From positions 2,190,001-2,254,000 of the forward strand of contig NZ_CP060697.1 of the NCBI RefSeq assembly GCF_014352855.1: a stretch of DNA of 64,000 nucleotides. The letters are read 5' to 3'. Origin of the DNA: Sphingomonas sabuli (GTDB lineage Bacteria > Pseudomonadota > Alphaproteobacteria > Sphingomonadales > Sphingomonadaceae). Both the position numbers and the translations under genes were made by a program. Below, one piece after another: positions 1 to 64,000 of this stretch (positions within the stretch are counted from its first letter, which is position 1; each line of letters starts with the position of its first letter). The notes beneath the pieces were generated by a model that worked only from the letters and a program-made list of their open reading frames with translations, was not told where the DNA came from and searched no databases.

Positions 1-203
1 ACATCCTCCAGCCGGCGAACGCGATCGGCTACGCTCGGCGTCGACAAGCCGACCCGGCGCGACAATTCAGCCCTTGGCAGGCGGGCGTCCTTGCTCAGTT
101 CCCGCAATATCGCCGCATCGATGCGGTCCAAGGAGAACTTCCCGAATCGATGGTCCTTCGAAGCTTCCGCCTGCTGTTCAGAAACTAATAGCGGTTTCGA
201 CAT
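1..203 (-). CDS. Lrp/AsnC-family transcriptional regulator, N-terminal part (cut by window edge)
   Basis: The first 67 codons encode a short variable leader, then LDRIDAAILRELSKDARL and a helix-turn-helix reading ELSRRVGLSTPSVADRVRRLE, the classic AsnC/Lrp DNA-binding domain. The ligand-binding RAM domain lies beyond the window. I chose ATG at 203 because GGAG stands 7 nt before it; an in-frame ATG at 209 has the motif too close. It is divergent from the amino-acid-exporter-like gene at 251, with only about 47 bp between. Family knowledge suggests an Lrp-type regulator controlling the neighbouring exporter; that link is inference. Confidence 0.85.
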   Translation of the reverse strand, partial: MSKPLLVSEQQAEASKDHRFGKFSLDRIDAAILRELSKDARLPRAELSRRVGLSTPSVADRVRRLED

Positions 204-250
204 ATTCATTCTCCATATCGATCCGCAGGCTTGACCCATATTCTGAAGGA

Positions 251-1201
251 ATGGAACGCCAGCAACGCGATTCAGGCCCGGTCAGCGCGAGAACCGGACA
301 CTTGTCACGGCTGTCGGATGCCGTCCCGCCGCATGCGTGGTTCGGAGTCTCCGCTATCTTCCATTATCTGGGCCCGGCCTTCGCCGTGCTCCTGTTTCCG
401 GTCGTCGGCGTGCTTGGCGTGGCCTGGTTCCGGATCGCCTCCGCAGCACTGATATTCGCGCCGACGACCAAGCCGTGGCGCGTATTCATCGCGTCCTCGC
501 CGGACGAAAGGCGTCTGCTGGTGGCGTTGGGGGCCTGTCTGGCGGCCATGAATTGCGCCTTCTACCTCGCCCTGGACAGGCTGCCGATCGCGCTGGTGGC
601 CGCAATCGAATTTGTCGGCACGATCGGCATTGCACTGTGGGGATTGCGAACCGCGAGAAATTACCTCGCACTGGCCATCGCGATGGGCGGAGTTGCCCTG
701 CTGATCGATGTGCCTGGCCTGATCTCCACCGGCGGCAAGGCGACTGACGACCTGGTCGGCCTGTTCTGGGCAGGCCTGAACGGCGGACTTTTCGTTCTCT
801 ACGTCGTGCTCGGCCACCGGATATCGCAGAAAGGCGCTTCCGGCGGGGTCGAGCGTCTCGGAGCAGCGATGACCGTCGCGTTCCTGTTCGTCATGCCAAT
901 CGGCTTCATGCAGGCACTGGACGCTTTCGATACGCCCATGCTCGTACTGGCCGGCATCGCCGTCGGAATATGCTCTTCGGTCATCCCCTATGTCTGCGAC
1001 CAGCTGGCGATGGCGCGGCTGCCGCGAACCGCCTTTGCCTTGTTGCTCGCCTTGCTACCGGCGACAGCGACCATAATCGGAGTTCTCGTCCTGCGACAGA
1101 TTCCCGGAGTCGCCGACATGGCAGGTATCGTTCTGGTGATGGCTGGCGTCGCTATCCACCGGCCAGCACCCGGTTCCCCGGCGCCCGACGAGGTCGGTTG
1201 A
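251..1201 (+). CDS. EamA/DMT-superfamily transporter, RhtA-like
   Basis: A 316-residue inner-membrane protein with about ten hydrophobic helices in two halves, as in drug/metabolite transporters. The stretch NCAFYLALDRLPIALVAAIEF matches the RhtA threonine/homoserine exporter pattern better than generic EamA proteins. The start is uncertain: the reading frame stays open upstream, and ATG 251 has AAGGA directly abutting it. The divergent Lrp-type regulator supports an amino-acid or analogue exporter controlled by substrate level. The exact substrate cannot be read from the sequence. Confidence 0.8.
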   Translation: MERQQRDSGPVSARTGHLSRLSDAVPPHAWFGVSAIFHYLGPAFAVLLFPVVGVLGVAWFRIASAALIFAPTTKPWRVFIASSPDERRLLVALGACLAAMNCAFYLALDRLPIALVAAIEFVGTIGIALWGLRTARNYLALAIAMGGVALLIDVPGLISTGGKATDDLVGLFWAGLNGGLFVLYVVLGHRISQKGASGGVERLGAAMTVAFLFVMPIGFMQALDAFDTPMLVLAGIAVGICSSVIPYVCDQLAMARLPRTAFALLLALLPATATIIGVLVLRQIPGVADMAGIVLVMAGVAIHRPAPGSPAPDEVG

Positions 1202-1230
1202 GCGGACGGCTCCGCCGTCAACCGGGCGAG

Positions 1231-1255
1231 GCGCCGCGTTCGGCGCAGTTCTTTC
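1231..1255 (+). terminator. Weak hairpin after the EamA gene
   Basis: GCGCCG, a 4-nt loop and CGGCGC form a perfect 6-bp stem followed by a short T-rich stretch. It lies between the convergent EamA and bfr genes. The tail is poor, so termination is only suggested. Confidence 0.3.
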
Positions 1256-1733
1256 AGCCCTCGATGCTCTCGCTTTGCAGCTGGACGTAATTCTGCAGGC
1301 CCATGCGCGCGATCATCTCGACCTGGGTCTCGATCTTTTCGACATGCCCTTCCTCGTCACGCAGCACTTCGGCGAACAGGTCGCGGCTGACGTAGTCGCG
1401 GACGCTTTCGCAATAGGCGACCCCTTCCTTGTACATGGCGACGGCTTCAAGCTCGGCTTCGAGGTCGGCCTTCAGCACCTCTTCGACATTCTCGCCGATG
1501 CGCAGGCGCCCGAGGGCCTGGAAGTTGGGCAGGCCTTCGAGGAACAGGATGCGCTCCGCGAACTTGTCCGCGTGCTTCATCTCGTCGATCGATTCGGCGC
1601 GCTCGAAGGCGGCCAGCTTCGTCACGCCCCAATTGTCGAGCAGCCGGTAATGCAGCCAATATTGGTTGATCGCGGTCAGCTCGGCCTTGAGCGCCTCGTT
1701 GAGCATTTCGATGACCTTGGGGTCGCCTTGCAT
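1254..1733 (-). CDS. bfr: Bacterioferritin
   Basis: A 159-residue iron-storage ferritin forming a 24-mer cage in the cytoplasm. All expected ligands are present: ferroxidase residues Glu18, Glu51, His54, Glu94, Glu127 and His130, plus Met52, the axial haem ligand at the subunit interface. Tyr25 is also kept. Length is normal for Bfr. ATG 1733 has GGAG 6 nt upstream. It lies 87 bp downstream of bfd on the same strand, so the two probably form a bfd-bfr operon in which Bfd helps release stored iron. Confidence 0.95.
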   Translation of the reverse strand: MQGDPKVIEMLNEALKAELTAINQYWLHYRLLDNWGVTKLAAFERAESIDEMKHADKFAERILFLEGLPNFQALGRLRIGENVEEVLKADLEAELEAVAMYKEGVAYCESVRDYVSRDLFAEVLRDEEGHVEKIETQVEMIARMGLQNYVQLQSESIEG

Positions 1734-1820
1734 TCTTCTCTCCCGTGACCCCAGCCCTACCGCAGGCGGGCCGGACAGAAAAGACGAACCGGCGCAAATC
1801 CGCCGGATGAGGGGATCAGC

Positions 1821-2018
1821 TCAGGCGACGATGCGCAGCTTGGGGGCGGGGCGCCTGGAGCGCTCCTCGGCCATCAGCCGGTCGGCATAGCACAGGCAGC
1901 TGCCGCACTGCGGCTCATGCCCCAAGGCGGCATAGGCCTCCTCGGGCGTACGAGCGCCGGCGCGGGCGAGGTCGCGGACCTCCCGTTCAGTGATGGCATT
2001 GCAGACGCACAGGATCAT
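1821..2018 (-). CDS. bfd: Bacterioferritin-associated ferredoxin
   Basis: A 65-residue (2Fe-2S)-binding BFD-like protein. Counting from ATG 2018, the cysteine pattern is C-V-C near the N-terminus (MILCVCNAITE) and C-G-S-C about 32 residues later, the four ligands of the family. An in-frame GTG at 2027 is an alternative start. Bfd reduces the bacterioferritin haem to mobilise iron; here it is immediately upstream of bfr. A palindrome resembling an iron-regulator site stands just upstream. Confidence 0.9.
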   Translation of the reverse strand: MILCVCNAITEREVRDLARAGARTPEEAYAALGHEPQCGSCLCYADRLMAEERSRRPAPKLRIVA

Positions 2019-2036
2019 GCGACTCACATAGTGCTA

Positions 2037-2053
2037 TTGCGATACATTCGCAA
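2037..2053 (-). promoter_or_regulatory. Inverted repeat upstream of bfd, candidate Fur-family operator
   Basis: TTGCGA-N5-TCGCAA is a perfect 6-bp inverted repeat. A further TATCGCAA half-site follows at 2059-2066. Alphaproteobacterial Fur-family boxes have a similar TGC...GCA dyad, and bfd is commonly repressed by iron. The match to a specific regulator is inference. Confidence 0.45.
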
Positions 2054-2093
2054 CAACTATCGCAACGAGACGATCTGGCGCCCCGGCGGATCG

Positions 2094-4337
<2,244 letters not shown>

Positions 4338-4365
4338 GGCGCGCCGATAGCGGGCAGCGCGGCAC

Positions 4366-4392
4366 AAAAAAACCCCGGCCTTGCGGCCGGGG
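4366..4392 (-). terminator. Rho-independent terminator of the lipoprotein gene
   Basis: On the minus strand, CCCCGGCC, a 4-nt loop and GGCCGGGG are followed by seven T. It ends transcription of the gene at 4419-4760 and insulates purL. Confidence 0.85.
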
Positions 4393-4418
4393 TCGCGATA
4401 ATCGGATGAGCCGCGGCG

Positions 4419-4760
4419 TTACGCCTTGCAGCTCTTGCCTTCGTAGGTGACGGTCGCGGCGTCGGCCGAACCCGAGAGCGGTCCGCCCTCGCCGACCTGG
4501 ACCTGCGTTCCGGCATCGGATTCGCCGGTGTGGACACGGGCGCTGCCGTCGCTCAGCCAGTCGATGCGAAGCACGCTATTGTCCTTGCAGCGATAGCTTT
4601 TCGTGGCGGTGATCGACGGCGGCAACTGGACGTTGGCGACATCGACTTCGTTGACGGGATCTTCGTCGGGGCCTCCGGCGACGATGGTGTGGTCTGCATT
4701 GTTGCAACCGGCAAGCGCGGCAGTGGCAACGATGGCGAGCAGAAGCGAGGTGCGAGTCAT
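4419..4760 (-). CDS. Small lipoprotein, unknown function
   Basis: A 113-residue protein with a lipoprotein signal peptide ending in LAGC (Cys19). The mature part contains YRCKDNSVLRIDWLSDGSARVHT and a C-terminal cysteine (KSCKA), so a disulfide is possible. The first half resembles small MliC-like (lysozyme-inhibitor) domains in having a Cys followed by beta strands and a terminal Cys; that comparison is tentative. It is a single-gene unit with its own terminator. Confidence 0.75.
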   Translation of the reverse strand: MTRTSLLLAIVATAALAGCNNADHTIVAGGPDEDPVNEVDVANVQLPPSITATKSYRCKDNSVLRIDWLSDGSARVHTGESDAGTQVQVGEGGPLSGSADAATVTYEGKSCKA

Positions 4761-4844
4761 GGGCGCGGCTTTCGCGATGGGAGCGGGTCGCGTCAAGACC
4801 GTTTCCTTGCATTGTGCCGGCGCGGGCCATAGCTTCATCGACCG

Positions 4845-5075
4845 ATGGGGACCCGGACCGGAACGACCGCGCAGCGAATCCGCATCGGGCTCACCGGGCT
4901 CGCCTTCGCCTTTCTGCTCGTCCTGCTGGGCAGCGTTGTCAGCCGCTCCGGCCGCGACGACCAGAGCTCTGCGGTCGAGAATGCGGTGACCAACGAACCC
5001 AAGGAGCCGTTGGCCGAGCTTGGCGTCGCGCCCGGCCCCGAACCCGAGCAGAACGAGACGGCCCCGGCCCAATGA
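4845..5075 (+). CDS. Small single-pass membrane protein
   Basis: A 76-residue protein with one hydrophobic helix (about residues 14-33, LTGLAFAFLLVLLGSVV) and an acidic, Pro/Glu-rich C-terminal tail. No family is recognised. Its stop overlaps the next start (ATGA at 5072), so the two genes are translationally coupled. It is divergent from the lipoprotein at 4419. Confidence 0.7.
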   Translation: MGTRTGTTAQRIRIGLTGLAFAFLLVLLGSVVSRSGRDDQSSAVENAVTNEPKEPLAELGVAPGPEPEQNETAPAQ

Positions 5076-5806
5076 CCCGGCGCCGGTGGCTGGTTGCCGC
5101 CGTGCTCGGCGCACTGGCGGCGGTCGGCATCCTCATCCTTTTATCGACGCAGCGCGGCGGACCGGAGGCGCGGCCGATCGGCGAGCGCGCCGGCAAGCCG
5201 CCGTTATTGTTGCTGACCACCTTGCCGATTGCGTTCGCCGAAGGGTTCACGCTGGACGGGGAGACGTCGCTGGTGCTTGCCGCGCTGCAAGAACGCTACC
5301 GGGTCGTGCCGATCAGCGTTGCGGATCGTGCCAGCCTGTCGCGCGACGGCCTGCTGCTGATGGCGCAGCCGCAGGCGCAGCCGGCCGAGGCGCTGGTCGA
5401 GCTCGATCGCTGGGTCCGCGATGGCGGCCGCGTCCTCCTGCTCGCCGACCCGGCGCTGCAATGGCCGAGCGCGCTGGCGCTTGGCGATCCGGCGCGCCCG
5501 CCGTTCGCCTTCGCCGATACCGGCCTGCTCGGGCACTGGGGATTGCGGGTCGAAGCACCCGCCGAACTGGGGCCCGTCGCGATGAACCTGGACGGGGCCG
5601 TGCTCGTGACGCGGTCGCCCGGACTGCTGACGGCCACTACAGCGGATTGCACAACGAGCAGCGGCGGCCTGATCGCGCATTGCCGGATCGGGCGGGGCCG
5701 AGCGACGGTCGTCGCCGATGCCGATTTCCTCGCGCCGAGCGATCCGGCGCTGGCGAAGTCGGGCGCGGTTGCGCTGGTCCGTCAATTGTCCGGGCTTGAG
5801 CGTTGA
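5072..5806 (+). CDS. DUF4350/GldG-like membrane-anchored protein
   Basis: A 244-residue protein with one N-terminal transmembrane helix (residues about 6-24) and a soluble domain. Between roughly residues 105 and 135 it carries ALVELDRWVRDGGRVLLLAD, typical of the GldG/DUF4350 glutamine-amidotransferase-like fold found beside ABC or MoxR systems. It ends with GRATVVADADFL, the second characteristic strand. No transporter or MoxR gene is adjacent, so its role is unknown. It is coupled to the 76-residue protein upstream. Confidence 0.6.
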   Translation: MTRRRWLVAAVLGALAAVGILILLSTQRGGPEARPIGERAGKPPLLLLTTLPIAFAEGFTLDGETSLVLAALQERYRVVPISVADRASLSRDGLLLMAQPQAQPAEALVELDRWVRDGGRVLLLADPALQWPSALALGDPARPPFAFADTGLLGHWGLRVEAPAELGPVAMNLDGAVLVTRSPGLLTATTADCTTSSGGLIAHCRIGRGRATVVADADFLAPSDPALAKSGAVALVRQLSGLER

Positions 5807-5833
5807 TTCGCCACGGAATCGCTGCTCACAGAC

Positions 5834-5842
5834 TTATCCACA
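5834..5842 (+). promoter_or_regulatory. Perfect DnaA-box sequence upstream of the dcw cluster
   Basis: TTATCCACA matches the DnaA-box consensus exactly, 247 bp before mraZ. A single box is not an origin. It could let DnaA influence dcw transcription, or be chance. Confidence 0.35.
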
Positions 5843-5914
5843 CCATGGCCGTCCCAGAACAGGAGTAGAACACGGCTTCAAATCCCATTCAAAAACCCGC
5901 AGAAAACCGAGATT

Positions 5915-5959
5915 TGGCATAAAATCCCGCTGTGTGGCATGAAAATCCATTGTATCCCG
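5915..5959. promoter_or_regulatory. Spaced direct repeats in the mraZ leader, possible MraZ operator
   Basis: TGGCAT followed by AAAATCC occurs twice (5915-5927 and 5935-5948), 20-21 bp apart. Further ATCCC/ATCCA half-sites lie at 5882 and 5954, so the minus strand shows repeated (T/G)GGAT motifs. MraZ is known to bind repeated TGGG-type sequences ahead of its own operon. This assignment is tentative. The rest of 5807-6088 shows no gene. Confidence 0.3.
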
Positions 5960-6088
5960 TACGCCTCTGAGTTACCAACAGCGGCTGTAGCGCGGGGCTG
6001 AACCCATTTCGAAAATTCCGGCGCGGGCCGGGCGGCGATGCCGCGCACCCGCGAATGGGAGAGCTGTGCGCCCGAACGGGGAAGTGAC

Positions 6089-6583
6089 GTGGGTCTCGAG
6101 CATCTGTTTCAAGGCAGCGCTCTCAATGCGGTCGACGCCAAAGGGCGCGTTTCCGTACCCGCATTCCTGCGTTCGGTAATCGAGCGTCGCGGCGATGCCC
6201 GCACCATCGTCCTTGCCAAGCATGAGGCCTTTCCCGCGCTGAGCGCCTACGACCCCGCTTACGCGGCGCTCAAGCATGCCAAGCTCGAACGGCTGCTGGA
6301 AAAGGAAGAAGGCGCCGGCGACCAGGCGCAGCTGGAATATCAGCAGCGCAACCTGATGGCCTTCGCCGCAACGGAAGAAGTGCCTTACGACAGTTCCGGC
6401 CGGATCGTCCTGCCGCCGATGATGCGCCGCAAAGGCGCGATCGAGGACCTCGCGCTGTTCCTCGGCACCGGCGAGACCTTCCAGATCTGGAACCCGCAAC
6501 ATTTCCTGGCTGACGACCGCGTGCCCGAGGATCTCAAGGACATTGCGCGCTTCCGGCTGGAAGAGCGGGGCGTGCAGGCATGA
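6089..6583 (+). CDS. mraZ: Transcriptional regulator MraZ
   Basis: A 164-residue protein with the two AbrB-like SpoVT repeats of Mra[23 protein letters not shown] near the N-terminus and [15 protein letters not shown] in the second half. The GTG at 6089 is chosen over an upstream in-frame ATG (6038) because GGGGAAG stands before it and homologues begin at this point. It heads the dcw cluster and is known to repress it by binding its leader. Its stop overlaps the rsmH start (ATGA at 6580). Confidence 0.92.
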
Positions 6584-7530
6584 GCCCGCGCGCGGCCCAT
6601 GTCCCCGTCCTGCTCGACGAGGTGATCGGCGCAATGGCGCTGCAACCGGGCGAGACGGCGGTCGACGGAACATTCGGCGCGGGCGGTTACGCCCGCGCGA
6701 TGCTTGCGGTGGGGGTGGGACGAGTGATCGGTTTCGACCGTGATCCAAGTGCGATCGCGGAAGGCCGCTCGCTCGTCCCTGACCCGCGCCTGACGCTGGT
6801 GGAAGAACGCTTCAGCCAGATGGACCGGGTGCTTGCCGAACGCGGCATCGGACCGGTCGACGCGATCGCGCTCGATATCGGCGTGTCGTCGATGCAGCTG
6901 GACCGGGCCGAGCGGGGCTTTGCCTTCTCGGTCGACGGGCCGCTCGACATGCGCATGAGCCAAAGCGGGCCGACCGCGGCGGAGTTCCTCAACCAGGCCG
7001 ACGAAACGGAGATTGCCCGCATCCTCCGTGAATACGGCGAGGAACCCCGCGCGCGGACCATTGCAAGGGCGATCGTCGCCGCCCGTCCGCTGGAGCGGAC
7101 GGCGGAGCTGGCGGCGATCGTGCGCCGCGCGACCGGGTACCGGCAGGGCCAGAAGAGCGATCCGGCGACGCGCACCTTCCAGGCCATTCGCATTCATCTC
7201 AATGCCGAGCTCGACGAGCTCGAGCAGGGACTGGTGGCGGCCGAACGCTCTCTCCGGCCCGGCGGGCGGCTGGCGGTCGTCACCTTTCATTCGCTCGAAG
7301 ACCGGATCGTGAAACGTTTCTTCCGCGAACGCAGCGGGGGAACGCCGGCCGGTTCGCGCCACCGACCTGAGCGTCGCGACCTTCCCGAACCGTCGTTCGG
7401 GCAGGTGGCGAAGCCGGTTTCCCCGTCGGAGCGCGAACTGGCCGTCAATCCGCGGTCGCGGTCGGCCCGGTTGAGAAGCGCGGTGCGCAGTGCCGCGCCC
7501 GCATGGCAAGACAAGGGAGGGCGCGCATGA
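6580..7530 (+). CDS. rsmH: 16S rRNA (cytosine(1402)-N4)-methyltransferase RsmH
   Basis: A 316-residue SAM-dependent methyltransferase that modifies C1402 in the ribosomal P site. The start [10 protein letters not shown], the SAM loop [10 protein letters not shown] and the C-terminal [20 protein letters not shown] are diagnostic. It overlaps mraZ upstream and ftsL downstream by four bases each, the normal second position of dcw clusters. Confidence 0.95.
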
Positions 7531-8306
7531 GCGTTCGCAGCTTCCATTCCGTTTTCATGGCGACCGCCGTGGCTGGAGCCGCGCTCGGATGTTACCTGGT
7601 GTCTCTCCGGGTGGCGTCCGAGCGTGCGGCCCTCGAGCAGGTCGAATATCAGATCGTCCATGCGCAGCGCGACATCCGCCTGCTGCAGACCGAAATCGGG
7701 ACCCGCGCCCGGCTGGCCCAGCTGGAGCGGTGGAACGTCCGCGTGCTCGCTTTGTCCGCGCCGTCGCCGGAGCAGATCCTGGGCGACAAGTTCCAGCTTG
7801 CCCGGCTCGTCCGGCCCGAACATCGGTCGATCGATGCGCCGGTGGTGCTGGCGTCGGCCCCGGCCCCGCAGCCGCAACAGCCGCTGGCCGAGGAAGCCGC
7901 CCCGGCCCCGGCCGCGCAGTTGCTGCATACCGCGAGCCTCAAGCTTGAGCCGCGCAAGGACATGACCGCCAAGGCTGCTCCGGCGCCCGCGCCGAAAAAG
8001 GCCGAGCCGGTGGCGCCGAAGCCGGTCGCCACCGCGACGTCCCGGAAACCGGAACCGGTGGCAACGAAGAAGCCGGCGCCGGCGAAGGCCGACGTCGCGG
8101 CCGTGACGAAGCCGGCCCCGGCCAAGGCCAAGGTTGCGGCGACCGCGCCGGTGAAGCCGGTCGTGCCCGCGAAGAAAGCTGGGGACAAACCGGTCAAGGC
8201 GGCGGCTGGCGAGGTGACTCGCAAGACCCAAACCGCCAGTGTCGATCCGCTGGCGCCGCTGCCCGGCGGCAAGGCTAGCGCCAAAGGATCCCCCACGAAG
8301 AAATGA
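7527..8306 (+). CDS. ftsL: Cell division protein FtsL with long Ala/Pro/Lys-rich tail
   Basis: A 259-residue bitopic division protein identified mainly by position (rsmH-ftsL-ftsI) and architecture: a short cytoplasmic end, a transmembrane helix (about residues 8-28) and a heptad-like coiled coil (about 32-70, [21 protein letters not shown]). After about residue 105 comes a low-complexity periplasmic tail with repeated KPAPAK-type units reaching the C-terminus. Typical FtsL is near 100-150 residues, so the tail more than doubles it. FtsL bridges FtsB/FtsQ and activates FtsWI. Confidence 0.8.
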
Positions 8307-10018
8307 ACGCCCCGACCGCCGCCCTCGTAGCCCCGCGCCCCGAGCGGCTCCGGCTTGTCGGGCAGCGCCGTCAGATCCTGTCGCTGATGCATCAGCGGCT
8401 GATGCTGGGCATGCTGATCTATGCCGGCGTGATCGCCGTCATCGCATTGCGCATCCTCTACCTTGCCGCGTTCGGCGACCATGCCGGCCGCACGCAGGGC
8501 GTCAGCGCCCTGGTCCCGGAACGCGGCGACATCATCGACCGCGACGGCCAGCCGCTGGCGCGGACGATCGACGCGTGGAGCATCGGCCTTCATCCCGGCA
8601 AGGTCATCGGCGACAAGCTGACCTTGTCCCGCAAGCTCGCCGAGCTGATGCCCGAGCGCGACGCCGCGACTTATTACGCGATGCTCCGGTCCGGGAAGCG
8701 GTTCTTCTATCTCAAGCGCCGCGCGGCGCCGGGGCTGGTCGAGGCGGCCAACGCGCTCGGCGAGCCCGGCATCGCGCTCGAGCGTGAGCCGGAGCGGCTC
8801 TATCCGCAGACCAGCCTGGCTTCGAGCGTGGTCGGTTACGTCACCATCGACGGCCATGGCGTGGCCGGCGCGGAACGGGCATTCGACGCCCAGCTGTCCG
8901 ACCCCGCGACCCGCGGCGAGCCGGTCCAGCTGTCGATTTCCAACCGCATCCAGCAGGCGCTGGAGCATGAGCTGCTGGACGCGATGACCAAATTCTCGGC
9001 GATCGGCGCCGCCGGGATCATCATGGACGTGCGCACCAGCGAAATCCTGGCCATGACCAGCCTGCCGCAGGTCAATCCGAACGCGCCCGGCAAGGGCTCG
9101 GCTGAAGCGCGCTTCAACCGCGCCACCAACGGCGTCTACGAACTGGGGTCGACCTACAAGCCGTTCACCGTCGCCATGGCGATGGACAGCGGCATCATCG
9201 AATCGATGGGCAAGATGTACAATTGCCCCAAGGGCCTGCCGATCGGCGGGTTCGTCATCACCGACACCCATCCCTTCAACGGTCCCTGTTCGGTGGCCGA
9301 GATCATGAAGGAGAGCTCCAACATCGGCACTGCGCAGATTGCCGCCGAAGTGGGGGCAGCGCGGCAGAAGGCGTTTTTGTCGAAGATGGGTTTCCTCTCG
9401 CCGATCGAGATGGAATTGAAGGAACGCGGGCGGACCCTGACGCCGGGCAACGACTGGGGCCCGACCGCGGTGATGACCGTCGGCTACGGCCACGGCATCG
9501 CGGTGACCCCGCTGCATCTCGCCACCGGCTACGCCACCCTGTTCAACGGCGGCATCTTCCGTCCGGCGACGTTCCTGAAGGTCGATCCCAAGCACCCGCT
9601 GAAGCCGGGCCGGCGGGTGTTCACCGCCGACACCAGCTACAAGATGCGGTCGCTGCTGCGGCTGGTGGTGACCGAAGGCACCGGCAAGAAGGCCAATGCG
9701 CCCGGCTATCGCGTCGGCGGCAAGACCGGCACCGCCGAAAAGCTGGCCGGCGGCGTCTATACGTCGAACGCGGTGGTCACCACCTTTGCCGGCGTTTTCC
9801 CGATGGACGATCCCCGCTATGTGATCGTGGTAATGCTGGACGATCCGAAGGCCACCGCCGAAACCTATGGCTTCCATACCGCGGGCTGGAACGTCGCGCC
9901 GGTGGTCAGCAAGACCGTCAGCCGGATCGCCCCCATGCTGGGCGTCGTGCCCGACAAGAACCGTGAGCCCGACATGTCCGAGGTCCTGCCCTTCGTCCAC
10001 CACAACAAGAAAGACTGA
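8303..10018 (+). CDS. ftsI: Peptidoglycan transpeptidase FtsI (class B PBP3)
   Basis: A 571-residue septal transpeptidase. It has one N-terminal membrane helix (about 33-55), the PBP dimerisation domain beginning ERGDIIDRDGQPLA, and the transpeptidase domain with catalytic Ser283 in STYK, SSN at 338-340 and KTG at 474-476. All active-site motifs are intact. It crosslinks septal peptidoglycan with FtsW. Its start overlaps the ftsL stop (ATGA). Confidence 0.95.
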   Translation: MNAPTAALVAPRPERLRLVGQRRQILSLMHQRLMLGMLIYAGVIAVIALRILYLAAFGDHAGRTQGVSALVPERGDIIDRDGQPLARTIDAWSIGLHPGKVIGDKLTLSRKLAELMPERDAATYYAMLRSGKRFFYLKRRAAPGLVEAANALGEPGIALEREPERLYPQTSLASSVVGYVTIDGHGVAGAERAFDAQLSDPATRGEPVQLSISNRIQQALEHELLDAMTKFSAIGAAGIIMDVRTSEILAMTSLPQVNPNAPGKGSAEARFNRATNGVYELGSTYKPFTVAMAMDSGIIESMGKMYNCPKGLPIGGFVITDTHPFNGPCSVAEIMKESSNIGTAQIAAEVGAARQKAFLSKMGFLSPIEMELKERGRTLTPGNDWGPTAVMTVGYGHGIAVTPLHLATGYATLFNGGIFRPATFLKVDPKHPLKPGRRVFTADTSYKMRSLLRLVVTEGTGKKANAPGYRVGGKTGTAEKLAGGVYTSNAVVTTFAGVFPMDDPRYVIVVMLDDPKATAETYGFHTAGWNVAPVVSKTVSRIAPMLGVVPDKNREPDMSEVLPFVHHNKKD

Positions 10019-10023
10019 ACCCG

Positions 10024-11439
10024 GTGCGCCTGTGCGATCTCGCGGACGTCGAGAATGATTCCGAGGTGACGGGCTTTGCCATCGACAACCGCAAGGTGAC
10101 CCGCGGCAACGTGTTCGGCGCCTTCAAGGGCGCGATGTTCGACGGGGAGGATTTCATCGCGGACGCAGTGCGCCGCGGCGCGGTGGCGGTGGTCGCGGCG
10201 CCGTCGGCGGCGGTGGCGGGCGCGGCGCACCTTGCCGACCCGCAGCCGCGGCGGCTGTTCGCCAGCATGGCGGCGAAATTTTTCGCGCCGTTCCCGGAAA
10301 CCGTCGTCGCCGTCACCGGCACCAACGGCAAGACGTCGACGGTCGAGATGACCCGCCAGATCTGGCGCATGCTGGGCCACCGGTCGGCGAGCATCGGCAC
10401 GCTTGGCGTGACCACGTCGGACGATCAGGTGAAAACCGGGCTGACCACGCCCGACATCGTCACCTTCCTCAACAACATGGCGGGCCTGAAGCGGATGGGC
10501 ATCGGCCATGTCGCCTATGAAGCGTCCAGCCACGGGCTTGACCAGTATCGCGCCGAAGGGGTGCGGCTGGCCGCGGTCGCCTTCACCAACTTCAGCCGCG
10601 ATCATCTCGATTACCACGCGACGATGGACGAGTATTTCGAGGCCAAGATGCGGCTGTTCGACGAGGTTGCCGAGCCGGGTGCTGCGGCCGTCGTGTGGAC
10701 CGACGATCCGCGGTCCGACGCGGTCATCGACCGGGCGCGGGCGCGCGGGCTCAAGCTGATGACGGTCGGCCGCAAGGGCGAGACCATCCGCCTGCTCGAC
10801 CAGGTGCCGACGCCGCTCGGCCAGATCCTGCAGCTCGACCATGACGGCCAGCAGTACAAGGTGTCGCTGCCGCTGATCGGCGCGTACCAATCGTCCAACG
10901 TGATGACCGCGGCGGCGCTGGTGCTGGCCACCGGCGGCGCGTGGCGCGACGTCTTTTCGGCGATGGGCCGGGTGGCGCCGGTGCGCGGCCGGCTGGAACG
11001 GGCGGTGATCAGCCGCCACGGCGCCCCGGTCTATGTCGATTACGCCCACACGCCCGACGCGCTGGAAGCCGCCATCGCCGCGCTGAAGCCGCATGTCGAA
11101 GGCCGGCTGATCACCGTGTTCGGCGCCGGCGGCGACCGCGACACCGGCAAGCGCGCGCCGATGGGCGAAGTCGCCAGCCGCCTGTCCGACGTGGTCATCG
11201 TTACCGACGACAATCCTCGCACCGAGGACCCGGCGGCGATCCGCGCCCAGGTCATGGCCGGCGCGCCTGGCGCGATCGAGGTCGGCGGGCGGCGGCAGGC
11301 CATCGCCGCGGCGCTCGACATGGCCCGGCAGGGCGACATCATCCTGCTTGCCGGCAAGGGGCATGAAACGGTGCAGATCATCGGTACGCAGACGCTGCCG
11401 TTCGACGATGCGCTGGTGGCGCGGGAATGCGCGGCATGA
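10024..11439 (+). CDS. murE: UDP-MurNAc-tripeptide synthetase MurE (meso-DAP adding)
   Basis: A 471-residue Mur ligase. The ATP loop GTNGKTS lies at about 99-105. DNPR at 396-399 is the motif that selects meso-diaminopimelate, so the peptidoglycan should be of the DAP type. It starts with GTG at 10024, 5 nt after ftsI, and overlaps murF by ATGA. It adds the third stem-peptide residue in the cytoplasm. Confidence 0.95.
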   Translation: MRLCDLADVENDSEVTGFAIDNRKVTRGNVFGAFKGAMFDGEDFIADAVRRGAVAVVAAPSAAVAGAAHLADPQPRRLFASMAAKFFAPFPETVVAVTGTNGKTSTVEMTRQIWRMLGHRSASIGTLGVTTSDDQVKTGLTTPDIVTFLNNMAGLKRMGIGHVAYEASSHGLDQYRAEGVRLAAVAFTNFSRDHLDYHATMDEYFEAKMRLFDEVAEPGAAAVVWTDDPRSDAVIDRARARGLKLMTVGRKGETIRLLDQVPTPLGQILQLDHDGQQYKVSLPLIGAYQSSNVMTAAALVLATGGAWRDVFSAMGRVAPVRGRLERAVISRHGAPVYVDYAHTPDALEAAIAALKPHVEGRLITVFGAGGDRDTGKRAPMGEVASRLSDVVIVTDDNPRTEDPAAIRAQVMAGAPGAIEVGGRRQAIAAALDMARQGDIILLAGKGHETVQIIGTQTLPFDDALVARECAA

Positions 11440-12812
11440 GCGCGTTGTGGACCTCGGCCGAGATTGCGGCGGCGACCGGCGGCACCGCCAGCGCGGACTT
11501 CGACGTTTCCGGCGTCACCTTCGACAGCCGCGAAGTCGGCGGCGGCGACCTGTTCGTGGCCATGCCCGGAACGGTCCATGACGGGCACGATTTCCTCGAC
11601 CAGGCGATCGCGTCCGGCGCCGCCGGGCTGCTGGTGTCGAAGCCGTGCGACCATCCGCACGTGCTGGTGGACGATGTCGCCCGCGCGCTCGAAGCGCTGG
11701 GCAAGGCGGCCCGTGCCCGCAGCGGGGCGACGATCATCGGGGTCACCGGGTCGGTCGGCAAGACCAGCACCAAGGAGGCCCTGTACGCCGCGCTCGACCG
11801 CTGGCAGCCGGGCGCCGTCCACCGGTCGGTCAAGAGCTACAACAACCATACCGGCGTGCCGCTGAGCCTGGCGCGGCTGCCGCGCGAAGCGAAGTTCGCG
11901 GTGCTCGAAATGGGCATGAACAACAAGGGCGAGATCGCGACCCTGACGCGCTTCGTCCGGCCGCACGTCGCGCTGATCACCACGATCGCCCCGGCGCATA
12001 TCGAGAACCTTGGATCGGAAGAGGCCATCGCCGACGCCAAGGCGGAGATTTTCGAAGGGCTGGAGCCCGAGGGCATCGCGGTCATCCCCAACGACAGCCC
12101 GCACCGCGACCGGCTGGTCCGCGCGGCGCGCCGTCATGCGGAACGGATCGTCACCTTCGGCACCGGCGATGCCGACGTCCATGCGCTGCACGCGGTGCGC
12201 GCGGAACGCGGCGGCAGCCTGATCACCGCCGCGCTGCTCGACAGCGACATCACCTTCACCATTTCGCAGCGCGGCGAGCATTGGGTGTGGAACGCGCTGG
12301 CGGTGCTGACCGCGGTCGAGGCGGTTGGCGGCGATCTTGCGCTTGCCGGGCTCGCGCTTGCCGACCTCGGCGGGCTGAAAGGGCGGGGCGAACGCCACCG
12401 CATCCTGCTCGACGGCGGCGAGGCGCTGGTGATCGACGAAAGCTACAATGCCAACCCGGCTTCGATGGCCGCCACGCTCAAGAGCTTCGGCGCCGAAGGC
12501 GGCATCGACCGGCGTATCGCCGTGCTCGGCCCGATGCGAGAGCTTGGCGACCACGCGCGGCAATTGCACGCCGACCTTGCGCCGGCGGTACTCGACGCGC
12601 GGGTCGAGGAACTGGTGCTGGTCGGCGACGACATGCGCCCGCTGGAAGACGCGCTGGGCGATAGCATCCACGTGACCCGCGCAAGCGACGCGGACGCGGC
12701 CGCCGACGCGGTCGAACGGCTGCTTCGTCCCGGCGACGCGGTGCTGGTGAAAGCGAGCAACTCCATCGGGCTTGCCCAGGTGGTCGAGCGGCTGACGAGG
12801 GAAGACGCCTGA
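11436..12812 (+). CDS. murF: UDP-MurNAc-tripeptide:D-Ala-D-Ala ligase MurF
   Basis: A 458-residue Mur ligase with [13 protein letters not shown] as the ATP loop, [13 protein letters not shown], and [16 protein letters not shown] in the central domain; [11 protein letters not shown] is the MurF signature. I take the ATG overlapping the murE stop (11436); another in-frame ATG lies at 11427. It completes the UDP-MurNAc-pentapeptide. Its stop overlaps the mraY start (TGATG). Confidence 0.94.
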
Positions 12813-13882
12813 TGCTGTACCTCCTTGCCGAGCAGCTTGGCTTTCCCGGCATCCTCAACCTCATTCGTTATTTGAGCTTCCGCGCCGGTGCGGCCAGCGC
12901 CACCGCGCTGCTGATCGGGCTGCTGCTTGGCCCGTGGCTGATTTCCTACCTGCGCGTCCGGCAGGGCAAGGGGCAACCGATCCGCGCCGACGGGCCGCAA
13001 ACGCATCTGTCGAAGATCGGTACGCCGACGATGGGCGGCCTCTTGATCCTTATCGCCATGCTCGCCTCGGCGCTGCTGTGGATGAACGTCGGCAGCGTCT
13101 ATGTCTGGGCGACGATCCTGGTCACCGCGGGGTTCGGGCTGATCGGATTCATGGACGATTACGACAAGGTGCGAAAAGCGCATCATGCGGGCTTGTCGGG
13201 CAAGACCCGGCTGATCCTGGAATTCGCGTTGGCCGGCTTCGCCACCTGGCTGATGGTCAAATATAGCGGAACGGACCTGCACATCCCGTTCGTCCGCGAA
13301 CCGGTCGCCGACCTCGGCTGGCTGTACATTCCGTTCGGCGCGTTCGTCATCGTCGCCTTCGGCAACAGCGTGAACCTGACCGACGGGCTCGACGGGCTGG
13401 CGACCATGCCGGTGATCATCGCCAGCCTCGCCTTCCTGCTGATCGCTTACATGGTCGGCAACGCAATCTACGCCGAATATCTTGGCGTTCCGCATATCGC
13501 GGGGGCGGGCGACCTGACCGTCATCCTGATGGCCATCGTCGGTGCGGGCCTCGCTTTTCTGTGGTTCAATGCACCGCCCGCGGCGGTTTTCATGGGCGAT
13601 ACGGGCAGCCTCGCGCTGGGCGGCGCGCTGGGCGCCATCGCGGTCGCGACCCACCACGAATTCGTGCTGGCGATCATCGGCGGCCTGTTCGTGGTCGAGG
13701 CGCTGTCGGTCATCATCCAGGTGATCGTGTTCAAACGCACCGGCAAGCGCGTGTTCCTGATGGCCCCGATCCACCATCATTTCGAACAGATCGGCTGGTC
13801 CGAACCGACCGTCGTGATCCGGTTCTGGATCATCAGCTTCGTGCTGGCGCTGGCGGGCCTCAGCACGCTCAAGCTGCGGTGA
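12812..13882 (+). CDS. mraY: Phospho-MurNAc-pentapeptide translocase MraY
   Basis: A 356-residue ten-helix inner-membrane enzyme that makes lipid I. The conserved loops are present: [15 protein letters not shown] with the catalytic aspartates, [22 protein letters not shown] and APIHHHFE. Its stop overlaps the GTG start of murD (GTGA). Confidence 0.96.
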
Positions 13883-15339
13883 TCACCGCCCGCGCCTTCG
13901 CCGGCAAGCATTATGCCGTTTACGGGCTGGCGCGGTCCGGTCTGGCGACGGTCGAGGCGTTGCTCGCCAGCGGCGCGCGCGTGACGGCGTGGGATGGTAG
14001 CGAAAAGACCCGCGAAAACTTCCGTTCGTCCCGAGCGAAGTCGAGGGGCGCTGGCATAACCGAGGTGCGCCCCTCGACTGCGCCCGGGACGAACGAGGTT
14101 GAACTTGTCGATTTGGACACCGCCGACCTGACTGAATTCGACAGCCTCGTCGTCACGCCCGGCCTGCCGCTCAACCGCCACCCCATTGCCGCGCGGGCGC
14201 GTGAGGCAAGGTTGGAAATCATCGGCGACATCGAACTGTTCGCCCGCGCCCGATCCGAACTGCCGCCGCACAAGGTCGTCGGCATCACCGGCACCAACGG
14301 CAAGTCGACCACCACTGCGCTGGTCCACCACCTCCTCAAGACCGCCGGCGTGCCGACGACGATGGGTGGCAACATCGGCCTGCCGATCCTCAGCCAGGAC
14401 CCGCTGCCCGCAGGCGGCGTCTATGTGCTGGAGCTGTCGAGCTACCAGATCGACCTGACGCAGAGCCTCGATTGCGATGTCGCGGTGCTGCTCAACATCA
14501 CGCCCGACCATCTCGATCGGTACGAGAGCTTCGAGGCTTATGCGGCGTCGAAGGCGCGGCTGTTCGCGATGCAGTCTGCCGCGTCATCGGCAGTCGTCGT
14601 CGGCGACGATGTCTCATCGGGCGACCTTGCCGCCACGCTTGGTGCGCGCCGCGTTCCGACCGCGCTGGGGACATGGGGCGGTCCCGACGCGGTCAGCCTG
14701 TGTCCGGACACGACAATCCGGCTTCTCGGCGCCAACCGGACGGTCGAAAGCAGCCTTCTCATCGGCGACGATCGTCATGGCGACCAGTCGCAATGGCCGA
14801 CTTTGCAGGGACCACACAACGCCCAGAACGTGCTCGCCGCAGTGGCGGCGGTCCACACGCTCGCCGTCGGCCATGGGGTGCCGATGCCGGAAGCCGCAAT
14901 CGCCGAAGGACTCCGCGCGTTCCCCGGCCTTCCCCACCGTATGGAGCGCGCGGCGACCCACGACGGCGTGCTGTTCGTCAACGACAGCAAGGCGACCAAT
15001 CCGACCGCGACGGCGCCGGCGCTGGCGGCGTTCAAGCCAGTCCGCTGGATCCTCGGCGGGCAGGCGAAGTCGGACGATCTCGACGAATGCGCGCCGCATT
15101 TCGGCAATGTCGCGTCCGCCTACACGATCGGCGAAGCCGCCGAGCTGTTCGAGCGGCTGTTAAATCCGCATATGCCCGTGAAAAATTGTGGAAAACTTGC
15201 CGACGCGGTGCGTCAGGCGGCGCGGGATTCGCAGCCGGGTGATACGGTGTTGCTGTCGCCGGCCTGCGCGAGCTTCGACCAGTTCCGGGATTTCGAGGAT
15301 CGCGGCGATCAGTTCAAAGCCTTGGTGGGGGCGTTATGA
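13879..15339 (+). CDS. murD: UDP-MurNAc-L-Ala:D-Glu ligase MurD carrying an in-frame repeat insertion
   Basis: A 486-residue ligase that adds D-glutamate. The ATP loop GTNGKST begins at about residue 138; [20 protein letters not shown] and the C-terminal [14 protein letters not shown] are intact, so it should be active. It starts at GTG 13879, overlapping mraY. Residues about 49-73 are encoded by a 73-bp palindromic element (14023-14095) inside the N-terminal substrate-binding domain, in frame and without stops. This makes the protein longer than the roughly 440-residue E. coli enzyme. Confidence 0.94.
14023..14095. repeat. REP-like palindromic element inside murD
   Basis: Arms of 29 nt at 14023-14051 and 14067-14095 are complementary with two mismatches, around a 15-nt loop. 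The core TCCCGAGCGAAGTCGAGGGG resembles the palindromic repeats scattered through sphingomonad intergenic regions. It is read through in frame by murD. No second copy was seen in this window. Confidence 0.85.
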
Positions 15340-16556
15340 CGGGGATCTTTTCGGACAAGTTCAAGGCGCGCATCAAGGTCGATGCGACGCGCTACGGCCG
15401 CGCCGACCGGTCGGCGGTGGGCCGCTGGTTCTGGGAGATCGACGGCGTCCTGCTGCTGCTGGTCGCGGCGCTGATCGGCATTGGGCTGATCGCGGTGGCC
15501 GCCGCCTCGCCCGCCGCCGCGGTCCGCTATTCCGGCGGCAGCCACAAGGTGCCGGAACTCTACTATTTCTATCGCCAGATCGCCTGGATCGCGGTGGGCG
15601 TGCCGGTGATGATCGGCATTTCCATGTTGTCGCGGGAACGGGCGCGGCGCTTTGCCCTGTTCGGCGCCGGCTTCTTCTTCATCCTGCTGCTGTTCGTGCC
15701 GGTGCTCGGGCCCGAAGTGAACGGCGCCCGGCGGTGGATCGAAATCGGCATCGGCCAATTGCAGCCGTCGGAATTCCTCAAGCCCTTCTTCGCGGTGGCG
15801 ATGGCCTGGCTGTTGAGCCTGCGCGAAGCGGACAAGTCGTTGCCGGTGTTCGCGCTGTCGATCCTGCCGGTCGCGGCGATTGCCGTCCTGCTGATGAAAC
15901 AGCCGGACTTCGGCTCGACCATCATCTTCGTCGCGGTGTGGGTGGCGATGCTGGCGCTGGCCGGCGTGTCGCTGCGCATCCTTGGCGGGCTGGCGGTTGC
16001 CGGCGTGATCGGGATCGTGCTCGCTTACTTTTTCTACGACGTGGCGACGATCCGCATCGACGCCTTCCTGTTCGGTGAAGGCGACACGTTCCAGACCGAC
16101 AATGCGATGCGCACGCTGACCGCGGGCGGGCTGTTCGGCATGGGACCGGGGGCCGGGACGCGGAAATTCGGCCTGCCCGAGCCGCAGACCGACTACATCT
16201 TCTCCGTCATCGGGGAGGAGTTCGGGCTGATCGCCTGCCTGGCCATTGCCTTGCTGTATCTGGTCATCGTCGCCCGCGTTCTGGTCAAGCTGCTCGACGA
16301 GGATTCGCCTTTCGCCATTCTTGCCGGCGCGGGACTGGTCATCCAGTTCGGGCTGCAGGCGCTGATCAACATGGCGGTCAACGTCCAGATCGCGCCGTCG
16401 AAGGGCATGACCCTGCCGTTCATCAGCTACGGCGGAAGCTCGATGCTGGCGTTGTCGATCGGCATGGGATTGCTGCTCGCATTCACGCGCCGCAATCCGT
16501 ATCTGACCCGCTCGCCGTATGTCGTGAAATGGAGCGGAGAAGCACAGCCAGCCTGA
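15336..16556 (+). CDS. ftsW: Peptidoglycan glycosyltransferase FtsW
   Basis: A 406-residue SEDS-family polytopic membrane protein. Marks include GARRWIEIG with QPSEFLKPF, PEPQTDYIFSVIGEEFG and the C-terminal SKGMTLPFISYGGSS. It polymerises septal glycan together with FtsI. The start overlaps murD by ATGA and the stop overlaps murG by TGATG. Confidence 0.95.
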   Translation: MTGIFSDKFKARIKVDATRYGRADRSAVGRWFWEIDGVLLLLVAALIGIGLIAVAAASPAAAVRYSGGSHKVPELYYFYRQIAWIAVGVPVMIGISMLSRERARRFALFGAGFFFILLLFVPVLGPEVNGARRWIEIGIGQLQPSEFLKPFFAVAMAWLLSLREADKSLPVFALSILPVAAIAVLLMKQPDFGSTIIFVAVWVAMLALAGVSLRILGGLAVAGVIGIVLAYFFYDVATIRIDAFLFGEGDTFQTDNAMRTLTAGGLFGMGPGAGTRKFGLPEPQTDYIFSVIGEEFGLIACLAIALLYLVIVARVLVKLLDEDSPFAILAGAGLVIQFGLQALINMAVNVQIAPSKGMTLPFISYGGSSMLALSIGMGLLLAFTRRNPYLTRSPYVVKWSGEAQPA

Positions 16557-17725
16557 TGCCGCGCATGAATTTCGTCCTCGCCGCCGGTGGTACGGGCGGT
16601 CACATGGTCCCGGCGCACGCCCTCGCCGCGGAGCTGCTGGCGCGCGGCCACGGGGTGCTGGTCATCACCGACGCGCGCGGGGCGAAGATCCCGGGGCTGT
16701 TCGACAAAATTCCCGTCCACGTCCTGCCCGCCGGACGGCTGGGCCGAAACCCGATCACGATGTTCAAGACTCTGCTGACCGTGTCGCGCGGGCGCAGCGA
16801 GGCACGGCGGATCTATCGCAACCATCCGCCCGATGCGGTCGTCGGGTTCGGCGGCTATGCGACCTTTCCCGCGCTGCTTGCCGCCAGCGCGGCGCGCATC
16901 CCCAGCATCCTGCACGAACAGAATGCGGTGCTTGGCCGGGTCAACCGGATGCTTGCCGGCCGCGCCCGGGCCATCGCCACGGCCTTTTCCCAGATCGACC
17001 GGCTGAAACCGGGCAACCGCGACAAGGTCGTGCTGGTCGGCAATCCCGTGCGCGAGGAGATCGTGCGCGTCGGGGAAATGCCGTTCCCCGCATTCGACGA
17101 CACCTCGCCGCTCAAGATCCTCGTCACCGGCGGAAGCCAGGGCGCAACCATCCTCGGGCGCGTCGTCCCGACCGGACTGGGCATGCTGGAGCCCTCGCTG
17201 CGCCGCCGGCTGCAGGTGGTTCAGCAATGCCGGCCGGAGGATATAGACACCATCCGCCAGACCTATGCCGACCTTGGCATCCCGGCCGAAGTGATGACCT
17301 ACATTCTCGACATGCCGGAAAAGCTGGCCGACGCGCACCTGGTCATCGCCCGGTCCGGCGCGTCGACCATCGCGGAACTGACCGCCGCCGGACGGCCGGC
17401 GATCCTGGTTCCGTTCGCCGCAGCGACCGAAAATCACCAGACCGCCAACGCGCGGGAAATCAGCAACGCCGGCGGTGCGCGCACCATCCCGGAAGCGGAC
17501 TTCACGCCCGAGGCGCTGGCCCGGCAGGTCGAGGCCGTCGCCGGCGACGGGCAGGCGCTGGCCAATGCCGCGTCGCGATCACTGTCGGTAGGCCGTCCGC
17601 ATGCCGCGCGCGATCTTGCCGACCTGGTCGAACGGATCGGCGGCGGATTGTCGCCGTTGCCGGTCGGGCCGGTGCTGGAACCGCGCCCGGCGGTGAAGTT
17701 CGCGGGCACGGGCCTTCCGGCATGA
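16556..17725 (+). CDS. murG: UDP-GlcNAc transferase MurG
   Basis: A 389-residue GT28 glycosyltransferase that makes lipid II on the inner face of the membrane. FVLAAGGTGGHMVPAHALA is the donor loop; GFGGYATFPALLA, HEQNAVLGRVN and ARSGASTIAELTAAGRPAI are family signatures. I use ATG 16556, overlapping ftsW; ATG 16565 is also possible. The last codons lie inside the first unit of the 35-bp tandem repeat, so its stop overlaps the first mini-ORF. Confidence 0.95.
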   Translation: MPRMNFVLAAGGTGGHMVPAHALAAELLARGHGVLVITDARGAKIPGLFDKIPVHVLPAGRLGRNPITMFKTLLTVSRGRSEARRIYRNHPPDAVVGFGGYATFPALLAASAARIPSILHEQNAVLGRVNRMLAGRARAIATAFSQIDRLKPGNRDKVVLVGNPVREEIVRVGEMPFPAFDDTSPLKILVTGGSQGATILGRVVPTGLGMLEPSLRRRLQVVQQCRPEDIDTIRQTYADLGIPAEVMTYILDMPEKLADAHLVIARSGASTIAELTAAGRPAILVPFAAATENHQTANAREISNAGGARTIPEADFTPEALARQVEAVAGDGQALANAASRSLSVGRPHAARDLADLVERIGGGLSPLPVGPVLEPRPAVKFAGTGLPA

Positions 17726-17760
17726 AGGCGCGTCTATTGATAAGGGGCCTTCAGGCATGA
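17722..17760 (+). CDS. 12-codon coupled mini-ORF 1 between murG and murC
   Basis: Encodes [12 protein letters not shown]. Its ATG overlaps the murG stop (ATGA) and its stop overlaps the next mini-ORF in the same way. It arose from the 35-bp duplication. Whether it is translated is unknown, but ribosomes re-initiating from murG would have to pass through it to reach murC. Confidence 0.45.
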
Positions 17761-17795
17761 AGGCGAGTCTATTGATCGAGGACCTTCAGGCATGA
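17757..17795 (+). CDS. 12-codon coupled mini-ORF 2 between murG and murC
   Basis: Encodes [12 protein letters not shown]. The start overlaps mini-ORF 1 and the stop overlaps the murC ATG, both as ATGA. It is the second relay in the stop-start chain. Function beyond coupling is not indicated. Confidence 0.45.
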
Positions 17796-19207
17796 AGGCC
17801 TTGGGCACCGACATCGGCACCATCCATTTCGTCGGCATCGGCGGGATCGGCATGTCCGGCATCGCCGAAGTGATGAAGCAGCTCGGCTATTCGGTGCAGG
17901 GGTCCGACGTCACCGAATCCTATGTCGTCGAAAAGCTGCGCAAGCAGGGCATCAAGGTCGCGATCGGGCAACGGGCGGAAAACGTCGAGGATGCGACGGT
18001 GGTGGTCGTGTCGACCGCGATCAGGCGCGACAATCCCGAGGTCGCCGCGGCGATGGAAAAGCGCCTGCCGATCGTCAAGCGGTCGGAAATGCTGGCCGAG
18101 CTGATGCGGATGCAAAAGACCATCGCGGTCGCCGGCACCCACGGCAAGACGACGACCACCTCGATGGTCGCCGCGATGCTCGATGCCGGCGGGCTCGACC
18201 CGACGGTGATCAACGGCGGGATCATCAATCGCTACGGGTCCAACGCGCGGCTGGGCAAAAGCGACTGGATGGTGGTCGAGGCCGACGAAAGCGACGGCAG
18301 CTTCCTGCGGCTCGACGGCACCATCGCGGTGGTGACCAATATCGACCCCGAGCATCTGGAGCATTGGGGCGATTTCGATTCGATCAAGCGGGCGTTCTGC
18401 GAGTTTATCGAGAACGTGCCGTTCTACGGCCTCGCCGTCCTGTGCGTCGATCATCCCGAGGTGCAGTCGATCCTTAGCCGCATCCAGGACCGCCGCATCG
18501 TCACCTACGGCTTTTCCGCGCTCGCCGACCTGCGCGCGGAGAATGTCGAGCCCGACGGGGTCGGCAGCCGCTTCGACGCGGTGGTGCTGGAACGCGACGG
18601 CAGCCGCCGCACCATTCCCGGCATCCACATTCCGATCCCGGGCAAGCATAACGTCCAGAACGCGCTGGCCGCGATCGCGGTCGGGATCGAGCTCGGCATC
18701 CCCGACGAGAAGATCATCACCGGTTTCGAACGGTTCGAGGGCGTCAAGCGGCGCTTTACCAAGGTCGGCGAAATCGACGGCGCGCTGGTCATCGACGATT
18801 ACGCGCATCACCCGGTGGAAATCCGCGCGGTGCTGTCCGCGGCGCGCGACATGACCGACGGCGGACGGGTCATCGCGGTCGTCCAGCCGCACCGTTTTTC
18901 CCGGTTGCAGGCGCTGATGGAAGACTTCCAGGCGGCCTTTAACGACGCCGACATGGTGTTCGTGGTGCCGGTCTACGCCGCGGGGGAAGAGCCGATCGAG
19001 GGCGTCGACAGCCAGGCGCTGGCCGACGGCCTGCGCGCCCATGGCCACCGCATGGTCAAGGCCTGCGCCACCCTTGACGACCTGGCCGTGTCGCTGCGCG
19101 ATATCGCGGCGGAGGGCGACACCATCGTCTGCATGGGCGCGGGCGACATCACCAAGTGGGCGGCCGGCCTGGCCGACGGCATCGCGCGGGCGAGGGCGGC
19201 GAAATGA
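17792..19207 (+). CDS. murC: UDP-N-acetylmuramate:L-alanine ligase MurC
   Basis: A 471-residue Mur ligase adding the first stem residue. [16 protein letters not shown] is the N-terminal UDP-binding loop, [12 protein letters not shown] the ATP loop, EADESDGSF and DDYAHHPVE the catalytic-domain motifs. ATG 17792 lies in the third repeat unit, overlapping mini-ORF 2. The murC stop overlaps murB (ATGA). Confidence 0.95.
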
Positions 19208-20103
19208 GCGGCGTCGCGACCATGCCCAGGGTGCGCGGCAAGTTGACCCCGGATGCGCCGCTGGCGCCGCTGGTATGGTTCAAGAGCGGCGGCCGCGCCG
19301 GATGGCTGTTCGAGCCCGCCGATGTCGCCGACCTGCAGGATTTCCTTCGCCAGCTGGACCGGGACGTGCCGGTCATGGGGCTGGGGCTGGGATCGAACAT
19401 GATCGTTCGCGACGGCGGCGTTCCGGGCGTTGTCGTGCGGCTGGGCAAACCGTTCGCGCGGGTCGAGGTGCTGGATGGTACGGCCATCCGTTGCGGCGGC
19501 GGCGCCAGCGGGATCCTCGTTTCTTCCTCGGCGCGCGACGCGGGCATCGCGGGGGTCGAATTCCTCCGCTCGATCCCCGGCACGGTCGGCGGCTTCGTGC
19601 GCATGAACGGCGGTGCCTACGGTCGCGAAACCTGCGAAGTGCTAGTCGAATGCGACGTGGTGTTGCGCTCGGGCGAATTGGTCACCCTGCCGGTCGCGGC
19701 GCTCGGCTACAGCTATCGCCACAGCGAATTGCCGGACCAGGCCATCGTCGTGGCCGCGACCTTTCGCGGCGTCCCCGGGGACAGCGTGGCGATCCAGGCG
19801 GAAATGGACCGTATCGCCCGGAGCCGCGAGGAATCGCAGCCGCTGCGCAGCCGCACCGGCGGTTCGACCTTCAAGAACCCGCCGGGCGACAAGGCCTGGG
19901 CATTGATCGACAAAGCCGGGTGCCGCGGGCTCCAGGTCGGCGACGCGCAGGTGTCGGAAAAGCATTGCAACTTCCTGCTCAATCTTGGCAGCGCGACCAG
20001 CGCGGAGATCGAGGCGCTGGGCGAGGAGGTCCGCCGCCGGGTCAAGGACAGCAGCGGGATCGAGCTTGAATGGGAAATCCAGCGGATCGGAGAAGCGAAG
20101 TGA
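19204..20103 (+). CDS. murB: UDP-N-acetylenolpyruvoylglucosamine reductase MurB
   Basis: A 299-residue FAD enzyme making UDP-MurNAc. [15 protein letters not shown] is the FAD-binding loop; [17 protein letters not shown] and [11 protein letters not shown] (with the catalytic Ser) follow. It starts at the ATG overlapping murC and its stop overlaps the ddl GTG. Confidence 0.95.
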
Positions 20104-21026
20104 ACCGCGACCTGCATGTCGTCGTGCTGATGGGCGGCTGGTCGGCCGAGCGCGACGTGTCGCTGTCCAGCGGTCGCGGCATCGTCGAGGCGCTGCGCGG
20201 CGCGGGCTGGAGCCGGGTGACCGAGCTCGACATGGGCCGCGATGTCGCCAAGCGGCTGGAAGAACTGCGCCCCGACGTCGTCTTCAACGCGCTCCACGGC
20301 ACGCCCGGCGAGGACGGCAGCGTCCAGGGCATGATGGACCTGATGGGGCTGAAGTATACCCATAGCGGGATGGAGACCTCGGTCATCGCCATCGACAAGG
20401 AACTGACCAAGATGGTCCTTGTCCCCCACGGCATCCGCATGCCCGAAGGCCGGATCGTCGAGAGCGAGAGCCTCTATGCCGGCGACCCGATGGCGCGGCC
20501 CTATGTGCTCAAGCCGAACAACGAGGGGTCTTCGGTCGGGGTCGCGATCGTCACCGACGACGGCAATTACGGGTCGCCGATCGGCCGCGATGTCGAAGGT
20601 CCGTGGCAGAAGTTCGAACGCCTGCTGGCCGAGCCCTTCATCAAGGGCCGCGAGCTGACGACGAGCGTGCTTGGCAACGAAACGCTTGGCGTGACCGAGC
20701 TCAAGCCGGTTGCGGGCTTTTACGATTATGACGCCAAATATACCGACGGGCTGACCGTCCACGAATGTCCCGCCAACATCCCGGACGATATCGCCGCGGC
20801 GATGGAAAGTATGGCGTTGCGCGCCCACCAGTTGGTCGGTTGCAAGGGGGTTTCGCGCTCCGATTTCCGCTGGGACGACGAACAGGGCGAGGCGGGCATC
20901 TACCTGCTCGAGGTCAATACGCAGCCCGGCATGACTCCGCTCAGCCTGGTGCCTGAACAGGCCAAGCAGCGCGGCATTTCCTATGCCGAGCTGGTTGAAC
21001 GGCTGATCGCCGAGGCGATCGAATGA
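20100..21026 (+). CDS. ddl: D-alanine--D-alanine ligase
   Basis: A 308-residue ATP-grasp ligase supplying D-Ala-D-Ala to MurF. VVLMGGWSAERDVSL, NALHGTPGEDGSVQG, KPNNEGSSVGV and the metal-binding LEVNTQPGMT are all present. The GTG at 20100 overlaps the murB stop; this is the natural start because homologues begin a few residues before the LMGG strand. It overlaps ftsQ by ATGA. Confidence 0.94.
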   Translation: MNRDLHVVVLMGGWSAERDVSLSSGRGIVEALRGAGWSRVTELDMGRDVAKRLEELRPDVVFNALHGTPGEDGSVQGMMDLMGLKYTHSGMETSVIAIDKELTKMVLVPHGIRMPEGRIVESESLYAGDPMARPYVLKPNNEGSSVGVAIVTDDGNYGSPIGRDVEGPWQKFERLLAEPFIKGRELTTSVLGNETLGVTELKPVAGFYDYDAKYTDGLTVHECPANIPDDIAAAMESMALRAHQLVGCKGVSRSDFRWDDEQGEAGIYLLEVNTQPGMTPLSLVPEQAKQRGISYAELVERLIAEAIE

Positions 21027-21898
21027 CCGCGGCGCGCGTGCGGCGCGGAGCCGCGCCGAAGGGCCGCAAGGGCAAGGCACGGGTCGCCGTGCCCAAGAAG
21101 ATCACGCGCCGAATCCCGGTCGACGAGGCGCGGGTCACCCGCTGGGCCACGGTCGCCTTCGGCCTGTTCGTGGCGCTGATCCTGGCCGTCGTGCTGGTCG
21201 CGCTCGACGTACCCAACCGCGTCATGACCTCCATCGGCGAAGCGATCGGCCGCGCCGGCTTCACCGTGAAGCGGGTCGACGTCGTCGGCATCCGCAACAT
21301 GGACAGCGCCCCCGTCTATCGCATCGCGCTCGATCAGAAATCGCGCGCCATGCCGCTGGTCGATGCTGATGGCATCCGCGAACAATTGCTGCGCTTCGGC
21401 TGGGTCAAGGATGCGCGCGTGTCGCGCCGCCTGCCCGACACGCTGGTCATCGACATCGTCGAGCGGCGCCCGACCGCGCTGTGGCAGGACGCCGGTCGGC
21501 TGGCGCTGATCGATGCCAACGGGACGGTCATCGACCGGGTATCGGTGACCCAGATGCCCGATCTGCCGTTGCTGGTCGGACCGGGCGCGAACCTGCACGG
21601 GCGCGAGCTGGACCGGTTGCTCGCCGCGGCCCCGGCGCTCGAGCCGCAATTGGTATCAGCGGTATGGGTGGGCGGCCGCCGCTGGGACCTCAAGCTGCAG
21701 ACCGGCGAGACCATTGCGCTGCCCGAGGGCGTGAAGCCGGCCGAGACCGCGCTCGCCAAGTTCGTCGAACTCGACAAGTCGACCGGCCTGCTGGGCCGTG
21801 GGTTGTTGCGCCTCGACCTTCGCCTGCCGGGCAAGATGACCGTCCGCCTTCCCCGAGTTCCGGCCGAAGCCCCGGCCGAACCGACGACGCAGAGCTGA
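21023..21898 (+). CDS. ftsQ: Cell division protein FtsQ
   Basis: A 291-residue bitopic protein. The basic cytoplasmic N-terminus (GRKGKARVAVPKKITRR) is followed by a transmembrane helix (about 40-60), a POTRA domain (FTVKRVDVVGIRNMD) and the FtsQ/DivIB domain. It recruits FtsB/FtsL to the septum. It overlaps ddl by four bases and precedes ftsA by 4 nt. Confidence 0.92.
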   Translation: MTAARVRRGAAPKGRKGKARVAVPKKITRRIPVDEARVTRWATVAFGLFVALILAVVLVALDVPNRVMTSIGEAIGRAGFTVKRVDVVGIRNMDSAPVYRIALDQKSRAMPLVDADGIREQLLRFGWVKDARVSRRLPDTLVIDIVERRPTALWQDAGRLALIDANGTVIDRVSVTQMPDLPLLVGPGANLHGRELDRLLAAAPALEPQLVSAVWVGGRRWDLKLQTGETIALPEGVKPAETALAKFVELDKSTGLLGRGLLRLDLRLPGKMTVRLPRVPAEAPAEPTTQS

Positions 21899-21902
21899 CC
21901 CG

Positions 21903-23159
21903 ATGGCTGCCCCGAACGACCAGCCGCTGATCGCAGCGCTCGACATCGGTTCGTCGAAAGTCAGCGCGCTGATCGCAACCGTCGACCGCGAGGACCGCCT
22001 GCGCGTGCTTGGCACCGGCCAGCGCGAAAGCCGCGGCGTCACTCGCGGCTACATTACCGACATCGAGAAGAGCGAATTCGCGGTGCGCGAGGCGGTCGAG
22101 CTGGCCGAACGCATGTCGGGCGTGACCATCGAGGACGTGTGGGCCAGCTATGGCGCCGGCGGGCTGAGCAGCGAAGTCGCCAGCGTCGAGGTCGAGCTTG
22201 GCGGCCACCAGGTCGACCCCGCCGACATCGACGAGCTGCTGGCGCAAGGCCGCGCGGCAATCGACCGTGGCGGCAAGGTGGTGCTGCACGCGCACCCGGC
22301 GCTGTACACCATCGACGGCGCGCAGGCGGTGCAGCATCCCGTCGGCCTGCATGCCGACCGGCTGGGCGTCGATATCCATGTCATCGCCGCCGATGCCGCG
22401 CCGCTTCGCAACGTCGATTACATCATCCGCGCGGCGCACCTTGGGGTCCGCGCCATCGTCGCCTCGCCGGTCGCCGCGGCGCTCGCCTGCCTGTCGCAGG
22501 AAGAACGCGAACTTGGCGTTGCCCTGGTCGAACTCGGCGCCGGCGTGACCAATGTCTCGCTGCATTTCGGCGGCATCCTGGTCGGGCTGAAGTCCATTCC
22601 GCTGGGCGCTCGGGACATCACCGACGACATCGCCGCGACGTTCGGCGTGAACCGCCGCGACGCGGAGCGGCTGAAATGCTTCTACGGTTCGGCAATGACC
22701 TCGCCGCGCGACAATCACGAGCTGATCGACGCCAACCCGCTGGGCGTCGAAGAGGGTGGGGAGCCGGTCAAGATCACCCGCGCCCAGTTGATGACCATCA
22801 TCCGCCACCGCGTCGAACAGCTGACCGGCGAAGTCGACGCGGCCCTGAAGGCGCTGGGCTTCGCGGGTCCGGTCGGCCGGCCGGTAGTGCTCACCGGCGG
22901 CGGGGCGGAATTGAAAAATATCGCCGATTACATGCAAGGCGTCCTCGGCCGCACGGTCCGGGTCGGCCGGCCGCGGACGATCGCCGGCCTGCCCGACGCG
23001 CATAGCGGCCCGGCCTTCTCAACCGTCGTCGGACTGGCCCTGCTGGGCGCGTCGCAAAGCGGGGACATTCGCGACATCGCGCTTGGCACGACCATTCGCC
23101 AGCCGGGTCCGAAGGGCGTCGTCGGACGCTTCATCGCGGCGATGAAGGGCGGGTACTGA
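21903..23159 (+). CDS. ftsA: Cell division protein FtsA
   Basis: A 418-residue actin-like ATPase that anchors FtsZ to the membrane. AALDIGSSKVSALIA is the phosphate-1 loop, VELGAGVTNVSLHFGG phosphate-2 and VLTGGGAELKNI the adenosine motif. The C-terminus ends in a basic amphipathic segment suitable for membrane binding. It is the last gene of the coupled cluster; ftsZ does not follow directly but lies 3.7 kb away. Confidence 0.95.
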   Translation: MAAPNDQPLIAALDIGSSKVSALIATVDREDRLRVLGTGQRESRGVTRGYITDIEKSEFAVREAVELAERMSGVTIEDVWASYGAGGLSSEVASVEVELGGHQVDPADIDELLAQGRAAIDRGGKVVLHAHPALYTIDGAQAVQHPVGLHADRLGVDIHVIAADAAPLRNVDYIIRAAHLGVRAIVASPVAAALACLSQEERELGVALVELGAGVTNVSLHFGGILVGLKSIPLGARDITDDIAATFGVNRRDAERLKCFYGSAMTSPRDNHELIDANPLGVEEGGEPVKITRAQLMTIIRHRVEQLTGEVDAALKALGFAGPVGRPVVLTGGGAELKNIADYMQGVLGRTVRVGRPRTIAGLPDAHSGPAFSTVVGLALLGASQSGDIRDIALGTTIRQPGPKGVVGRFIAAMKGGY

Positions 23160-23197
23160 CCCGGGTTTCCGCGCGGTAGGAAACTTTTCACCAGTTA

Positions 23198-24835
23198 ATG
23201 TCACAAGCGGCTCAGTGGGGCTTCTGGCTGGGTGAATTTCGCGTGACATCAGGTAAGTCGAAGGCAATGCGGCTGGCCAGCAGCTACGTCATCACGACGT
23301 GCGCGACGCTGGCGGCGATTCTGCTGTTCGTCGGCCTGGGCAGCCAGTTGCTGCCCGCGTCGGTGGGTTTCGTACCGCTTCCCGCCACCCTGCAATCGCT
23401 GAAGCTCGCCTTCATCCTCAACGTCGCCATCATCCTGTTCGGCTGGTTTCGCGCCAAGGACCTGAAGGAGGCGATCGAGGCCTGGGAGCAGGCGGAACGC
23501 ACCGCCCATCGCAATGCCAACGTCGACCATGCCACCGGCCTCGCCAACCGCCGCGAGTTCATGCGCACGCTGCACGAGTTGCTGACCGAAAAGGGGCAGG
23601 GCGCGCTGCTGCTGATCGACCTCGACCATTTCAAGCGGGTCAACGACCTGCACGGCCACACCGCCGGCGACCAGTTGCTGTCCGTGATCGCCGATATCCT
23701 GGGCCACAGCGCCCGCGGCGGCGCACTGTGCGCGCGCATCGGCGGCGACGAATTCGCGCTGCTCCTGCCCGGCGCGGTTCGCGAGGAAGCCGATGCGCGG
23801 GCCAGCGCCCTGCTGGAAGCCATCGCCAAGCCGGTGCGCACGGGATCGTCGACCCTCAACGTCACGGCGTCGATCGGGCTGGCGACGTTCGATTCGTCGC
23901 TGGACGAAACCGCCATCCTGCGCCGCAGCGACGTCGCTTTGTACGCCGCCAAGAAGGAAGGCCGGAACGCCTTCGCCTGGTATAATGACGAGCTGGAAAG
24001 CGAATTGTCGCGGCGCAACCAGCTGGACGAGGACATCCGCCACGGCATCGAGCGCGGCGAGTTCGTGCCCTATTTCCAGCCGCTGATCGATCTCAACACG
24101 CGCGACCTGGCCGGCTTCGAAGCGCTGGCGCGCTGGAATTCGCCGACCCGCGGGCTGGTCGAACCCGACGATTTCGTGCCGCAGGCCGAAGTCACCGGCC
24201 TGATCGGGCCGCTGACCATGAGCATCATGGAACAGGCGCTGACCGAGGCACGCGGCTGGCCCGCGCACCTGAAAGTGGCGGTCAATGTTTCGCCGGTCCA
24301 GTTCCGCGACCTAAGCTTCGCCCAGCACGTGATGCGCATCCTCACCGCCACCGGCTTTCCGGCGCGGCGGCTGGAGCTGGAGATTACCGAAGCGGCCCTG
24401 CTCGAGGACCGCGACCAGGTGCTGGCCACCATCCGCAGCCTCAAGTCGATCGGCGTCAGCATCTCGCTCGACGATTTCGGCACCGGCTACGCCTCGCTGG
24501 CCGAACTCGACACGCTGCCGGTCGACCGGATCAAGATCGACCGCACGTTCATCACCCGCTTCGTCAAGAGCGAGCGGACTGCGGCGATCGTCGATGCCAT
24601 CGCGATGCTCGGCCACAAGCTAAACGTGCCGCTGACCGCGGAAGGGGTGGAGTCCGAACAGATCCGGGTAGAACTGAGCGCGCTTGGCTGTTCAGAGGCG
24701 CAGGGCTGGCTTTACGGCCGCGCGGTGAGTGCGGACACGGTCGCCAGCTTCCTGGAAATGCGGACTCCGGAGCCCGAAACGGAAGCGGCGCCCCCCGAAC
24801 CGATCGTCGAGAAGCGCCGCGGTACCAAATTCTAG
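23198..24835 (+). CDS. Membrane-anchored GGDEF-EAL cyclic-di-GMP protein
   Basis: Up to 545 residues: two N-terminal hydrophobic helices (about 30-55 and 67-85), a GGDEF domain with intact GGDEF at 182-186, and an EAL domain with EAL at 308-310. The EAL catalytic set looks complete (NVSPVQF, ELEITE, DDFGTGYASL, KIDRTF, AEGVES). The RxxD inhibitory site is lost (RGGA). So both c-di-GMP synthesis and breakdown are possible. The start is uncertain: GTG 23243 and ATG 23267 (with GAAGG before it) are alternatives. It lies between ftsA and ftsZ. Confidence 0.88.
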   Translation: MSQAAQWGFWLGEFRVTSGKSKAMRLASSYVITTCATLAAILLFVGLGSQLLPASVGFVPLPATLQSLKLAFILNVAIILFGWFRAKDLKEAIEAWEQAERTAHRNANVDHATGLANRREFMRTLHELLTEKGQGALLLIDLDHFKRVNDLHGHTAGDQLLSVIADILGHSARGGALCARIGGDEFALLLPGAVREEADARASALLEAIAKPVRTGSSTLNVTASIGLATFDSSLDETAILRRSDVALYAAKKEGRNAFAWYNDELESELSRRNQLDEDIRHGIERGEFVPYFQPLIDLNTRDLAGFEALARWNSPTRGLVEPDDFVPQAEVTGLIGPLTMSIMEQALTEARGWPAHLKVAVNVSPVQFRDLSFAQHVMRILTATGFPARRLELEITEAALLEDRDQVLATIRSLKSIGVSISLDDFGTGYASLAELDTLPVDRIKIDRTFITRFVKSERTAAIVDAIAMLGHKLNVPLTAEGVESEQIRVELSALGCSEAQGWLYGRAVSADTVASFLEMRTPEPETEAAPPEPIVEKRRGTKF

Positions 24836-24855
24836 CTGCCCGAAGGCGGCCGCTG

Positions 24856-25449
24856 TTAGCGGACCTGGGGCCGCATGATGTAGGGCTGCAGGTTCTGGAC
24901 GACCTGTTGCGCGTTGAACGACCCGGGGGCGGTGCCGCAGGTCGGGCTCAGCGCGATGTCGGCCATCGCCTGGTAGCTCGTCACCGTGTCGATGTCGTAC
25001 CGGCCCGGGAAGAAGGGGCCGCCCGACCACGGGTTGTAATTGTACATGCCCCACGGGCCGCCAAGGCGCCACGACGGGGACCAGCCCGGATAATAGCCGC
25101 GGCCGTAGCCGAAGCCGCCGTAGCCGCCACCATAGCCGTTCGCGAAGGGCGACATGCGCACTTCGGTGTTCTGGTCGGTGTCCTTGTTGACGATCGTGAA
25201 GCAGTTGGAGCCGCGCTGAACGGTCAGTTCCGCCGCCCGGTACAACAGGTAGTTCTCGACCTGCTGACGCGAGGTCAGCGTATTACCGATGAACATCACG
25301 CGAAAGTGATTCTGGTCCAGCTGCTGGCTGGCGTAACCGCCCTGCTGGTTGCCATAGCCAAGCGGCTGGTACGGCGTCGCCGTCGAGCAACCCGCGAGAA
25401 GTGCGAGCGCAAGAACCGGCCCAACCGTCTTCTGGGAAATCTTCTGCAT
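24856..25449 (-). CDS. CC0125/CC1285-family lipoprotein
   Basis: A 197-residue lipoprotein; the signal peptide ends LLAGC (Cys21). The core NHFRVMFIGNTLTSRQQVENYLLYRAAEL is the hallmark of an alphaproteobacterial lipoprotein family of unknown function. A Gly/Tyr-rich low-complexity stretch (GGGYGGFGYGRGYY) lies in the middle. I use ATG 25449 with GGAG 8 nt upstream, rather than a longer frame. A consensus EcfG promoter stands upstream, so it is probably stress-induced. Confidence 0.8.
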   Translation of the reverse strand: MQKISQKTVGPVLALALLAGCSTATPYQPLGYGNQQGGYASQQLDQNHFRVMFIGNTLTSRQQVENYLLYRAAELTVQRGSNCFTIVNKDTDQNTEVRMSPFANGYGGGYGGFGYGRGYYPGWSPSWRLGGPWGMYNYNPWSGGPFFPGRYDIDTVTSYQAMADIALSPTCGTAPGSFNAQQVVQNLQPYIMRPQVR

Positions 25450-25479
25450 CTTCGTATCTCCGTGGGTCCTCAACGCAAC

Positions 25480-25504
25480 AACGAGGCCCTGTGTTCGGTG
25501 TTCC
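25480..25504 (-). promoter_or_regulatory. EcfG-type (general stress) promoter of the lipoprotein gene
   Basis: On the minus strand GGAAC-N16-CGTT, an exact match to the alphaproteobacterial general-stress promoter. A transcript starting near 25472 would have a leader of about 22 nt before ATG 25449. Confidence 0.65.
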
Positions 25505-25657
25505 AGCGGTGCCCGTGCAGCCGCCGCGCGTGGGCGCAGGTTAACCGCGCTTCCTTATACGGAGGCTGAACGCATTTTACCTTCCGCCGTTCGTCGACGG
25601 GCGCTGGCGAGCGGCACACGCCGGGTGTACCGTGGCGCGATCGATGGAGAATAGCGC

Positions 25658-26713
25658 GTGCGTTTCGGCAGCCTTGTCCTCGCCCTGATCCCGGCCCTGA
25701 TGATACCGGCGACGTCGGTCGCGCAGTCGCCGCAGATCGAACGGCCAAGGACGGTGCCGACGAACCGGCTGCCCGACCTTCCGCCGGCGGTCATCGACGA
25801 TACGCTGGTCATCGGCGGCAACGACATTGCGGCGCGCAAGACGAGCAGCCGGATGACGGTCGACGTGCACGTCAACGGCACCGGTCCCTACCGCTTTATC
25901 GTCGACAGCGGCGCCGACACGTCGGTCGTCGGGCTGAACGTCGCCAGGCGCCTGCAAATGCCGGTCGGCGCGCCCGCCGTCTTGCACGGCATTACCGAGA
26001 CCGCGGAGGTGTCGCGGGTGCGCGTCGCTTCCCTGTCGCTGGGGCCGACGGTCGTTCCCAACCTGTTGCTGCCGGCGCTGCGCGAGGACGATCTTGGCGG
26101 TCACGGCATCATCGGCATCGATGCGCTGGTGCGGCAACGGCTGATGCTGGATTTCGAAGCCCGCACGGTGAAGGCGGAAGATGCCAGCGTGCCCTACCGG
26201 CCGTTGCCGGGCGAAATCGTCGTCACCGCATTGCGGCGGCGCGGCCAGCTGATCCTGACGCAGGTGCGCGCGGCAGGCATTCCGGTCGACGCCGTGGTCG
26301 ACACGGGATCGGAAATCAGCATCGGCAACCTGGCCCTGCGCGACCTGCTGATCCGCGGCAACCGCGACAAGTTCCTGACCATCCCGGTTACCGGCGTGAC
26401 CGGTGCGACGACCGAATTGCAGGTCGCCAAGATCGGCGAACTCAGGCTCGGCTCGGTGACCCTGCGCAACGTGCCGATCGCTTTTGCCGACGTGCCCCCG
26501 TTCACCAGCTTCGGCCTTGAAAAGCAGCCGTCATTGCTGCTCGGCACCGACCTGCTTGAAACCTTCCGCCGCGTGTCGCTCGATTTCAAGTCGCGCAAGG
26601 TGCGGTTTCAGCTGCGCAAATGCGGCACGACCGCGGTCATCCTCAGCACCGCGTCCACATTCTGGGCGACCCGCCTGTCGTCCGGGGACAATCCGGAAGT
26701 TTGCCGGCGTTAA
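25658..26713 (+). CDS. Exported retropepsin-like aspartyl protease with two motifs
   Basis: A 351-residue protein with a signal peptide (cut after about TSVAQ) and two retropepsin-like halves. The first carries VDSGADTSVVG (around residue 82) with HGIIGIDAL as its partner; the second carries VDTGSEISIG (around 214) with LLLGTDLLE. Each half has one Asp-Ser/Thr-Gly, so the chain could form a single-chain pair in the periplasm. It starts with GTG 25658. It precedes ftsZ but has its own intergenic region (208 bp) upstream. Substrate unknown. Confidence 0.78.
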   Translation: MRFGSLVLALIPALMIPATSVAQSPQIERPRTVPTNRLPDLPPAVIDDTLVIGGNDIAARKTSSRMTVDVHVNGTGPYRFIVDSGADTSVVGLNVARRLQMPVGAPAVLHGITETAEVSRVRVASLSLGPTVVPNLLLPALREDDLGGHGIIGIDALVRQRLMLDFEARTVKAEDASVPYRPLPGEIVVTALRRRGQLILTQVRAAGIPVDAVVDTGSEISIGNLALRDLLIRGNRDKFLTIPVTGVTGATTELQVAKIGELRLGSVTLRNVPIAFADVPPFTSFGLEKQPSLLLGTDLLETFRRVSLDFKSRKVRFQLRKCGTTAVILSTASTFWATRLSSGDNPEVCRR

Positions 26714-26873
26714 ATATTTGCGCGGAAATTGGCGGTTACCTGAGTCCTAAGAGTCGCGATCCCCACTTTTTTCGGTCTCGCGTTAACTTTTTCCTTGGCT
26801 TGCGAGTCCCGATGATTCAAAGATTCATCCGACGCGACAAGGCGTTGCTGGGATTTTTTCGGGGGTGGGACCC

Positions 26874-28304
26874 ATGAGCATCGATTTCATTCGGCCGGAA
26901 GTTGACGAACTTCGCCCGCGGATCAGCGTGATCGGCGTCGGCGGCGCTGGCGGAAACGCCGTCGCCAACATGATTGCGGCCGACGTCCAGGGCGTCGACT
27001 TCATCGTCGCCAATACCGACGCGCAGGCGCTCAACACGTCATCCGCCGACCGGCGAATTCAGCTGGGGCTGAAGATCACGCAGGGCCTTGGCGCCGGTTC
27101 GCGACCGGAAATCGGCCGTGCCGCCGCGGAAGAATCGCTCGAGGATCTCGAAAAGGCGCTGGAAGGCGCGCACATGTGCTTCATCGCCGCCGGCATGGGC
27201 GGCGGCACCGGCACCGGCGCCGCGCCGGTCATTGCCAAGGCGGCCCGCGACAAGGGCATCCTGACCGTCGGCGTGGTGACCAAGCCGTTCGCGTTCGAAG
27301 GCTCGCGCCGGACCCGTTCCGCCGACAGCGGGATCGAGGAACTGCAGCAGCACGTCGACACGCTGATCGTTATCCCCAACCAGAACCTGTTCCGCCTCGC
27401 CAATTCGGATACGACCTTCAAGGAAGCGTTCGAAATGGCCGACGAGGTGCTGCAGCAGGGCGTGCGCGGGATCACCGACCTGATGGTCATGCCCGGCCTC
27501 ATCAACCTCGACTTCGCCGACGTCCGTTCGGTGATGGGCGAGATGGGCAAGGCGATGATGGGCACCGGCGAAGCGTCGGGCGACAATCGCGCGATTGAGG
27601 CCGCCGAAAAGGCGATCTCCAACCCGCTGCTCGACGGCGTCAGCATGAAGGGCGCCAAGGGCGTCATCATCTCGATCACCGGCGGCGAGGACATGCGCCT
27701 GATGGAGGTCGACGAGGCCGCCAGCCACATTAAGGAACTGGTCGACCCCGATGCCAACATCATCTGGGGCTCGGCGTTCAATAACGAACTGGACGGCAAG
27801 ATCCGCGTGTCGGTCGTTGCCACGGGCATCGAAGCCGAAACCGTCGCCCAGGCGGCGCCGGCCAAGGTCTTCACCTTCCCGTCGCGCACCGCACCCGCGC
27901 CGTCGATCCTCGATACCACTCCGGCCAGCCGGACGACGACGACGACCGACGAGGACGAGGATACGCTCGAACTGACCGACGAGATCGTCGAGGACGAAGC
28001 GACCACCTCGACGACCGCCGAAGACGAAGGCGACGAGCTGGTGCTCGACAATGACGACGTGCTGACCACGGTCGGCGCGCCGCCGATCGCGCCGCCGACC
28101 GACGAGGACGACGGCGATACCGTCGACGCCGCGCCGGCCGAACAGCCGAAGACGGCGACCAACACGGGCGCCACGCTGTTCGAACGGATGCAGAATATCG
28201 GCCGCGGCGCGCCCCGGGCGCAGCTCGACGAGCAGGGCTCGACGGGGACCGATCGCGATCCGATCGACATCCCGCGTTTCCTCAATCGCCAGAACAACCA
28301 GTAA
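26874..28304 (+). CDS. ftsZ: Cell division protein FtsZ
   Basis: A 476-residue tubulin-like GTPase forming the division ring. The nucleotide loop GGGTGTG lies at 109-115; [13 protein letters not shown] [15 protein letters not shown] and the T7 loop are present. A long acidic Thr/Glu/Asp-rich linker (about 330-455) leads to the C-terminal peptide DIPRFLNRQ that binds FtsA. ATG 26874 is chosen; GTG 26865 is in frame. The 160 bp upstream (26714-26873) hold its own promoter region, but I could not fix the boxes. Confidence 0.96.
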
Positions 28305-28395
28305 TCGGCGGGATTCATCGCCGGGCCTGCACGGTTCGTCGTTAAGAGACTAGCCAGAAAGGTTCGCGCAAGATTCTCTCTGCCACGGGAGAATT

Positions 28396-29679
28396 ATGGC
28401 GGTGGGGCTTCATAGCAAACGCGTTCGCGTCGGTGCGCTGATTCTGGCGTGCGTCGGTGCGATTCTGGCGGCGGTGCCGAGTTCGGCGTCGGCACAGGCC
28501 GTGCCGATGTATGCCGAAAGCGCGGCCGATGCGCTTGCCCGCAACGTTCACATCCTCGCCGACGACCCGCATAATTTCGCGTCGCTGATCGCCGCCGGCA
28601 AGGCCGCGCTACAACTTGGCGACGCGCAATCGGCCGCCGGCTTTTTCGGCCGCGCCGAGGAGATTAATGCCAACAGCCCGCTGGCGCAGGCCGGCATGGG
28701 CGCGGCGCTTGTCGCCACCGGCGACCCGCAGGGCGCGCTGACCTATTTCAATCGCGCGCTGCAGCTTGGCGCGTCGGTCGTCAGCTTCGGGTGCGACCGC
28801 GGGCTGGCGTTCGACCTGCTGGGCAAGCAGGCGGCGGCCCAGACCGATTATCGCGCCGCGCTCAACGGCCCCGACCGCGACGAAGCGCGCCGCCGACTAG
28901 CGCTGAGCCTGGCGATCAGCGGGCACAAGACGCAGGCGATGGAAACGCTTCAGCCGCTGGTGCAGCGCCGCGACACCGGTGCGCTGCGCGTGCGTGCGCT
29001 GGCCCTGGCAGTCAGCGGCGACATCGCGGCGGCCAACCAGGCGCTCAATTTCACCATGCCCGGCGCGGCCGCGCGCATGGATCCGTTCTTCCGCCGCTTG
29101 CCCGGGCTGACGACGCCGCAAAAGGCGGCGGCCGTCCACCTTGGTATCTTCCCGGGCGACGGCACGGCGGTGGCATCACGCCAGCTGCCGCGCGAAGACC
29201 GCCTGGCGTCGATCGAACAGATGCTGACAGCGACGCCCAGCGTGGCCCAGCCGCCCGCGGCGACCGGCTATTCGCTGCCCGTCGCGACGGTTGCGGAGCG
29301 CGCCGCGGCACCGGTCCGGATGGCCTCTATTCCCGACACCCGCGCGCGCGTGGAATCGCCCAACACCGACCTCATCCAGACCAAGCGCATCCAGTCGGAC
29401 CCGAACAGCCGCAAGATCTGGCTGCAGCTGGCCAGCGGCAGCAACGGGCAGGCCTTCACCGACGAATTCAACCAGATCCGTTCGCGCAAGCCGTCGCTGT
29501 TCAAGGGCATGGGCGGCTATGTTGCCGAAACCGGCGCGCGCAGCCGGCTGCTGATCGGGCCGTTCCATTCCAGCGAGGATGCGGAATTGTTCGGCGATGC
29601 CCTGGAAAGCGCGCGCATTGACTCGTTCGCTTGGACGAGCCAGCCGGGACAGGTGGTCCGCAAAATTCCCAATCAGTGA
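28396..29679 (+). CDS. Secreted TPR and SPOR-domain protein
   Basis: A 427-residue protein with a signal peptide (about 1-34), TPR-like helical repeats (about 45-215, e.g. FASLIAAGKAALQLGDAQSAAGFFGRAEE) and a C-terminal SPOR domain (about 335-420, IWLQLASGSNGQAFTDEF). SPOR domains bind denuded septal glycan, so a role at the division site is likely. It lies 91 bp after ftsZ and its stop overlaps the dgt start (GTGA). Confidence 0.82.
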   Translation: MAVGLHSKRVRVGALILACVGAILAAVPSSASAQAVPMYAESAADALARNVHILADDPHNFASLIAAGKAALQLGDAQSAAGFFGRAEEINANSPLAQAGMGAALVATGDPQGALTYFNRALQLGASVVSFGCDRGLAFDLLGKQAAAQTDYRAALNGPDRDEARRRLALSLAISGHKTQAMETLQPLVQRRDTGALRVRALALAVSGDIAAANQALNFTMPGAAARMDPFFRRLPGLTTPQKAAAVHLGIFPGDGTAVASRQLPREDRLASIEQMLTATPSVAQPPAATGYSLPVATVAERAAAPVRMASIPDTRARVESPNTDLIQTKRIQSDPNSRKIWLQLASGSNGQAFTDEFNQIRSRKPSLFKGMGGYVAETGARSRLLIGPFHSSEDAELFGDALESARIDSFAWTSQPGQVVRKIPNQ

Positions 29680-30836
29680 CGCTTCGCCCCGAGCTCGCGG
29701 CGCAGCCTTCGCGCTCGCGCGGCCGTGCGCACACGGAATCGGATAGCGGGCCGCGCGGCCCCCGCGACATCTTCCAGCGCGACCGCGACCGGATCATCCA
29801 CTCGGTCGCCTTCCGCCGCCTGCGTCACAAGACCCAGGTGTTCATCGCGCCCGACGGCGATCATTACCGAGTTCGGCTGACCCACAGCCTGGAAGTGGCG
29901 CAGATCGGGCGGACCATCGCCCGTGCGCTAGGCCTGAACGAGGACCTCACCGAGACGCTGTGCCTGGCCCACGACCTTGGCCATCCCCCGTTCGGCCACG
30001 CTGGCGAGGATTCGTTGCAGGAGGCGATGGCCGATGCCGGCGGGTTCGATCACAACGCCCATACGATCCGCATCGCGACCCGGCTGGAAACACCCTACGT
30101 CGGCTTCGACGGGCTCAACCTCAGCTGGGAATCGCTGGAAGGGCTGGCCAAGCATAACGGCCCGGTCGCGGCGCCGAACTGGGCGCTGGCCGAGGCCAAT
30201 CAGGAATTCGACCTGCAACTGTCGAGCTGGCCGTCATTGGAAGCGCAGGTGGCGGCGATTGCCGACGACATCGCCTATGACAATCACGACATCGACGACG
30301 GGCTGCGCGCGGGCCTAATCGACCTGGACGCGCTGCTGGCGCTGCCGTTGGTCGAGCGGCACTGGCGCGCGATCCGCGACCGGTCAGGCGACATTCCGGC
30401 GGACAAGATGCAGCGGGCGCTGGTGCGAGACATGATCGGCACGATGGTCGCCGACGTGATCAGCGAAACCGGGCGCCGGGTCGGCAAGAGCGGGGCCAGG
30501 GATATCGACGACGTCCGCCTGGCCGGGCGCCAGCTGGCGGGCTTTTCGGATACGCTGGCGGGGGAGGAGAAGTCGCTCAAGCGCTTCCTCTACGGCAACG
30601 TCTATAATGCGCCGCAGCTGGACGAGGTGCGGATCCGGTCGCAGCGGGTGATCGCGGCGCTGGCCCGTGCCTATCGCGACCGGCCTGACCTGTTGCCGCC
30701 GGAATGGCGGACGGATGCCGGGACGACCGCGCAGGTCCGCCGCATCGGCGATTTCATCGCCGGCATGACGGACCGCTTCGCGATCGCCCAGCATTCCGAG
30801 TTGATCGGGCCGGTCGAACTGCCCGACCGCTTCTAA
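29676..30836 (+). CDS. dgt: Deoxyguanosinetriphosphate triphosphohydrolase-like HD protein
   Basis: A 386-residue HD-domain dNTPase. RLTHSLEVAQIGR and LAHDLGHPPFGHAGE give the His and His-Asp metal ligands; IADDIAYDNHDIDDGLRAG is the second metal motif. The GTG at 29676 overlaps the preceding stop. It belongs to the type 2 Dgt group common in alphaproteobacteria, usually next to argS, as here. It removes triphosphate from dNTPs. Confidence 0.9.
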   Translation: MTLRPELAAQPSRSRGRAHTESDSGPRGPRDIFQRDRDRIIHSVAFRRLRHKTQVFIAPDGDHYRVRLTHSLEVAQIGRTIARALGLNEDLTETLCLAHDLGHPPFGHAGEDSLQEAMADAGGFDHNAHTIRIATRLETPYVGFDGLNLSWESLEGLAKHNGPVAAPNWALAEANQEFDLQLSSWPSLEAQVAAIADDIAYDNHDIDDGLRAGLIDLDALLALPLVERHWRAIRDRSGDIPADKMQRALVRDMIGTMVADVISETGRRVGKSGARDIDDVRLAGRQLAGFSDTLAGEEKSLKRFLYGNVYNAPQLDEVRIRSQRVIAALARAYRDRPDLLPPEWRTDAGTTAQVRRIGDFIAGMTDRFAIAQHSELIGPVELPDRF

Positions 30837-30839
30837 GGC

Positions 30840-31502
30840 CTATTCGGACTTGGGGTCGTAGGACGCGTTCTCGCCCTTTTCCTTGGCCGCTTTCGCAGCC
30901 GCTTCGCGCTCCGCCATCAGGCGCTGCTCTTCCGCGGTGCGGGCGGCAGCCTGCTGCGCAAGGAAGGCCGCTTCCTGCGTCTTCAGCTTCTCCAGCGACG
31001 CGTCGAGCGCGGCAGCGGCCTGGTCGCAGGCCGCCGCGCCGACGGCGGTCTGCACGTCGCCCAGACGGCCGCGGACGAAGTTGAGCTGTTCCGCAGCGGC
31101 GGTCTTCAGGCCATCGGAATATTTATTCCACTGGACCAGCATCTCGGGCTTCAGCTTGTCCGCCGTCGTCAGCCGGGGCAGCACCGCGGTGCCCTTGAAG
31201 TTGGGCGTGACGCTGGTGATCTTGCAGACGCCGTCGGTGGTCTGCTTGCTGATGCTGGCATCGATGATCCAGCTGGTACCGGCCGTGATCGGCTGGCCGG
31301 CGGCATTCTTGGGCCGCTGCTGGTCGATTGAGGCGCGCAGTTCTTTGTCGTTCTTGCCGGCGACGTCGTAATAATTGACCGTCACGCCGGGAATCTGTTC
31401 CAGCGCCGGGCCAGTCGCGACCGGGGCGACGGCCGGCGTTGCGGCGGGCTGGGCATCCTGGCCAAGAGCGGCAAGGGCGGCGGCAAGAACGATATTGAGC
31501 AT
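30840..31502 (-). CDS. DUF922-like secreted protein lacking the HExxH motif
   Basis: A 220-residue exported protein (signal peptide about 1-20). The body follows the DUF922 pattern: YDVAGKNDKELRASI, TSWIIDASISK with a following Cys, AVLPRL, and W..Y...L. Where active members carry HExxH, this one reads AEQLN, so the zinc site is gone. The C-terminal third is a charged, Ala/Glu-rich helix (AARTAEEQRLMAERE). It is convergent with dgt (3 bp between stops) and divergent from argS. Confidence 0.65.
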   Translation of the reverse strand: MLNIVLAAALAALGQDAQPAATPAVAPVATGPALEQIPGVTVNYYDVAGKNDKELRASIDQQRPKNAAGQPITAGTSWIIDASISKQTTDGVCKITSVTPNFKGTAVLPRLTTADKLKPEMLVQWNKYSDGLKTAAAEQLNFVRGRLGDVQTAVGAAACDQAAAALDASLEKLKTQEAAFLAQQAAARTAEEQRLMAEREAAAKAAKEKGENASYDPKSE

Positions 31503-31630
31503 GAAGTACCTCTTGGATGGTTTTTCGTGTTGGCCGCTTAACGCGCGAAAAGCCTTTCGGGGCAACGCGCGTGACGCGGCGAGAATGGTGCGATAGACGC
31601 CCGCTCTAACAACAAGTCGGTGAACCTCAG

Positions 31631-33361
31631 TTGACGCTTTACGCCCGCTACTCCGAACTTCTCGACACGGTCCTCGATACGCTGCAGGCCGACGGCACGC
31701 TGCCGGACGGCATCGAGCGCCGGGCCGTGGCCGTCGAACCGCCGCGCGACCCCGCGCACGGGGACCTCGCCACCAACGCGGCGATGGTGCTGGCCAAGCA
31801 GGCACGCACCAACCCGCGGGCGCTGGCCGAAGCGATCGCGCCCGGGCTCGAAGCGCTGCCCGACGTGTCGTCGGTCGAGATCGCCGGCCCGGGCTTCATC
31901 AACCTGCGCCTGACGGATGACGCCTGGCGCGGGGAACTGGCGACGATCCTCCGCGAAGGCGACTCCTATGGCCGGTCCGACGCGGGCGGCAACGAGCGGG
32001 TCAACATCGAATATGTCTCGGCCAATCCGACCGGCCCGCTGCACCTTGGCCATTGCCGCGGCGCAGTGGTCGGCGACGCTCTGGCCCGGGTGCTGGAAGC
32101 GGCCGGATTCCGGGTCACCAAGGAATATTACGTCAACGATGCCGGTGGCCAGGTCGATACGCTCGCCCGGTCGGTCCACCTGCGCTACCGCGAAGCGCTC
32201 GGCGCCGACATCGGTGAAATCCCCGAAGGCATGTACCCCGGCGACTATCTGGTCCCCATCGGCACCAGCCTGGCGGCCGAATTCGGCGACGAATATGCCG
32301 AAGCGCCCGAAAGCGAATGGCTGGAGCTCTTCCGCACGCGCGCCGTGGCCGCGATGCTCGACTTCATCCGCCACGACCTCGCCACGCTTGGCATCCACCA
32401 CGACGTCTTCGCATCCGAGGCGGCGTTGCAGGCCGAAGGCGCGGTCGATGCAGGGCTGGAGCGGCTGCGGTCCAAGGGGCTGATCTACGAAGGCGTTCTG
32501 GAAGCGCCCAAGGGCCAGACGCCCGAGGATTGGGAGCCGGTCGAGCTGACGCTGTTCAAGTCGACCGAGTTCGGCGACGACCAGGACCGGCCGATGAAGA
32601 AGTCGGACGGCAGCTGGACCTATTTCGGATCCGACGCCGCTTACCATTTGCGCAAGGCGGAGAGCGCCGACCACCTGGTCAACATCTGGGGCGCCGATCA
32701 TGCCGGCACGGTCAAGCGCGTGCAGTCGGCGGTCAAGGCGCTGACCGACGGCCGCGTCGACCTGGACGTCAAGCTGGTGCAGATGGTCCGCCTGTTTCGC
32801 GCCGGCGAGCCGGTCAAGATGTCCAAGCGCGGCGGCACCTTCGTCACGCTGGCCGACATGGTGGAGGAAGTGGGTAAGGACGTCGTCCGCTTCATCATGC
32901 TGACGCGCCGCGCCGACGCGCCGTTGGACTTCGACTTCGCCAAGGTGGTCGAAGCGTCAAAGGACAACCCGGTCTTTTATGTCCAGTACGCACATGCGCG
33001 TGTTCGTTCGCTGGTGCGCAAGGCTGCGGACGCCGGCGTATCGCTCGACGCGCCCGCCGACCTGTCGCTGCTGGACGCGGAGGAGCTGGCGCTGGTCAAG
33101 CTTGCCGCCCAATATCCGCGCACGGTCGAAAGCGCGGCGATGGCGCACGAACCGCACCGCATTGCCTTCTACCTCTACGATCTCGCGGCCGCCTTCCACG
33201 CGCTGTGGAACCGCGGCAACGACGATCCCGGCCGGCGATTTCTTGTGGACGACAACCCCGAACTGTCGCGCGCGCGTCTGGAACTGGCGCTCGGCATCGG
33301 GCAGATCATCCGCAGCGGCCTTGACCTGATGGGGGTCGAGGCGGCCGAGGAGATGCGCTGA
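31631..33361 (+). CDS. argS: Arginyl-tRNA synthetase
   Basis: A 576-residue class I synthetase charging tRNA-Arg. [18 protein letters not shown] holds the HIGH-type signature and KMSKRGG the KMSKS-type loop; ALRTPTAYRS-type and the C-terminal anticodon domain are in place. The reading frame appears to start at a rare TTG (31631), since [10 protein letters not shown] is where homologues begin and no ATG or GTG is available. It precedes the SPOR gene by 1 nt. Confidence 0.94.
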
Positions 33362-33362
33362 A

Positions 33363-34037
33363 ATGACCGATAGCCGCACCGGCTATGATGAAGATTCGCT
33401 GCCGTGGCTGCAGGAGGTCGAGGATCAGGACGCGACCGGCGGTATTTCCGCGCGCACGATGATCATCGGTCTGCTGGCGGTGCTGCTGATTGCCGCCTTG
33501 CTGGTCGGCGGCTTCTTCTGGCTGGGCCGCGAAACCGCGGTCACCGGCGGCGGCGAACCGGAACTGATCCGTGCGCCGGCCGAGCCCTACAAGGTGAAGC
33601 CGGCCGACCCGGGCGGGCTGGATATCGCCGGCGAAAGCCAGACGACCTATGAGACCAGCGCCGGGCAGGACACCGATTCCCGACTGAACCTGGGCGCGGC
33701 CGGGACCGACATTCCGCGCGGCGCGACCGAAACCCCGGAACCAGCGGCGCAAGCCGAAACTCCGGCCGTGGCCGAGAAGCCCGAGCCCGAGGCGCCTGCG
33801 CCGTCGGGCGGATCGGGCAGCACGGTACAGCTTGGCGCCTTCGCCAACCCGGCCCAGGCCGAACGTGCGTGGACGGCGCTGTCCAGCCGTTTCCCGTCGG
33901 TCGCGGCGCTCGACAAGCGGATTGTCCCGTTCCCCGGCGGCACCCGGCTTCGCGCCGGCGCCGCGTCGCCCGCGCAGGCGCGGCAGGTGTGCGCGGCGCT
34001 CAAGGCGGCGGGCGAAGCCTGCTTCATCGCCCGCTAA
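33363..34037 (+). CDS. FtsN-like SPOR-domain membrane protein
   Basis: A 224-residue bitopic protein: a cytoplasmic N-terminus, a transmembrane helix (about 32-55), a Pro/Glu/Ala-rich linker and a C-terminal SPOR domain (about 150-224, STVQLGAFANPAQAERAWTAL). This architecture and its position between argS and nagZ match the FtsN of other alphaproteobacteria, a late division activator. Calling it FtsN is inference from synteny. Confidence 0.8.
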   Translation: MTDSRTGYDEDSLPWLQEVEDQDATGGISARTMIIGLLAVLLIAALLVGGFFWLGRETAVTGGGEPELIRAPAEPYKVKPADPGGLDIAGESQTTYETSAGQDTDSRLNLGAAGTDIPRGATETPEPAAQAETPAVAEKPEPEAPAPSGGSGSTVQLGAFANPAQAERAWTALSSRFPSVAALDKRIVPFPGGTRLRAGAASPAQARQVCAALKAAGEACFIAR

Positions 34038-34050
34038 CCGGAGCCGGACC

Positions 34051-35058
34051 GTGCAGGCAGCAATCTATGGCATGGCAGGGCTGGAACTGACGCCGGACGA
34101 GCGCGACTTCTTCCGCGATGCCGACCCCGCCGGCTTCATCCTGTTTCACCGCAATTGCGACAGCATCGCGCAAGTGCAGGCGCTGACCGCCAGCCTGCGC
34201 GACCTGACCGGTCGCGACGACGTGCCGGTGCTGATCGACCAGGAAGGTGGTCGGGTGGCGCGGATGAAGCCGCCGGGCTGGCCCGCCTTTCCGCCCGGCT
34301 GGGCCTTTGCCGATCTGTACGTGAAGGCGCCGGTGTCGGCGATCGAAGCGGCGCGCGCCAACGCCCGGGCGTTGGCGCTGATGCTGCGCGAATCGGGCAT
34401 CAACGTCGATTGCCTGCCGCTGCTCGACGTGCGCCAGCCCGAAGCCGACGACATCATCGGCGACCGTGCGTTGGGCGCCGAACCCATGCAGGTCGCGGCG
34501 CTTGGCCGGGCGATCCTCGACGGATTCGCGTCGGCGGGCGTCGCCGGGGTGGTCAAGCATATCCCCGGCCATGGCCGCGCCTTGTGCGACAGCCACAAGG
34601 AATTGCCGGTGGTAGAGGCCGACGAGGACGCGCTGGCGATCGATATCGAACCGTTCAAGACGCTCAACTGGGCGCCGATGGGGATGATGGCGCACGTCGT
34701 CTACACGGCGTGGGACGGAGAACGGCCGGCCAGCCAGTCGCCGGTCGTGATCGAGGACATCGTGCGCGGGCGGATCGGCTTCGACGGCTGGCTGATGAGC
34801 GACGATCTGGGCATGGAAGCGCTGAGCGGCGGGCCGGGCGAGCGGGCCGCGGGCGTGCTTGCCGCCGGATGCGACGTCGCGCTGCACTGTTCCGGCAAGC
34901 TGGACGAGATGGTCGCGGTCGCCGGCGCCGTGGGGGCAATGGGCGAGCAGTCGCTGGAGCGGATGCGCCAGGCGATGGTGATCGCCGCCGGGCCGGCCGA
35001 CGGGCCGGGCTTCGCCGAACTTGTCGCCAAGCGGGACGAGCTGCTCGCGCTGGCGTGA
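34051..35058 (+). CDS. nagZ: Beta-N-acetylhexosaminidase NagZ
   Basis: A 335-residue GH3 enzyme that removes GlcNAc from anhydro-muropeptides during cell-wall recycling. LIDQEGGRVARMKPP, KHIPGHGRALCDSHKELP (catalytic loop with His and Asp) and LMSDDLGMEAL (nucleophile Asp) are present. GTG 34051 has GGAG upstream and matches the family start. It is 13 bp after the SPOR gene. Confidence 0.93.
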   Translation: MQAAIYGMAGLELTPDERDFFRDADPAGFILFHRNCDSIAQVQALTASLRDLTGRDDVPVLIDQEGGRVARMKPPGWPAFPPGWAFADLYVKAPVSAIEAARANARALALMLRESGINVDCLPLLDVRQPEADDIIGDRALGAEPMQVAALGRAILDGFASAGVAGVVKHIPGHGRALCDSHKELPVVEADEDALAIDIEPFKTLNWAPMGMMAHVVYTAWDGERPASQSPVVIEDIVRGRIGFDGWLMSDDLGMEALSGGPGERAAGVLAAGCDVALHCSGKLDEMVAVAGAVGAMGEQSLERMRQAMVIAAGPADGPGFAELVAKRDELLALA

Positions 35059-35068
35059 TCCAGCCCGC

Positions 35069-35088
35069 TTATCCACAAAATCTTGTGG
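35069..35088. promoter_or_regulatory. DnaA-box match joined to a small palindrome between nagZ and scpA
   Basis: TTATCCACA at 35069-35077 is an exact DnaA-box consensus; CCACAA-AATC-TTGTGG (35073-35088) is a 6-bp perfect dyad overlapping it. Function is unknown. Confidence 0.3.
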
Positions 35089-35131
35089 TTTGCGCTTCGC
35101 ACGGACACCAGACAGGGCTATTCTGCGCCGC

Positions 35132-35887
35132 GTGGCGGTGGTGACGATCGACAGCGCTTCGCGCGACGGCGACGAGCTCAATCTCAGCCTTGACGGCTGG
35201 GAAGGGCCGCTCGACCTGCTGTTGAGCCTGGCGCGGTCGCAAAAGGTCGACCTGACGCAAATCTCGATCCTCGCGCTGGTCGAACAATATCTTGCCTATC
35301 TCAACGACGCGCGGGCGCTGAAGCTGGAGATTGCGGCCGATTATCTGGTGATGGCGGCGTGGCTCGCCTACCTCAAATCCTGCCTGCTCCTGCCCAAGGA
35401 TCCCGAGGCCGATCCGAGTCCCGAGGAAATCGCGCTGCGGCTGCAGCTGCGGCTGCAACGGCTGGACGCGATGCGCGAAGCCGGTGCGCGCCTGCTCGGC
35501 CGCGACCGCCTTGGCCGCGATACTTTTGCCCGCGGCACGCCCGAAGGCCTTCGGCTGGTGCGCAAGTCGGCGTGGCAGGCATCCGCCTTCGACCTGTTCG
35601 CGGCATATGGCACGGTCAAGGCGCGCACCCAGCCGCCGATGCACGTGGTCCATGCGCGATCGGTGATGACGCTGGAAGAAGCGATCGACCGAGTCAGCCG
35701 GATGCTCGGCATCGCGATCGAATGGACCGAACTGGAAGCCTTCTTGCCGGCGACGGACGATCCGCAGCTGCGCAAGTCGGCGCTGGCGTCCAGCTTCCTC
35801 GCCGCGCTCGAACTGGCCCGGCGCGGTCGGCTCGACCTCGAACAGGATGCCGCGTTCGAACCGCTGCGGTTGAAGGCGGCCGCCTAA
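35132..35887 (+). CDS. scpA: Segregation and condensation protein A
   Basis: A roughly 251-residue kleisin of the SMC-ScpAB complex. LDGWEGPLDLLLSLARSQKVDLTQISILALVEQYL is the conserved N-terminal block that binds the SMC neck. The start is uncertain among GTGs at 35132, 35138 and 35141. The stop overlaps the scpB start (TAATG). Confidence 0.92.
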   Translation: MAVVTIDSASRDGDELNLSLDGWEGPLDLLLSLARSQKVDLTQISILALVEQYLAYLNDARALKLEIAADYLVMAAWLAYLKSCLLLPKDPEADPSPEEIALRLQLRLQRLDAMREAGARLLGRDRLGRDTFARGTPEGLRLVRKSAWQASAFDLFAAYGTVKARTQPPMHVVHARSVMTLEEAIDRVSRMLGIAIEWTELEAFLPATDDPQLRKSALASSFLAALELARRGRLDLEQDAAFEPLRLKAAA

Positions 35888-36477
35888 TGGACGAATTCCT
35901 GCGCTCGGTCGAAGCCACGGTGTTCGCGTCCGGCGAGCCGCTGAGCGTCAACGAGATTGCGCTCCACGTGGGCGAAGGCGACGTCGCGGCGGCGCTGGCC
36001 GAGCTTGCCGAACGCTACCAAGGGCACGGCATCGAACTGGTCGAACGCGGCGGGCGCTGGCATTTCCAGACGGCTCCGGACCTGGCCCATCTGTTGCGCC
36101 GGACCCGCGAAGAGCCGCGGAGGCTGTCCAAGGCAGCAACCGAAACGCTGGCGATCATCGCTTATCATGAACCCGTCAGCCGCGCCGAGATCGAGGCGAT
36201 TCGCGGGGTACAAATCTCGAAGGGCACGCTCGACGTGCTGATGGAGGCGGGCTGGGTGCGTACCGCGGGCCGGCGCGAGGTGCCGGGCCGTCCGCTCCTG
36301 TATGCGACCACCGCCGACTTCCTGACCCACTTCGGGCTTGCCTCGCGCAAGGACCTGCCGGGAATCGACGATCTGAAGGCCGCCGGCCTGCTCGACCCGC
36401 TCGAGGAAACGCTGTTCCAGATGCAGGCAGACGAGGAATCCGACGAGCAACTGGAAAGCGAGAGCGAAGAGGACTAG
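35887..36477 (+). CDS. scpB: Segregation and condensation protein B
   Basis: A 196-residue protein with two winged-helix domains. [19 protein letters not shown] opens it; [24 protein letters not shown] and [18 protein letters not shown] are the ScpB signatures. It ends in an acidic tail. It dimerises and binds ScpA. Coupled to scpA by a 1-nt overlap. Confidence 0.94.
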
Positions 36478-36506
36478 GTAGGCGGCCAAGCAATCGGAGT
36501 GTGCTC

Positions 36507-36767
36507 ATGGGCTCGTTCAGCCTCATTCACTGGATCATTCTCGGCGTCGTCATCCTGCTGCTGTTCGGCGGCAACCGCTTTTCCGCGATGATGGGCGATG
36601 TCGCCAAGGGGCTGAAGAGCTTCAAGCAAGGCATGGCCGAGGACGACAAGCCGGAAGACCGGCGTGCAGATCCGCGCCACCTGCCGCCGCAGAGCCGCGC
36701 CCCGGAAGATCCGATCGAAGTCACTCCCGAACCGCGCCGGCGCGACGACGAGCTGCCGCGCACCTAG
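36507..36767 (+). CDS. tatA: Sec-independent protein translocase subunit TatA
   Basis: An 86-residue protein with the N-terminal helix [20 protein letters not shown], hinge and amphipathic helix [18 protein letters not shown] typical of TatA. ATG 36507 has GGAG 7 nt upstream; an in-frame GTG at 36501 is less likely. It forms the pore for export of folded proteins with TatB and TatC, which follow. Confidence 0.94.
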
Positions 36768-36785
36768 CGAAAGGCGGTCGGGCCG

Positions 36786-37187
36786 ATGTTCGGCGTCGAT
36801 TCCACTGAACTGATCATCATCGCCGTGGCGGCGCTGATCTTCATCGGTCCCAAGGACCTGCCCGCAGCGATGCGGACCGTCGGGCGCTGGGTGGGCAAGG
36901 TGCGGGGGATGGCGCGCCATTTCCATTCGAGCGTCGAAGCGATGATGCGCGAAGCCGAGCTCGAGGAAATGGAAAAGCAGTGGCGCGCGGAGAACGAGCG
37001 CATCATGCGCGAATATCCGATGGTCGAGCAGGGGAGCTCGCAAGCGGAGGCGGGCGGTGACCCGATGCTGCCGCTTGGCCAGCCCGACGAGCGGCCGCCC
37101 ATGCTGGACAATCCCGACGAGCCGCCGCTGCCGCTTGACGATACGCCGCCGGCTCCGCGGTCGCGCGATACGACGGAATTGCCGTGA
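36786..37187 (+). CDS. tatB: Sec-independent protein translocase subunit TatB
   Basis: A 133-residue protein starting MFGVDSTELIIIAVAALIFIG with the TatB Glu and GPKDLPAAMR hinge, then a long charged amphipathic helix and a Pro/Asp-rich tail. It partners TatC in signal-peptide recognition. The stop overlaps the tatC GTG. Confidence 0.94.
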   Translation: MFGVDSTELIIIAVAALIFIGPKDLPAAMRTVGRWVGKVRGMARHFHSSVEAMMREAELEEMEKQWRAENERIMREYPMVEQGSSQAEAGGDPMLPLGQPDERPPMLDNPDEPPLPLDDTPPAPRSRDTTELP

Positions 37188-37957
37188 AGGACATCGACGA
37201 CAGCAAGGCGCCGCTGCTCGAACATCTGACCGAGCTTCGCCGGCGGATGCTCCTATCGCTGGCGGTGCTGGCAACCTTGTTTTTCGCCTGCCTCTATTTC
37301 GCCAAGCCGATCTTCGGATTCCTGGTCCAGCCGCTGCTTGCGGCCGGGCAGGGCAAGCTCATCTATACCGATATCTTCGAAGCCTTTTTCGTCGAGGTGA
37401 AGGTGGCGCTGTTCGCCGCGCTGATGCTCGGCTTTCCCTTTTTCGCCACGCAGATGTGGAAATTCGTCGCGCCGGGCCTTTATGCGAAGGAAAAGAAGGC
37501 GCTGCTGCCGTTCCTGCTGCTGACGCCGGTATTCTTCATCGGCGGCGCGGCGTTCGCTTATTACGTCGCGATGCCCTGGGCGCTGCACTTCCTGCTCAGC
37601 TTCCAGGGGGAGGTCGGCGGCGTGGAGCGCGAAGCGCTGCCCGCGATCGGCAATTATCTCAGCTTCGCGACCCGCTTCCTGTTCGGCTTCGGAGTGGCGT
37701 TCCTGCTGCCGATCCTGTTGATGATCCTGGAACGCGCCGGATTGATTACCCTGCAGCAGCTGACCAAGTCGCGGCGCTATGCGATTGTCGGGGCAGTGGC
37801 GATTGCGGCGGTGCTGACGCCGCCCGATGCGGTGTCGCAGATCCTGCTCGCGACCCCACTCTACCTGCTTTACGAATTCGCGATCATCGCCATTCGGCTG
37901 ACGCATTGGCGGGCCGCGCGCCGGGCGGGCGTTTCGGAAGCCGAAGCTGAAAGCTGA
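37184..37957 (+). CDS. tatC: Sec-independent protein translocase subunit TatC
   Basis: A 257-residue six-helix membrane protein that binds twin-arginine signal peptides. LLEHLTELRRRM at the N-terminus, FFVEVKVALFAALMLGFPF and TPPDAVSQILLATPLYLLYE near the end are conserved. It starts with GTG overlapping tatB. A hairpin on the far side of its stop serves mainly the minus strand. Confidence 0.95.
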   Translation: MKDIDDSKAPLLEHLTELRRRMLLSLAVLATLFFACLYFAKPIFGFLVQPLLAAGQGKLIYTDIFEAFFVEVKVALFAALMLGFPFFATQMWKFVAPGLYAKEKKALLPFLLLTPVFFIGGAAFAYYVAMPWALHFLLSFQGEVGGVEREALPAIGNYLSFATRFLFGFGVAFLLPILLMILERAGLITLQQLTKSRRYAIVGAVAIAAVLTPPDAVSQILLATPLYLLYEFAIIAIRLTHWRAARRAGVSEAEAES

Positions 37958-38058
37958 AAAAATGCGGGCCCGGAAGCGCCACCGGGGGGGGAGGGTTGGC
38001 GGTTCCGGGCCCATTTAAGCGGATAGCGAGAGCGGGGGGGCAAAAGGTCACTATCCGA
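37955..38058 (-). ncRNA. Predicted EcfG-dependent small RNA with two C-rich loops
   Basis: An EcfG promoter match ends at 38066 on the minus strand, so a transcript would begin near 38058. Its 5' end folds into a 10-bp stem (38048-38057 with 38020-38029, one wobble pair) around an 18-nt loop containing seven C. A second stem (37998-38012 with 37966-37980, 15 bp with one mismatch) has a 17-nt loop with CCCTCCCCCCCC, and is followed by T6. This is a complete promoter-hairpin-terminator unit of about 100 nt with no reading frame. The prediction rests on sequence alone. Confidence 0.55.
37957..38012 (-). terminator. Rho-independent terminator of the predicted sRNA
   Basis: A 15-bp GC-rich stem with one mismatch, then GCA and six T on the minus strand. 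On the plus strand the hairpin lies 8 nt after tatC and could also slow polymerase there, but lacks a T run. Confidence 0.75.
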
Positions 38059-38065
38059 ACTGCTT

Positions 38066-38091
38066 AACGCACCTGCTTTTGGGGCGGTTCC
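38066..38091 (-). promoter_or_regulatory. EcfG-type promoter of the predicted sRNA
   Basis: On the minus strand GGAAC-N17-CGTT. It points away from the PhyP-like gene and toward tatC, where no minus-strand gene exists. Confidence 0.6.
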
Positions 38092-38132
38092 AGCGGTTCA
38101 AATATTTTTTCGGCTGGACCCGTAACGACCCG

Positions 38133-39665
38133 CTAACGAGGCGGGAATACGGGCAGATCGACACTGTAGCGGCCAAGCTTCCGTTCGAGCGTCGAGCGGA
38201 GCTGTTTGGCCAGACCGGCGATAATCCGCTCGAACTGCTCTTTTTCCCGGTCGTCGGTCTTGTCGGGCACCAGCACGGGGCTGGCCATGGTCAGCCGAGC
38301 GGTGATCTCGCTGGTCCGCTGGACGGTGATCTCCACCGGCTCGTCGGGTCGCCGAAGCATGGCGAACTCGACCACCTCGGTGATCAGAAAGGCGGCGCTG
38401 ACGGCCACGTCCTGGGTCGTATGCAGCGGCTCGACCTCCAGGTCGATCGCCAGCTTGCGCGCGGCTTCCGGAGCGGTGGCGCGAAGCTCCGCGGCCAGTT
38501 CGGACATCAGGGGGCGCAACGAAAGCCCGCGGCTTTCCTCCATTTCCGCATAATGATTGCGGTGGACGATTGCCAACGCACCGACCCGGCGCCCGATCGC
38601 TCCATAGGCAGCGCGCGCCTCGGGCGTTTCCGCGGTGCGGCCGTGAATGCTCAGCAGGGACGCGATCACCTGCAGGTTGTTCTTCACCCGGTGGTGAACT
38701 TCGCGGACCAGCCGGCGCTGCCCGTCCAGCGCCGCGGTCATGTCGGTTTCCGATTCCTGGACGCGGGTCATCGCCCGGGCGAACGCGTCCCTGAGCGACT
38801 GGATCTCGGTCGCGGGACCAAGCTTCGTCGGCAGGTCGGCCGCCGGTTCGCCCGGTTCGTACAGCGACACGGCGCGCTGCAGCCGGCGAAGCGGCTGGAT
38901 CAACAGTCGGTGGACCATCAGCCAGGTCATCAGCGCCGCGATGAACCACATCACCATCGGCAGCAGGATGAGCAATTTGTCGACAACGTTGACCTCGGGC
39001 ACGCTCCCCTGGACCTCAGCGACCAGCCGCCCGTTGCCGATCGGCAGCCGCGACATGGACGGCCGTTGCCCCGACGGGGTCGGCTCCATCGGCATGACTT
39101 CCATTTCACGCTCGCGGTCGCGGATGATCATCCCGTCGACACCGCGAGTGCCGGCGAGCGCGGCGGCGCGCAATTCCTCGCTGCGGATCAGCGAGGTGAC
39201 GATTCCGCCGACGACGCCTTCGTGCAGGATGATCGCATTTTCGCTGGGCGCGACCCGCAGCGTGATCGCGCCGGGTGCGATGGGTGGCAGCTCGCCAATG
39301 TCGTCGAGCGTGCCGACGCTACACATTTCCGTGCCGTCTTCGCGCTGCAGCCGGAATTGCTGGACGACCGCCGGTGCAATGCTCAGCGAGCGGCGGATCC
39401 GGTCGCACGGCTCGGACAGGTCGAGCCGGCCGTTGGCCGCGATCCTTAGCGCGAGTGCGTTACGGGCGAGCAGGCTTTCGACGCCGCGGGTCGCGGTCCG
39501 CGCCCGTTCGTGGGATTGGGATTCAAGCGCGTCGTTCGCGTCCTTGAGGCCACTATAGGCGACCGCGCCGAGGCCAAAGCCGATCGGCAGCAACGCGGCC
39601 GTCAGGATCAGCAGCAGCTTGGCAGGTGTGGATAATTCCGAGAATCGTTCGGCTGCCGACGGCAC
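38133..39665 (-). CDS. phyP: PhyP-like membrane HisKA_2 protein with degenerate ATPase domain
   Basis: A 510-residue membrane protein: helices at about 16-38 and 236-260 flank a periplasmic sensor domain, then a HAMP-like linker and HisKA_2 box REVHHRVKNNLQVIASLLSIHGR with the phospho-accepting His near 325. In the ATPase domain the essential Asn is missing (LITEVVEFAML instead of the NEL..NA pattern) and no DxG box is seen. Kinase activity is therefore unlikely. Sphingomonas PhyP, a negative regulator of PhyR encoded beside it, has this character. GTG 39665 has GGAGG 8 nt upstream. It follows nepR by 25 nt. Confidence 0.75.
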   Translation of the reverse strand: MPSAAERFSELSTPAKLLLILTAALLPIGFGLGAVAYSGLKDANDALESQSHERARTATRGVESLLARNALALRIAANGRLDLSEPCDRIRRSLSIAPAVVQQFRLQREDGTEMCSVGTLDDIGELPPIAPGAITLRVAPSENAIILHEGVVGGIVTSLIRSEELRAAALAGTRGVDGMIIRDREREMEVMPMEPTPSGQRPSMSRLPIGNGRLVAEVQGSVPEVNVVDKLLILLPMVMWFIAALMTWLMVHRLLIQPLRRLQRAVSLYEPGEPAADLPTKLGPATEIQSLRDAFARAMTRVQESETDMTAALDGQRRLVREVHHRVKNNLQVIASLLSIHGRTAETPEARAAYGAIGRRVGALAIVHRNHYAEMEESRGLSLRPLMSELAAELRATAPEAARKLAIDLEVEPLHTTQDVAVSAAFLITEVVEFAMLRRPDEPVEITVQRTSEITARLTMASPVLVPDKTDDREKEQFERIIAGLAKQLRSTLERKLGRYSVDLPVFPPR

Positions 39666-39690
39666 TGTTCAGGCCTCCAGCCGGAATGGC

Positions 39691-39915
39691 TCAGCTAAGC
39701 TTGCCGAGCAAATCGAGGAAATCGTCGGGAACGTCTTCGCGCAAGGTCTCGTCGTAAACCGTGCGCAGGGCACGGCCAACGCTGCTGACTCGCCCGCCGC
39801 TCTTGTCGGCTCGCTTGCCACCATCGTCCTTTTTCTCGCGCTTCGTCTTGGCGCTCTTCTCGTCGCCCAATTTGTCACTCAATCTGTTCTGTCCCCCAGC
39901 GGGCGCTGGCGCCAC
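39691..39915 (-). CDS. nepR: Anti-sigma factor NepR
   Basis: A 74-residue protein whose C-terminal half, GRALRTVYDETLREDVPDDF followed by LDLLGKL, is the NepR core that sequesters EcfG and is bound by phosphorylated PhyR. The N-terminal half is charged and disordered-looking. The start is GTG 39915, or possibly an internal TTG at 39882 with a G-rich motif before it. It is divergent from phyR and cotranscribed with the PhyP-like gene. An EcfG promoter lies upstream, giving autoregulation. Confidence 0.85.
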   Translation of the reverse strand: MAPAPAGGQNRLSDKLGDEKSAKTKREKKDDGGKRADKSGGRVSSVGRALRTVYDETLREDVPDDFLDLLGKLS

Positions 39916-40038
39916 GATTAATTCTTTGCGGGCTAATGACGAGCGTCCGCCAAGACTCCGCGACGTCGTCCCACTTGCCCTATCGTCGGCGCTCTCGCCC
40001 CGTCAATGACCAGGCAATAGCCCCGTGCACGGGAGCGA

Positions 40039-40063
40039 AACCAAATGGCCGGTGCTTTGTTCC
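40039..40063 (-). promoter_or_regulatory. EcfG-type promoter of nepR
   Basis: On the minus strand GGAAC-N16-GGTT, one base off the CGTT consensus. It lies about 120 bp before nepR, in the 270-bp divergent region with phyR (39916-40185). No plus-strand EcfG match for phyR was seen there. Confidence 0.55.
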
Positions 40064-40185
40064 ACCCTCGGAGAATCTCTGCGGGGGAGCAGCCGGATGC
40101 CTGGCGCCGGTCCTTCCAGGGTTGCAACGAAGCCGGTGCCTGCCCAATAGGCGGTTACACCCGGAATTTAGGAGACCCCTTGTTT

Positions 40186-40983
40186 ATGTCGCTTGGTCAG
40201 GAACTCGCCCCACATCTGCCTTTCCTGCGCCGCTATGCGCGCGCCTTGACCGGCAGCCAGGCGCACGGCGACGCCTTCGTCCGCGCGACGCTCGAAGCGA
40301 TCGTTGCCGAGCCGGATGAATTTCCGCGCGACGTCGATGCCCGGCTTGGCCTGTACCGCACCTTCCACGCCATCTGGTCCACCGCCAACGTCGAAGAGGG
40401 CGAGGAACCGAGCGACAGCATCGCCGGAGCTGAAGGCATTGCCCACGCCCGCCTGTCGAAGATCACGCCGCTGTCGCGCCAGGCGCTTCTGCTGACGTCG
40501 CTGGAAGGCTTTTCGTCCGACGACGCGGCCTATCTTATCGGCGCCAGCGCTGAAGACGTCGATTCGCTGGTGTCCGAAGCGCTTCAGGAAATCGAGCGCC
40601 AGACGCTGACTGACGTCCTCATCATCGAGGACGAGCCGATCATCGCGATGGACATCGAAACCATCGTCCGCGACCTTGGCCACAACGTCACCGGCGTTGC
40701 GGTCACCCGCGACGAAGCGGTCGCCGCCGCGCGCCAGAGCCCGCCGGGCCTGGTGCTTGCGGACATCCAGCTGGCCGACGATTCCAGCGGCATCGACGCG
40801 GTCAAGGATATCCTCGCCGAATTCTCCGTGCCGGTGATTTTCATCACTGCCTTCCCGGAACGCCTCTTGACCGGGACTCGCCCCGAACCCACCTTCCTGA
40901 TCACCAAGCCGTTCCAGCGGTCGACCGTTAAGGCGGCGATCGCCCAAGCGTTGTTCTTCGACGCCGCGACGGTCCCGGCCTGA
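40186..40983 (+). CDS. phyR: General stress response regulator PhyR
   Basis: A 265-residue response regulator. The N-terminal sigma-like domain (about 1-130, LPFLRRYARALTGSQ...SRQALLLTSLEGFSSDDAAYL) mimics EcfG and binds NepR; the C-terminal receiver has DEPII and the phospho-acceptor Asp193 in LADIQLA, then a Lys in FLITKPF. I chose ATG 40186, with GGAGA 10 nt upstream, over a longer frame. Phosphorylation frees the sigma-like domain to take NepR off EcfG (partner switching). Confidence 0.95.
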   Translation: MSLGQELAPHLPFLRRYARALTGSQAHGDAFVRATLEAIVAEPDEFPRDVDARLGLYRTFHAIWSTANVEEGEEPSDSIAGAEGIAHARLSKITPLSRQALLLTSLEGFSSDDAAYLIGASAEDVDSLVSEALQEIERQTLTDVLIIEDEPIIAMDIETIVRDLGHNVTGVAVTRDEAVAAARQSPPGLVLADIQLADDSSGIDAVKDILAEFSVPVIFITAFPERLLTGTRPEPTFLITKPFQRSTVKAAIAQALFFDAATVPA

Positions 40984-41000
40984 CCGATCGTTGCGGTTGG

Positions 41001-41026
41001 GGAACTAGTGTCAGACACGCGGCGTT
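41001..41026 (+). promoter_or_regulatory. EcfG-type promoter before the small membrane protein and ecfG
   Basis: GGAAC-N17-CGTT starts 18 bp after the phyR stop. A transcript from about 41034 would carry the 47-residue gene and probably read on into ecfG, giving positive feedback. Confidence 0.6.
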
Positions 41027-41060
41027 GGCGGCCGAACGAAGGGATTTGAGCGGAAAAGCG

Positions 41061-41204
41061 ATGAAGGACGATCATTCAGAACATCTGACGACCACCGAAG
41101 CGCGTGGCGGCACCAACCAGCATATGGGCCGCGTCGTGCTGTTCGTCGGAACCGGCCTGGTCGTCGTCATCTTCGCCGTGCTGTTTTTCGTCGGATCGTT
41201 GTGA
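41061..41204 (+). CDS. 47-residue single-pass membrane protein between phyR and ecfG
   Basis: Encodes MKDDHSEHLTTTEAR, a short linker and one transmembrane helix (about residues 24-46, VLFVGTGLVVVIFAVLFFVG). GGAAAAGCG precedes the ATG. Too small for usual gene callers. No family recognised. Position inside the stress locus and the EcfG promoter upstream suggest a stress-induced membrane peptide. Confidence 0.65.
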   Translation: MKDDHSEHLTTTEARGGTNQHMGRVVLFVGTGLVVVIFAVLFFVGSL

Positions 41205-41301
41205 CGGGGCGATTCTTCATCTCGTCACACAGGGTTCCGATAAGCTTAGGTTCAGCGTTCTGCAGCCAGTTGCGTGCGCCTATTGAAGGTAGCGGGGGTT
41301 A

Positions 41302-41937
41302 ATGGCGGCAGATAACGATCAGCAGACGGCAATGCCGCAGGGCGAACCGGTCCCGCTATCCGATCCGGAATTCAAGGATCAGCTGGCGGCCGTCATTCCG
41401 CACCTGCGCGCGTTCGGCCGGTCGCTGTCCGGCAGCCGGGACCTTGCCGACGACCTTGTCCAGGAAACGCTGCTCAAGGCATGGGCGGCGCGCAAGCGCT
41501 TCCAGGCCGGCACGAACATGCGCGCCTGGACCTTCATCATCCTGCGCAACCTGTTCCTCAGCCAGATGCGGCGCGCCCGCTTCAAGGGCGAATGGGACGA
41601 GCTTACCGCGTCCAAGATCCTCGCCGCGCCGGCCAGCCAGGACCGGCACATCGAACTGGCCGACATGCAGCGTGCGCTAATGCATCTGCCGCAGCCGCAG
41701 CGCGAGGCGTTGATCCTCGTCGGCGCCGGTGGTTTCGCTTACGAGGAAGCGGCGGAAATCTGCGGGTGCGCCGTGGGCACGATCAAGAGCCGCGTGGCGC
41801 GTGGGCGCGTCGCGCTTGAGGCGTTGCTGTCGAGCGGCAAGCTGCCGTCGCGGCGCCAGCACAAGCAGGATCCGAACAAGTCCGCGCTGCAGACCATCAT
41901 GGGCGAAGTGGACGACCTCAGCCGCGATATGGGGTGA
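41302..41937 (+). CDS. ecfG: ECF sigma factor EcfG (general stress response)
   Basis: A 211-residue ECF15-type sigma factor. Region 2 (about 30-95) contains SRDLADDLVQETLLKAWAARKRF and MRAWTFIILRNLFLSQMRR; region 4 (about 118-172) contains LPQPQREALILVGAGGFAYEEAA and GTIKSRVARGR. The last 35 residues are a polar tail. It directs transcription from GGAAC/CGTT promoters and is held by NepR. It is convergent with a second NepR-like gene. Confidence 0.94.
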   Translation: MAADNDQQTAMPQGEPVPLSDPEFKDQLAAVIPHLRAFGRSLSGSRDLADDLVQETLLKAWAARKRFQAGTNMRAWTFIILRNLFLSQMRRARFKGEWDELTASKILAAPASQDRHIELADMQRALMHLPQPQREALILVGAGGFAYEEAAEICGCAVGTIKSRVARGRVALEALLSSGKLPSRRQHKQDPNKSALQTIMGEVDDLSRDMG

Positions 41938-41974
41938 TGGCTTCGGGCGGTGCCCCGCAGCCTGCCGAAAAACT

Positions 41975-42151
41975 CTAGTTCAGGCGACGCAGAAGATCGT
42001 CGAAATCCCGGGCGGTGGGATCGCTCGCGGCCGTCTCGAACGCGCGCCGCAGGGCCCTCATGACGCCCTCGTGCTCGGGCGGCATGTCCAGCCTTATGGG
42101 TTGGCGGTCGAGTTCCACGTTCTGCTTGTCCATCGCCTTCAAGTTTTTCAT
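41975..42151 (-). CDS. Second NepR-like small protein
   Basis: A 58-residue protein whose C-terminal half, VMRALRRAFETAASDPTARD then FDDLLRRLN, follows the NepR helix pattern of nepR at 39691 (ALR..Y/F.....P..F.DLL..L). ATG 42151 has GGAG 6 nt upstream. Other ATGs are at 42169 and 42133; if the EcfG promoter at 42162-42187 is used, translation would have to start at 42133 (52 residues). It faces ecfG tail to tail. A second anti-sigma factor or decoy for PhyR is plausible but unproven. Confidence 0.65.
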   Translation of the reverse strand: MKNLKAMDKQNVELDRQPIRLDMPPEHEGVMRALRRAFETAASDPTARDFDDLLRRLN

Positions 42152-42161
42152 TCCGAACTCC

Positions 42162-42187
42162 AACGACATCGCCGCTGTTTAGGTTCC
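42162..42187 (-). promoter_or_regulatory. EcfG-type promoter of the NepR-like gene
   Basis: On the minus strand GGAAC-N17-CGTT. The box lies so close to the gene that only the start at 42133, or leaderless use of 42151, fits it. Confidence 0.5.
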
Positions 42188-42218
42188 TATTTCACCCCGA
42201 TTCAGGCACAGGCGGGCG

Positions 42219-44921
42219 GTGAGTGTGACAAAGCTGCGACAGGTCGAGCGGGATGGGGCGGCAGAGCGAGCCAGGGCCTATTCGCCCTTCCTGCGGGAAG
42301 CGATGGCGGCGCGGTCCGACATCCTCGAAACCTTTCTCACCGATGGCTCGCTCAAGGCCGCCGAGCAGGCGGTCGCCGCGGGCGGGGAGAGCGTCGACGT
42401 CGAACTTCGCCGCCGCCGGCTCGGGCTGGCGATGGCCGCGGCGCTGGGCGATCTGTCCGGTGAACTGGACCTTGAGACCGTTACCGGCCTGCTGTCCGAT
42501 TTCGCCGACGGGGCCATCGACCGGGCGATTGCCGCGGCGCTGATCGAACGGTGCCCCGATGACGAGCCGCGCGGGGTCACCGCGATCGCGCTTGGCAAGC
42601 TTGGCAGTCGCGAACTGAATTTCTCGTCCGACGTCGACCTCATCCTCCTGTTCGACCCGCGTACGATGCCGTGCGCCGGTCGGGACGACCCCGGCCAGGC
42701 TGCGGTGCGTATCGGCCGCCGGGTCGTCGAAATCCTGCAGAAGCGGACGGCCGACGGCTATGTCGCCCGGGTCGACCTCCGGCTGCGGCCGTCGCCCGAA
42801 GTCACGCCTATCGTGCTCCCGGTCAACGCCGCCATTTCCTATTACGAATCCGCGGCCGTGGGCTGGGAGCGCGCCGCCTTCATCCGCGCGCGCTGCTGCG
42901 GCGGCGACCGCGCGCTGGGCGCCAGCTTTCTCGATGCGATAGAGCCGTTCGTGTGGCGCCGGGCGCTCGATTTCGGCGCGATCGAGGAAGTGCGGGCCAT
43001 CGGCGAACGGATCCGTGATCATTATGCGGAGCGCCAGCGCTTCGGACCCGGCTTCGACCTAAAGCGCGGCCGCGGCGGCATCCGCGAAGTCGAATTCTAC
43101 GCCCATGCGCAGCAATTGGTGCACGGCGGGCGCGAACCGGACCTGCGCTGTCCGGCGACGCTCGACGCGTTGCAGGCCCTGTCGGGCGCCGGCTACCTCG
43201 ACAGCAGCCTCGCGGCGGACATGGCCGAAGCGTATCGCCGGCTGCGTACCATCGAGCATCGCGTGCAGATGATCGACGACCAGCAGACGCACCTGATCCC
43301 GCGCACCGACGCGGCGGTCGCCACGGTCGCCCGGCTGCACGGCTTCGAAGACGGCGAGGAAATATTCAACTGGCTGCGCCCGTCGGTGGAGCGGGTGGGA
43401 ACGGCGTTTGACGCGTTGACCGACGACAAGGGCGAACGCCTGCCGAACGATGCGGCGACGCTGCACGGCGAGCTGGCGGCGATGGGATTTCCCGACGCCG
43501 AGACCGCGGCGCGCCGGATCGGCGAATGGCGCTCGGGACGGCCGCGGTCGCTTCGGTCGCCGGCGGCCAAAGAGGCGTTCGAAGGCATGTTGCCCGGACT
43601 GGTGCGGGCGATAGCGGGGAGCGCGGACCCGATGCGCGCGCTCAACCGGTTGAGCGACGTCGTCGAGCGGCTGCCCAGCGGGGTCAATCTTTACCGGCTG
43701 CTGGAGGCGCGGCCGGCGCTGACCACCTTGCTGGCGCGGATCCTGGCCCATGCCCCGGCGCTGTCCGACCAGCTGGGACGACGGCCGGAGCTGCTGGACT
43801 CGCTGCTCGATTCCTCCTGCTTCGACCCCCCCCCGCCGGTCGATGAGCTGCTGGCCTTCCTCAAGGCAGAGATGAAGGACCTGCCGTACGACCTCGCGCT
43901 CGACCGCGCGCGGCAGCTGGTCAACGAACGTCGCTTTGCCCTTGGCGCGCAACTGATCGACCTGCGCGAACCGCCCATGCGGATCGGCGAGGGCTATGCG
44001 CGGGTCGCGGAAGCGACGCTGGTCGCGCTGACCGATGCCGCCGTGGCGGAATTCGAACAGACTCACGGCCGGATGGGCGATGCGGAACTGCTTATCCTCG
44101 GCCTCGGCCGGCTGGGCGGCGGCGTCCTGACCGACGCCTCCGACCTCGACCTCATCTATCTGTTCACGCCGACCGAAGCGGAGGCATCGGACGGGCGCCG
44201 GCCATTGGGACCGGCGGACTATTTCAATCGGCTCGGGAATCGCATCAGCGCCGCGCTCAGCGTGCCGACGCCCGCCGGGCCGCTGTACGACGTCGACACC
44301 CGGCTTCGCCCGCAAGGCGCGCAGGGCATGCTGGTCGTTTCGCTCGAAGGGTTCGCGGCCTACCAGGCCAATCAGGCATGGACGTGGGAGCATATGGCGC
44401 TGTTGCGGGCCCGGCCGGTGTATGGGTCCGAAGGCGGGCGAGCGCGGCTTGATGCGATCATCGAACAGGTGCTCGCCGCGCCCGCCGATCGTCCCAAGCT
44501 GGTCGCGGACGCAACCGCGATGCGCGACGAAATGGCGCGGCACAAGCCGGCGTCGGGACCGCTGGACGTCAAGCTTGGCGAGGGCGGGCTGGTCGACCTG
44601 GAGTTCGCGGTCCACGTCCTCCAGCTGGCGACCAAGGTCGGAATCGATCCCCGCATGGACCAGGCCGTGGAGGCGCTTGCCGAGGCAGGATTGGTCGAGG
44701 AAAAAATTGTTTCAGCACAACAGTTGTTGAACGAAATGCTGATCACGATCCGCCTTGTGGCACCGGAGACCACGACCCCAAGCGAGGAAAGCTGTGAGCT
44801 GATGGCGCGGGCGTGCGGTGCAGCGGACTGGACGGAGCTGGTGGCGCGGCACGACGCGGCCCGGGCCCAGGTCACGGAGTTATGGACCAAGGTGAAGGAG
44901 AGGACTTTCGATGATCGATGA
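42219..44921 (+). CDS. glnE: Glutamine synthetase adenylyltransferase/deadenylylase GlnE
   Basis: A 900-residue bifunctional regulator of glutamine synthetase. It has two nucleotidyltransferase domains: the deadenylylase with GSRELNFSSDVDLILLFD (about 128-145) and the adenylyltransferase with GRLGGGVLTDASDLDLIYLF (about 630), each followed by a GlnD-like helical domain. The start is GTG 42219. It responds to PII and glutamine. Its end overlaps bcp by 11 nt. Confidence 0.94.
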   Translation: MSVTKLRQVERDGAAERARAYSPFLREAMAARSDILETFLTDGSLKAAEQAVAAGGESVDVELRRRRLGLAMAAALGDLSGELDLETVTGLLSDFADGAIDRAIAAALIERCPDDEPRGVTAIALGKLGSRELNFSSDVDLILLFDPRTMPCAGRDDPGQAAVRIGRRVVEILQKRTADGYVARVDLRLRPSPEVTPIVLPVNAAISYYESAAVGWERAAFIRARCCGGDRALGASFLDAIEPFVWRRALDFGAIEEVRAIGERIRDHYAERQRFGPGFDLKRGRGGIREVEFYAHAQQLVHGGREPDLRCPATLDALQALSGAGYLDSSLAADMAEAYRRLRTIEHRVQMIDDQQTHLIPRTDAAVATVARLHGFEDGEEIFNWLRPSVERVGTAFDALTDDKGERLPNDAATLHGELAAMGFPDAETAARRIGEWRSGRPRSLRSPAAKEAFEGMLPGLVRAIAGSADPMRALNRLSDVVERLPSGVNLYRLLEARPALTTLLARILAHAPALSDQLGRRPELLDSLLDSSCFDPPPPVDELLAFLKAEMKDLPYDLALDRARQLVNERRFALGAQLIDLREPPMRIGEGYARVAEATLVALTDAAVAEFEQTHGRMGDAELLILGLGRLGGGVLTDASDLDLIYLFTPTEAEASDGRRPLGPADYFNRLGNRISAALSVPTPAGPLYDVDTRLRPQGAQGMLVVSLEGFAAYQANQAWTWEHMALLRARPVYGSEGGRARLDAIIEQVLAAPADRPKLVADATAMRDEMARHKPASGPLDVKLGEGGLVDLEFAVHVLQLATKVGIDPRMDQAVEALAEAGLVEEKIVSAQQLLNEMLITIRLVAPETTTPSEESCELMARACGAADWTELVARHDAARAQVTELWTKVKERTFDDR

Positions 44922-45369
44922 AGGCGACCGCGCACCCGCGCTCGACGTGGCGACAAGCGGCGGACAAACCGTCAACCTGGCCCGGCCAGGACGGCCGCTG
45001 GTGCTGTACTTCTATCCCAAGGACGACACGTCCGGCTGCACCCGCCAGGCGCAGGACTTCACCGCCATGGCCGGCGATTTCGAAAAGGCCGGCGCGACCG
45101 TCATCGGCGTGTCCCGCGACCCGATGAAGAAGCATGAGAAGTTCATCGGCAAGTACGACCTCAAGGTCCCGCTGGCTTCCGACGAGGACGGGCAGGTGTC
45201 CGACGCCTTCGGCACCTGGGTCCAGAAGAGCATGTACGGTCGCAAATATATGGGCATGGAGCGCTCGACCTTTCTCATCGGTGGCGACGGCCAGGTGCTC
45301 AAGGTCTGGCGCAAGGTGAAGGTGCCGGGTCATGCCGAGGAGGTGCTGAAGGCGGTCCGCGACGCATGA
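44911..45369 (+). CDS. bcp: Thiol peroxidase of the Bcp/PrxQ family (1-Cys form)
   Basis: A 152-residue peroxiredoxin that reduces organic and hydrogen peroxide. The peroxidatic Cys43 lies in DDTSGCTRQAQDF. The resolving cysteine five residues later in E. coli BCP is Gln here, and no other cysteine is present, so it is a 1-Cys enzyme. It overlaps glnE upstream and the acetyltransferase downstream (ATGA), suggesting one transcript. Confidence 0.9.
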   Translation: MIDEGDRAPALDVATSGGQTVNLARPGRPLVLYFYPKDDTSGCTRQAQDFTAMAGDFEKAGATVIGVSRDPMKKHEKFIGKYDLKVPLASDEDGQVSDAFGTWVQKSMYGRKYMGMERSTFLIGGDGQVLKVWRKVKVPGHAEEVLKAVRDA

Positions 45370-45818
45370 GCGGTGTCAAGGTCCGGCGGCTGGTGCCGGC
45401 GGACATCCGCGTCATGCAGGACATGTCGCGCATGTTCGCCGCGGCGTTCGACGAGCCGGAGACTTATGCCCGGCCGCCGCGCGCGGCCTATCTCGACCGG
45501 CTGCTCGGTAACCCCGGCTTCGTCGCGCTTGCCGCCTTGCACGACGGGGAGGTCGTCGGCGGCCTGATCGCCTATGAGCTTGTTAAATATGAGCGCGAGC
45601 GCAGCGAATTCTACATCTACGACCTTGCCGTGGCGGAGGAGCATCGCCGGCGCGGCATTGCCACCGCGCTGATCGCCGAGGTCTGCCGCATCGCCGCGGC
45701 CAACGACGCGGAGGTCGTGTTCGTCCAGGCCGACCATGGCGACGATGCGGCGATCGCGCTCTACACCAAGCTCGGCACCCGCGAGGACGTGATGCATTTC
45801 GACATTCCCGCGCGTTGA
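45366..45818 (+). CDS. GNAT acetyltransferase similar to aminoglycoside 3-N-acetyltransferase AAC(3)-I
   Basis: A 150-residue GNAT protein. EFYIYDLAVAEEHRRRGIA holds the acetyl-CoA loop (RRRGIA), and VFVQADHGDDAAIALYTKLG with DVMHFDI at the C-terminus closely resembles AAC(3)-I resistance enzymes as I know them. It lacks mobile-element context and sits in an operon with bcp, so it looks like a chromosomal relative, not an acquired resistance gene. Actual substrate unknown. Confidence 0.75.
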   Translation: MSGVKVRRLVPADIRVMQDMSRMFAAAFDEPETYARPPRAAYLDRLLGNPGFVALAALHDGEVVGGLIAYELVKYERERSEFYIYDLAVAEEHRRRGIATALIAEVCRIAAANDAEVVFVQADHGDDAAIALYTKLGTREDVMHFDIPAR

Positions 45819-45885
45819 GACGGCAAGTAGGGATTTGAAACGGATCGCGCGCTCATGCTAGCGCCGCCGCAACGCAGCAGGAGCA

Positions 45886-46671
45886 ATGGGCTTGGCCGAA
45901 TTCACGCTTCCCCGGAACAGCAAGATTACCAAGGGCCGGACCTACAAGGCGGAAGCCGGCGGCAAGTCCAAGACGTTCAAGGTCTATCGCTACGATCCGG
46001 ACAATAGCGCCAATCCGCGCTGGGACCGCTACACCATCGATCTCGAAAAGTGCGGGCCGATGGTTCTCGACGCGCTGATCAAGATCAAGAACGAGATCGA
46101 TCCGACGCTGACGTTCCGGCGGTCCTGCCGCGAAGGCATTTGCGGGTCGTGCGCGATGAACATGGACGGCCGCAACGGGCTTGCCTGCACCACCCCCATC
46201 GCGGACCTGAAGGGCGATATCCAGATCACGCCGCTGCCGCACATGGACGTGGTCAAGGACCTCGTGCCCGACCTCAGCCATGCCTATGCCCAATATGCAT
46301 CGATCCAGCCGTGGCTGAAGACGGTGACGCCCGCGCCCGCCGGCAAGGAACGGCTGCAGTCGCCCGCCGACCGCGCCAAGCTCGATGGGCTTTACGAGTG
46401 CATCCTGTGCTTCTGCTGCTCGACCAGCTGTCCCAGCTATTGGTGGAACGCCGAGAAATTCCTCGGTCCCGCGGTGCTGCTGCAGGCCTATCGCTTCATC
46501 GCCGACAGCCGCGACGAGGCGACCGGCGAGCGGCTTAACGAACTTGAGGATCCGTACCGGCTGTATCGCTGCCACACGATCATGAACTGCGCCAACGTCT
46601 GTCCCAAGGGGCTCAACCCGGCGCAGGCGATCGCCCAGACCAAGAAACTGATCGCGGAGCGCGCCGCTTGA
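45886..46671 (+). CDS. sdhB: Succinate dehydrogenase iron-sulfur subunit
   Basis: A 261-residue subunit of complex [18 protein letters not shown] with a later Cys binds the 2Fe-2S cluster; [12 protein letters not shown] the 4Fe-4[18 protein letters not shown] the 3Fe-4S. ATG 45886 has AGGAG very close; the TTG at 45892 has better spacing and would give the usual AEFTLP start. No sdhC, sdhD or sdhA is adjacent. Confidence 0.94.
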
Positions 46672-46687
46672 GCAGGGCGTCGCGCTG

Positions 46688-47152
46688 ATGGCCGACGTTG
46701 GGCTGCCCAACGGCGCCCAGCCCGACCCGGAGCATGACGGCTGGTACAGCTGGGGCGATTTTCCCCGCAGCTCCTTCGCGGCCGCCACCGGGCGGCTGCT
46801 GTTCAGGCCCGACGGACCCGGGCGCGGCATCTGCCGCATGTTCCCGACCGACGCGCATCAGAACATGGGCGGATCGTTGCACGGCGGCGCGGTGATGAGC
46901 TTCATCGACATGGCGATGTTCGCCGGTGGCCGCTGCGCTGGCATGGCCGAGGGCCATTACGTTACGCTCGACCTGACCACGCACTTCCTTGCGCGCGGCC
47001 AGCCCGGCGAACCGCTCGACTGCCACGTGGAACTGGTCCGCCAGACCCGATCGCACGCATTCATGCAGGGGATCGTCCGCCAGGCCGGTGAGTCCTGCTA
47101 CAGCTTCACCGGCACCTTGAAGCGCATCCGCGACCGCACCGCCACGGCATGA
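46688..47152 (+). CDS. PaaI-type hotdog thioesterase
   Basis: A 154-residue 4HBT-fold protein. HQNMGGSLHGGAVMSFIDMAMF is the hotdog helix with the HGG motif, followed by VTLDLTTHFLARGQPGE. It probably hydrolyses an acyl-CoA; substrate unknown. It is 16 bp after sdhB and overlaps zapE by ATGA. Confidence 0.85.
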   Translation: MADVGLPNGAQPDPEHDGWYSWGDFPRSSFAAATGRLLFRPDGPGRGICRMFPTDAHQNMGGSLHGGAVMSFIDMAMFAGGRCAGMAEGHYVTLDLTTHFLARGQPGEPLDCHVELVRQTRSHAFMQGIVRQAGESCYSFTGTLKRIRDRTATA

Positions 47153-48258
47153 CCGGTCCGGTCGGCCGAGCCTATGCGCAGCTTCTGGCGGGTGGCGAGT
47201 TACGCCCCGATGCGGCGCAGCAGCATGCGGTCGACGCGCTCGACCGTCTGGCGCAATCGCTGGGCCAGCGCCGCGGCCGGCTGTTCGGCCTGTTCGGCAA
47301 ACGCGGCGGCGGCTGTTCCGGTGTCTACCTGTGGGGCGGGGTTGGGCGCGGCAAGTCGATGCTGATGGACCTCGCCTTCGCCCAGATCGATTTCGAGCCC
47401 AAGCGCCGGGTCCATTTCCATGCCTTCATGCTGGGCGTCCATTCGCGGCTCGCGACGGCACGGCAGAAGGAGGAGGGCGACCCCGTCGAGGAGGTGGCGG
47501 AGCACATTGCGGCGCAGGCCAAGCTGCTGTGTTTCGACGAGATGCAGGTGACCAATCCCGCCGACGCGATGATCCTGTCGCGCCTGTTCGGCAAGCTGCT
47601 CGACCACGGGGTCAAGGTCATCGCGACGTCCAACCGGCCGCCGCAGGACCTGTACAAGGATGGCCTCAACCGCGAGCTGTTCCTGCCGTTCATCGCGACG
47701 CTGGAAAGCCGTTTCGACGTGGTCGAGGTCAACGGCCCGACCGATTACCGGCTCGACCGGCTGGCCGGGGTCGACACGTGGCATGTGCCGAACGGCCCGG
47801 CCGCGACCGAAGCGCTCAGCCGCGCCTTCTTCCAGCTGACCGATTACAAGGTCGAAGACCGCGCCAAGGTGCCGAGCGAAGAGCTCGACGTCGGCGGCGG
47901 CCGCACCCTGCATGTGCCCAAAAGCCTCAAGGGCGTCGCCGTGTTTTCCTTCAAGCGGCTTTGCGGCGAGGCGCGCGGCGCCGCCGACTATCTCGCTATC
48001 GCCCAGCGCTTTCACACCGTCATCATCGTCGGCATCCCTGTGATGACCCGCGAGATGCGCAACGAGGCCGCGCGCTTCGTCACCCTGATCGACGAGTTCT
48101 ACGAACATAAGGTGAAGCTGCTCGCCAGCGCCGATGCCGAACCCGAAGGCCTTTACCCGTCGGGCGACGGCAGCTTCGAATTCCAGCGCACGGTCAGCCG
48201 GCTCGAGGAGATGCGCAGCGCCGATTATCTTGCGGAAGGTCACGGACTGGCGACTTGA
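47149..48258 (+). CDS. zapE: Cell division ATPase ZapE (AFG1 family)
   Basis: A 369-residue P-loop ATPase. GVYLWGGVGRGKSMLMD is Walker A, LLCFDEMQV Walker B, ATSNRPPQDLYKDGLNRELFLPF the AFG1 signature. In other bacteria ZapE acts at the Z-ring late in constriction or under stress. The start overlaps the thioesterase gene. Confidence 0.92.
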   Translation: MTGPVGRAYAQLLAGGELRPDAAQQHAVDALDRLAQSLGQRRGRLFGLFGKRGGGCSGVYLWGGVGRGKSMLMDLAFAQIDFEPKRRVHFHAFMLGVHSRLATARQKEEGDPVEEVAEHIAAQAKLLCFDEMQVTNPADAMILSRLFGKLLDHGVKVIATSNRPPQDLYKDGLNRELFLPFIATLESRFDVVEVNGPTDYRLDRLAGVDTWHVPNGPAATEALSRAFFQLTDYKVEDRAKVPSEELDVGGGRTLHVPKSLKGVAVFSFKRLCGEARGAADYLAIAQRFHTVIIVGIPVMTREMRNEAARFVTLIDEFYEHKVKLLASADAEPEGLYPSGDGSFEFQRTVSRLEEMRSADYLAEGHGLAT

Positions 48259-48310
48259 CCGCGGCGGCCAGCGCCCTAGCCTTCGGCCACACGCTCGGGG
48301 AGACCAGATA

Positions 48311-49750
48311 ATGCGCACATTCGTTCTTGGCCTGATCGCGGGCGCGGCCCTGGTCGCTCCTGCCGCGGTCGCGGCGCAAAGTCCGGTCAACGGGCCGATC
48401 GTCTTGTCCAAGGATTGGCAGGACAAGTCGCGGGCGCTGTACAAGACGGCAATCGAAATCCCGACCGTCGCGGGCCGTGGCGCACCGCACAAGCAGATGG
48501 CCGACTGGCTGACCGGCGAATATCGCAAGAACGGCTGGGCCGCGAGCGACGTCCAGGTGCTGCCTTACGACGGCAGCGACGAGAAGAAGTACGCCGTCTA
48601 CGCGCGGTGGCCGGCCGCCCAACCGTCGGGCAAGAAGCCGATCCTGATCATCGCGCACATGGACGTGGTAGAAGCCAAGCGCGCCGACTGGGAGCTCGAC
48701 CCGTTCAAGTTCGTCGAAAAAGACGGCTATTTCTACGGGCGCGGGACCAGCGACGACAAGCAGGGCGTGATCGCCACCACCGCCGCCCTGTTCAAGCTGC
48801 GCGCCGACGGGTTCAAACCGGACCGCGACATCATCGTCTTTTACAGCGGCGACGAGGAAACCGACGGCAAGGGCGCGCTCATGGCGGCCAATGACTGGCG
48901 CAAGCTGACCGATGCCGAATTCGCGCTCAACGCCGATGCCGGCGGCGGTGCCTGGGATGCCAGCGGCCGGTCGCTTGGCTTCGGGCTCCAGACCGCCGAG
49001 AAAATCTACCAGGACTATCGGCTGACCGCGACCAACCGCGGCGGCCATTCCAGCCGGCCGCGACCGGACAATGCGATCTACGACCTGTCGCGCGCGCTGC
49101 TGAAGCTGGGCGAGCATCGCTTCGTACCCAAGCTCAACGAGACGACGCGCGCTTATTACACCGCGCGCGCAGTGCAGGAGGGGAATAGCCCGCTCGGCAA
49201 TGCGATGCGCGCGTGGCTGGCCAACCCTGACGACGCCAAGGCGGCCGACGCGATCGAAGCGAGCGAACTGGAGGTCGGCACCACGCGCACGCGCTGCGTC
49301 GCCACCATGCTCGACGGCGGACACGCGCCCAACGCTTTGCCGCAGAAGGCGGAGGCGAACGTCAATTGCCGTGCCTTGCCGGGCAGCACGGAGGCCGAAT
49401 TGACCCAGGAACTGCAGGCGATCGTCGGCCCGTCGATCAAGGTCGCCACCGTCGGTCCGTTCAAGCCGAGCCCGCCGTCGCCGCTGCGCGACGACGTGGT
49501 CGGCGCCTACACCAAGACGGTGCGGTCGATGTACGGCAACGACATCCAGATCGTCCCGCAAATGTCGACCGGGGCCACCGACGGTCTGTTTTTCCGGCAG
49601 GTCGGGATTCCGGTCTATGGCGTCGACATGACCTGGGGCATCAGTCCGGTTGACGAGCGCGCGCACGGACTCGACGAACGCATGCCGGTGCGCGCTTTCT
49701 ACAACGACGTGGCCGGGTGGGAGATGTTGATCCGCGATCTCGCGGGCTGA
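48311..49750 (+). CDS. Exported M20-family metallopeptidase
   Basis: A 479-residue protein with a signal peptide (about 1-23). Metal ligands of the M20 family are visible: ILIIAHMDVV, RGTSDDKQGV, the Glu pair in SGDEETDG, and a dimerisation-domain segment NRGGHSSRPRPDNAIYDL. A C-terminal ERAHGLDERM carries the last His. Likely a periplasmic di/carboxypeptidase; the substrate is not evident. Confidence 0.88.
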   Translation: MRTFVLGLIAGAALVAPAAVAAQSPVNGPIVLSKDWQDKSRALYKTAIEIPTVAGRGAPHKQMADWLTGEYRKNGWAASDVQVLPYDGSDEKKYAVYARWPAAQPSGKKPILIIAHMDVVEAKRADWELDPFKFVEKDGYFYGRGTSDDKQGVIATTAALFKLRADGFKPDRDIIVFYSGDEETDGKGALMAANDWRKLTDAEFALNADAGGGAWDASGRSLGFGLQTAEKIYQDYRLTATNRGGHSSRPRPDNAIYDLSRALLKLGEHRFVPKLNETTRAYYTARAVQEGNSPLGNAMRAWLANPDDAKAADAIEASELEVGTTRTRCVATMLDGGHAPNALPQKAEANVNCRALPGSTEAELTQELQAIVGPSIKVATVGPFKPSPPSPLRDDVVGAYTKTVRSMYGNDIQIVPQMSTGATDGLFFRQVGIPVYGVDMTWGISPVDERAHGLDERMPVRAFYNDVAGWEMLIRDLAG

Positions 49751-49794
49751 CCGGCATCTCCGGGCCACCGAAACGAAATAACGAAGGAATGACC

Positions 49795-51948
49795 ATGAAC
49801 CGAACCGTCCTCGCCCGGCTTGCCGCGACCACCGCGATCCTCGTGTCCGCGCCGCTCGCCGCGCAGGCCCCGATCGTTCAGCCGGGCGCGCCGGGTCAGC
49901 CGGCCCGCGTGCTCAACGCGACGGACGCGATCAAGCTGGCACGGACGGCGTATTCGCCCGGCGACGTTGCCTTCATGCAAAACATGATCGTTCACCACGG
50001 GCAGGCGGTGGAAATGGCGGCGCTGGTCAAGTCGCGCACCAACAACGAAAAGATCGTCAAGACCGCCGACCGCATCGACGCCAGCCAGAAGGACGAGATG
50101 AAGTTTATACGCGAGTGGCTTGCCTCGCGCAACGAGCAGCTGGCGATGGCCGGGATGGGCCACGCGTCGCACACCATGGAAGGCATGGCGACGCCGGAAC
50201 AGATGGCGGCGCTGGCGGCTGCGCGCGGCACGGCGTTCGACCGCTTGTTCCTCCAGCTGATGATTGCTCACCACAAGGGCGCGGTCGACATGGTCGACGA
50301 ACTGAAGGAGCAGCCGGGTACCGCCTACGACCCGGTGATGTTCGAATTCACCAACGACGTGGTGACGGAACAGCAGGCGGAGATCGACCGGATGAACGGC
50401 GTCCTCGCCGGCCTGTCGCAGGACCCGCGCGTTGCTCTCAAGGCCGGGCTGACCGACGCCGGCGAAGCCATCTTGAACCTGCGCAAGGTCGCCGTGCTGC
50501 CCAAGCCGGCGGGCTTCTTCGATCCCGCCAACCCGGCCCAGCTGCAACCGATCAAGCCGGCCAAGGAAGGCGAAGCGAAAAAGCCGGCCAAGGCCGGCGA
50601 GGAGGAAAAGCCGCAGTTCGGCGAGCGCGGATCGCTGCTCAGCTTCGCCAATACCGACATGGCCTTTTCCGGCGACCTTATGGTGGCCGGCAGCTATCAC
50701 GGCTTCAACGCCTATCGCCTTGGCGCAGACGGCGTCCCGGCGCTGATCAGCTCGACCGTCTGCCCCGGCGGACAAGGCGACGTTTCGATCGCCGGCAACC
50801 TGTTGATCATGAGCGTCCAGGACAGCCGCGCGCGCGTCGACTGCGGGCTTCAGGGCGTGACCGAGCGGAACAGCGCCGAGCGTTTCCGCGGGATCCGCAT
50901 TTTCGATATTTCCGACGTCACCCGGCCACGCCAGGTCGGGCAGGTGCAAACCTGCCGCGGCAGCCATACCCATTCGATCGTAAGCGCCGACGCCCGGCGG
51001 ATCATCGTCTACAATTCCGGCACATCCTACGTTCGCGACGCGAAGGAATTGCCGGGCTGCTATGACTCCGCGGGCAATGACACCGCCCTGTTCAGCATCG
51101 ACGTGATCGAAATCCCGGTCGCGACGCCGGCCCGCGCACGGATCGTCAACCGGCCGCGCGTCTTCGCCGCCGACGGGCGCATTGCCGGCCTGTGGAAGGG
51201 GGGCGACCATGGCGAGGGGACGCAGGAAACCAACGTCACCAACCAGTGCCACGACATCACCGCTTTTCCGGCCAAGAAGCTGGCCGCGGGCGCCTGCTCC
51301 GGCAACGGCATCGTCCTCGACATTTCCGATCCGCTCAATCCCAAGCGTATCGACGACGTCACCGACAACGGTTTTGCCTATTGGCATTCGGCGACCTTCA
51401 ACAACGACGGGTCGAAAGTGCTGTTCACCGACGAATGGGGCGGTGGCGGACGGCCGCGCTGCCAGGCGGGCGATCCAACGAACTGGGGTGCCAACGCCTT
51501 CTACGCCCTGGACAACGGCAAGCTGAAATTCCGCGGGCACTACAAGCTGCCGGCGCCGCAGACGGACAAGGAAAATTGCGTTGCCCACAACGGGTCGATC
51601 ATCCCGGTTCCGGGCCGCGATATCTTTGTCCAGGCATGGTACCAGGGCGGCATCAGCGTGATCGATTTCACCGACGCCACCAAGCCGGTCGAAATCGCCT
51701 ATTTCGACCGCGGCCCGGTCGACAAGGACCAGTTGATCACCGGCGGTTACTGGTCGGCATATTGGTACAAGGGCCGCATCTACGCGACCGAGATCACGCG
51801 CGGCATCGACGTCTTCGCGCTGGCGCCGAGCCAGTTCCTGTCAGCGCAGGAAATCGCGGCGGCCGAAGCGGCGGAATATCCCGACAATCGCTTCAATCCG
51901 CAGACGCAAACGCAGGCCTATTGGCCCAAGGGCGTCGCGGCGAAGTAA
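49795..51948 (+). CDS. Exported DUF305-LVIVD fusion protein
   Basis: A 717-residue exported protein (signal peptide about 1-23). The first part is DUF305, with its paired His motifs MIVHHGQAVEM and LMIAHHKGAVDM, often linked to metals. A Lys/Pro/Glu-rich linker (about 245-280) leads to a large beta-propeller of LVIVD-like repeats (e.g. FRGIRIFDISDVTRPRQVG and ISVIDFTDATKPVEIAYFD). ATG 49795 is preferred, with AAGGA 7 nt before it. It is convergent with the hydrolase gene. Function unknown. Confidence 0.8.
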   Translation: MNRTVLARLAATTAILVSAPLAAQAPIVQPGAPGQPARVLNATDAIKLARTAYSPGDVAFMQNMIVHHGQAVEMAALVKSRTNNEKIVKTADRIDASQKDEMKFIREWLASRNEQLAMAGMGHASHTMEGMATPEQMAALAAARGTAFDRLFLQLMIAHHKGAVDMVDELKEQPGTAYDPVMFEFTNDVVTEQQAEIDRMNGVLAGLSQDPRVALKAGLTDAGEAILNLRKVAVLPKPAGFFDPANPAQLQPIKPAKEGEAKKPAKAGEEEKPQFGERGSLLSFANTDMAFSGDLMVAGSYHGFNAYRLGADGVPALISSTVCPGGQGDVSIAGNLLIMSVQDSRARVDCGLQGVTERNSAERFRGIRIFDISDVTRPRQVGQVQTCRGSHTHSIVSADARRIIVYNSGTSYVRDAKELPGCYDSAGNDTALFSIDVIEIPVATPARARIVNRPRVFAADGRIAGLWKGGDHGEGTQETNVTNQCHDITAFPAKKLAAGACSGNGIVLDISDPLNPKRIDDVTDNGFAYWHSATFNNDGSKVLFTDEWGGGGRPRCQAGDPTNWGANAFYALDNGKLKFRGHYKLPAPQTDKENCVAHNGSIIPVPGRDIFVQAWYQGGISVIDFTDATKPVEIAYFDRGPVDKDQLITGGYWSAYWYKGRIYATEITRGIDVFALAPSQFLSAQEIAAAEAAEYPDNRFNPQTQTQAYWPKGVAAK

Positions 51949-51957
51949 CGCTGCGCG

Positions 51958-53460
51958 CTATTCGGTCGCGCTGTCGGGTAAGGCGAAGGGCGGGCTTTCC
52001 GCCTTCATCGTGGCGACTTCGGCAAGTCCGGCAACCGACCCGGTGGAGAACAGCTGTTCCTCCATCCGGTCGAAGGACGGATCATTCGGCACATGCGTGC
52101 CGAACGGCGCAATGATGTGCACCGAATTGGGGAATCGCTTGCGGGCGATCTCGCCCAGGCTGGGCGGGGTGACCGGGTCCAATTGTCCGGACACCAGCAC
52201 GACCGGGACCTGCGAAACGGGCGGGTCATAGAAGCCGGCCGGCGGGCGGCCCTTCGGCCAGACCGAGCAGGCCGCCAGCTGCCCCGTCGTCCGGGCGGTG
52301 CCGAGGAACGTGCCGCGGCTCATCCGCGCCGGTTCGTCGGGCGCGATCCGCCACGAATCCTCGCTGCAGGCGACGGAAAGCAGCAGGCCGACCCGCAGGG
52401 CTTTCGAGAAGCCGCGCGAGCTGTTCATTGCCGCCGTCGCGAAGGGCACGAAATCGCCGGACTTTGCCCGGTGAAGCAGCAACGGGATGCGGCGCTGCTG
52501 GTCGATGCCGTAGAGCATCACGCGGAGCGCGCCGGCGAAAGCGGCGTCGGTCAGTGTCACGGTAATCGGCGCCTTGGTCGCCGGATGGGGAATGACGACT
52601 TCAGCCGGCTTGGCCTTCAGCTGCGCCATCAGCGTCGGCACGATCGTTTCCAGATCGGGATAGGCCGCCTTGCACGCCGGCTGGGCGCGGCATTGTTCGA
52701 ACGCCAGGTCGAGCGCGCGTTGCGATGCGGGCGCATGGTCCAGCGGCGACCGGCTTTCGGGCGGCACCAGGCTGTACAGGGCCGCGGCGTGCACCGCGTC
52801 GGGGAACAGCCGGATATACTCGATCGCGGCGCGGGTGCCGTACGACCCGCCGACGATGTTGATCTGGCGGTAGCCGAGGGCCTTCCGCAACTCGTCCACG
52901 TCCTGCATCGAGATGGTCGTATTATATTGGGTAAGGTCGGCGATGCTCTGCAGCCGGTCGCGGCAGGCGGCATAGCCGACGCCGGCCGACAGGAACGGCC
53001 GCAGGTAGCTTTGCGGATCGGCGTCGGAGCCTTCCAGCCCGCAGTCCAGCCCGCTGTCCACCGCTGTGCCGCGCAGGTCGACGAAGACCAGGTCATGGTT
53101 CTGGCGGTGCCCCAATTCCCCGAAATATTGCGCCTGGTCGGTGCTGGCCTGGCCCGGTCCGCCGGAGAAAAAGAAGATGGGCGCCCTGGGCTCGGCGGAC
53201 TTGGCGGGAATGACGACGGTTTTGAGCGTCAGCATGCGGCCGCCGGCAACGCTGCGGTTTTCGGGCACGACGAAGGTGCCGCAACGCCCGGCGACAGCGG
53301 CCGCGGGACCGCCGGTCGCCTCGTTGATTTGCGCCACGTCGCAAGGTTCGAGCTTGAGCCGGGCGAGCAGGTCCGGGGACGCCGCGGACGCCGGGGCGGC
53401 AGCGGCAAGGGCGAATAACGCAAGACCGATCACGGCGAACCTCCAACACGAGCCGGCCAT
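51958..53460 (-). CDS. Exported alpha/beta hydrolase, TAP-like
   Basis: A 500-residue protein with a signal peptide (about 1-27). FFFSGGPGQAS is the oxyanion loop, VGGSYGTRAAIEY the nucleophile elbow, and VLVSGQLDPVTPP plus HIIAPFGTHVP supply the Asp and His. The C-terminal TAP-like domain suggests a tripeptidyl-aminopeptidase or proline-iminopeptidase type secreted peptidase. Single-gene unit. Confidence 0.85.
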   Translation of the reverse strand: MAGSCWRFAVIGLALFALAAAAPASAASPDLLARLKLEPCDVAQINEATGGPAAAVAGRCGTFVVPENRSVAGGRMLTLKTVVIPAKSAEPRAPIFFFSGGPGQASTDQAQYFGELGHRQNHDLVFVDLRGTAVDSGLDCGLEGSDADPQSYLRPFLSAGVGYAACRDRLQSIADLTQYNTTISMQDVDELRKALGYRQINIVGGSYGTRAAIEYIRLFPDAVHAAALYSLVPPESRSPLDHAPASQRALDLAFEQCRAQPACKAAYPDLETIVPTLMAQLKAKPAEVVIPHPATKAPITVTLTDAAFAGALRVMLYGIDQQRRIPLLLHRAKSGDFVPFATAAMNSSRGFSKALRVGLLLSVACSEDSWRIAPDEPARMSRGTFLGTARTTGQLAACSVWPKGRPPAGFYDPPVSQVPVVLVSGQLDPVTPPSLGEIARKRFPNSVHIIAPFGTHVPNDPSFDRMEEQLFSTGSVAGLAEVATMKAESPPFALPDSATE

Positions 53461-53515
53461 TGGCTAGCATTCGTCGGGCGGGTCTGGAAGCGCGGCTGCG
53501 ACCGATGGTGCAGCC

Positions 53516-53549
53516 AAGAAAAAGGGCCGGAGGATTGCTCCCCCGGCCC
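53516..53549 (-). terminator. Rho-independent terminator of groSL
   Basis: On the minus strand GGGCCGG pairs with CCGGCCC and is followed by five T, 27 bp after the groL stop. Confidence 0.85.
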
Positions 53550-53576
53550 TGATGGTTTCGGTCGGATTGGACGGAC

Positions 53577-55241
<1,665 letters not shown>

Positions 55242-55292
55242 TCAAAAGTCTCAAAAGTCGCACTGCCTACGCGTGCGCGAAGATCATTGGCG

Positions 55293-55580
55293 TCAGCCAA
55301 CGATCCCCAGAATGTCGCTTTCCTTCATGATGATCAGGTCTTCACCGTCGATCTTCACTTCGGTGCCCGACCATTTGCCGAACAGGATCTTGTCGCCGGC
55401 CTTGACGTCGAGCGGGGTCACCTTGCCCTCTTCGGACTTGGCACCGCCGCCAACGGCGACGACTTCGCCTTCCTGCGGCTTTTCCTTTGCCGAATCGGGA
55501 ATGATGATCCCGCCGGCGGTCTTTTCGTCAGCCTCGACCCGGCGGACGAGAACACGGTCGTGAAGCGGCCTGAAACCCAT
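55293..55580 (-). CDS. groS: Co-chaperonin GroES (10 kDa)
   Basis: A 95-residue lid protein. [23 protein letters not shown] starts it, including the mobile loop, and [21 protein letters not shown] ends it. ATG 55580 has AGGGG 7 nt upstream. First gene of groS-groL. Confidence 0.97.
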
Positions 55581-55613
55581 AAAATAGCCCCTATGTCGTA
55601 GTTGAACCTAAAG

Positions 55614-55640
55614 CTGGCACTCCCATCGGGAGAGTGCCAG
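55614..55640 (-). promoter_or_regulatory. CIRCE operator upstream of groS
   Basis: CTGGCACTC-N9-GAGTGCCAG is a perfect 9-bp inverted repeat, one or two bases off the TTAGCACTC-N9-GAGTGCTAA consensus in its outer part. HrcA binds CIRCE and represses groSL in the absence of heat shock. Confidence 0.9.
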
Positions 55641-55700
55641 CGACAGGGCGCATATGGGTAGCATCCCGGGGCCCGTCAACAGGCCGCAACGCCATTTTGA

Positions 55701-57098
55701 TCAGGCGTTGGGCGGACGGGTCAGGCCGAGCTTTTCGCGCATCGACCAGCGCGCCGCCATCAGTACCGCGACGCTGGCAAGGCCGATGGCGAGGCCGATC
55801 CAGATGCCCAGCCCTTGCCAGTTCTGGCCGAACGCCAGCCAGCTGCCGATGCCAAGGCCGAGCGCCCAATAGCCGAACAGCGCGAACAGCAGCGGCCAGC
55901 GGGTATCGTGCAGCCCGCGCAGCATGCCCGCGCCGATGACCTGCGCGCCGTCGACGATCTGGAACACGGCGGCGACGCTGACGAAGGTGACCGCCAGGTC
56001 GCGGACCGTCGCGCTGCTGGCCGGGCCGAGGAACAGGCCGACCAGTTCGCCGGGAAAGATCCACATGCCGATGGCCATCGTCGCCATGAACAGGACGCCG
56101 ACAAGCCACGCGGTCCAGCCGGCGCGGGTGATGCCGTCGCGGTCGCCCGCGCCAAGCGCCCGCCCGACGCGGACCGTGGCGGCCTGGCTGAGCCCCATCG
56201 GGACCATGAAGGTCAGCGCCGCGATCTGCAGCGCGATGGCGTGCCCCGCGACCGCCGGCGCGCCGATCCAGCCCATGAAATAGGCGGCCAGCGCGAAGAC
56301 GCCCATTTCCAGCGCCATGGTGATGCCGATCGGCGCGCCCAGCCGGACCATCGCCAGCGTCCGTTCGCTATCCAGCCGCCACCAGCGGCCCCAGACGTGG
56401 AAGCGGCGGAACAGGCGTTGGCGCTGGACCACGGCGGCCAGCGCGGCGCAGGTGACCAGCCAGGTCAGCGTGCTGCCGATGCCGGCGCCAATCAGGCCCA
56501 GCGCGGGCAGGGCGAGATGGCCGAAGATCAGCGCCCAGCTGAGCAGGGCATTGAGCGCGATTCCGGCGAAGCTGAGCCACAGGACGATGCGCGGCTTTTC
56601 CAGCGCCGACACGAACAGGCGCAGCAGCTGGAACACCAGCCACGGCGCGGTGCACCACATGTAGGCGCGCAGGAACGTCTGCCCCGCGTCCGCCAGTTCC
56701 GGCGCCTGGCCGAGCGCACGCATGATCGGCGCCGAGTTCCACAGCAGCAGCCAGTAGGGCGGCATGGTCAGGATGAGCAGCCACAGCCCGGCGCGGAACG
56801 TGCGGCGGACGTCGCGCACGGCGTTGAAGCGGCGGCCCAGCGCGGTCGCCATCATCGGCGAGCAGGCCAACAAGAGCCCGAGCAGCAGCACGTTGATGGT
56901 GAAGGTGAGATTGAGCGCCAGCGTCGCCGCCGCCAGCTCCAGCTCGCCCAGCCGGCCGAGCAGGAGCACGTCGGTGGCCTGGATCACCTGCTGCGTGACG
57001 TTGGCGAGGATCAACGGCCACGCCAGCGCCAGCGTCGCGCGGAGCTCGTCGCTCCACGGGGCGGGCGCTCTTGGCGCAATGGGTGCGGCGGTGGCCAT
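55701..57098 (-). CDS. MATE-family multidrug efflux transporter
   Basis: A 465-residue protein with twelve hydrophobic helices. LAWPLILANVTQQVIQATDVLLLGRLG and the second-half GAPIGITMALEMGVFALA plus MVPMGLSQAATVRVGRALG match NorM-type MATE proteins that export cationic compounds with Na+ or H+. Substrate unknown. Divergent from sppA. Confidence 0.88.
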   Translation of the reverse strand: MATAAPIAPRAPAPWSDELRATLALAWPLILANVTQQVIQATDVLLLGRLGELELAAATLALNLTFTINVLLLGLLLACSPMMATALGRRFNAVRDVRRTFRAGLWLLILTMPPYWLLLWNSAPIMRALGQAPELADAGQTFLRAYMWCTAPWLVFQLLRLFVSALEKPRIVLWLSFAGIALNALLSWALIFGHLALPALGLIGAGIGSTLTWLVTCAALAAVVQRQRLFRRFHVWGRWWRLDSERTLAMVRLGAPIGITMALEMGVFALAAYFMGWIGAPAVAGHAIALQIAALTFMVPMGLSQAATVRVGRALGAGDRDGITRAGWTAWLVGVLFMATMAIGMWIFPGELVGLFLGPASSATVRDLAVTFVSVAAVFQIVDGAQVIGAGMLRGLHDTRWPLLFALFGYWALGLGIGSWLAFGQNWQGLGIWIGLAIGLASVAVLMAARWSMREKLGLTRPPNA

Positions 57099-57196
57099 CG
57101 CCGCTCGCGGTAGCGGCAGAGGTGGCTGTCGAAAAGATTTGGCCCAACGGCCCCGGGTCGGATAGCTGGAACGCGAACGAGAAAGGTTTTTTTGCG

Positions 57197-59056
57197 ATGA
57201 AGTTCCTGTCGGCGATCTGGAAACTGCTGGTCGGTATCAAGGACGCGCTGGTGCTCGTCTTCATGCTGCTGTTCTTCGGCCTGCTGTATGTCGGCCTGTC
57301 GGCGCGGCCGACGCCGGTCGGCGACGGCGTGCTGGCGATGGAGCTGAACGGCGCGGTGGTCGAACAGCCCAGCCGCCCGAGCTATGCCGAACTGGCCGGC
57401 GGCAGCGGGTCGGTCACTCGCGAACACAGCCTGCGCGACGTAGTCGGCGCGCTCGACGCGGCGCGCGAGGACGACCGGGTCAAGGCGGTCGCGCTGGACC
57501 TCGAACGGTTCACCGGCGGCGGGCAGGTGGCGATGACCGACGTCGCCGACGCGGTCCGGCGGCTGCGCACCAGCGGCAAGCCGGTGTTGGCTTATGCCAC
57601 TGCCTACAGCGATGACAGCTATCTCGTCGCCTCCGCCGCTTCGGAAGTGTGGATGGACCCGCTGGGCGCGGTGGCCATTGCCGGGCCGGGCGGCAACAAC
57701 CTCTATTTCAAGGGCCTGCTCGACAAGCTTGGCGTGACCGCCAACGTCTATCGCGTCGGCACCTACAAGGCGGCGGTCGAGCCCTTCACCCGGTCCGACA
57801 TGTCGGCGGAGGCGCGCGAGAATGCGCAGTCGCTGGGCGACGCGTTGCTGGAAAGCTGGCGCGACCAGGTGTTGAAGAACCGGCCCAAGGCGCGGGTCGC
57901 GGCTTACATGGGCAATCCGACAGGCGCGCTGGCCGCGGCGGGCGGCGACCTGGCCAAGGCCGCGGTCGGGTTCGGCCTGGTCGACAAGATCGCCGGGCGG
58001 CAGGCCTTCCAGGCGCGGCTGGCGGAACTGGGCGGCGAAGATGCCGCGGCCGCGGGCGGATATAAGCAGATCAAGCTGCGCAATTACGTGCGCGACGCCG
58101 TCACCCGCGACGACACCGGGTCAATCGGGGTCGTGACGGTTGCCGGGATGATCGTCGACGGCAAGGCGGCGCCCGGCACGGCCGGTGGCGACAGCATCGC
58201 CAACGTTATCGACAAGGCGGTCGCGGGCGGCGGGCTGGACGCGCTGGTCGTGCGGGTCGACAGCCCCGGCGGATCGGTGCTGGCATCCGAACGGATCCGC
58301 GAATCCCTCGTCCGTGCCAAGGAACAGGGCATTCCGATCGTCGTCTCGATGGGCAATGTCGCGGCGTCTGGCGGCTACTGGGTCGCGACGCCCGCCGATT
58401 ATATTTTCGCCGAGCCGTCGACCATCACCGGGTCGATCGGCGTGTTCGGCGTCCTGCCGAGCTTCGAAGGGTCGCTGCAGAAGCTGGGCATCGGCGCCGA
58501 CGGCATCCGCACCACGCCGCTGTCGGGCGAACCGGACATCCTCAACGGGCCGTCGCCGGTGGCCGACACGCTGCTGCAGGCCGGGGTCGATTCGATCTAC
58601 CAGCGGTTCCTGCGCATCGTCGCGGAGTCGCGCCGCAAGCAGCCGGCGGAAATCGACCGCATCGCGCAGGGCCGCGTGTGGGACGGCGGCAGCGCGCGTC
58701 AGCTGGGGCTGGTCGACGGGTTCGGCGGGATGGAAGAAGCGGTGGCCAAGGCCGGCGCCCTCGCCAAGATCGACGATCCGCAGGACGAGGTCCGCTACCT
58801 CGACCTGCCGGAAAGCTTCGAGGACCAGCTGGTGGAAATGTTCGCCCGCGATACGGCGTCCGACGAAGACGCGCCCGATGCGTTCGCGGCGCTGGCGCCC
58901 GACTGGCGGGTGACGGACGCGCTGGTCGACTTGCGCACGCTGCTGACCGGGCCGCGCGTGCAGGTGCGGTGTCTCGAATGCCCGCCCAGCGCGCCGGCGC
59001 GCGTGAGCCGGGCCGACCTCGGCTTCTTCGCCGCGATCCGCGCCTGGCTAGGCTGA
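57197..59056 (+). CDS. sppA: Signal peptide peptidase SppA, 67-kDa type
   Basis: A 619-residue membrane serine protease that cleaves leftover signal peptides. An N-terminal helix (about 16-36) anchors two tandem peptidase S49 domains. The general-base Lys191 lies in VGTYKAAVEPF and the nucleophile Ser391 in GNVAASGGYW, with GSIGVFG following. ATG 57197 is preferred over a longer frame, as the helix should be near the N-terminus. It overlaps the PepSY gene by 9 nt, tail to tail. Confidence 0.92.
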   Translation: MKFLSAIWKLLVGIKDALVLVFMLLFFGLLYVGLSARPTPVGDGVLAMELNGAVVEQPSRPSYAELAGGSGSVTREHSLRDVVGALDAAREDDRVKAVALDLERFTGGGQVAMTDVADAVRRLRTSGKPVLAYATAYSDDSYLVASAASEVWMDPLGAVAIAGPGGNNLYFKGLLDKLGVTANVYRVGTYKAAVEPFTRSDMSAEARENAQSLGDALLESWRDQVLKNRPKARVAAYMGNPTGALAAAGGDLAKAAVGFGLVDKIAGRQAFQARLAELGGEDAAAAGGYKQIKLRNYVRDAVTRDDTGSIGVVTVAGMIVDGKAAPGTAGGDSIANVIDKAVAGGGLDALVVRVDSPGGSVLASERIRESLVRAKEQGIPIVVSMGNVAASGGYWVATPADYIFAEPSTITGSIGVFGVLPSFEGSLQKLGIGADGIRTTPLSGEPDILNGPSPVADTLLQAGVDSIYQRFLRIVAESRRKQPAEIDRIAQGRVWDGGSARQLGLVDGFGGMEEAVAKAGALAKIDDPQDEVRYLDLPESFEDQLVEMFARDTASDEDAPDAFAALAPDWRVTDALVDLRTLLTGPRVQVRCLECPPSAPARVSRADLGFFAAIRAWLG

Positions 59057-59728
59057 GCGCCGCCGCCGCCGGCGGATCGTCAGCGGCAGCATGACCAGCG
59101 CGAGCACCGTCGTCACCAAGGCGACGATGGCGAAGCCGATGATCAGCGGGTTGTGCGTATCCTCGCGGGTCTTCAGGTCCATGATGTGGAGGCCCCACAT
59201 CCAGTCGTAGAAGCGCCAGAAGCGGGTGCGCGTCGCAACCACTTCGCCGGTGCGCGCGTCGACGTAGAAATTAGTGCCGTCGGTCATTCGCACCTGCCAC
59301 GCGGGAATTTCCCGGCGCAGGTCGAGCGGCGGGTCATCGGCCGCGGTGCGGCTGACCCCGGCGATCCCGGCCTTGCCGCCGTAGCGGCTGGTGATTTCAT
59401 GCGCGGCGGCGGTGGCGGAAACTTCGGGCAGCCAGGCGCCGGTGGCGGGATCGGCGATACGCACCTTGCCATCGGGGAGCGTCGCCACCCAGCGCGGGCC
59501 GGACGAGGAGGCCTTCAGAGTCAGCGACTGCAACGGCACGCCGTCGATCCGCGGGACGACGGGCGGGCGCTCCATGCGCACCGGGCCAAGGTCCTTCAGC
59601 AGGCCGGTGCCGCGCACTTCGTCGATCGGGCGGGCGACCATCACCAGCCCGGAAATGACCCAGAACAGGAAGGGCAGGCCGACGATCCAGCCCAGCCAGA
59701 TGTGCCAGCGGCGAAGTTGCGAACGCAT
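59048..59728 (-). CDS. PepSY-domain membrane protein
   Basis: About 226 residues with N-terminal (about 8-32) and C-terminal (about 195-220) helices around a periplasmic PepSY-like region (IPAWQVRMTDGTNFYVDARTGEVVA). RRWHIWLGWIVGLPFLFWVISGL is typical of the PepSY-TM group linked to iron or redox reactions at the membrane. A TTG at 59734 has better ribosome-site spacing than the ATG given. No partner gene nearby. Confidence 0.78.
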   Translation of the reverse strand: MRSQLRRWHIWLGWIVGLPFLFWVISGLVMVARPIDEVRGTGLLKDLGPVRMERPPVVPRIDGVPLQSLTLKASSSGPRWVATLPDGKVRIADPATGAWLPEVSATAAAHEITSRYGGKAGIAGVSRTAADDPPLDLRREIPAWQVRMTDGTNFYVDARTGEVVATRTRFWRFYDWMWGLHIMDLKTREDTHNPLIIGFAIVALVTTVLALVMLPLTIRRRRRRSA

Positions 59729-59746
59729 TGCCAATGAAATGTCCCT

Positions 59747-60376
59747 TTAACCGAAGGTTGCGATGCAGCGCTTCATCACTGCGATCGGCGGGCCGGCCTT
59801 GACCAGCGTCGCCAGCGCGGCGTTGCGCGCATCGTGAAGCTTGCCCGGATCGGTCCCGGCGCGCGCCCGGGTAGCGGCGCCAACGCGGTCTTCGATCGCG
59901 AGGTTGAAGTCGAAATATTTCGACAGTTCATTGTCGTACTTGCCCTGCTTGGCCAGGGCCGAGCGAAGAAAATCGCTGAGTTCGTCGCAGCCGATCAGGG
60001 CGTCGCCGCGGTCAGCGGGAAGGGTGACCGTTCGCACCGCGCTTGCCGGGTAAGCGGCGCGGCACTGGGGGATCATCTCCTCCCACTTGCGGCCGCTGAC
60101 CTTGTCCTGGATTTCGGCCATCGTGTCCTGAACCTGGCTGGCGCGGGCGGAATCGAAGCGGCCGCCTTCGGCTCCGGCGAGCATCGGGAAATGCAGCACG
60201 CGGCCGATGGCGTCGATCGACAGGTCGGCGTTGATGTCCTTGGTCGCGACCCGCGCCGAAGCCGCTTCCACCGCGCCGCAGGTCGCCGCGCGCTCGATCG
60301 GGTCGGCCGGAAGCTCAAGCGACTTCGGCCCGCACGCGGCGAGCAGCAGGCTGGCGGACAGGACGACGGCTCTCAT
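59747..60376 (-). CDS. Lipoprotein of unknown function
   Basis: A 209-residue protein with a lipobox LLLAAC (Cys15). The mature part has four further cysteines (e.g. ERAATCGAVE, MIPQCRAAY, LIGCDEL, VMKRCI), so disulfides are likely. No domain recognised. ATG 60376 has GAGGGG about 8 nt upstream; ATG 60382 is in frame. It may be cotranscribed with the PepSY gene 18 bp downstream. Confidence 0.7.
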   Translation of the reverse strand: MRAVVLSASLLLAACGPKSLELPADPIERAATCGAVEAASARVATKDINADLSIDAIGRVLHFPMLAGAEGGRFDSARASQVQDTMAEIQDKVSGRKWEEMIPQCRAAYPASAVRTVTLPADRGDALIGCDELSDFLRSALAKQGKYDNELSKYFDFNLAIEDRVGAATRARAGTDPGKLHDARNAALATLVKAGPPIAVMKRCIATFG

Positions 60377-60439
60377 GGGCATGCCCCCTCGACGATCAGG
60401 CCACCGGCCTAACCCAAGTCGCAGGAGCCCGCTACCGGC

Positions 60440-61843
60440 TTAGACGTGGATCGGCTTGCCGGTCACCGCCATCGCCGATTCCTTGAGCGCTTCGGAATGC
60501 GTCGGGTGGGCGTGGCAGGTGTAGGCGATGTCTTCGCTGGTGGCGCCGAATTCCATCGCCAGCGCGGCTTCCGCGATCATCGTCCCGGCGACGGAGTTGA
60601 TGCACCACACGCCGAGCACGCGGTCGGTCTTCGCGTCGGCGATGACCTTCACGAAGCCGTCGGGCTCGTGGTTGGTCTTGGCGCGGCTGTTGCCCAGCAT
60701 CGGGAACTTGCCGACCTTGATCTCGCCGTCCGCCTTGGCCTGCTCCTCGGTCAGGCCGACGCCCGCGATTTCGGGCATGGTGTAAACGACGCTGGGGATG
60801 ACGGCGTGGTTCACGATGCCGGTTTCGCCGGCGATGTTCTCCGCGACCGCGATGCCCTCGTCCTCGGCCTTGTGGGCGAGCATCGGGCCGGGGGTGACGT
60901 CGCCGATGGCATAGACTCCATCGACCTTGGTCATGAACCGGTCGTCGACTTCGATCTGGCCGCGCTTGTTCAGCTCAACGCCAGCCTTGTCGAGGCCAAG
61001 GCCTTCGGTGTTCGGCCGCCGGCCGATGGACACGAGCACGACTTCGGCCTCGAGCGTTTCGCTGTCGCCGCCTTTGGCCGGTTCCAGCGTCAGCGTGACG
61101 CCGCCATCGCCGGCCTTGGCGCCGGTGACCTTGGTGCCGAGCTTGAATTCGAAGCCCTGCTTCTTGAAAATCTTGCGCGATTCCTTGCGCACTTCCTCGT
61201 CCATGCCGGGCAGGATCTCGTCGAGATATTCGACCACGGTGACCTGGGCGCCCAGCCGCCGCCAGACCGAGCCAAGTTCCAGCCCGATCACGCCGCCGCC
61301 GATGACGACCATCGTCCTGGGCACCCGCGGCAATGCCAGCGCGCCGGTGGAATCGACGATCTGGTGCTTGTCGTTGTCGACTTCGACGCCGGGCAGGGGC
61401 GTGACGGACGAACCGGTGGCGATGATGATCGCCTTGGCCGTCACGGACTTGCCGGCGACCTCCACCGTGTGCGCGTCCTTGAAGGTGGCGAGGCCCTTCA
61501 GCCATTCGACCTTGTTCTTCTTGAACAGAAATTCGATGCCGCCGGTCAGGCCCTTCACCGCGTCCGCCTTCTGGCCGAGCATGGTGTCGAGGTCGAGTTC
61601 GACGTTGCTGGCCTTGATGCCCCACTTGGCCATCACGCCATGAGCGGCTTCCTCGTACAGCTCGGACGCGTGCAGCAGCGCCTTCGACGGGATGCAGCCG
61701 ACATTGAGGCAGGTGCCGCCAAGCGTCTCGCGGCTTTCGGCGCAGGCCGTCTTCAGTCCGAGCTGCGCGGCGCGGATCGCGGCGACATAGCCGCCGGGGC
61801 CGGAGCCAATCACCAGGACGTCGAAATCGTAACTGTCAGCCAT
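60440..61843 (-). CDS. lpdA: Dihydrolipoyl dehydrogenase
   Basis: A 467-residue FAD disulfide reductase (E3) of 2-oxoacid dehydrogenase complexes. IGSGPGGYVAAIRAAQLG binds FAD, GGTCLNVGCIPSKA carries the redox cysteines, VIGGGVIGLELGSVWRRLG binds NAD, and HAHPTHSE supplies the catalytic His-Glu. No E1 or E2 gene is adjacent, so it probably serves a complex encoded elsewhere. Confidence 0.95.
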   Translation of the reverse strand: MADSYDFDVLVIGSGPGGYVAAIRAAQLGLKTACAESRETLGGTCLNVGCIPSKALLHASELYEEAAHGVMAKWGIKASNVELDLDTMLGQKADAVKGLTGGIEFLFKKNKVEWLKGLATFKDAHTVEVAGKSVTAKAIIIATGSSVTPLPGVEVDNDKHQIVDSTGALALPRVPRTMVVIGGGVIGLELGSVWRRLGAQVTVVEYLDEILPGMDEEVRKESRKIFKKQGFEFKLGTKVTGAKAGDGGVTLTLEPAKGGDSETLEAEVVLVSIGRRPNTEGLGLDKAGVELNKRGQIEVDDRFMTKVDGVYAIGDVTPGPMLAHKAEDEGIAVAENIAGETGIVNHAVIPSVVYTMPEIAGVGLTEEQAKADGEIKVGKFPMLGNSRAKTNHEPDGFVKVIADAKTDRVLGVWCINSVAGTMIAEAALAMEFGATSEDIAYTCHAHPTHSEALKESAMAVTGKPIHV

Positions 61844-62006
61844 GCATTGCCTCGATCGAAAACAGGGACGGCGGCGGTCGGCCGCGTTGGCCGCTCATGT
61901 AGTGACGACGGGCGATTGTGGCCACCCCGCCGCATTCCCTGGGCGGGTAAGCATTTTTCAATCTCGAGCGCGTAGCAGCGTCGGCCTGGTGACGGGGGGT
62001 GGGACG

Positions 62007-62960
62007 ATGGACAGCGGACAGCCGCCGCAGGACTGGCTGCTGGTCGACACGACCGGCGCCGACGACATCCGCTTTGCGCTGGTCGCCCCGTCGGACCGGC
62101 CGCATGTCGGTGCGGTGCATTCCGTGCCGCTGGCCGGCCTGCCGACCTTTACCGACGCCCTGCAAAGGTTCGAGCGCGACAGCGGCCATCCGCTGCGCGG
62201 CCGGGACTGCGTGCTGGCGATGGCCGGAGCGGCGTCGGGCGAGATGATCTCGATGACCCGGTCGCGCTGGACGATTACGCGCACCGGCCTGGAAGCGGTG
62301 TTCGGCAAGCCGGTGCGGCTGGTCAACGACGTCGCCGCCCGCGCCTGGGCGATCCGGTCAGGCCTTGCCCGCTGCGACACGCTGCGCGGAGCGGGCGCGC
62401 CGAGCCTGTCCAAGCCGGGACGAATGATGATGCTGCTGGTCGAAGACGGCGTCGGCGCGGCGATCGTCGATGTCAGCCGCGACGGTCGCCTGCGCATTCT
62501 CGAGACCGAGTGCGGCCACGTCGATTTCGCGCCGGCCAACAACGTCGAGGAAAAGCTGTCCGCCGCGCTTCGCGCCGGAGCGCCGTTCGTCAGCTGGGAA
62601 CGGCTGCTGACGCTCGACGCGAAGGACCCGCTGTGGGCATCGGCCTGCCCGGAAGTCACCGAACTGCAGCGCGGCAAGGTCATCGCCGGGATACTCGGCC
62701 GCTTCGTCGTCAACATGATCCACGCGTTCGGCGCGTGGCAGGGCGTGGTCGTGACCGGCAACCGCGCCAGCCGCATCCTGTCCGGCGAAAACAGGCTCGC
62801 ATTCGAAGGTCAGTTCACCGCTCGCCGCAACTTCTCGCGCCTCGTGATGGCCGCGCCCGTCTGGCAGGTCGACCAGCGCGAACCGGTGCTCAGCGGCGCC
62901 GCGGAATTGCTCGCCCAGCGCATGAGCGAGCGTGGACCGGGACTTTCGCGGGCGGCCTAA
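62007..62960 (+). CDS. Glucokinase-like protein with degenerate nucleotide loops
   Basis: A 317-residue protein of the Glk family (PF02685-like). RLVNDVAARAWAI keeps the catalytic Asp and ECGHVDFAP the glucose-binding block. But the phosphate-1 loop reads VDTTGADD instead of GDxGGTN, phosphate-2 reads EDGVGAA instead of GTGLG, and the adenosine motif reads VVTGNRASR. ATP binding is therefore doubtful and it may be a pseudo-kinase or regulator. Divergent from lpdA. Confidence 0.7.
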   Translation: MDSGQPPQDWLLVDTTGADDIRFALVAPSDRPHVGAVHSVPLAGLPTFTDALQRFERDSGHPLRGRDCVLAMAGAASGEMISMTRSRWTITRTGLEAVFGKPVRLVNDVAARAWAIRSGLARCDTLRGAGAPSLSKPGRMMMLLVEDGVGAAIVDVSRDGRLRILETECGHVDFAPANNVEEKLSAALRAGAPFVSWERLLTLDAKDPLWASACPEVTELQRGKVIAGILGRFVVNMIHAFGAWQGVVVTGNRASRILSGENRLAFEGQFTARRNFSRLVMAAPVWQVDQREPVLSGAAELLAQRMSERGPGLSRAA

Positions 62961-63133
62961 GCTTCGAGGTCGCCGGTATGTGATCTTTCGACACTGAGGA
63001 GCCGTCACAGCCGTCGCCGGCGAGCTTCAAGTTGTCGTCGGCATCTGGCCGACACTCCACGGCTGATCGATCCTATGGGCGAGAACCCTGCTCGCCCCTG
63101 CCACAGGAGCGAGCGGAGTCCGTCACGGTCTTG

Positions 63134-63403
63134 TCAATCGAGGCGATGGTCGACGATGAACCAGGCGTCCTCTTCCGCGTCATATTCGCACCGCCAATCG
63201 TCGTGAAACGTGCTTTGGGCGGCGCCAACAGTTGGAAAGATCCCCGCGCCGACCAGGCGTTCACGATCCTGTTTGGCGGATGCTGCTGCAGCGCGCTCGC
63301 ATTCGCCGCGCGTTTCATACGCGACGCCCGTGGGGTGAGCGATCGCACTGCTCAGACCTACGGTTGCGCCCAGGAGAAGAATTGTCACTGCCATCTTTTT
63401 CAT
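63134..63403 (-). CDS. Small exported protein, unknown function
   Basis: An 89-residue protein: MKKMAVTILLLGATVGLSSA is a clear signal peptide, and the mature part has two cysteines (GECERAAAA and WRCEYDAEE) that may pair. ATG 63403 has AGGAGG 5 nt upstream; the ATG immediately before is too close. No family recognised. A hairpin without T run (63077-63097) lies beyond its stop. Confidence 0.65.
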   Translation of the reverse strand: MKKMAVTILLLGATVGLSSAIAHPTGVAYETRGECERAAAASAKQDRERLVGAGIFPTVGAAQSTFHDDWRCEYDAEEDAWFIVDHRLD

Positions 63404-63713
63404 CATGTCCTCCTTTGAATGGATGAGGAGACGATGTTGAGCGCCGTCGGGCACCGATCCATGATCATCTGCTGATGATCAGCCGATGATCTTCTGATTG
63501 AACGCGGATGAAGAAGGCCGCCGTGCAATTGCTCGACAGTCGGGAGCTGAAATAGAGGGACTGTGCTCTTGTGTCCGCTGGCCACCCGGAGCAAACGTCG
63601 GCCGCGGTTTAAAGGTCGATCAACAGCCCTGTCGGGTCCTCGATCAAGCGCCCGCCTTCGACCCATTGCGGACATTGCCTTTCGCGCTAAGTTACCCGCA
63701 AAGGATCATCTTG
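63404..63713. other. Intergenic stretch with a small palindrome and no convincing gene
   Basis: TGATCATC-N4-GATGATCA (63462-63481) is a perfect 8-bp dyad, followed by another GATGATC. Near 63655-63680 the sequence TTCGACCCATTGCGGACATT resembles a motif I know as common in sphingomonad intergenic DNA. Open frames here lack ribosome sites. Divergent promoters of the two flanking small exported proteins must lie within. Confidence 0.4.
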
Positions 63714-64000
63714 ATGCGTCAAAAGCTCGCGCTAATCTTTTGCGGTTCGATGCTGTTACACTCGCCAACGCTTGCCCAAGCTGTTCCTGAAGGCATGCAA
63801 AAAGAGGCGTCTGGCGCGTCCGATATCTGTGGAGTCGTAGGTCAAAACGCGCTCGCAATCCGTGAGAAGCTGAGAGCGGACCCAACGATTGATGAAGAGC
63901 CATCCGGCTCTAGCCGATTTGAGACGTACTTCTCCAAGGTCGAAACCATTCAGTGGACCGTCACTACAAAGGCAGACGCAGCCTATCCTGCCGTGACTTG
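63714..64000 (+). CDS. Exported protein, N-terminal part (cut by window edge)
   Basis: At least 95 residues: MRQKLALIFCGSMLLHSPTL and AQA form a signal peptide, then a polar domain with one Cys (SDICGVVGQN). AAAGGA stands 8 nt before the ATG. Codon choice (AAA, TTT, TTA, CTA) and GC near 50% differ from the rest of the window, hinting at transfer. No family recognised from the visible part. Confidence 0.6.
   Translation, partial: MRQKLALIFCGSMLLHSPTLAQAVPEGMQKEASGASDICGVVGQNALAIREKLRADPTIDEEPSGSSRFETYFSKVETIQWTVTTKADAAYPAVT

Follow-up and report, generated by a model that had tools for sequence, protein, structure and literature searches.

A conserved, predicted EcfG-dependent small RNA with a C-rich loop beside the general stress response genes of Sphingomonadaceae

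The window analysed here, a stretch of 64,000 nucleotides from Sphingomonas sabuli (contig NZ_CP060697.1, positions 2,190,001 to 2,254,000), contains the general stress response (GSR) genes nepR, phyP, phyR and ecfG, all within 4 kb of the predicted small RNA (sRNA) described below (Table 1). The tatA, tatB and tatC genes are all on the plus strand, and nepR and phyP, on the minus strand, run towards the RNA. In Sphingomonas melonis Fr1, PhyP now goes by the name PhyT (PMC6599016). On the minus strand between 37955 and 38091, where an earlier note on this DNA had placed them, lie an EcfG-type promoter, two hairpins, two C-rich loops and a run of six T. The promoter starts 42 nt beyond the phyP stop codon and the RNA would start about 75 nt beyond it; since phyP has ended by then and the next gene, tatC, is convergent and would be entered from its 3′ end, the promoter has no other gene to serve, as the note had also held.

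Table 1. Features at the locus, numbered from the first letter of the window
Feature	Position	Strand	Basis
EcfG-type promoter, GGAAC-N17-CGTT read from 38091 to 38066	38066..38091	-	motif; 116 of 118 loop-1-chosen loci among the matches listed, against 1 of 661 controls
Predicted sRNA, about 104 nt, ends predicted	37955..38058	-	fold z-score, block conserved in 30 genus loci, covariation
5′ hairpin, 10 bp	38020..38057	-	all 10 pairs with one or more double changes in alignment A3
Loop 1, CCTTTTGCCCCCCCGCTC, core GCCCCCCCGCTC nearly invariant	38030..38047	-	alignment column counts
Linker, unpaired, A/T-rich here, varies in relatives	38013..38019	-	fold, alignment columns
3′ hairpin, terminator-like, strongly covarying	37966..38012	-	one or more double changes in 17 of 17 pairs
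Loop 2, AACCCTCCCCCCCC, C-rich, length varies	37984..37997	-	alignments
T6 tail	37957..37962	-	sequence; weak or absent in several relatives
phyP/phyT, HWE-type histidine kinase	38133..39665	-	Pfam HisKA_2/HWE_HK; upstream of the RNA, same strand
nepR, anti-sigma factor, TTG start assumed, candidate target	39694..39882	-	PF18557
G5 run, presumed nepR ribosome-binding site, complementary to both loops	39893..39897	-	sequence, duplex energy
tatC, convergent neighbour	37184..37957	+	Pfam TatC
phyR	40186..40983	+	Pfam PhyR_sigma2, Response_reg
ecfG	41302..41937	+	Pfam Sigma70_r2/r4_2

The 5′ stem, ten base pairs with one G·U pair among them, begins 7 nt past the CGTT of the promoter and joins 38048–38057 to 38020–38029, closing a loop of 18 nt. 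The 3′ hairpin spans 47 nt and is built of 10+5+2 pairs around a mismatch and a bulge, with the second C-rich run in and beside its loop and the T6 tail after it. The predicted fold energy of the 104-nt RNA is −47.1 kcal/mol compared with −29.2 ± 3.1 kcal/mol for 200 shuffled sequences (z = −5.8). The promoter motif on its own is weak evidence, since three matches occur in the window where 0.59 are expected; chance is excluded by the comparative data given below. Within the S. sabuli genome, the promoter followed by N10–40 and C6 is found at one place only (two overlapping matches).

The window holds further EcfG-like sites. GGAAC-N16-GGTT at 40039–40063 (minus strand), 181 nt upstream of the assumed nepR start, suggests that nepR–phyP may itself be under EcfG and carry a long leader. 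A second EcfG-type promoter, GGAAC-N17-CGTT at 42187–42162 (minus strand), precedes a 58-amino-acid open reading frame (42151–41975) whose C-terminus looks NepR-like by eye and for which Pfam gives no NepR call even at a loose threshold. On the plus strand (window 41001–41204), an EcfG-type promoter is followed by a 47-amino-acid frame (41061–41204), membrane-like by eye and with a best Pfam match of E 0.069, below that family's cut-off, and then by ecfG. Lastly, GGAAC-N16-CGTT at 25480–25504 (minus strand) stands before a frame with a lipoprotein-like start by eye, a candidate GSR-controlled lipoprotein.

The 201-nt region around the element is found at E < 1e-20 in 34 of 36 genomes of the same genus, the two without a match (G005 and G026) being 77 and 79% complete, and the matching stretches are centred on the predicted RNA. 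No match at E 0.001 or better was obtained in 24 genomes from other families of the order. An alignment of 30 genus loci shows that the promoter boxes are kept and the spacer is not, with a mean column identity of 93% over the RNA. A covariance model built from these 30 loci (R1) has matches in 134 of 397 genomes of the family, spread over 35 of 96 genera; this is an undercount, because two model-negative genomes, G083 and G072, nevertheless carry the RNA. A further model (R2) matched 85 of 296 genomes of the order and 2 of 385 genomes of the class, every one of them in the same family. Since both scans scored only 10 to 14 candidates per genome, absence from them is weak evidence.

Among 28 model-negative genomes searched downstream of tatC (900 nt in each, about 200 in one), a diverged copy was found in one, G083, in which the EcfG-type site and the two C-rich loops are kept and the stems are of different sequence. 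A phyR match was present in 24 of the 28, and among 20 of these fetched around phyR the RNA was seen in one (G072). Judged by eye, the nepR sequence is of a different type in 14 of the 18 genes taken from model-negative genomes. The authors of the GsrN study remark that no gsrN-like gene is apparent in Erythrobacter litoralis (PMC5869019), with which the model-negative genomes may fit. One of these, at L287, has an EcfG-like GGAAC-N17-GGTT on the minus strand from 7785, beside phyR, followed by a C6 stretch and then by a terminator-like hairpin with a T run, which is possibly another stress sRNA. In G284, a second, diverged copy (L096:4001-4084) has the same loop core, different stems and its own EcfG site, alongside the main copy.

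The association of promoter and RNA was assessed at loci chosen by the loop-1 core alone. Scanning for this core in named genomes returned at least 120 loci, and the 80 matches listed by genus include Sphingomonas, Sphingomicrobium, Stakelama, Sphingosinicella, Allosphingosinicella, Parasphingopyxis and metagenome-assembled genomes. Among the matches listed, 116 of 118 usable distinct upstream regions contain GGAA[CT]-N16/17-NGTT, against 1 of 661 control windows taken 300–1300 nt further up; the strict GGAAC/CGTT form is present in 103 of the 118, and the site stands at one offset from the loop in 112. Gene order is similarly stable: among the matches listed, 108 of 120 loci have phyP on the same strand no more than 800 nt upstream, 3 have it at a different distance and 9 gave no phyP match. 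A convergent tatC is present within 3 kb in 102 of these 120, with no match in 18. The loci come largely from close relatives, and these counts are therefore not independent.

Of 40 family loci, 25 have a promoter with CGTT; by eye, ten more have GGAAC with another base before GTT, and five have neither. Several family loci have no core GSR genes nearby. Six (L062, L065, L071, L072, L078 and L099) have no phyP match within about 4 kb and keep promoter and fold, and in five others (L075, L077, L081, L082 and L101) tatC lies about 2 kb away and the RNA is still there with an EcfG-type site, the −10 element being GGTT in L077 and L081. The RNA is thus not a by-product of its neighbours. Across the class, an EcfG promoter with C6 was found in 50 of 385 genomes and the reversed control gave more (about 70), so there is no general class-wide signal of this pattern. 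Two such sites in model-negative genomes (L393 and L394) were rejected as sRNAs, lying in or before open reading frames.

Covariation was measured in an alignment of 44 members (A3), drawn from the genus (8 of the 30 loci) and the family (36 loci). Of the 40 main family matches it omits L093, L094, L095 and L097 (29.7 to 34.8 bits, no promoter seen) and keeps L096 and L099 (38.6 and 38.4 bits), both with EcfG sites; ten more weak matches were left out, nine of them antisense to a main match. Pairing is formed in 95.6% of cells, and 27 of the 29 pairs show one or more double changes, with both partners altered. Cells with such a double change number 139; shuffling leaves 30.8 ± 4.2, and sliding the partners 13 to 28. 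Fitting A3 to the structure of the model favours pairing; this bias is an unlikely cause of the signal, given the size of the effect and the double changes in six pairs of a MAFFT alignment of the 30 genus loci. All ten pairs of the 5′ stem have compensated changes, the outermost forming in just 21 of 43 sequences. The loop-1 core GCCCCCCCGCUC hardly varies and is more conserved than its own stem, and C7 is present in 28 of 30 sequences from the genus and 35 of 44 from the family. A near-invariant loop core on a covarying stem is characteristic of a functional loop. Several relatives have poor T tails, and termination may therefore not be purely intrinsic. Alignment and covariance search bear out conservation of the promoter, both stems and the C-rich loops in sphingomonad relatives, the absence of which the earlier note had named as a refutation. 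This comparison supports what that note had put forward, an EcfG-promoted sRNA some 100 nt long.

The same observations bear on other explanations of the element. Its 3′ hairpin, placed where two convergent genes end, could stop transcription from either side, so that the whole might be a mere bidirectional terminator between phyP and tatC with a promoter-like sequence beside it by chance. Such a terminator has no need for a promoter conserved in 116 of 118 upstream regions among the matches listed (1 of 661 in controls), nor for a 5′ hairpin with a near-invariant loop on a covarying stem, and the RNA persists at the six loci with no phyP matched nearby and the five with tatC some 2 kb off; we regard this explanation as very unlikely. 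An element of the 3′ untranslated region of the nepR–phyP mRNA, or an sRNA processed from that mRNA, would fit the position shortly downstream of phyP on the same strand in 108 of 120 loci among the matches listed, as well as the EcfG-like site 181 nt upstream of nepR. It accounts poorly for a promoter of the RNA's own, held at one offset in 112 of 118 among the matches listed, and for copies without an adjacent phyP, and is improbable.

That the region encodes a small protein has next to no likelihood: no stop interrupts frame 0 in 29 of 30 genus sequences and 26 of 30 have an ATG, but lengths fall in all three classes modulo 3 (19, 17 and 8 of 44), ATGGGCCC is present in just 11 of 44 family sequences, the C runs differ by single bases and constraint tracks base pairing. 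A further alternative accepts the RNA and has its loops bind a protein instead of mRNA, as a sponge or scaffold. The core GCCCCCCCGCUC and its U-rich flank are indeed conserved beyond what C-richness would need. Against this, we know of no candidate protein, and C-rich loops of several sRNAs, GsrN included, are reported to pair with G-rich mRNA (PMC5869019); we consider protein binding unlikely.

If the loops pair with mRNA, nepR would be a candidate target. At its presumed ribosome-binding site a run of at least four G is present in 20 of 22 genera with the linked arrangement and absent in two; among the tat, scp, phyP, phyR and glnE genes it is seen in 8 of 163, and among 450 internal controls in 12.2%. 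Start codons were picked by anti-Shine-Dalgarno strength, a choice that favours G runs and that the internal control corrects only in part. For ecfG the figure is 11 of 23. Over 117 loci, many from close relatives, the fraction for nepR is 0.94, mostly with TTG or GTG starts. Where nepR is not beside the RNA (on another contig or far away) the run is seen in 3 of 10 genes from nine genomes; it is found in 5 of 18 nepR genes from model-negative genomes and in neither of those of G072 and G083, both of which have the RNA. With fixed loop sequences, mean duplex energies at nepR are −18.2 kcal/mol for loop 1 and −16.4 kcal/mol for loop 2, and those of the other genes range from −10.2 to −13.2 and from −6.9 to −9.6 kcal/mol, respectively. 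On average nepR is the strongest of nine genes, and it ranks first in 11 of 22 loci; just 8 of 22 sites beat the 5th percentile of random windows.

One reading of these data is that the RNA blocks nepR translation, so that an EcfG-driven RNA would lower EcfG's own inhibitor in a positive feedback. We hold it to be doubtful; if true, post-transcriptional feedback would deepen the stress response and add an RNA layer to the partner switch. Elsewhere in the S. sabuli genome, GGGGGGN3-10ATG has 44 matches, some overlapping, compared with 13 for the reversed control, and the frames behind such G-run sites include, by eye, a glucokinase-like one (window 62013), a CtrA-like regulator and several transporter-like ones. 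A ctrA match was obtained in 28 of 30 genomes (L405–L432). At the presumed ctrA ribosome-binding site, a run of at least four G is present in 8 of the 14 genomes that carry the RNA, and all 14 genomes lacking a model match have a run of 4 to 6 G. We rejected ctrA as a target on this distribution, and it follows that G-run ribosome-binding sites alone cannot be read as targets. The earlier note had the RNA repressing many mRNAs through their Shine-Dalgarno sequences; of its interpretation, the sRNA with an EcfG promoter stands, and this repression stays a conjecture: nepR is suggestive in the linked clade, but the ctrA result pointed in the opposite direction and just 8 of 22 nepR sites passed the duplex-energy threshold. 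Repression is also not the only sign possible, because GsrN, which the note leaves unmentioned, activates katG (PMC5869019).

Taken together, the element is likely (probability roughly 0.78) to specify a trans-acting GSR sRNA of Sphingomonadaceae that is transcribed by EcfG, pairs through its C7 loop with G-rich mRNA and serves as a functional counterpart of GsrN. We infer that the RNA is transcribed in cells and in fact depends on EcfG, and likewise its pairing, its targets and whether its effect is positive or negative. EcfG, once freed from NepR, would transcribe the RNA from its own GGAAC/CGTT promoter, and the 3′ hairpin would end transcription. With help from the second C-rich loop, the C7 loop of the 5′ hairpin, which hardly varies, would then pair with G-rich stretches of mRNA, most likely at or near ribosome-binding sites, and alter the translation or stability of these mRNAs. 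Loop pairing appears the likeliest mechanism because the plan of the RNA is shared with GsrN. In this scheme the sphingomonad RNA would do in its family what GsrN does in Caulobacter.

On comparative grounds this is a real RNA family, with a conserved promoter, fold, constrained loop and place, and it is apparently previously undescribed. Very probably it is an EcfG-dependent sRNA of GsrN-like design, its dependence on EcfG being read from the promoter. The note's statement that no sRNA had been described here agrees with our searches: Rfam 15 gave no match at gathering scores in the window or in the loci of nine relatives, the weaker matches in the region itself falling far short of those scores, and no sRNA at this place was found in the literature searched, in which subscription journals are thinly covered, so that a description elsewhere is possible. 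For two transcriptome studies of the sphingomonad GSR, word searches of the main text returned no sRNA terms in PMC6599016 and one in PMC7083833, a reference title on SuhB, with none at this place. Passages of the review PMC8103513 cover RpoE-dependent sRNAs and leave GsrN unmentioned.

The RNA would be a second, structurally well-supported sRNA family for the alphaproteobacterial GSR, in Sphingomonadaceae. To our knowledge, GsrN is the one sRNA of this response that has been studied in depth. Because Sphingomonadaceae include the GSR models Sphingomonas melonis Fr1 and Sphingopyxis granuli TFA, which is not to imply that these strains carry the RNA, its role could be tested soon.

Among known sRNAs, alpha-r14 (RF02344) is likewise alphaproteobacterial and its model has the loop CUCCUCCUCCC; the sphingomonad RNA scores 11.2 bits against a gathering score of 58.8, and membership was rejected. 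SuhB of Sphingopyxis granuli TFA is also an sRNA from a sphingomonad, but is tied to catabolite repression by the title of its report, and is set apart here by description, not by sequence. The closest parallel is GsrN (CCNA_R0081) of Caulobacter crescentus, which activates katG by pairing with the katG leader, is cut near nt 53 to leave a stable 5′ isoform, and depends on Hfq for its full-length form (PMC5869019). The linker at 38013–38019 is, by analogy, a possible candidate for such a processing site. Many of the partner sites predicted for GsrN are rich in G, and one such site is in nepR, whose RNA co-purifies with GsrN in Caulobacter and is predicted to make a GGGGGGCG contact (PMC5869019, Table 1).

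Compared by plan and not by sequence, both RNAs have an EcfG-family (sigma-T) promoter and a length of about 100 nt (PMC5869019), and both have a 5′ hairpin that exposes, by prediction in the sphingomonad RNA, a run of C, of six in GsrN and seven in the sphingomonad RNA. GsrN homologues are typically near ecfG, nepR or phyR, and in the window the sphingomonad RNA likewise has a near-consensus EcfG site directly upstream, core GSR genes close by and, by prediction, an exposed C-rich loop in the 5′ hairpin. Unlike GsrN, it has a second C-rich loop, in the terminator hairpin, and lies between phyP and tatC, in Sphingomonadaceae. In the order and class samples searched, the latter of which may or may not include Caulobacteraceae, all matches to its model were in its own family, and the BLASTn matches published for GsrN are confined to Caulobacteraceae (PMC5869019). 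Putative GsrN homologues of Rhizobiaceae share the EcfG site, closeness to the GSR locus and the C-rich 5′ loop (PMC5869019), and differ in that GSR-dependent expression is reported for some species, whereas the sphingomonad RNA is known from comparison alone. These parallels suggest that the GSR repeatedly includes an RNA of this design, driven by EcfG and bearing a C-rich loop, whether through common descent or through convergence.
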